Shown here in pieces: positions 1-21,480 of a stretch of 21,480 bases of DNA (within the stretch, counting starts at the first letter, position 1; each line of letters opens with the position of its first letter). Made by a program: the position numbers and the translations under genes. The notes below the pieces were generated by a model. That model did no database searches. It was given only the letters and a program-made list of their open reading frames with translations, and was not told the DNA's origin. Origin of the DNA: Deltaproteobacteria bacterium (GTDB lineage: Bacteria; DRYD01); NCBI GenBank assembly GCA_028276365.1, contig JAPYWL010000018.1, positions 1-21,480 of the forward strand. The letters are read 5' to 3'.

Positions 1-190
1 TTATCAAAAAGAAAGCGGATTTTATATTAGGAATATCTTTTAGATTAATTAAAACGTATTGTTTTTCTATTTTATTTAACTTTTTTTCAAAAATTATATT
101 TAATCTGTTTATTTCAGCAAAAGAATTATTCAAAAAAATAAACAAAAATAAAACTATAACTATAATTCTTTTAAATAATGAATTAAGCAT
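1..190 (-). CDS. Secreted protein of unknown function, N-terminal part (runs off the window)
   Basis: Reading the minus strand from the ATG at 190-188 gives 63 codons without a stop to the window edge. The product starts MLNSLFKRIIVIVLFLFIFL and continues NNSFAEINRL. This is a textbook signal peptide: basic n-region, about 13 hydrophobic residues, and a probable cleavage site after SFA. The visible mature part (about 38 residues) is rich in Lys, Ile and Asn and matches no family I recognise. No strong Shine-Dalgarno lies directly upstream; AAAGGAT is about 30 bases away, so the exact start is uncertain. The gene is divergent from korA. It is an envelope or exported protein by inference only. 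Confidence 0.6.
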   Translation of the reverse strand, partial: MLNSLFKRIIVIVLFLFIFLNNSFAEINRLNIIFEKKLNKIEKQYVLINLKDIPNIKSAFFLI

Positions 191-365
191 TTTTCATATT
201 TTTAATTCTATATTTTTTCTTATTTATCCTTTAAACGAGTTTTTAAAACACAATAAATTTATATTTGGTATTTATATTTAAAAAGGGGATAAATTTAAAA
301 ATGTTAAATATTATATTAGTAAATTGAATTTAATAATTTTAAATAGAACTTAAGGGGGAAAAGTA
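191..365. promoter_or_regulatory. Divergent intergenic region with korA ribosome binding site
   Basis: This 175-bp AT-rich gap separates two divergently read genes, so it should hold promoters for both. I see no convincing TTGACA/TATAAT pair. The only clear signal is the Shine-Dalgarno TTAAGGGGGAAAAG (about 350-363), just upstream of the korA ATG, which supports that start. Confidence 0.4.
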
Positions 366-2153
366 ATGGATAGTGAACAAAAATTTTTATGGAAAATTTC
401 AGGTGAGCAAGGAGAAGGTATAGATTCTACAGGACATATATTTGCTTATAACGCCTTTAAAAATGGATTCCATATTTCTTCTTATAGAAAGTATTCTTCA
501 AGAATAAAAGGAGGAAATACTACTTTTGAAGTTTTGTTTTCTAATAAAGAGGTTTATGCAAGATCTAAAAAATTAGATGTTTTAATTGCTTTAGATGAAA
601 AAGCAATTTTAGTATCAAAAGAACAGATTAAAGAAAATACGTTTATAATATATGATGAAGCTACTAATATTGAAGAAATAGACAGTATTAAAGTTATAAA
701 AATCCCATTACCACTTAGTAAGATAGCAAGGGATCTTACAGGTAGTGCTTTATCTAAGAATATGGTAGCTTTGGGAGCTAGTTTAGCTGTCTTTAAAAAT
801 TTACCTTATGAGTACATATTTAAACAAATAGAAAAGAGGTTTGCTAAGAAATCTATAGAAATAGTTGAAAACAATAAAAAAGCATTTTTAGCGGGTTATG
901 AGCTTGTTAAAAACTATATTACACAAAATAACTTAAATGAAATAATAATTCCTAATAATTTAAGTAATAATAAAAGAATGAGTTTATTAACTGGTAATGA
1001 AGCATTGGTTTTGGGGATGTTATATGCTGGAGTTAAGTATTTTGCGGGTTATCCGATAACTCCTGCTAGTAGTATTTTAGAGATGATGATAAGAAATATA
1101 AAGGATTTTGGAGGAGTTGCTGTTCAAACTGAAGATGAAATATCTGCTATTAATTCAGTTATAGGAGCCTCAATAGCTGGGGTAAGAGCTGCTACTGCTA
1201 CTTCTGGACCCGGATTTAGTCTTATGGTGGAAGCAATAGGCTATTCATATATGACTGAAACTCCAATAGTTGTAATAGATGTCCAGCGTGGAGGGCCTTC
1301 TACTGGATTACCTACTAAAACAGAAGACTCTGATATACTTAATGTAGTTTTTGGCGGACATGGAGATATTGAAAAAATAGTACTATTCCCATCTAATCCT
1401 TATGAAATGTTTATTTTTGCTAATACTGCTTTTAATTTAGCTGAAAAATATCAATTACCTGTTATTCTATTGTCTGATTTAAATTTAGGTGAAAATGTAT
1501 ATACTACTGATTACATTGATCTAAATAAAATAGACATAAAAATAGATAGAGGAAAATATGTGGATAATAATACTAAAGCTAACTTTTTAAATGAATCAAA
1601 TGGGGTATTAAAAAGATATGCTATAACTGAAGATGGTGTAAGTTATAGGATTATTCCTGGAACTGAAGGATTTTCTTATCAGATTTCAGGTAATGAACAC
1701 GATGAGGAAGGATTTATTACCGAAAATAAAAATATTAGATATAATATGATGCTTAAAAGAAAAAGAAAATTACAAAATTTTAATGAATACTATATAGATT
1801 ATATAGATTTTGGAAATAACCCTCAAATTGCTTTTATATCTTATGGATTTAACTATTACTATCTTTTAGATGTTCTAAAAGAATTATATAACAAAACAAA
1901 TATTTCTTTTAGATTAATAAAAATTATAACCATATATCCATTCCCTATAAAGCAATTAGAAGAATTAATAAACAATATGAATACAGTTATATTTTTTGAA
2001 CAAAATATGTTAGGACAACTAAGAAAACTATATTATATGTTTAATGGAACTAAAGAGACTTTATTAATTAATAAATTTGATGGAGAACCTTTTTATTTTG
2101 AAGATTTATATGAACAAGTTTATCAAATTATTTATAATAAAGTTAAAGTATAG
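366..2153 (+). CDS. korA: 2-oxoacid:ferredoxin oxidoreductase, fused gamma-alpha subunit (KorA/VorB type)
   Basis: The protein is a subunit of a cytoplasmic enzyme that interconverts a 2-oxoacid (2-oxoglutarate, pyruvate or branched-chain) and acyl-CoA + CO2 with ferredoxin. Residues about 10-185 form the gamma domain (GEQGEGIDSTG near 13-23, GGNTTFEV near 49-56). Residues about 203-595 form the alpha domain, with TGNEALVLGMLYAG, GYPITPAS (about 227-234), TSGPGF (about 280-285) and a QRGGPSTGLPTKTE segment. The length of 595 aa is usual for gamma-alpha fusions. The start is set by AAGGGGGAAAAG 5-10 bases upstream. A beta (TPP-binding) gene normally follows directly; here a secreted unknown protein does. 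Substrate cannot be decided from this subunit, though the mdh and citrate synthase neighbours favour 2-oxoglutarate. Confidence 0.88.
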   Translation: MDSEQKFLWKISGEQGEGIDSTGHIFAYNAFKNGFHISSYRKYSSRIKGGNTTFEVLFSNKEVYARSKKLDVLIALDEKAILVSKEQIKENTFIIYDEATNIEEIDSIKVIKIPLPLSKIARDLTGSALSKNMVALGASLAVFKNLPYEYIFKQIEKRFAKKSIEIVENNKKAFLAGYELVKNYITQNNLNEIIIPNNLSNNKRMSLLTGNEALVLGMLYAGVKYFAGYPITPASSILEMMIRNIKDFGGVAVQTEDEISAINSVIGASIAGVRAATATSGPGFSLMVEAIGYSYMTETPIVVIDVQRGGPSTGLPTKTEDSDILNVVFGGHGDIEKIVLFPSNPYEMFIFANTAFNLAEKYQLPVILLSDLNLGENVYTTDYIDLNKIDIKIDRGKYVDNNTKANFLNESNGVLKRYAITEDGVSYRIIPGTEGFSYQISGNEHDEEGFITENKNIRYNMMLKRKRKLQNFNEYYIDYIDFGNNPQIAFISYGFNYYYLLDVLKELYNKTNISFRLIKIITIYPFPIKQLEELINNMNTVIFFEQNMLGQLRKLYYMFNGTKETLLINKFDGEPFYFEDLYEQVYQIIYNKVKV

Positions 2154-3411
2154 TATAAATATATTTATTTTTTCCTTAATAATAATTAGTTTTCATATTT
2201 TTGATGTATGTGCTAATAATAGTATAAATCAAGCTGATATTTTGGACAATAAAACCGATACTATTAATAATAAAGTGGTTTTGATTAATGATAATGTTTA
2301 TTACTATAAAAACCCTTCGTTAAATTACAAAATTATTGATAATTTCTTAGATTTAGTTAAATATGATAATAATAGTTTTTTGTTTTTAAATTACGAAGAT
2401 AATAAATTTAATTTATACTTATTTTCTAAGAATTTAACTTTTTTTTGGAATTATTTTAAGCATTTTAGTATAAAAAAAATATATTCTATAGATCAAGATG
2501 ATTTTATGGATTATATTGGATCTTTTTATAAGAATAATTTGATTTTTCTTTTTTTTGATAAATATATATTTGTTTTTGAGATAGATAATAAATATAATAT
2601 AAAAAGAATTTTTAAAGATAGATTGATAAATATCAATAGTGCTAAATTTTTAAGTACGGATTTTAAAACAACTTTATTATCTATTTTATATTCTTATGAT
2701 AATAAAATATTAATTAAGGCTGGGAATGATTATTTCATTTGCGAAGTTGATTTTAATAATAATATAGTTTTAAAATTATTAAAGAAAATTTCTGCTCAAA
2801 ATAAATCTAGTAATTTTATAATTAATCAGTTATTTGTGGATAACAATAATTTAACTTTTTATTCTTTTTTTGAAAAGATAAGAGATAAACTTTATTATAT
2901 AGTTCAAGATGTATATGATAATTGTTATTATAAGGTTAGTGCTGTAAATAGTTATGAATCTAATTATATTATTCTAAATAAATTGGATGATATATTATTT
3001 ATACAAAATAATTATTCCGTAGATTTAGTTTATGATAAAGATAATCTAATTTCAATTAAAGATGCAGGATATTATGTTTTTAGCTATAAATTAAGAGATA
3101 GTTTAATTTTGGTTTTACTAAATAATTCAAGTTTATTTTTTGGTAAATTAAATCAATTGAATAAAGAAATAGAACCTTTGTTTTCTATAAAGGATGTTAT
3201 ATATGCTTTCAAAAATCAAAATTACATTTATTTTATTAAAAAAGACGAGGATTTTTATTACTATCTTTATTTTATTGATTTAAAAAGCTTAAATTATCTC
3301 ATGAAAAATAATAAAGAAAATAATGAAGAATTTGATTTGAATAAGGATTTTATAAGAAATACTTATTTAAAATTGGATGTCATACCTGAGAAATTTTTTA
3401 TATTTAATTAG
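2110..3411 (+). CDS. Secreted beta-rich protein of unknown function
   Basis: The ORF is open from a TTG at 2077, but the ATG at 2110 is the better start. It gives a basic n-region (MNKFIKLFIIKLK) followed by a hydrophobic stretch (INIFIFSLIIISFHIF) and a possible cleavage near CA|NN. The gene overlaps the end of korA by 44 bp in another frame and has no clear Shine-Dalgarno, suggesting translational coupling. The mature part (about 400 aa) is dominated by short alternating hydrophobic and Asn/Asp/Lys stretches with many aromatics, as in beta-propeller or repeated-blade proteins. No catalytic motif is visible and I do not recognise a family. A periplasmic or surface location is inferred from the signal peptide. 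Confidence 0.7.
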   Translation: MNKFIKLFIIKLKYSINIFIFSLIIISFHIFDVCANNSINQADILDNKTDTINNKVVLINDNVYYYKNPSLNYKIIDNFLDLVKYDNNSFLFLNYEDNKFNLYLFSKNLTFFWNYFKHFSIKKIYSIDQDDFMDYIGSFYKNNLIFLFFDKYIFVFEIDNKYNIKRIFKDRLININSAKFLSTDFKTTLLSILYSYDNKILIKAGNDYFICEVDFNNNIVLKLLKKISAQNKSSNFIINQLFVDNNNLTFYSFFEKIRDKLYYIVQDVYDNCYYKVSAVNSYESNYIILNKLDDILFIQNNYSVDLVYDKDNLISIKDAGYYVFSYKLRDSLILVLLNNSSLFFGKLNQLNKEIEPLFSIKDVIYAFKNQNYIYFIKKDEDFYYYLYFIDLKSLNYLMKNNKENNEEFDLNKDFIRNTYLKLDVIPEKFFIFN

Positions 3412-3464
3412 TTTATATTTTGTGTTTACATTTTAAATATAGGAATTATTAAAAAAAAATAAAA

Positions 3465-3470
3465 TATAAT
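3465..3470 (+). promoter_or_regulatory. Possible -10 element (TATAAT) directly before the next start codon
   Basis: A perfect TATAAT ends four bases before the ATG at 3475. Transcription would start at or just beside the ATG, giving a leaderless or nearly leaderless message. No good -35 lies 16-18 bases upstream, and in such AT-rich DNA this hexamer can occur by chance. Confidence 0.35.
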
Positions 3471-3474
3471 AACT

Positions 3475-3882
3475 ATGGAGAATATTTATTTAAATGAGTT
3501 AGGTAATATTTTAGAAAATATAGAAAAAATACAACAGAAACTGTTAGCTAATAAAAAAGATATAGAAAATATTATTTCCTTACTAAAGGAATTTTCTTCT
3601 AATCCTATTAGTAACAATTTAGATGATCCAATAATTCAAAGAGCTAAAAAAACACTTAATGAATTAATTAATGATTTACAAAATGAGTACTATAAATTGG
3701 AATCATTAACTCCTCCTAAGGATTGGGAAAAATTTCATTATGTGTTTTTAAATTCCTTAAAGCAACAGATAGAAGGGTATGAAGAGATATTTTTGGTTTT
3801 TATTGATGGTAATGTAACTCATATAAATATTGGAAATCTTAAAATAAAGAATGCATTAGATATACTCCATGAAAATGTTTAA
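3475..3882 (+). CDS. Small coiled-coil protein of unknown function
   Basis: The product is 135 aa, has no signal peptide or membrane segment and is predicted to be largely alpha-helical. Residues 1-42 (LNELGNILENIEKIQQKLL and following) and about 55-75 have heptad-like spacing of Leu/Ile, as in a helical bundle or coiled coil. The C-terminal third (about 95-130) is mixed (EEIFLVFIDGN...). The gene lies between the secreted unknown and mdh, with 37 bases to mdh. No Shine-Dalgarno is present before the ATG. I do not recognise the family. A cytoplasmic structural or adaptor role is possible but unsupported. Confidence 0.6.
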   Translation: MENIYLNELGNILENIEKIQQKLLANKKDIENIISLLKEFSSNPISNNLDDPIIQRAKKTLNELINDLQNEYYKLESLTPPKDWEKFHYVFLNSLKQQIEGYEEIFLVFIDGNVTHINIGNLKIKNALDILHENV

Positions 3883-3919
3883 TTAGTTATTAATTCAATA
3901 ATTAAAAGGAGGGAACTTA

Positions 3920-4876
3920 ATGAGGAAGAAAGTAAGTATAATTGGAGCAGGTAATGTGGGTGCTACTTTAGGACAATTATTAGCTATTTTTGAGATATCA
4001 GATGTTGTATTATATGATATTATTCAAGATATGCCTCAAGGTAAAGCTTTAGATATAAGTCAAATGCTAAATATTTTTAATTCTGATTCTAAGGTTATTG
4101 GTACAAATGATTATAAAGATATTGAAGGTTCTGATATAGTTGTTATTACTGCAGGAGCAGCAAGGAAGCCTGGAATGTCAAGAGAAGAGTTATTATCTTT
4201 TAACGCCGGAATTATTAAAGAAGTTTCCAATAATATTGCTAAGTATTGTGATAGTAATAAATGTATAGTTATTGTAGTTTCTAATCCTTTGGATGCTATG
4301 ACTTATTTAACTTATAAGGTTTTAAGTAATTATGGTTTTACTAGAAATAAGGTTATGGGTATGGCTGGAGTACTAGATTCTTCTAGATTTGTACATTTTA
4401 TTAGTGAAAAATTAAATGTATCTAAGAATAATATTAATGCATTTGTTTTAGGGAGCCATGGAGATACTATGGTACCTAGTGTTAAATATACTACAGTTGC
4501 TGGTGTAAGTTTGGAGAATTTACTAAATTCTCAAGATTTGGATAATTTAATCCAAAGAACAAGAAAAGGTGGAGCTGAAATAGTAAGTTTATTAAAAAAT
4601 TCTTCTGCTTATTATGCACCTGCTGCTTCCACTTTTAAAATGATTAAATCTATTATCTTTGATAAAAAAGAGATCCTACCAGTTAGTGTATATGTTAATG
4701 GTGAATATGGTTATAAAGATATAGTTATTGGGTTACCTGTTGTTTTAGGAAAAGATGGAGTAGAAAAAGTAATTGAATTTAATTTAACTGAAAATGAGAA
4801 AAAAGAATTAGATATTTCTGCTAATAAAATTTCAGAACTCTCTAAAGAACTATATAATCTAAAAGTTTTAGTTTAA
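3920..4876 (+). CDS. mdh: Malate dehydrogenase (LDH-like, NAD-dependent)
   Basis: The enzyme catalyses malate + NAD+ <-> oxaloacetate + NADH in the cytoplasm. The dinucleotide-binding GAGNVG is at 9-14, with Asp33 for the adenosine ribose (VLYDI). The substrate loop RKPGMSR (82-88) carries the Arg that discriminates malate from lactate. The NPLDAMTYL segment follows, then Asp153/Arg156 in GVLDSSRF and the catalytic His180 in LGSHGD. The length of 318 aa is typical of the tetrameric LDH-like MDH group. AAAAGGAGGG at about 3904-3913 fixes the ATG. Citrate synthase follows 30 bases later with its own Shine-Dalgarno, so the two are probably cotranscribed and pass oxaloacetate between them. Confidence 0.95.
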   Translation: MRKKVSIIGAGNVGATLGQLLAIFEISDVVLYDIIQDMPQGKALDISQMLNIFNSDSKVIGTNDYKDIEGSDIVVITAGAARKPGMSREELLSFNAGIIKEVSNNIAKYCDSNKCIVIVVSNPLDAMTYLTYKVLSNYGFTRNKVMGMAGVLDSSRFVHFISEKLNVSKNNINAFVLGSHGDTMVPSVKYTTVAGVSLENLLNSQDLDNLIQRTRKGGAEIVSLLKNSSAYYAPAASTFKMIKSIIFDKKEILPVSVYVNGEYGYKDIVIGLPVVLGKDGVEKVIEFNLTENEKKELDISANKISELSKELYNLKVLV

Positions 4877-4906
4877 TATAAAATATTTATACTAAGGAGG
4901 ATTTTT

Positions 4907-6235
4907 ATGAAGGTTAAAGTTAGTTTAAAAGATAAAATGGAAGTCATTGTTGATAACTGGAGAAAAACTTATAAAGAAGTTATTAGTAATTATGGGGATG
5001 TAGTTATAGATAATATAAAGGTAAGTCAAATTTTAGGTGGAATGAGGGATATTCCTGCTTTAGTTTGTGAGACTTCATTTGTTGATCCTTATGAAGGAAT
5101 AAAATTTAGGGGATATACTATAAAAGAAGTATTAGATAAATTACCAAAACCTAAGGGAGCAAATTATCCTTATGCTTTAGGTATTTGGTATCTGTTATTA
5201 ACAGGGGAAATGCCTACTGAAAATGATGTGTTAGAATTAGAAGAATATATTAAATCTAAGCAAAAATTACCTCAATATGTTATAGAAATTTTAAGAAATA
5301 TCCCATCTAATACTCATCCTATGACTCAGTTTTCAATAGCAATATTAGCTATGCAAAGAGAGTCGTTATTTACTAAGGAATTACATAATTTAGCTAAAAG
5401 TGATTATTGGAAACCTATGTTAGAAGATTCTTTAAATTTGATAGCGAGAGTACCTGTAATTGCTGCTTATATATATAGAAAGACCTATAGAGATGATGTA
5501 TTTGTTAAACCTAATAATGATTTGGATTGGGCAGCTAATTTCGCTTATATGCTTAATCCTTATGATGATTATATAATCAACCCGGATTTTCAAGATTTAA
5601 TGAGATTATACTTAATACTACATAGTGATCATGAAGGTGGTAATGTTAGTGCTCATGCTTGTTTTAATGTTTCTTCTGCTTTATCTGATATATATTATTC
5701 AGTTAGTGCAGGATTAAATGGTTTAGCAGGTCCTTTACATGGAAGTGCTAGTAGTGATTCATTAAAGTGGATTCTTTCTATTATTAAATTCTATAATAGA
5801 TTACCAACTGAAGAGGAATTATATAATTATGTTAATTCTTATTTAGATGCAGGTAAAATAATTCCTGGTTTTGGGCATGCAGTTTTAAAAGTAACTGATC
5901 CAAGATATTTAGCTTTTAGGGATTTTGTAGATAAATATAAACTGGATTCTGACATATTTAGATTAATAAAACTATTATATAAGGTAGTACCTGAAGTATT
6001 AAGTGCTAGAGGGAAAGTTAGAGATCCTTATCCTAATGTTGATGGTCATTCAGGAGCAATGTTGTATCATTATAATATAAAAGAAACTGAATTTTATACA
6101 GTGGTTTTTGGGGTTTCTAGAATTTTGGGTATGACTGCCCAGGTTATATGGGCTAGAGCTGTTAATTATCCTATTGAAAGACCTAAATCATTAACCATTA
6201 ATGATATAGTAAATATTGCTAAAAGTAAAAAATAA
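4907..6235 (+). CDS. Citrate synthase, eukaryote/Geobacter-like type
   Basis: The enzyme catalyses oxaloacetate + acetyl-CoA + H2O <-> citrate + CoA. The catalytic triad of the family is present: His278 (NGLAGPLHG), His324 (GFGHAVLK) and Asp379 (PNVDGHSG). Segments such as LHSDHEGGNVSAH and GVSRILGMTAQVIW, and the C-terminal ERPKS, match mitochondrial citrate synthases. The same type is known from Geobacter and some other anaerobes, and differs from the usual Gram-negative or Gram-positive gltA types. At 442 aa it lacks an organelle-type leader. AAGGAGG lies 6 bases before the ATG. Context next to mdh and korA fits an oxidative or a reversed TCA cycle; direction cannot be read from the sequence. 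Confidence 0.94.
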   Translation: MKVKVSLKDKMEVIVDNWRKTYKEVISNYGDVVIDNIKVSQILGGMRDIPALVCETSFVDPYEGIKFRGYTIKEVLDKLPKPKGANYPYALGIWYLLLTGEMPTENDVLELEEYIKSKQKLPQYVIEILRNIPSNTHPMTQFSIAILAMQRESLFTKELHNLAKSDYWKPMLEDSLNLIARVPVIAAYIYRKTYRDDVFVKPNNDLDWAANFAYMLNPYDDYIINPDFQDLMRLYLILHSDHEGGNVSAHACFNVSSALSDIYYSVSAGLNGLAGPLHGSASSDSLKWILSIIKFYNRLPTEEELYNYVNSYLDAGKIIPGFGHAVLKVTDPRYLAFRDFVDKYKLDSDIFRLIKLLYKVVPEVLSARGKVRDPYPNVDGHSGAMLYHYNIKETEFYTVVFGVSRILGMTAQVIWARAVNYPIERPKSLTINDIVNIAKSKK

Positions 6236-6275
6236 AAAAACAGGAAGATAAAAAATACTGGAGGTGTTTTAATTA

Positions 6276-6590
6276 ATGACTAATACTGTTAATAAAAAAC
6301 AAAAACGTAAATTAAAAAAAGCTAAAATATTAAGAAAAGTGCTTAAAAGGACCTTAAGAAATAAAAGTATTTTGAAAAAAGTTAAGGTATTATATAAAAA
6401 TACAAAAAAACTTATATTAGAATATTCTAACAATAAAAATGATGAATTGAAGGATAAAATAAAAGAAAAGTTAAGTGAGCTTTATAAAGAACTTGATAAA
6501 GCAGCTTCAAAAGGGGTTATCCATAAAAATGAAAGTGCTAGAAAAAAATCTAGGATTACTCTTTTATTTAATAAATTAAATAAATTATGA
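6276..6590 (+). CDS. rpsT: Small ribosomal subunit protein bS20
   Basis: This is a 104-residue, extremely Lys/Arg-rich helical protein. It ends in the S20 signature KGVIHKNESARKKSRITLLF, which corresponds to the conserved C-terminal helix that binds 16S rRNA. The N-terminal residues about 7-25 carry the S20-like basic helix. CTGGAGGTG about 10 bases upstream supports the ATG at 6276. The stop codon overlaps the next ATG (ATGA), so the downstream zinc-ribbon gene is translationally coupled. The central region is slightly longer than in E. coli S20 (87 aa), as in several thermophile or anaerobe homologues. Confidence 0.93.
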   Translation: MTNTVNKKQKRKLKKAKILRKVLKRTLRNKSILKKVKVLYKNTKKLILEYSNNKNDELKDKIKEKLSELYKELDKAASKGVIHKNESARKKSRITLLFNKLNKL

Positions 6591-6931
6591 AAAATAGAAA
6601 AAAAACAAGAAAAAATACTAATAAAGAGAATTTAAAAAGTAAAACTACAAGGAAAAGTAAAAATAACGATAATAGTAATATAGAGATTTTTCAAGATATA
6701 ATAAAAGAGTCTATAAACGAATGGGATAAAATTGAAGGAGATATATTAGAAAGCATAAGATGTCCTAAATGTAAAGGGATTATCTATGAAGATATAGATA
6801 TAGAAGATTTATTTTGGGAGGAAGAAAAAGAAGTTAAAGAATTTGCGTGCTTAATCTGTGGTTATAGGTTTTACATTGATATTTCTGATTTAAAAGCTAA
6901 AATTAATATTAATAAAAATAAATATAATTAA
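6587..6931 (+). CDS. Small zinc-ribbon protein of unknown function
   Basis: The 114-aa product has a very basic, disordered N-terminus (residues 1-27, mostly Lys/Arg/Asn/Thr), an acidic helix (about 31-58) and then a four-cysteine zinc ribbon: C59-P-K-C62 and C88-L-I-C91. The spacing C-x2-C ... C-x2-C is typical of nucleic-acid or ribosome-associated ribbons. It starts inside the stop codon of rpsT (ATGA overlap), implying coupled translation with S20. A role in RNA or ribosome binding is inferred from the basic tail, the ribbon and this coupling. I do not recognise a named family. Confidence 0.75.
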   Translation: MKNRKKTRKNTNKENLKSKTTRKSKNNDNSNIEIFQDIIKESINEWDKIEGDILESIRCPKCKGIIYEDIDIEDLFWEEEKEVKEFACLICGYRFYIDISDLKAKININKNKYN

Positions 6932-7010
6932 TTATAAGGAATATATTTTTAAAGAAACTTATTTATTTTTATTAAAAGTTCTTCAATTTTTATGAGTAAT
7001 TTATTTTTGT

Positions 7011-9377
7011 ATGATAGATGACTTAGCTATAAAAAATAGAATCTCAATTTTAGAGAATCAATTCAAAATAAGAAAAGATCCAGCTTTGTTGTTAGAATTA
7101 TGTTTACTATATGATAAATTAGATCAATTTGTAGATTCTTTTAAAAATTTTCAGATATTAGTTGAAAATTATCCGTTTTTTATAAAAGGTAAGTTTTTTT
7201 ATACTTTTTTTTTAATAAAATGGGGTAGAAAGGAAAAAGTATTTAATATTATAGAAGATTATTTTATAACTAAATTTTTTTATAATGTTCCTAAAGCTTA
7301 CTATGTTAATGATGTAGATATCTCAAAGTTTTCTTATATATTTGATAAAGCTCTTGAGAATATAGAATTAATTTTAAAAAATAATATTGAGCCTTATAAT
7401 CTTGTTTTAAAAGGGTGGATACTTTTTGTAAAAAAATTAAATTATATTGAGTTTTTTGAAGAATTATTATCTAAATATAAAGATAATCAAAATATAATTT
7501 ATTTATTTTCTTTGCTAAGTATAGATAATTCAGATTATTCTAGGGCTGTCCTTCTTTTAAGGAAATTAATGGATATAAATCCTGTTTATGATATGACTTA
7601 TTTATTATTGGGGTATATTTATTTAAATCAGAATTTATTTTCAAATGCTATTTCTTATTTAAAGAAAGCTTCAGAATTAAATCCCAAGTCTTCTATAGCA
7701 CACTTATTATTAGGTAAGCATTTGATTTTACTGGATAAATTAGAAGATGCTATAGAAATATTATATAAAGCCAGGGATTTAGAACCTAATAACCCTGAAA
7801 TATATTACAATTTAGCTATTGCTTTTAAAAAACAATTTGATTTGGATAAAGCTCTTAAATTACTAAAAAATTGCTTGGATTTTAATTATAATGTAGTTGA
7901 AATTCTTAAAGAGATGGCAGATATCTATATAATTAAAGGAGATTATAAAGAAGCTCAAAAAATATTAGAAGAAATCCTGAATTATTCTATAATTGAAGAA
8001 CCAGAAATATTAGAAAAATTGGCTATAGTAAATGAAAGATTAAATAAATTAGATAGTGCTTTATACTATATTGATAAAGCTCTAAAAATTGAGCCTGATA
8101 ATATTGCTTTTATTAATTTAGCAGCTTTACTTTCTTTTAGAAAAGGAGATATTGATTATTCTTATTCATTATTTAGAAAATTATTATCTAAAGAATACAA
8201 AAATTTTGATGTGTATTATTATTTAGGTATAATAGAGTTAATCAGACTTAGATTTCATTTAGCTAAAGATTATTTTGAGAAAGCTTTAGAAATTAACCCT
8301 AATAAAAATGAGATAAAATATTTCCTAGCTTTGATTTATGCATTTGAAGGTAAGTTATCTAATGCTATTGATATTTTTATTAAGGCTAAAGATTTAGTTA
8401 AAGACCCTTATAAATATAAGTTATTATCTTTTAATATAGCCTCTGCTTTCTCTTTAATAGGTAATATTTCAAAAACTGAGCAGTTTTTAGATGAAGCTAT
8501 TGATGATTTTATTAATTCCCTAAAAAATGTTTCTGAACAAGATATATTGTTTTATACTACTTTGTTATTCCAAACTAAAGTTATTATAGAAACCTCTAAA
8601 TTATATAATAAATTATTTGAAACTTATAATAATTTAACGAACTCTACTTTACAAACCTTACAGGCGATTGTAGATATAATAGAATCTAAGGATATATTCA
8701 CTAAAGATCATACTAAACGTGTAATGATAATATCAACAGAAATAGCTAAAAAAATGAATATAGATGAAGAATTCTTAAAAGCATTGATAGCAGGTACTGT
8801 GGTACATGATATAGGGAAAATAGGAATTCCTGATAATATTTTGAATAAACCAGGAAGATTAACTGATGAGGAATTTGAAATAATGAAAAAACATACTGTA
8901 ATAGGTTATAATATAGTAAAACAGATGTATTTTCCTTGGCCTAATGTTAGTGATCAAAAATTACTAAAAAAATATGGTGGGATTCCTGAATGTGTTAGAT
9001 ATCATCATGAAAAATGGGATGGTACAGGGTATCCTGATGGTTTAAAAGGAGAAGAAATTCCAATTTTGGCAAGGATAATTGCAATAGCTGATGTATTTGA
9101 TGCTTTGATGAGTAAAAGACAATATAAAGAAGGATTACCTGCTTATAAAAGTATAGAAATTATCGAGAAATCTAAAGGAAAACATTTTGATCCCGATATA
9201 GTTAATGTATTTTTAGAAATTGCCGATGATTTAGTATTGTTATTATATGCAGGAGTACCTGTTAAAGAATTATTTGAAGATAAAAGCGTTTTTGAATTCT
9301 TTAAAGAGCAAACTGCACAAACTCAATATCAACACCATGATATAAACCTCGATGAATTATTTAAAAATATTGAATAA
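7011..9377 (+). CDS. TPR-repeat HD-GYP protein, probable cyclic-di-GMP phosphodiesterase
   Basis: The 788-aa soluble protein has a long N-terminal helical part (about 1-160), tetratricopeptide-like repeats (about 165-480; e.g. NPKSSIAHLLLGKHLILLDK, EPNNPEIYYNLAIAFKK, NPNKNEIKYFLALIYAFEGK) and a C-terminal HD-GYP domain (about 545-745). The domain is complete: His599-Asp600 in VVHDIGKIGIPD, then HHEKWDGTGYPDGL at 665-678 and ARIIAIADVFDAL. These are the metal ligands and GYP motif needed to hydrolyse cyclic-di-GMP. The TPR part probably docks a partner or regulates the domain. No clear Shine-Dalgarno precedes the ATG at 7011. The stop overlaps the next gene by 26 bp. Confidence 0.9.
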   Translation: MIDDLAIKNRISILENQFKIRKDPALLLELCLLYDKLDQFVDSFKNFQILVENYPFFIKGKFFYTFFLIKWGRKEKVFNIIEDYFITKFFYNVPKAYYVNDVDISKFSYIFDKALENIELILKNNIEPYNLVLKGWILFVKKLNYIEFFEELLSKYKDNQNIIYLFSLLSIDNSDYSRAVLLLRKLMDINPVYDMTYLLLGYIYLNQNLFSNAISYLKKASELNPKSSIAHLLLGKHLILLDKLEDAIEILYKARDLEPNNPEIYYNLAIAFKKQFDLDKALKLLKNCLDFNYNVVEILKEMADIYIIKGDYKEAQKILEEILNYSIIEEPEILEKLAIVNERLNKLDSALYYIDKALKIEPDNIAFINLAALLSFRKGDIDYSYSLFRKLLSKEYKNFDVYYYLGIIELIRLRFHLAKDYFEKALEINPNKNEIKYFLALIYAFEGKLSNAIDIFIKAKDLVKDPYKYKLLSFNIASAFSLIGNISKTEQFLDEAIDDFINSLKNVSEQDILFYTTLLFQTKVIIETSKLYNKLFETYNNLTNSTLQTLQAIVDIIESKDIFTKDHTKRVMIISTEIAKKMNIDEEFLKALIAGTVVHDIGKIGIPDNILNKPGRLTDEEFEIMKKHTVIGYNIVKQMYFPWPNVSDQKLLKKYGGIPECVRYHHEKWDGTGYPDGLKGEEIPILARIIAIADVFDALMSKRQYKEGLPAYKSIEIIEKSKGKHFDPDIVNVFLEIADDLVLLLYAGVPVKELFEDKSVFEFFKEQTAQTQYQHHDINLDELFKNIE

Positions 9378-10221
9378 TTCTAAATTGTATATTATATTTT
9401 TTATTACTTTTTTTATTTTATTTTATTTATTTAATTTTTGGGGATGTATTTCTTATAAAAATCGAATTTATTATACTATTTTTTATCTTGATAAAAATTA
9501 TGGATATTTAATACCTGTTTCCTTTAAGATTGGTAATAATTCAAGTAATGAGGTTATTAATAATATTGTATATGAAATTTTAAAGATTAAAGTAGATAGT
9601 ATTAAAATGGTTGCTGATAAAAAAAATAAAACTAATATTTTTAACATTTTTATATCACAAAAACCAGATTTAATTTACGATTATGATACTATTTTAGCTT
9701 ATGATCAGTTGTATTTTTCTTTTTTTTATAGCCAAATTTATGGAAAAATTAATTTTTACTTTAATAGTAATAAACTTATATTAAATGGAATAGATTTTTC
9801 ATTTAATATAGATGAAATTAATACAAAGATTTTTAACAATATTTTTAATTTAAAGAAAATAGACGAAGGTAACTATTTTTTATTTAGTTCATATGATAAA
9901 AATAATGTTATTCCTGTTTTCTTACCTAAAAACTATAAATTGAATATTGTTTTATCTAATCAATTTAATGATAAGGGATTATATAGTATTAAAGATTTTT
10001 TATTAACAAAATTTAATGTAAAGGAATTATATGTTCAAGATAATAATACTTTTGTTATCTACTTTAAGGAAAATATTATAAAAAAAGAAACTGATATGAA
10101 AAAATTTTATTTTTTATTTTTTAATACTAATTTAGAAAAAATAGTTTTTAAAGATAGAAATAAAGTTTTAATTAGGCCAAAGAATTTTTCTTTTACTTCC
10201 TATGCTATTAATAGTTTTTGA
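9352..10221 (+). CDS. Membrane-anchored GerMN-like protein
   Basis: The 289-aa product has one N-terminal hydrophobic segment (about 12-31, ending FNFWGC), so it is membrane-anchored or exported. The Cys there is not in a convincing lipobox. Residues about 38-165 read like a GerMN domain: IFYLDKNYGYLIPVSFKIG, then a helix NEVINNIVYEIL, and later a Leu/Ile-rich strand-loop part. The C-terminal half (about 190-285) may repeat this fold in a diverged form. GerMN proteins bind peptidoglycan or act in envelope and sporulation processes; here the assignment rests on pattern only. It starts within the 3' end of the TPR/HD-GYP gene, which suggests coupled expression. Confidence 0.55.
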   Translation: MNYLKILNNSKLYIIFFITFFILFYLFNFWGCISYKNRIYYTIFYLDKNYGYLIPVSFKIGNNSSNEVINNIVYEILKIKVDSIKMVADKKNKTNIFNIFISQKPDLIYDYDTILAYDQLYFSFFYSQIYGKINFYFNSNKLILNGIDFSFNIDEINTKIFNNIFNLKKIDEGNYFLFSSYDKNNVIPVFLPKNYKLNIVLSNQFNDKGLYSIKDFLLTKFNVKELYVQDNNTFVIYFKENIIKKETDMKKFYFLFFNTNLEKIVFKDRNKVLIRPKNFSFTSYAINSF

Positions 10222-10255
10222 AATATGTAATAACAAATAATAAATAATAAAGATA

Positions 10256-11536
10256 ATGAGTAACTATTTTGATTTAAATTATTTTGATTTAATAGGAAGT
10301 ATCTTAATAGGTTTTATTTTATATGTTTTAACTATTTGGACTTATAAATACGGAATAAAGAATTTTCAAAATAAAGTAATAAAAGAAGATTATTTTGTAA
10401 CTCCTACTGATTTTTTATTTATATTGCTTTCATTATTTTATTATGATAAATTATTTTTATTGGTACTTACTTTTTTAGGTTTTAATTTAGGGGGGATTTT
10501 TTATTCTTATTTTATAAAAAGAAAAATAACTGATTTTATTTTTATCTTTCTTAATTCTATTACTATTTTTACTCCTTTATTTTTTTTATCTTTTTTGATT
10601 TCTTTATTTTTTGATTTTAATGATGTTTTGAATATAAAAAATAATTGGGTTTATGTTTTAAAAATGTTATTGGTTTTTATGGGATATATTATTTTTAATA
10701 AAACTTTAACTATTTTTATTAAAGAATTATTTAATTTTTTAGTAAATAGAAGATCTTTTATAGAGTTTTTAGGTGTTTTAATTAAAAGAATTAGTGATAA
10801 TTTTTTAGGTTACTTAGAATTAATACTTTTTTCTCAAGCTATATTAGCTTTTATTTTTTTTATATTTTTTTTACAAAAGAATTATTTTAATTGCTTAATA
10901 ATTTTGTTAATAGTTTTTTTAATTTATTATATAGATAAAATTTTATTTGATTTATATTTAGTTTATGATAGGACTATTGAGATGATTTTAAAAATATTAG
11001 AAGAATATGATTTTAATACCTTAGAGCATTCCAAAAGAGTAGCTTTTATTGCTAAGGAATTAGCTATATATGTTGGGTTATCTCATGAGGAGATATCTTC
11101 TATAGAATTGGCAGCTAAATTACATGATATAGGTAAACTTGATGTTCCTTCTTTTATTCTAAATAAGAAATCTAGATTAACTAATTTTGAATATAAGTTA
11201 ATTACATTTCACCCAATTATAAGTGCTCAGATAGGTCAGGTGATTTTAAGTAAAGAAGAACTAGATTTTATTAAATATCATCATTTATATCCTAATATTG
11301 AAAATAGGAAAATAACCTATAAAGATGTTCCTTTGGGAGCTAGAATTATAACTATTGCTGATATATATGATGCTTTAAGATCTAAGCGATCTTATAAGCA
11401 AACTTTATCTCATGAAGAAGTAATAAAGGAAATGACCAAAGATTTACTTAAAGATGTAGTAGATCCTCATTTATTTATTAAATTCACTAAAATCTATGAT
11501 AAAATAAAAAATTTTTATGAAACTACGGAGAATTGA
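10256..11536 (+). CDS. Multi-pass membrane HD-GYP protein with degenerate GYP motif
   Basis: Residues about 10-230 hold roughly six or seven hydrophobic segments. A cytoplasmic HD-GYP domain follows (about 245-415). The HD pair is intact (His290-Asp291 in LHDIGKLDVPSFIL), as is His342-His343. The stretch after it reads HHLYPNIENRKITY instead of HHExxDGxGYP, so the third-site Glu and the GYP loop are gone. The downstream ARIITIADIYDALRSKRSYK is conserved. The protein may therefore be a catalytically weak or receptor-type member that senses cyclic-di-GMP or a membrane signal. Only a weak AAAGA precedes the ATG. It closes the operon of the intact HD-GYP gene, 34 bases after the GerMN-like gene. 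Confidence 0.85.
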   Translation: MSNYFDLNYFDLIGSILIGFILYVLTIWTYKYGIKNFQNKVIKEDYFVTPTDFLFILLSLFYYDKLFLLVLTFLGFNLGGIFYSYFIKRKITDFIFIFLNSITIFTPLFFLSFLISLFFDFNDVLNIKNNWVYVLKMLLVFMGYIIFNKTLTIFIKELFNFLVNRRSFIEFLGVLIKRISDNFLGYLELILFSQAILAFIFFIFFLQKNYFNCLIILLIVFLIYYIDKILFDLYLVYDRTIEMILKILEEYDFNTLEHSKRVAFIAKELAIYVGLSHEEISSIELAAKLHDIGKLDVPSFILNKKSRLTNFEYKLITFHPIISAQIGQVILSKEELDFIKYHHLYPNIENRKITYKDVPLGARIITIADIYDALRSKRSYKQTLSHEEVIKEMTKDLLKDVVDPHLFIKFTKIYDKIKNFYETTEN

Positions 11537-11578
11537 AGAAATCTAAGGAAAAATAAAGAAGCTTAAAAATAGGGAGGG

Positions 11579-11612
11579 TAAGGAGGGGAAATCTTTTGGA
11601 TTCCCCTCCTTA
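11579..11612. terminator. Bidirectional intrinsic terminator between convergent genes
   Basis: TAAGGAGGGGAAATC (11579-11593) pairs with GATTCCCCTCCTTA (11599-11612), with one bulged A and a five-base loop. On the plus strand the hairpin is followed by A-rich sequence and then a run of seven T (about 11626-11632). On the minus strand it is followed, after CCCTCCCTA, by TTTTT. It sits between the stop of the HD-GYP gene (11536) and the stop of the clostripain-type gene (11638), so it can end transcription from both sides. Confidence 0.85.
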
Positions 11613-11637
11613 AAATCATATTCTTTTTTTAGTTTAG

Positions 11638-12861
11638 TTAGGAATTAACTTTTTTAAGCATTTCATCCCATAGGGTATCTTTAGCAAAGGAGGTATCTTG
11701 ATAGGAATAGGATGGAGCACCCCAAGTAGGCATTTCAATAGATACTCCTGTAGCATTAGGATGAGCATTAGTATGGAACTCTTTTACTACATATTCATTT
11801 AAAGCATTAACAAGCTCAGTAGCAGCTTGTTTAACTTGATCACTTACATTAGCTTGGGATAATTGTTTAGCAAAATGTCCTAAATCTCTAAAGGTTCCAT
11901 AGAATCTTTCTGTATCTGATATAATTGATTTAACGGTTTTAAAGTCTTGGGGATTATCTATAATAGCTTGTGCTAAAGCGTTAGTTTTTTCTGCAACTAA
12001 ATTAGCTTTTTCTAAATCAACAGCTGATAAAGTTTTAAGCGAGTGGGTGAAGTTAGCAGCTGCTTTAACCATCATTGTAGCTAAATCCTTAGGTTCTACA
12101 TCTACGTTTATTAGCATCATTTGTTGTGCTACTTTTAATACATCAGCTAAAGTTTTACCGAAAATGCTACCATAAGGCCAGCCGTCTGCTCCCTCTAATT
12201 GTTCTGAAGCTACCATATATTTAGCAAAATCTTTTAATTCGTAACCTACTTCAGCCATTGCCATTAAACAAGCATCCCAACCTAAAAGATCTATTTTTTT
12301 ACCACCTATTTCTACTGCTTTTGCTAAAGCTTGTTTGATTTCATTTAATGACATAAATTTGTTATGAGTATCATCTTCTACTGCTCCTTCCCAACCAGCT
12401 CCGTGATCACTTATTATAACTGCTATATGATCGGCTGGGAACTTTTTTATTAGTTCTCCTATTTTGGTCCCCATAAATTCTGGATCAGCTGTATTAACTT
12501 TACCTAAGTTTTCAATAACTGGTGAATTAACTTTTCCTAAATCTGGATCAGAATGTAAATAAAATGTTTTAGCGTTTTTCCATTGCTTGCCATAATTTCC
12601 TTGGTCTGCTATTGAGACCATGTGGGTATTTTCATCTGAACCTACTTTTTCTAATTCATTTATATCATCAAACAGATAACTGTATAAGTTATTGTCTCCA
12701 GCACTGTAAAGAAGTACTAACCATTTTTTATGCTGATTTTCTTCTGGTACTGTAACTACTTCATCTACTGGGGTTGAGTCTTGTGTTTCTGGTTTGGTTA
12801 ATTGATTTTGAGAAGTAGTTAAGTAGTTTTTTTGTGTATTTAGGCTAACTTGATTTACCAT
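11638..12861 (-). CDS. Clostripain-family (C11) cysteine peptidase
   Basis: The 407-aa protein carries the C11/caspase-fold catalytic pair: His153 in IISDHGAGWEG and Cys198 in LLGWDACLMAMAEV. The core begins near residue 46 with WLVLLYSAGDNNL, a typical first strand, and includes EQLEGADGWPY after the Cys. Family members cleave after Arg or Lys and often self-activate. Residues 1-45 are a polar, Gln/Thr/Pro-rich leader without a signal peptide, so the export route is unclear. AAAAGGAGGG just upstream (about 12868-12877) fixes the ATG at 12861. It is a single gene read against its neighbours, ended by the hairpin at 11579-11612. Its base composition looks somewhat less AT-rich than surrounding genes. 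Confidence 0.92.
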   Translation of the reverse strand: MVNQVSLNTQKNYLTTSQNQLTKPETQDSTPVDEVVTVPEENQHKKWLVLLYSAGDNNLYSYLFDDINELEKVGSDENTHMVSIADQGNYGKQWKNAKTFYLHSDPDLGKVNSPVIENLGKVNTADPEFMGTKIGELIKKFPADHIAVIISDHGAGWEGAVEDDTHNKFMSLNEIKQALAKAVEIGGKKIDLLGWDACLMAMAEVGYELKDFAKYMVASEQLEGADGWPYGSIFGKTLADVLKVAQQMMLINVDVEPKDLATMMVKAAANFTHSLKTLSAVDLEKANLVAEKTNALAQAIIDNPQDFKTVKSIISDTERFYGTFRDLGHFAKQLSQANVSDQVKQAATELVNALNEYVVKEFHTNAHPNATGVSIEMPTWGAPSYSYQDTSFAKDTLWDEMLKKVNS

Positions 12862-12912
12862 ACTTTATTTTCCCTCCTTTTGATTTATTTTTTTGTTTTT
12901 TACAATTTCAAT

Positions 12913-12940
12913 ATGATAAAAAAAAATACAAAAAAAGCAA
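12913..12940 (-). promoter_or_regulatory. Possible promoter of the clostripain-type gene
   Basis: On the minus strand TTGCTT (12940-12935) and TATCAT (12918-12913) are 16 bases apart, about 50 bases upstream of the start codon at 12861 and just before its Shine-Dalgarno. Both hexamers match the sigma-70 consensus only partly, so this is a weak prediction. Confidence 0.35.
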
Positions 12941-13066
12941 TCATTTATTAAAAAAATGTTAAAAATAAAATAAAAGTAAAGAAATACTAAAAAAATACCA
13001 ATAAAATTTTTAATTTTATCGTATTAAATTATGTAAAAAGTAAAGAATATAAAAATTAAAATATTT

Positions 13067-13531
13067 ATGTGGAAAAGTTTTTTTAAGCAAAATAAAAAAC
13101 ATATTAATCTTAATGAGCTTTATTTATTAGTTTTTAGTGAATTGGAAAATAAAGATAAAAAAAATGAAATTTTAGAACACTTACAAAATTGCTATCATTG
13201 TAATTCAAAATATATTAAATTAAAAAATGAAGTTAACTTTTTATTAAATAATAGTAGATTTTTAAATAAAGAAACTGTAAAAGTTAAAAATAATAGTTAT
13301 TTTACTTTAAAAAAGAAATTGGCATTTTATTTGGCTTCTTTTATTTTAATATGTGGGATATTTTTTGGGATTTATTTTATAAATAGTCAAAAAGAATACA
13401 CTGCTTTAAATGAAAATATTGATACATTAGAATTGATGAAGCTATATGATAAAATAAATTTGATTGAAAATAATATTGATGAATATAGATTGATTACTTA
13501 TAATTATGAAGAGGAATTTAACGAATTTTAA
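13067..13531 (+). CDS. Membrane protein with anti-sigma-factor-type zinc finger
   Basis: The 154-aa product has an N-terminal cytoplasmic helical part containing His38-x3-Cys42-x2-Cys45 (EHLQNCYHC). This is the zinc-binding core of ZAS/zf-HC2 anti-sigma factors. A single transmembrane segment follows (about 85-106, LAFYLASFILICGIFFGIYF), then a short 48-residue outer tail. This is the standard layout of membrane anti-sigma factors, which hold an ECF sigma factor until an envelope signal arrives. The partner sigma gene normally lies immediately upstream; here the upstream neighbour is the divergent peptidase gene, so the sigma factor is absent or elsewhere. No Shine-Dalgarno is visible. Anti-sigma function is inferred from motif and topology. 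Confidence 0.6.
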   Translation: MWKSFFKQNKKHINLNELYLLVFSELENKDKKNEILEHLQNCYHCNSKYIKLKNEVNFLLNNSRFLNKETVKVKNNSYFTLKKKLAFYLASFILICGIFFGIYFINSQKEYTALNENIDTLELMKLYDKINLIENNIDEYRLITYNYEEEFNEF

Positions 13532-13539
13532 TTTGTAAA

Positions 13540-13563
13540 AAGGAGGTGATTAATATGCGATAA
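13540..13563 (+). other. Two-codon mini-ORF (Met-Arg-stop) with perfect Shine-Dalgarno
   Basis: AAGGAGGTGAT (13540-13550) is complementary over 11 bases to the usual 16S rRNA 3' tail. It is followed four bases later by ATG CGA TAA (13555-13563). The spacing is ideal for initiation, yet the ORF ends after Met-Arg. It lies between the anti-sigma-like gene and the helical secreted protein gene. It could be a regulatory minigene, a ribosome standby site or the scar of a lost gene. Confidence 0.5.
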
Positions 13564-13618
13564 TTAATTTTAGCTTTATAGCAAATAAAAAACAAATACA
13601 TAAGGAGGTAAATATATA

Positions 13619-14266
13619 ATGAAAAAAAACTATAAATTTTTAATAATAAGTCTAATTTTAACTATTATGATACTATTAAGTATAATATTTAATAGTTATA
13701 AGGATCTGAAATTAAGTGATTTAGGTAATAATTTAGCTTTTGCACAAAATGATCAAAAAAATACATCTATGGATAGCAACCAAAAAGATAATTTAAAATC
13801 AGATAATTTAAAATCCAAGGAATTAAAGGAAAAAGTAGGTAAGCATATCTCTAAAAAAATCGAAGATGATAAGGATTTTTGGAATTATTTACAAACTAAT
13901 CACCCTAATTTATATAATTCTCTTAATAATCTAAAATCCAAATACCAAGATTTATATAACCATTTTTCATTTAGAATTTACGGAATATATAAATTAATGA
14001 ATAGAACGGATAATAATGTTATTAAAGATTTGCTTAAGGAAAAAATAGCTATTCATGATAAAATAGTTAGTTTAATTTATGATTATAAAGAAAAAAAGGT
14101 TCAGGCAAGCGAATTTGAAAATAAAATGAAATCATATATTAAAGATTTATTAGATAATGAAGAAAAAATATTAACTGAAAGGGTTAATGAATTTAAAGCT
14201 AAGAAAGATCAAATGGCTGAAGATATGTATAAAAAAATGAAAGAAAAAGTAGATAAAGAAAAATAG
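13619..14266 (+). CDS. Exported helical protein of unknown function
   Basis: The 215-aa product starts with a basic n-region and hydrophobic segment (about 7-25) that is a signal peptide or anchor. A second possible processing site is AFA|QN at 42. A polar linker (about 43-68) contains a short repeat (DNLKSDNLKSKELK). The rest (about 70-215) is predicted to be almost entirely helical, highly charged and without cysteines, with long amphipathic stretches near 100-135 and 150-215. This layout resembles periplasmic helical-hairpin sensors or chaperones that accompany anti-sigma factors (CnrX/Spy type), but the match is by shape only. TAAGGAGG 9-16 bases upstream supports the start. Confidence 0.7.
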   Translation: MKKNYKFLIISLILTIMILLSIIFNSYKDLKLSDLGNNLAFAQNDQKNTSMDSNQKDNLKSDNLKSKELKEKVGKHISKKIEDDKDFWNYLQTNHPNLYNSLNNLKSKYQDLYNHFSFRIYGIYKLMNRTDNNVIKDLLKEKIAIHDKIVSLIYDYKEKKVQASEFENKMKSYIKDLLDNEEKILTERVNEFKAKKDQMAEDMYKKMKEKVDKEK

Positions 14267-14345
14267 TATATTTTTATATTAACTAAGACATACAGCCTTT
14301 GTTAAAATATGATATACAAAATTAAAACAGAATAAAGAAAGCAAA

Positions 14346-14360
14346 AAGCAACAGGGGGAT
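14346..14360 (+). repeat. Left arm of a perfect 15-bp inverted repeat around the Lys/Glu/Thr-rich gene
   Basis: AAGCAACAGGGGGAT is the exact reverse complement of 14841-14855. The similarity extends outward to AATAAAG if an 8-base insertion is allowed on this side (14333-14345). It lies 62 bases before the start codon, in the 5' untranslated region. Confidence 0.75.
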
Positions 14361-14421
14361 AATAAAAAAATAATGATAATAAAAAATAATATAAAAAAAT
14401 AAAATATAAATAAAAGGGGGT

Positions 14422-14796
14422 ATGAAAAAAATGAGAAAAATGTTATCTTATATAACTATAGCAGTATTTGTAATTACTTTAGTTTTGGGTAATGTTTTTG
14501 CAGCAACATCTACTAATTCTAAGGAATCAAATGCTAAAAGTACTACTGTTACTACATCTACTAATGTTACTACATCTACTGCTGCTAAAACTGGGGAAGT
14601 AAAAAAAGAAACAAACAAAGAAAAAAAGGAAATGAAAAAAGAAACTAAAAAAGAAGCAAAAAAGGTAAAAAAAGAAGCAAAGAAAGAAGAAAAAGAAATG
14701 AAAAAGGAAAACAAAACTACAACAAATTCTTCTAATACTACAAATACCACTACTAATAAATATAATACCACAACAACTACTACTAATAAAAAATAA
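14422..14796 (+). CDS. Secreted low-complexity Thr/Lys/Glu-rich protein
   Basis: A clear signal peptide (MKKMRKMLSYITIAVFVITL, cleavage near VFA|AT at 27) is followed by three compositional blocks: Thr/Ser/Ala (about 28-55), a Lys/Glu block of repeated KKE-type units (about 57-95), and a Thr/Asn tail (about 96-124). There is no Cys, no Trp and no globular domain. The Lys/Glu block probably forms a charged single helix, flanked by flexible and possibly glycosylated Thr-rich segments, as in surface spacers or cell-wall linkers. AAAAGGGGG before the start supports translation from 14422. The gene is enclosed by a perfect 15-bp inverted repeat. An apparent ORF on the opposite strand is only its shadow. 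Confidence 0.7.
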   Translation: MKKMRKMLSYITIAVFVITLVLGNVFAATSTNSKESNAKSTTVTTSTNVTTSTAAKTGEVKKETNKEKKEMKKETKKEAKKVKKEAKKEEKEMKKENKTTTNSSNTTNTTTNKYNTTTTTTNKK

Positions 14797-14840
14797 TTAA
14801 TAAATAAAAAATAATTAATATTTAAATTAATAAAAATTTA

Positions 14841-14855
14841 ATCCCCCTGTTGCTT
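14841..14855 (-). repeat. Right arm of the perfect 15-bp inverted repeat
   Basis: ATCCCCCTGTTGCTT mirrors 14346-14360 exactly and is followed by CTTTATT, which continues the match to the outer part of the left arm. It lies 44 bases after the stop codon. In RNA the two arms could pair and loop out the whole 480-base coding unit; in DNA they could be ends of a small mobile cassette. Confidence 0.75.
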
Positions 14856-14979
14856 CTTTATTTATTAACGAAATATAAGCTGTATTTTAAGAGTTTTTTA
14901 AAAAGGATAAATCTAATTTTTAGAGAATTAGAGAATTAGGTGAATATAAAATTTACTAAAAATAATTAAAATATTTAAT

Positions 14980-15828
14980 ATGAAAGCCCTTTTTTTTATT
15001 ATTTTTATTTTGTTTTTTTACACTAATATTTTAACTCAGACCTTTTCTAAGGAAATTGAAAGATCTAAAAATAATAAAGAAATATTTTATAAAAACTCAA
15101 TTTTGATTACTGTCTTACCTATTAAATTTGTTTTAAATAATATTTTATCTAAGAATACTCAAGATTACAATATAGAAGTTATTCTTAAAGGTGGAGCTGA
15201 TCATCATAACATAGATTTAAGCCCTAACTTAATTAAAAAAATAAATTCTTTTAATTATATTTTAACTTTTAATTCCCTTGAAATTGAAAAATTACTTTTA
15301 AAAAAAATTGACAAAAATAAGTTAATTGATTTATATAATGATAATTATCTTGAAAATGATCCTCATATCTGGTTGTCTTTAAAAAATCTTAAAAAAATTT
15401 ATTTAAACACTTACAATTTTCTTTATAATATTGATAAAAATAATTACAAGTATTATAGAGATAACTTAAACAAAGTAATTAACAAAATAGAGTTATATAA
15501 CACCTTGTTATTAAACAAAACCAAGAATTATAAAGGTAAATACATCTTAACTTATCATAATGAATATTATTACTTTGCTAAGGATTATAATTTGAATATA
15601 ATTTCTTTACAATATAATGAATCTGAAATTTCTTTAAAAGATATTCAAAAAATAACAAATTTAATTAATCAAGATAAAATTGCTTTTATTTTAACTTCTG
15701 CTTATTATGATAATTCTGTTTTTTTTAAATTAATTAATAAAACTAATAAAAAAATAAAAATAATAGTTTGTGATCCCTTTAATGAAGATACTATAAATAT
15801 CTTCTGGAAAATATATTCAAATATTTAA
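14980..15828 (+). CDS. ZnuA/TroA-family metal-binding protein
   Basis: This 282-aa protein is the periplasmic substrate-binding component of a zinc/manganese-type ABC transporter. A hydrophobic signal segment spans about 3-19. Metal ligands of cluster 9 binding proteins are visible: His75/His76 in GGADHHNIDLSP, His129 in NDPHIWLS, His193 in YILTYHNEYYYFA and Asp265 in CDPFNED. Glu216 lies in the NESEIS element. The length is near the family norm, so it looks complete, although its stop codon forms the TTTAA at the edge of the IS605-derived element. The His-rich loop often found in ZnuA is missing. No permease or ATPase gene is nearby. The next genes mature [NiFe] hydrogenase, so nickel is a conceivable ligand, but that is a guess. 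Confidence 0.85.
   Translation: MKALFFIIFILFFYTNILTQTFSKEIERSKNNKEIFYKNSILITVLPIKFVLNNILSKNTQDYNIEVILKGGADHHNIDLSPNLIKKINSFNYILTFNSLEIEKLLLKKIDKNKLIDLYNDNYLENDPHIWLSLKNLKKIYLNTYNFLYNIDKNNYKYYRDNLNKVINKIELYNTLLLNKTKNYKGKYILTYHNEYYYFAKDYNLNIISLQYNESEISLKDIQKITNLINQDKIAFILTSAYYDNSVFFKLINKTNKKIKIIVCDPFNEDTINIFWKIYSNI
15824..15828 (+). other. TTTAA pentamer at the element's left border (candidate target/TAM)
   Basis: TTTAA lies directly 5' of the left copy of the 17-bp repeat. Some characterised IS200/IS605 elements of Firmicutes insert 3' of TTTAA, and the same pentamer acts as the TnpB target-adjacent motif. Here it also contains the stop codon of the metal-binding protein gene. Confidence 0.4.
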
Positions 15829-15845
15829 TTAACTTTATAGGAATT
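15829..15845 (+). repeat. Left copy of a 17-bp direct repeat flanking the element
   Basis: TTAACTTTATAGGAATT occurs here and again at 16058-16074, with identity ending abruptly after 17 bases. This copy is preceded by TTTAA. Confidence 0.9.
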
Positions 15846-15883
15846 ATCCATTTTCTATAAGGTAGAGATGAGTTGCGAAAAAA

Positions 15884-15912
15884 TTGACAGGTTTCTTGTT
15901 TTGGGCTATAGT
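15884..15912 (+). promoter_or_regulatory. Consensus sigma-70 promoter inside the IS605-derived element
   Basis: TTGACA (15884-15889) and TATAGT (15907-15912) are separated by exactly 17 bases. The -35 is perfect and the -10 differs at one position. Start of transcription is expected near 15918-15920, which would produce an RNA covering the whole right-end scaffold. It is the best promoter in the window. Confidence 0.75.
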
Positions 15913-15918
15913 AATAGA

Positions 15919-16073
15919 TATCAAGGGACCTAAGTCTAGATCGGTTCGAAATCAAGCCTGTAAAGCATGCTTTGGTAAATGACAGTATCGGGATACCTAA
16001 AAAGCTATCATGCTTTCAAGCAGGAAGCTCCACCTTATATAAGGTGGAGTAGTTCACTTAACTTTATAGGAAT
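15919..16073 (+). ncRNA. Candidate omega RNA (TnpB guide RNA) with its guide
   Basis: In IS200/IS605 elements the right end is transcribed as an omega RNA. Its scaffold ends at the element border, and its guide is the first 16 or so bases of flanking DNA. Here the scaffold would run from the promoter's start site to 16057, closing with the strong hairpin at 16028-16049. The guide would be about 16058-16073 (TTAACTTTATAGGAAT). Scaffold motifs match those of other IS605 right ends that I recognise. Because tnpB is absent locally, a functional complex would need a TnpB made from another copy in the genome. Transcription is inferred from the promoter only. Confidence 0.65.
16028..16049 (+). other. 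Perfect palindrome, right-end hairpin of the element
   Basis: CTCCACCTTAT is followed by its exact reverse complement, giving a 9-bp stem with a 4-base loop, or 11+11 in DNA. It is the right-end hairpin recognised by TnpA in this family and the last stem of the omega RNA scaffold. It lacks a following T-run, so it is not a simple terminator. Confidence 0.8.
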
Positions 16074-16074
16074 T
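16058..16074 (+). repeat. Right copy of the 17-bp direct repeat, at the guide position
   Basis: TTAACTTTATAGGAATT begins immediately after the terminal AGTTCAC of the element, exactly where the omega-RNA guide is read. It is identical to 15829-15845. Confidence 0.9.
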
Positions 16075-16090
16075 TATTTAGTAAATCTAT

Positions 16091-16983
16091 AATTATTTAT
16101 CTACTACTTTTGTTAAAGAATTCTCTGAAAAAATTCTATCCCTATAAAGTATGTACAGCATCATAAAGCTCATATTTATTCCTTGATTTTGGATAGAAAT
16201 ATTAAAGAGGATATAATTGGGTTTTCTTTTGATGGTACTGGATATGGTGAGGATGGCAAAATTTGGGGAGCTGAAGTTTTTATTGGTAATATTCATAATC
16301 TAAAAAGAGTTGCTCATTTTAAATATATTCCCATTATAGCAGGGAATAATGCTATAGAAAATCCCGTTTATGTCTCTTTATCTTTTTTATCTAAATATTT
16401 ACCAGAATATATTAATTTATTTGATTTTGTTAGTGATTTTCAAAAGGAGTTAATTTATAAGATGATAAACAGCGATTTCAATGTGTTTTATACTTCATCT
16501 GTAGGTAGATTATTTGATATAGCTGCAGTTCTTAATAAATTAAAGAATATAAAAAATATAGGGGATACTAAGATAACTTTTTCTGGACAACTAGCTATTG
16601 AATTAGAAGTTTTAGCTTCTTCTTCTTTAGAAAAATCTTATTATCCTTTTAAAATTGATATTATAGATGATGTTTTTATTGTTGATACCTTAGATACTTT
16701 TAAAGCTATTTTAAATGAAAAAAATTCAGATATAAATACTATTGCAAAAAAATTTCATAATACAATTTCTAAAATAATACTAAATTTAGCATCGATTTTA
16801 AGAGAAAAGTATAGTATAAATAGTGTAGGGTTTAGTGGTGGAGTTTTCCAAAATAGGATACTACTTAATAATATTTATTATTCACTAATTGAAGAAGGAT
16901 TTAAAGTTTATCTACATAATTCAGTAGCTCCTAATGATAGTGGGATATCTTTGGGACAAGTAGCTGCTTTGATTTATAATTAA
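16091..16983 (+). pseudogene. hypF: HypF carbamoyltransferase, 5'-truncated and frameshifted
   Basis: HypF (about 750 aa) makes the thiocyanate-bound carbamoyl precursor of the CN ligands for [NiFe] hydrogenase. Only the C-terminal Kae1/carbamoyltransferase half is here. From 16091 one frame reads NYLSTTFVKEFSEK, then the frame breaks. One added A in the A6 run at 16128-16133 would join it to NSIPIKYVQHHKAHIYSL, which holds the metal-binding His motif, and onward to DIIGFSFDGTGYGEDGKIWG and the C-terminal GFSGGVFQNRILL. The longest open frame starts at a TTG at 16183, after the His motif. The acylphosphatase, zinc-finger and YrdC domains are absent; the IS605-derived element lies upstream instead. 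hypC follows 53 bases later. A single-base assembly error could explain the frameshift but not the missing half. Confidence 0.85.
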
Positions 16984-17036
16984 TTTAGATTAATCTTTAA
17001 GTTTATTAATTATGAAAAAATAAGGGGGATTTTATA

Positions 17037-17297
17037 ATGTGTTTAGGCGTTCCTCTGAAAATTATAAAAATAATAGATCAAAATAATGCTATAGCTGAAT
17101 TGGGTTATGGTAATACTTTAAATATAAATATCTCTTTAACTCCTGAAGCTAAAGAAGGAGATTATGTTATGGTTCATGCAGGATTTTCTATTTCTATCCT
17201 AAATACACAAGATGCTATTGATTTACTTCAGGTTATCCAAGAATTGAAAAATGATAAATTAAAAAATGATAATATTAAATTCCATCAAACTAATTAA
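17037..17297 (+). CDS. hypC: Hydrogenase maturation chaperone HypC
   Basis: The 86-aa product begins MCLGVPLKII. The N-terminal Met-Cys-x-Gly-x-Pro is the HypC/HybG signature, whose Cys2 contacts HypD and the iron centre during Fe(CN)2CO assembly and then delivers it to the large subunit. The small beta-barrel core (about 1-60; GDYVMVHAGFSISIL) is intact, followed by a polar tail. TAAGGGGGAT 7-16 bases upstream fixes the start. It lies between hypF and hypD in a same-strand cluster with short gaps, each gene having its own strong Shine-Dalgarno. Confidence 0.95.
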   Translation: MCLGVPLKIIKIIDQNNAIAELGYGNTLNINISLTPEAKEGDYVMVHAGFSISILNTQDAIDLLQVIQELKNDKLKNDNIKFHQTN

Positions 17298-17338
17298 TAT
17301 AATTAATGTTTAAAAAATATAATTAAGGGGGGTTATTT

Positions 17339-18460
17339 ATGAGTTTAGTTAAGACAATTAATTTAAATAGTATGTTTAATTATGATTCTCAATCATTTAA
17401 GTTATTTACAAAAGAAATAGTTGATAAAATAAAAGAATTAGTAGGAGATAAGGAGTATGTTATAATGGAATTTTGTGGTACTCATACTCATGAGATTTCA
17501 AGATATGCTTTAAGATCTATTTTACCAAAGAACTTAGAATTAAGAAGTGGTCCAGGATGTCCGGTATGTGTTACTGCTGAAGAAGATATAGATTATATTA
17601 TTAATTTGGTTTTAGAGAATGATTTAGGGGTTATTACTTTTGGAGATATAGTAAATGTGCCTGGTAGTGTTGCTTCTTTAAGTTATTTAAGGGCAATGGG
17701 GAAAGATGTTAAAGTAGTTTATAACCCAATGGAATCTATTAAAATAGCAGAAAATAACTTAAATAAAAACTATGTGTTAGTTGGAATTGGGTTTGAAACC
17801 ACAGTTCCTATGCTTGCTCATACACTTATTAATATAAAACAAAAAGGATTAAAGAATTTGTTTTATTTATCATTACATAAATTAACACCGCCTGCTACTA
17901 TTGCTTTACTTAATTCAAATGAAGTTAAGTTAGATGGTATAATAGGTCCTGGGCATGTATCTACTATTATTGGTACTAAAGCTTGGGAAGATATCGCTTA
18001 TAAATATAAAATACCTTTTGTTATAATGGGCTTTGAACCTCAAGATATGTTATTTGGTATATATGTTTTGCTTGAGAAAATAATTAATAAAGAATATGGG
18101 GTTTGGAATACCTACTTAAGAAGCGTAAGATACGAAGGAAATAAGACAGCACTCGACTTAATATTTAAAGTCTTTAGAATATCCTCTGCTAATTGGAGGG
18201 GATTAGGAATTATTCCTGATAGTGGCTTAGAACTTAACGATGAATTTAAGGAATATGATGTTAAACTGAGATTTCCATTAACTAAGGAGATAAAAGTTAG
18301 GAAGACTGCTTGTAGGTGTGGGGATGTTTTAAGAGGAGCAATTAAGCCTTATGAATGTCCATTATTTGCTAAAGCTTGTAAACCCAGTAGTCCTAAGGGG
18401 CCTTGTATGGTATCCTCTGAAGGTAGCTGCGCAGCTTATTACTTATATGAAATGAATTAA
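17339..18460 (+). CDS. hypD: Hydrogenase maturation protein HypD
   Basis: The 373-aa scaffold protein on which the Fe(CN)2CO moiety is built with HypC and HypE. The redox and iron-binding residues are visible: Cys46 and His49/His51 in EFCGTHTHEISRYA, and Cys74/Cys77 in GPGCPVCVTAEEDID. The C-terminal cysteines that hold the 4Fe-4S cluster are in CRCGDVLRG, YECPLF, KACKPSSPKGPCM and EGSCAAYY. Length is usual for the family and no residue appears missing. TTAAGGGGGG before the ATG supports the start. hypE follows after 49 bases. Confidence 0.97.
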   Translation: MSLVKTINLNSMFNYDSQSFKLFTKEIVDKIKELVGDKEYVIMEFCGTHTHEISRYALRSILPKNLELRSGPGCPVCVTAEEDIDYIINLVLENDLGVITFGDIVNVPGSVASLSYLRAMGKDVKVVYNPMESIKIAENNLNKNYVLVGIGFETTVPMLAHTLINIKQKGLKNLFYLSLHKLTPPATIALLNSNEVKLDGIIGPGHVSTIIGTKAWEDIAYKYKIPFVIMGFEPQDMLFGIYVLLEKIINKEYGVWNTYLRSVRYEGNKTALDLIFKVFRISSANWRGLGIIPDSGLELNDEFKEYDVKLRFPLTKEIKVRKTACRCGDVLRGAIKPYECPLFAKACKPSSPKGPCMVSSEGSCAAYYLYEMN

Positions 18461-18509
18461 TATGAAAAACTTAGAGAAAAAAATAACATTAAATTAGGAG
18501 GATTATTTT

Positions 18510-19514
18510 ATGGAAAAATTAGTATTGTTATCATATGGTAGTGGTGGAGAATTAATGAGAGAATTAATAGAAAAAGATTATTTAAAGTATTTATCTAATC
18601 CGATTTTGGATGAGCTATTGGATTCTGCGGTTTTTGAGTTATCTGGAAAACTTGCTTTTACTACAGATTCTTATGTTATTACTCCCATATTTTTTAAGGG
18701 TGGCGATATTGGTAGTCTTTCTGTTTACGGTACTGCTAATGATTTAGCAGTAGTTGGTGCTAAACCTCTATTTATTAGTTTATCATTTATTATAGAGGAA
18801 GGATTACCTATTAAAGATTTACATAAAATATTGGAATCTATATCTAATGCTTCTAAAGGGATTAATGTTAATGTTGTTACTGGAGATACTAAGGTAGTTG
18901 AAAAAAATAAAGGAGATAAAATATTTATTAACACTGCTGGAATAGGTGTTATAGAACCTAATAGGGATTGGAGAAGTAGGAAAGTAGATGTTGATGATGT
19001 TGTTATAGTTAGTGGTGATATAGGGGAACATGGGCTTTATATAATGCTTGAAAGGCTTGGAATGAAAACTGATGAAATAGTTAAATCTGATATGGGATAT
19101 GTTGGAAGTTTTGTTTTGCCTTTACTAGATAATTTTGAAGGTATTAAATTTGTAAGGGATGCTACAAGAGGGGGGGTTGCTACTGTTCTTAATGAAATAG
19201 CTTATAAGTATAATGTAGAAATAGAAATAGAGGAAGATCTTATTCCTACCAAAGATTGGGTTTTACAAGCTTCTGAAATACTTGGGATTGATCCTTTGTA
19301 TTCTGCTAATGAAGGAAAGGTTGTTATTATTGCTGATAAATCTCAAGCTCAAGATATTATTAATTTCCTTAAAAAATTTGAGCTATCAGCTAATGCTACT
19401 ATTATAGGAAAAATAATAACTAATAAAAAACCCCGTGTTTATCTTTTAACTAAAATAGGAAGCAGGAGAATTTTAGAATCCCTAAAAGGTGATATTTTGC
19501 CTAGAATATGCTAA
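18510..19514 (+). CDS. hypE: Hydrogenase maturation protein HypE
   Basis: The 334-aa protein dehydrates the carbamoyl group received from HypF to a thiocyanate on its C-terminal cysteine, using ATP, and passes CN to HypC-HypD. Evidence: the PurM-like N-terminal SYGSGGELMRELI, the ATP/Mg-binding stretches FTTDSYVITP and GTANDLAVVGAKP, the central SGDIGEHG and RDATRGGVATVLNEIA, and the essential terminal PRIC with Cys334 as last residue. The protein is complete. TTAGGAGGAT 8-17 bases upstream fixes the start. Because its carbamoyl donor HypF is broken in this cluster, activity depends on an intact HypF from elsewhere. Confidence 0.97.
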   Translation: MEKLVLLSYGSGGELMRELIEKDYLKYLSNPILDELLDSAVFELSGKLAFTTDSYVITPIFFKGGDIGSLSVYGTANDLAVVGAKPLFISLSFIIEEGLPIKDLHKILESISNASKGINVNVVTGDTKVVEKNKGDKIFINTAGIGVIEPNRDWRSRKVDVDDVVIVSGDIGEHGLYIMLERLGMKTDEIVKSDMGYVGSFVLPLLDNFEGIKFVRDATRGGVATVLNEIAYKYNVEIEIEEDLIPTKDWVLQASEILGIDPLYSANEGKVVIIADKSQAQDIINFLKKFELSANATIIGKIITNKKPRVYLLTKIGSRRILESLKGDILPRIC

Positions 19515-19515
19515 A

Positions 19516-19531
19516 TATAATGATTAATCAT
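19516..19531 (+). promoter_or_regulatory. TATAAT overlapping a 12-bp palindrome before the protease gene
   Basis: TATAAT (19516-19521) overlaps the perfect palindrome ATGATTAATCAT (19520-19531), and the protease ATG follows two bases later without a Shine-Dalgarno. An operator on a near-leaderless promoter is possible. No -35 is evident, so chance in AT-rich DNA is not excluded. Confidence 0.25.
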
Positions 19532-19533
19532 AA

Positions 19534-20079
19534 ATGAAAAAACATAATAAAGCCATCTTATTAGTAGGAGTAGGTAATGATTTAAGAGAAGATGATAGCA
19601 TTGGACATTATTTAGTTAAAAATTTTAAACTAAGAGATCTTTATAATCTATATCCTGAATTTCACAAATTTAATCTAAGGAAGTTAATAAAAAAAATAAC
19701 AGTTGGTTTTTTGGATTATAGTTTTTGTGATTATATTAAAGGTTTTAAGAATGTTATATTTATTGATTCATGGATAAATAACAATGAAAAATATAGGATA
19801 TTCTTTAGTGAAATAAAAGATAATATTAAGTATTCTGATCAGGGTGTTAATCATTTTAGTCATTATGTTAATATATTTAATTTTGTAAGGTATTATAAAG
19901 CTTTAAATAATATATATGATATATCAAAGCAAAGTCAAACTAATTTTTTTTTGCTTAAAGTTAAAGGATATAGTTTTGGATATAAAAGAGGCCTAACAAA
20001 AGAAGCTAAAAAAAATATCAAATTAGCTAAATTACTTTTACTTAAATTTCTGAATTTCCTTTTAAGGTCATATCTCTAA
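19534..20079 (+). CDS. [NiFe]-hydrogenase maturation protease (HyaD/HybD family, M52)
   Basis: The 181-aa endopeptidase removes the C-terminal extension of a [NiFe]-hydrogenase large subunit after nickel insertion. The family start VGVGNDLREDDSIG (11-24) carries the acidic nickel ligand, Asp78 lies in VIFIDSW, and a His (107 or 110) lies in GVNHFSHYVNI. These correspond to the Glu16, Asp62 and His93 ligands of E. coli HybD. The C-terminal GLTKEAKKNIKLAKLLL matches the last helix. It is the last gene of the hyp cluster, 19 bases after hypE. It is more diverged and more basic than typical members. No hydrogenase structural gene is in the window, so its substrate is unknown. Confidence 0.8.
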   Translation: MKKHNKAILLVGVGNDLREDDSIGHYLVKNFKLRDLYNLYPEFHKFNLRKLIKKITVGFLDYSFCDYIKGFKNVIFIDSWINNNEKYRIFFSEIKDNIKYSDQGVNHFSHYVNIFNFVRYYKALNNIYDISKQSQTNFFLLKVKGYSFGYKRGLTKEAKKNIKLAKLLLLKFLNFLLRSYL

Positions 20080-20297
20080 ATAACTATTTGCATTTAAACA
20101 GTTGAGTAATAAGTATCTTTTCTAAAACTATATTTTTTTCAAGAGTTTTTAAAAGTTTTTTAAAGAAATAAAGAAAAACTGAAGTAAAAAGAAACTAAAA
20201 GAAACAAATAGAAAAAATACAAACAAATTGGAAAAATTTTAAAAAAGATAAAAAGACTAAAGAAGAATATAAGGGGATTTAAAAAAAAGAAAGATAA
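20080..20297. other. Gene-free stretch with decayed decamer repeats
   Basis: There is no credible coding sequence. The plus strand becomes strongly purine-rich. At about 20181-20236, blocks such as GAAACTAAAA, GAAACAAATA and AAACAAATTG recur every 10 bases and resemble degraded copies of the 10-bp unit that forms the long array downstream. A weak hairpin near 20085-20105 could be a terminator for the hyp cluster, but it lacks a T-run. Confidence 0.45.
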
Positions 20298-20546
20298 AAA
20301 GAAGATAATACAATAAAGAGGAGAATAGATCTAACACTGTTGTTAAATAGGAAAAAAATATATGTAATAGAGCTAAAATTGCAAAAGAAAGAAGATGAGA
20401 AAGGGAAAGGGAAAGCAATAAAGCAAATAGAAGAGAAGGAATACTATAAGAAGTATATGAATTACGAAAAGATCTATATAGTGGGGGTAAAGATAGATAA
20501 GGTAAAGAGGAGAATAGTGAATTATGAGTATAAGAGGGTAAAATAA
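20298..20546 (+). pseudogene. Remnant of a PD-(D/E)XK nuclease domain (AAA-ATPase-like/PDDEXK_9 family)
   Basis: The frame reads EDNTIKRRIDLTLLLNRKK, then IYVIELKL, then KGKAIKQIEEKEYYKKYM, and ends IYIVGVKIDKVKRRIVNYEY. Acid in RIDL, ExK in IELK, a QI-x-EK-x-YY helix and a final IYIVGVKID strand are the order seen at the C-terminus of the large AAA-ATPase-like proteins with a PDDEXK_9 domain, common in anaerobes. Those are usually above 500 aa; only about 82 residues remain. An in-frame stop lies at 20295-20297 and no initiation signal is present. The catalytic D...ExK is retained. It is flanked on both sides by decamer-type repeats. Confidence 0.6.
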
Positions 20547-20640
20547 GAATTACTTTTAATGATTGAAAGGATTTAATTATTTTAAAGAGAGCTTATATTT
20601 GTAGAAAATTTAAATTCTAAATTTTTTTTAATTTTTTTAA

Positions 20641-20760
20641 AAGGAAAGTAAAAAGAAATAAAAAGAGGCTAAAGGAACCAAAAGAAACCAAAGGAAATTA
20701 AATCAAACCAAAAGAAACTAAGAAAAATATGGGAAATCAATTGGAATCAATTGAAATTGA
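20641..20760 (+). repeat. Degenerate leading edge of the decamer array
   Basis: Blocks such as AAAGGAACCA, AAAGAAACCA, AATCAAACCA and AAAGAAACTA recur about every 10 bases. They are one base out of phase with the main array and have scattered substitutions. The copies become regular from about 20741 on. Confidence 0.65.
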
Positions 20761-21480
20761 TTAAAACCAATTAAAACCAATTGAAACCAATTGAAACCAA
20801 TTGAAACCAATAGAAACCAATTGAAACCAATAGAAACCAATAGAAACCAATAGAAACCAATAGAAACCAATTGAAACCAATAGAAACCAATTGAAACCAA
20901 TTGAAACCAATAGAAACCAATAGAAACCAATTGAAACCAATAGAAACCAATAGAAACCAATAGAAACCAATAGAAACCAATAGAAACCAATAGAAACCAA
21001 TTGAAACCAATTGAAACCAATAGAAACCAATTGAAACCAATTGAAACCAATTGAAACCAATTGAAACCAATTGAAACCAATTGAAACCAATTGAAACCAA
21101 TTGAAACCAATTGAAACCAATTGAAACCAATTGAAGCTAATTAAAATCAATTAAAATCAATTGAAACCAATAGAAACCAAATGAAACCAATTGAAGTCAA
21201 AGGAAACCAAAGGAAACCAAAGGAAACCAAAGGAAACCAAAGGAAACCAAAGGAAACCAAAGGAAACCGATTGAAGCTAATTGAAGCTAAAGGAAGCCAA
21301 TTGAAGTCAATTGAAGCGAATTGAAACTAATTGAACCTAATTGAACCCAGTAGAACCCAAATGAACCCAAATGAACCCAAATGAACCCAAATGAACCCAA
21401 ATGAACCCAAATGAACCCAAATGAACCCAAATGAACCCAAATGAACCCAAATGAACCCAAATGAACCCAAATGAACCCAA
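20761..21480 (+). repeat. Tandem array of 72 ten-base units in exact register
   Basis: Every 10 bases from 20761 to the window end starts a new unit, without a single insertion or deletion. The main unit is TTGAAACCAA (21 exact copies), mixed with TAGAAACCAA (16). AGGAAACC-type units (seven) form a block near 21201-21270. An exact run of 12 ATGAACCCAA units spans 21361-21480 and continues past the edge. Units differ mainly in the first three bases and the AAACC/AACCC core. All three minus-strand frames are open and encode the same decapeptide, an effect of the period. There are no unique spacers, so it is not CRISPR. No gene is visible in it. Confidence 0.95.

Follow-up and report, generated by a model that had tools for sequence, protein, structure and literature searches.

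Positions 15838-16057 of the window (the whole stretch of DNA analysed, 21,480 nt) hold a decayed, non-autonomous IS200/IS605 element of the PATE/MITE type, which is now most likely an inert fossil; we put the probability of this reading at roughly 0.78. The element spans 220 bases; its protein genes are gone, and what is left is the left end, a promoter-like site (TTGACA-17-TATAGT) and the right end. The right end comprises the last 43 in-frame codons of tnpB and the omega-RNA scaffold, and tnpA and the remainder of tnpB are missing from the locus, as had been recognised in an earlier note made from the sequence alone. The same note described the locus as an IS605 derivative reduced to its ends, a promoter-like site and an omega-RNA scaffold, a description borne out by the tnpB-derived right end and by the relatives found elsewhere in the genome. 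The parts of the element and its edges are the following.

15829-15845, no strand: left copy of the exact 17-bp direct repeat TTAACTTTATAGGAATT, overlapping the element's left edge
15838-15878, plus strand: left end (LE), homologous to the left ends of the copies on contigs C16, C124 and C83, with a degenerate hairpin (BLAST match to C16, alignment, folds)
15884-15912, plus strand: promoter-like TTGACA-17-TATAGT, with a predicted start at about 15919
15921-16052, plus strand: in-frame tnpB 3' remnant, 43 codons and a TAG stop; the homologous right end overlaps annotated Borreliella TnpB 3' ends
15933-15947, plus strand: damaged omega-RNA stem 1 hairpin with pseudoknot loop, AGTCT-AGATC-GGTTC (family form GGGTT-GGAAC-GACCC), 3/5 pairs, loop mutated
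15962-16016, plus strand: intact omega-RNA inner stem AAAGCATG/CATGCTTT, 15962-15969 pairing with 16009-16016
16028-16049, plus strand: intact right-end hairpin, of the TnpA recognition type and also the last scaffold stem
16052-16057, plus strand: right terminus GTTCAC, whose GUUC forms the 3' side of the pseudoknot; in the ISDra2 omega-RNA the equivalent positions -5 to -3 pair with the stem 1 loop
16058-16074, no strand: right copy of the 17-bp direct repeat TTAACTTTATAGGAATT, its first 16 nt being the would-be guide
16094-16983, plus strand: 5'-truncated hypF remnant, HypF_C_2 only, with a frameshift near 16130 and its edge at most 37 bp from the element's right end

Boundaries and family membership

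Homology places the start of the element near 15838 (BLAST alignment with the copy on C16) and not at 15829, where the earlier note had set it; 15829-15845 is the left half of the 17-bp repeat pair. Of the two subterminal hairpins, the right one is, as had been noticed, a perfect 9-bp stem, CTCCACCTT-ATAT-AAGGTGGAG (16028-16049; DNA fold z = -5.2). The left one, by contrast, had been taken as kept but is degenerate in the window copy (z = -0.84), whereas its homologue in C16 is intact (z = -3.20), so that TnpA should no longer recognise the left hairpin of the window copy.

Sequence comparison assigns the element firmly to the IS200/IS605 family, because its right end aligns with Borreliella tnpB 3' ends and because tnpB-bearing IS605 elements of two other genomes, G002 and G016, have the same right-end RNA. 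Indeed, a blastn search of PLSDB with the C16 copy matched Borreliella plasmids at 73-74% identity over query positions 112-211, several of the matches lying under genes annotated as RNA-guided endonuclease TnpB, and the right-end motifs thus align with IS200/IS605 elements as the earlier note had supposed. The left end is common to the copies of the source genome. Read in frame, 15921-16052 gives SRDLSLDRFEIKPVKHALVNDSIGIPKKLSCFQAGSSTLYKVE followed by a stop, the TAG of which sits in GGAGTAG; the counterpart in C16 is SRDLGLERPEVKPLKHALVDDSIGIPKKLSCFQAGSSTFYKVE, and the tail is in frame in three copies. Coding constraint on this tail was considered and rejected: differences by codon position were 7/1/7, 5/3/2 and 8/4/9, and non-synonymous codons outnumbered synonymous ones. 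Beyond these relatives, the exact right-end pattern was not found in GTDB contigs or IMG/VR, alignment of the tnpB tail against GTDB contigs gave no confirmed relative, Rfam gave no match to the window and five loci, and phage records yielded a single short match to the right hairpin only.

A multi-copy family in the source genome

The source genome (G000) is a MAG of 1.59 Mb in 124 contigs, 87% complete. It contains at least 12 diverged copies or fragments of the element, the window copy included, at different sites and without a transposase gene. Identity to the window element is 79% for C16, 80% for C28 and 77% for C73, further fragments occur on C124, C83 (three), C4, C5 and C60, and divergence of the well-preserved copies is 15-23%. 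The scaffold's covariance model gave 19 raw matches, several of them weak antisense matches on the right hairpin, and added degraded copies on C87, C27 and elsewhere on C16. The flanks differ between copies, which are therefore separate insertions. The same interior is common to four copies (window, C16, C28 and C73) and to pieces of C124 and C5, indicating that the element was already in its reduced form when the family spread or was copied repeatedly.

Comparison of the window copy with C16 reveals a mosaic: the 3' 79 nt differ at one position, the 5' 67 nt at 20. Such a pattern points to gene conversion or to selection confined to the right end; the near-identity of the 3' portion could reflect constraint, and gene conversion explains it equally well. 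The C5 copy occupies the same site in G001, within a block of about 90% overall identity. The coding flanks in this block are for the most part 95-99% identical; the scaffold of the copy is plainly more diverged than they are, and the stretch over its promoter is well conserved. The block, which measures about 2.5 kb and surrounds one MITE copy (L015, G000:C5, and L076, G001:C44), is shared by two species whose HypF and ZnuA proteins are only 58-62% identical, which suggests recent exchange or strong conservation. A minimal element, L007 (G000:C4:4428-4462), has its left terminus fused to the right hairpin (TTGTAAGAAGTCTCCACCTTCTATAAGGTGGAGTAGTTTAC), and the fusion looks as if it had come from recombination between the two hairpins.

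The omega-RNA scaffold of the family and its damage in the window copy

The whole RNA of the element folds better than its shuffles (z = -4.1). Alignment of the right ends of G000, G002 and G016 revealed a five-pair hairpin with the loop GGAAC and a conserved 3' terminus, GUUCAC. In the ISDra2 structure, omega-RNA nucleotides -5 to -3 pair with -103 to -105 within the stem 1 hairpin, forming a pseudoknot (PMC10097598). A pseudoknot of this type is possible in the family between the loop GAAC and the terminal GUUC, and a second G002 type has GACC with GGUC, a compensatory change. Across nine sequences, stem 1 and the pseudoknot pair in 94% of cells and four pairs change on both sides. Their covariation score in the same nine sequences was 0.373 against 0.163 (sd 0.038) for shuffled alignments, none of 500 of which reached it, and at most 0.120 when slid; since the arms were picked visually in a MAFFT alignment, and since relatedness of the sequences can lift a score above shuffles, this is good, not independent, proof. 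In position, too, the scaffold agrees with an omega-RNA, overlapping the tnpB 3' end and the right end. The right end of the family is very probably a genuine omega-RNA scaffold, with the stem 1 and pseudoknot known from published structures, both backed by this covariation.

The window copy is damaged in the left hairpin, the 5' helix arm, stem 1 and the pseudoknot. Its stem 1 keeps three of five pairs, as does that of C73, and its loop is mutated; the pseudoknot, with three of four pairs left, is broken in this copy alone among 13 scaffolds. C16 contains a nine-base stretch, GTCCCGATA, that C28 and C73 carry with substitutions; the window copy lacks it, and the 5' arm of a possible long-range helix is therefore removed. 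That helix, GTCCCGATA/TATCGGGAT, is paired in C16, in C28 (with wobble) and, except for two pairs, in C73, with one double change. Its covariation did not exceed that of shuffles, three sequences being too few, and covariation did not support a local 5' stem, GTCCC/GGGAC.

The promoter-like site and related cassettes in other genomes

The TTGACA-17-TATAGT site pointed out in the earlier note is present at 15884-15912 and scores 11/12, the best of 16 matches in 1.3 kb, where 10.3 matches at 9/12 or better are expected by chance. Its near-consensus form had been read as a sign that the RNA itself is being kept, a reading that gained no support. In six copies, the -35 hexamer is off consensus in 7 of 36 cells (19%), the -10 hexamer in 5 of 36 (14%) and the 17-nt spacer in 18 of 102 (18%); the hexamers are thus no better conserved than the spacer between them, and promoter constraint was discarded. 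The spacing of 17 in all six copies is as common descent predicts. In several copies of the source genome the -10 lies about 8 nt ahead of the scaffold region. Since an IS605 relative in G002 carries a TTGACA/TATACT promoter ahead of tnpA-like sequence, the site may simply have been inherited from the left end. Retention of an RNA from the window copy is not supported.

G002, from the same family of bacteria as the source, holds this relative as an element with an intact tnpB (a 387-codon open frame) preceded by the tnpA-like sequence. In the G002 units on C19 and C10, the left end is followed by TTGAAA-16-TATAAT, by another TATAAT further along and by the scaffold, an arrangement that would place the transcription start at the 5' edge of the scaffold; on C12 (46662) there is no promoter stretch and the left end joins the scaffold directly. 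In G016, a distant complete genome, three near-identical 300-bp MITEs have left ends 92-97% and right ends 87-95% identical to those of the tnpB elements of the same genome, with a TATAAT after the left end, then about 115 structured nt, then the scaffold. Pieces of the insert of about 115 nt in these MITEs (L009, L010 and L012) also occur elsewhere in G016. The layout of promoter and omega-RNA thus recurs without being universal. Units of this kind are found in some relatives as well, and it is therefore probable that the ancestor was a mobile omega-RNA cassette relying on TnpA and TnpB supplied in trans. A further G002 locus, L049 (C18), has a left end fused to the C-terminal half of tnpB in a 235-aa open frame, and is a possible intermediate in a reduction series.

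Search for partner proteins and a model for the element

Of the two things for which the earlier note would have had the genome searched, related right ends were found, in the copies described above, but tnpB genes were not: in the 87%-complete source genome neither TnpB nor TnpA was detected with Pfam PF01385, PF07282 and PF01797 or with a complete G002 TnpB as query. The same TnpB query found none in G001 and recovered G002's own TnpB, as a positive control. A PF07282 match in C124 (E = 0.0016) is a 95-aa ORF and was rejected as TnpB; similar weak short-ORF matches occur in G001 and G004. The absence of tnpA and tnpB from the MAG is suggestive only, because mobile elements assemble badly in MAGs and, with 87% completeness and 124 contigs, a tnpB could be missing. 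As no cognate TnpB was found in the cell (genome 87% complete), the window copy is filed as the remnant of an omega-RNA locus rather than as a working omega-RNA.

The observations can be accommodated as follows. An internal deletion in an IS605 element would have brought its left end and promoter directly up to the 3' end of tnpB and the right end, giving rise to an omega-RNA cassette. While TnpA and TnpB were both present, TnpA in trans could have moved this cassette by peel-and-paste, and its own promoter could have made an omega-RNA with a 16-nt guide copied from the right flank. TnpB in trans could then have recut the vacated donor site and restored the copy, as in the published donor-joint model, where TnpB recuts the vacated site and the copy is restored (PMC8612924). 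Because the guide is insertion-specific, a MITE would be protectable only by its own RNA. Mobility and guide use would both lie in the past, and the window copy would now be a relic, possibly transcribed, with no known partner; it is most likely inert because TnpA and TnpB were not detected and because of the damage it has suffered. Against decay, it should be said that three of the four pseudoknot pairs survive and that the near-consensus promoter is still present.

It is possible, if doubtful, that the IS605-derived MITEs of the source lineage and G016 are more than by-products, namely selected guide-RNA cassettes made of a left end, a promoter starting at or before the scaffold, and a right end. 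Each would make an insertion-specific omega-RNA and borrow TnpA and TnpB in trans, being moved and protected as a parasite of the transposon's retention system, and the window copy would be a late, decaying member.

Surroundings of the element and alternative explanations

The exact 17-bp direct repeat TTAACTTTATAGGAATT at 15829-15845 and 16058-16074 has no other exact copy in the genome, and its right copy lies directly outside the element's right end. IS605 transposition makes no target duplication (PMC8612924), and the C16 and G016 MITEs have no flanking direct repeat, whereas the window copy has this exact one. For these reasons the repeat is probably of other cause, such as local duplication, recombination or assembly error. 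Upstream, znuA has its natural end at 15828, and the same C-terminus ends the protein in G001. Downstream, hypF is truncated to an open frame of 284 aa, against 589-674 aa in relatives from the family; its homology starts at 16094, within 37 bp of the element's right end, and is frameshifted near 16130. The N-terminal 385 residues of HypF were not found in the MAG. Full-length ORFs resembling hypC, hypD and hypE follow the truncated hypF, and in G001 znuA and hypF are on different contigs.

The alternative that survives best, although unlikely, is that the element is only a mark at the DNA level, a site of rearrangement between copies, with the 17-bp repeats and the truncated hypF recording a recombination or deletion; this would be compatible with the fossil reading. 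The break in hypF so close to the right end, with its missing N-terminal part, the mosaic similarity to C16 and the exact repeats at both edges all point in this direction. However, no donor copy with matching flanks was found, and an assembly error is possible.

The predicted guide, the first 16 nt to the right of the element, matches the element's own left edge perfectly, where cleavage by an active TnpB would be conceivable, provided that the bases ahead of the match act as TAM. It has no exact genomic match beyond the flanking repeat, and matches with two mismatches or fewer are as many as for the control; a guide aimed at another genomic site was therefore rejected. This result bears on the proposal that the locus yields a functioning stand-alone omega-RNA for a TnpB whose gene lies elsewhere (on a missing contig, a plasmid or a co-resident element), an RNA that keeps the insertion in place or targets a matching site. 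The 11/12 promoter, the intact right hairpin and inner stem, the right end nearly identical to that of C16 and the G016 precedent of scaffold-bearing MITEs beside cognate TnpB elements would fit such an RNA. Nevertheless, we regard it as quite improbable: G000 yielded no TnpB, stem 1, the pseudoknot and the 5' helix are damaged only or mostly in the window copy, the promoter is not conserved above its spacer, and the only exact match of the guide outside its own position is on the element's left edge. A domesticated regulator or decoy, with the RNA or the right-end DNA recruited for a host function at the znuA-hypF locus, is very improbable indeed, for although the element sits directly downstream of znuA and ahead of a hyp operon remnant at which its promoter-like site points, no partner protein is conserved, the locus itself is not conserved in G001, the scaffold has decayed and the adjacent hypF is truncated. 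The roles suggested in the earlier note (guide for a TnpB in trans, guide decoy or domesticated regulator) thus have no known partner, the three Pfam models and the full TnpB query being negative in a genome that is 87% complete.

Comparison with known systems

The PATEs of Haloquadratum walsbyi are described (PMC3119063) as short, transposase-free, multi-copy and heterogeneous elements with near-terminal palindromes, IS605-type kin and no target duplication, for which an origin by core deletion has been proposed. The family studied here is likewise transposase-free, IS605-related and multi-copy. It differs in that its right end carries an omega-RNA scaffold, whereas no RNA role is known to have been considered for the PATEs, and the window copy, unlike the PATEs as described, has a promoter-like site and a 17-bp flanking repeat. 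A PATE-like element of Halanaerobium hydrogeniformans retains 28 nt of the left end and, tnpA being absent, the final 58 nt of tnpB together with the complete right end (PMC7290912), and so resembles the window element in joining a left end to a tnpB 3' tail and right end without tnpA. That element, however, is single-copy in a genome with many IS605 elements, whereas here the left part has kept a promoter-like site and searches of the genome revealed neither TnpA nor TnpB. With the ISDra2 omega-RNA/reRNA (PMC8612924, PMC10097598) the family shares an RNA formed by the tnpB 3' end and right end, a guide from the right flank and a stem 1 pseudoknot with the 3' terminus; the ISDra2 RNA normally comes from a tnpB-carrying element, while in the window there is no tnpB and the promoter directly precedes the scaffold.

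The window copy itself represents ordinary decay, and the family is of slightly wider interest. Elements of the ends-only IS605 type have been described as transposase-free repeats; in this family, what remains of the right end is an omega-RNA whose pairs covary, and in some cases a promoter lies at its 5' edge. No paper on omega-RNA-bearing MITEs was found in the literature searched, the coverage of which was incomplete, so the idea may already be known. If such cassettes are expressed beside a cognate TnpB, as could be the case in G002 and G016, they would represent self-retaining MITEs of natural origin, guided in trans, and would supply TnpB with extra guides.

Elsewhere in the window, 20733-21480 is a tandem array of the 10-bp unit GAAACCAATT (about 75 copies, 91% matches), which reaches the contig end and is open in several minus-strand frames.
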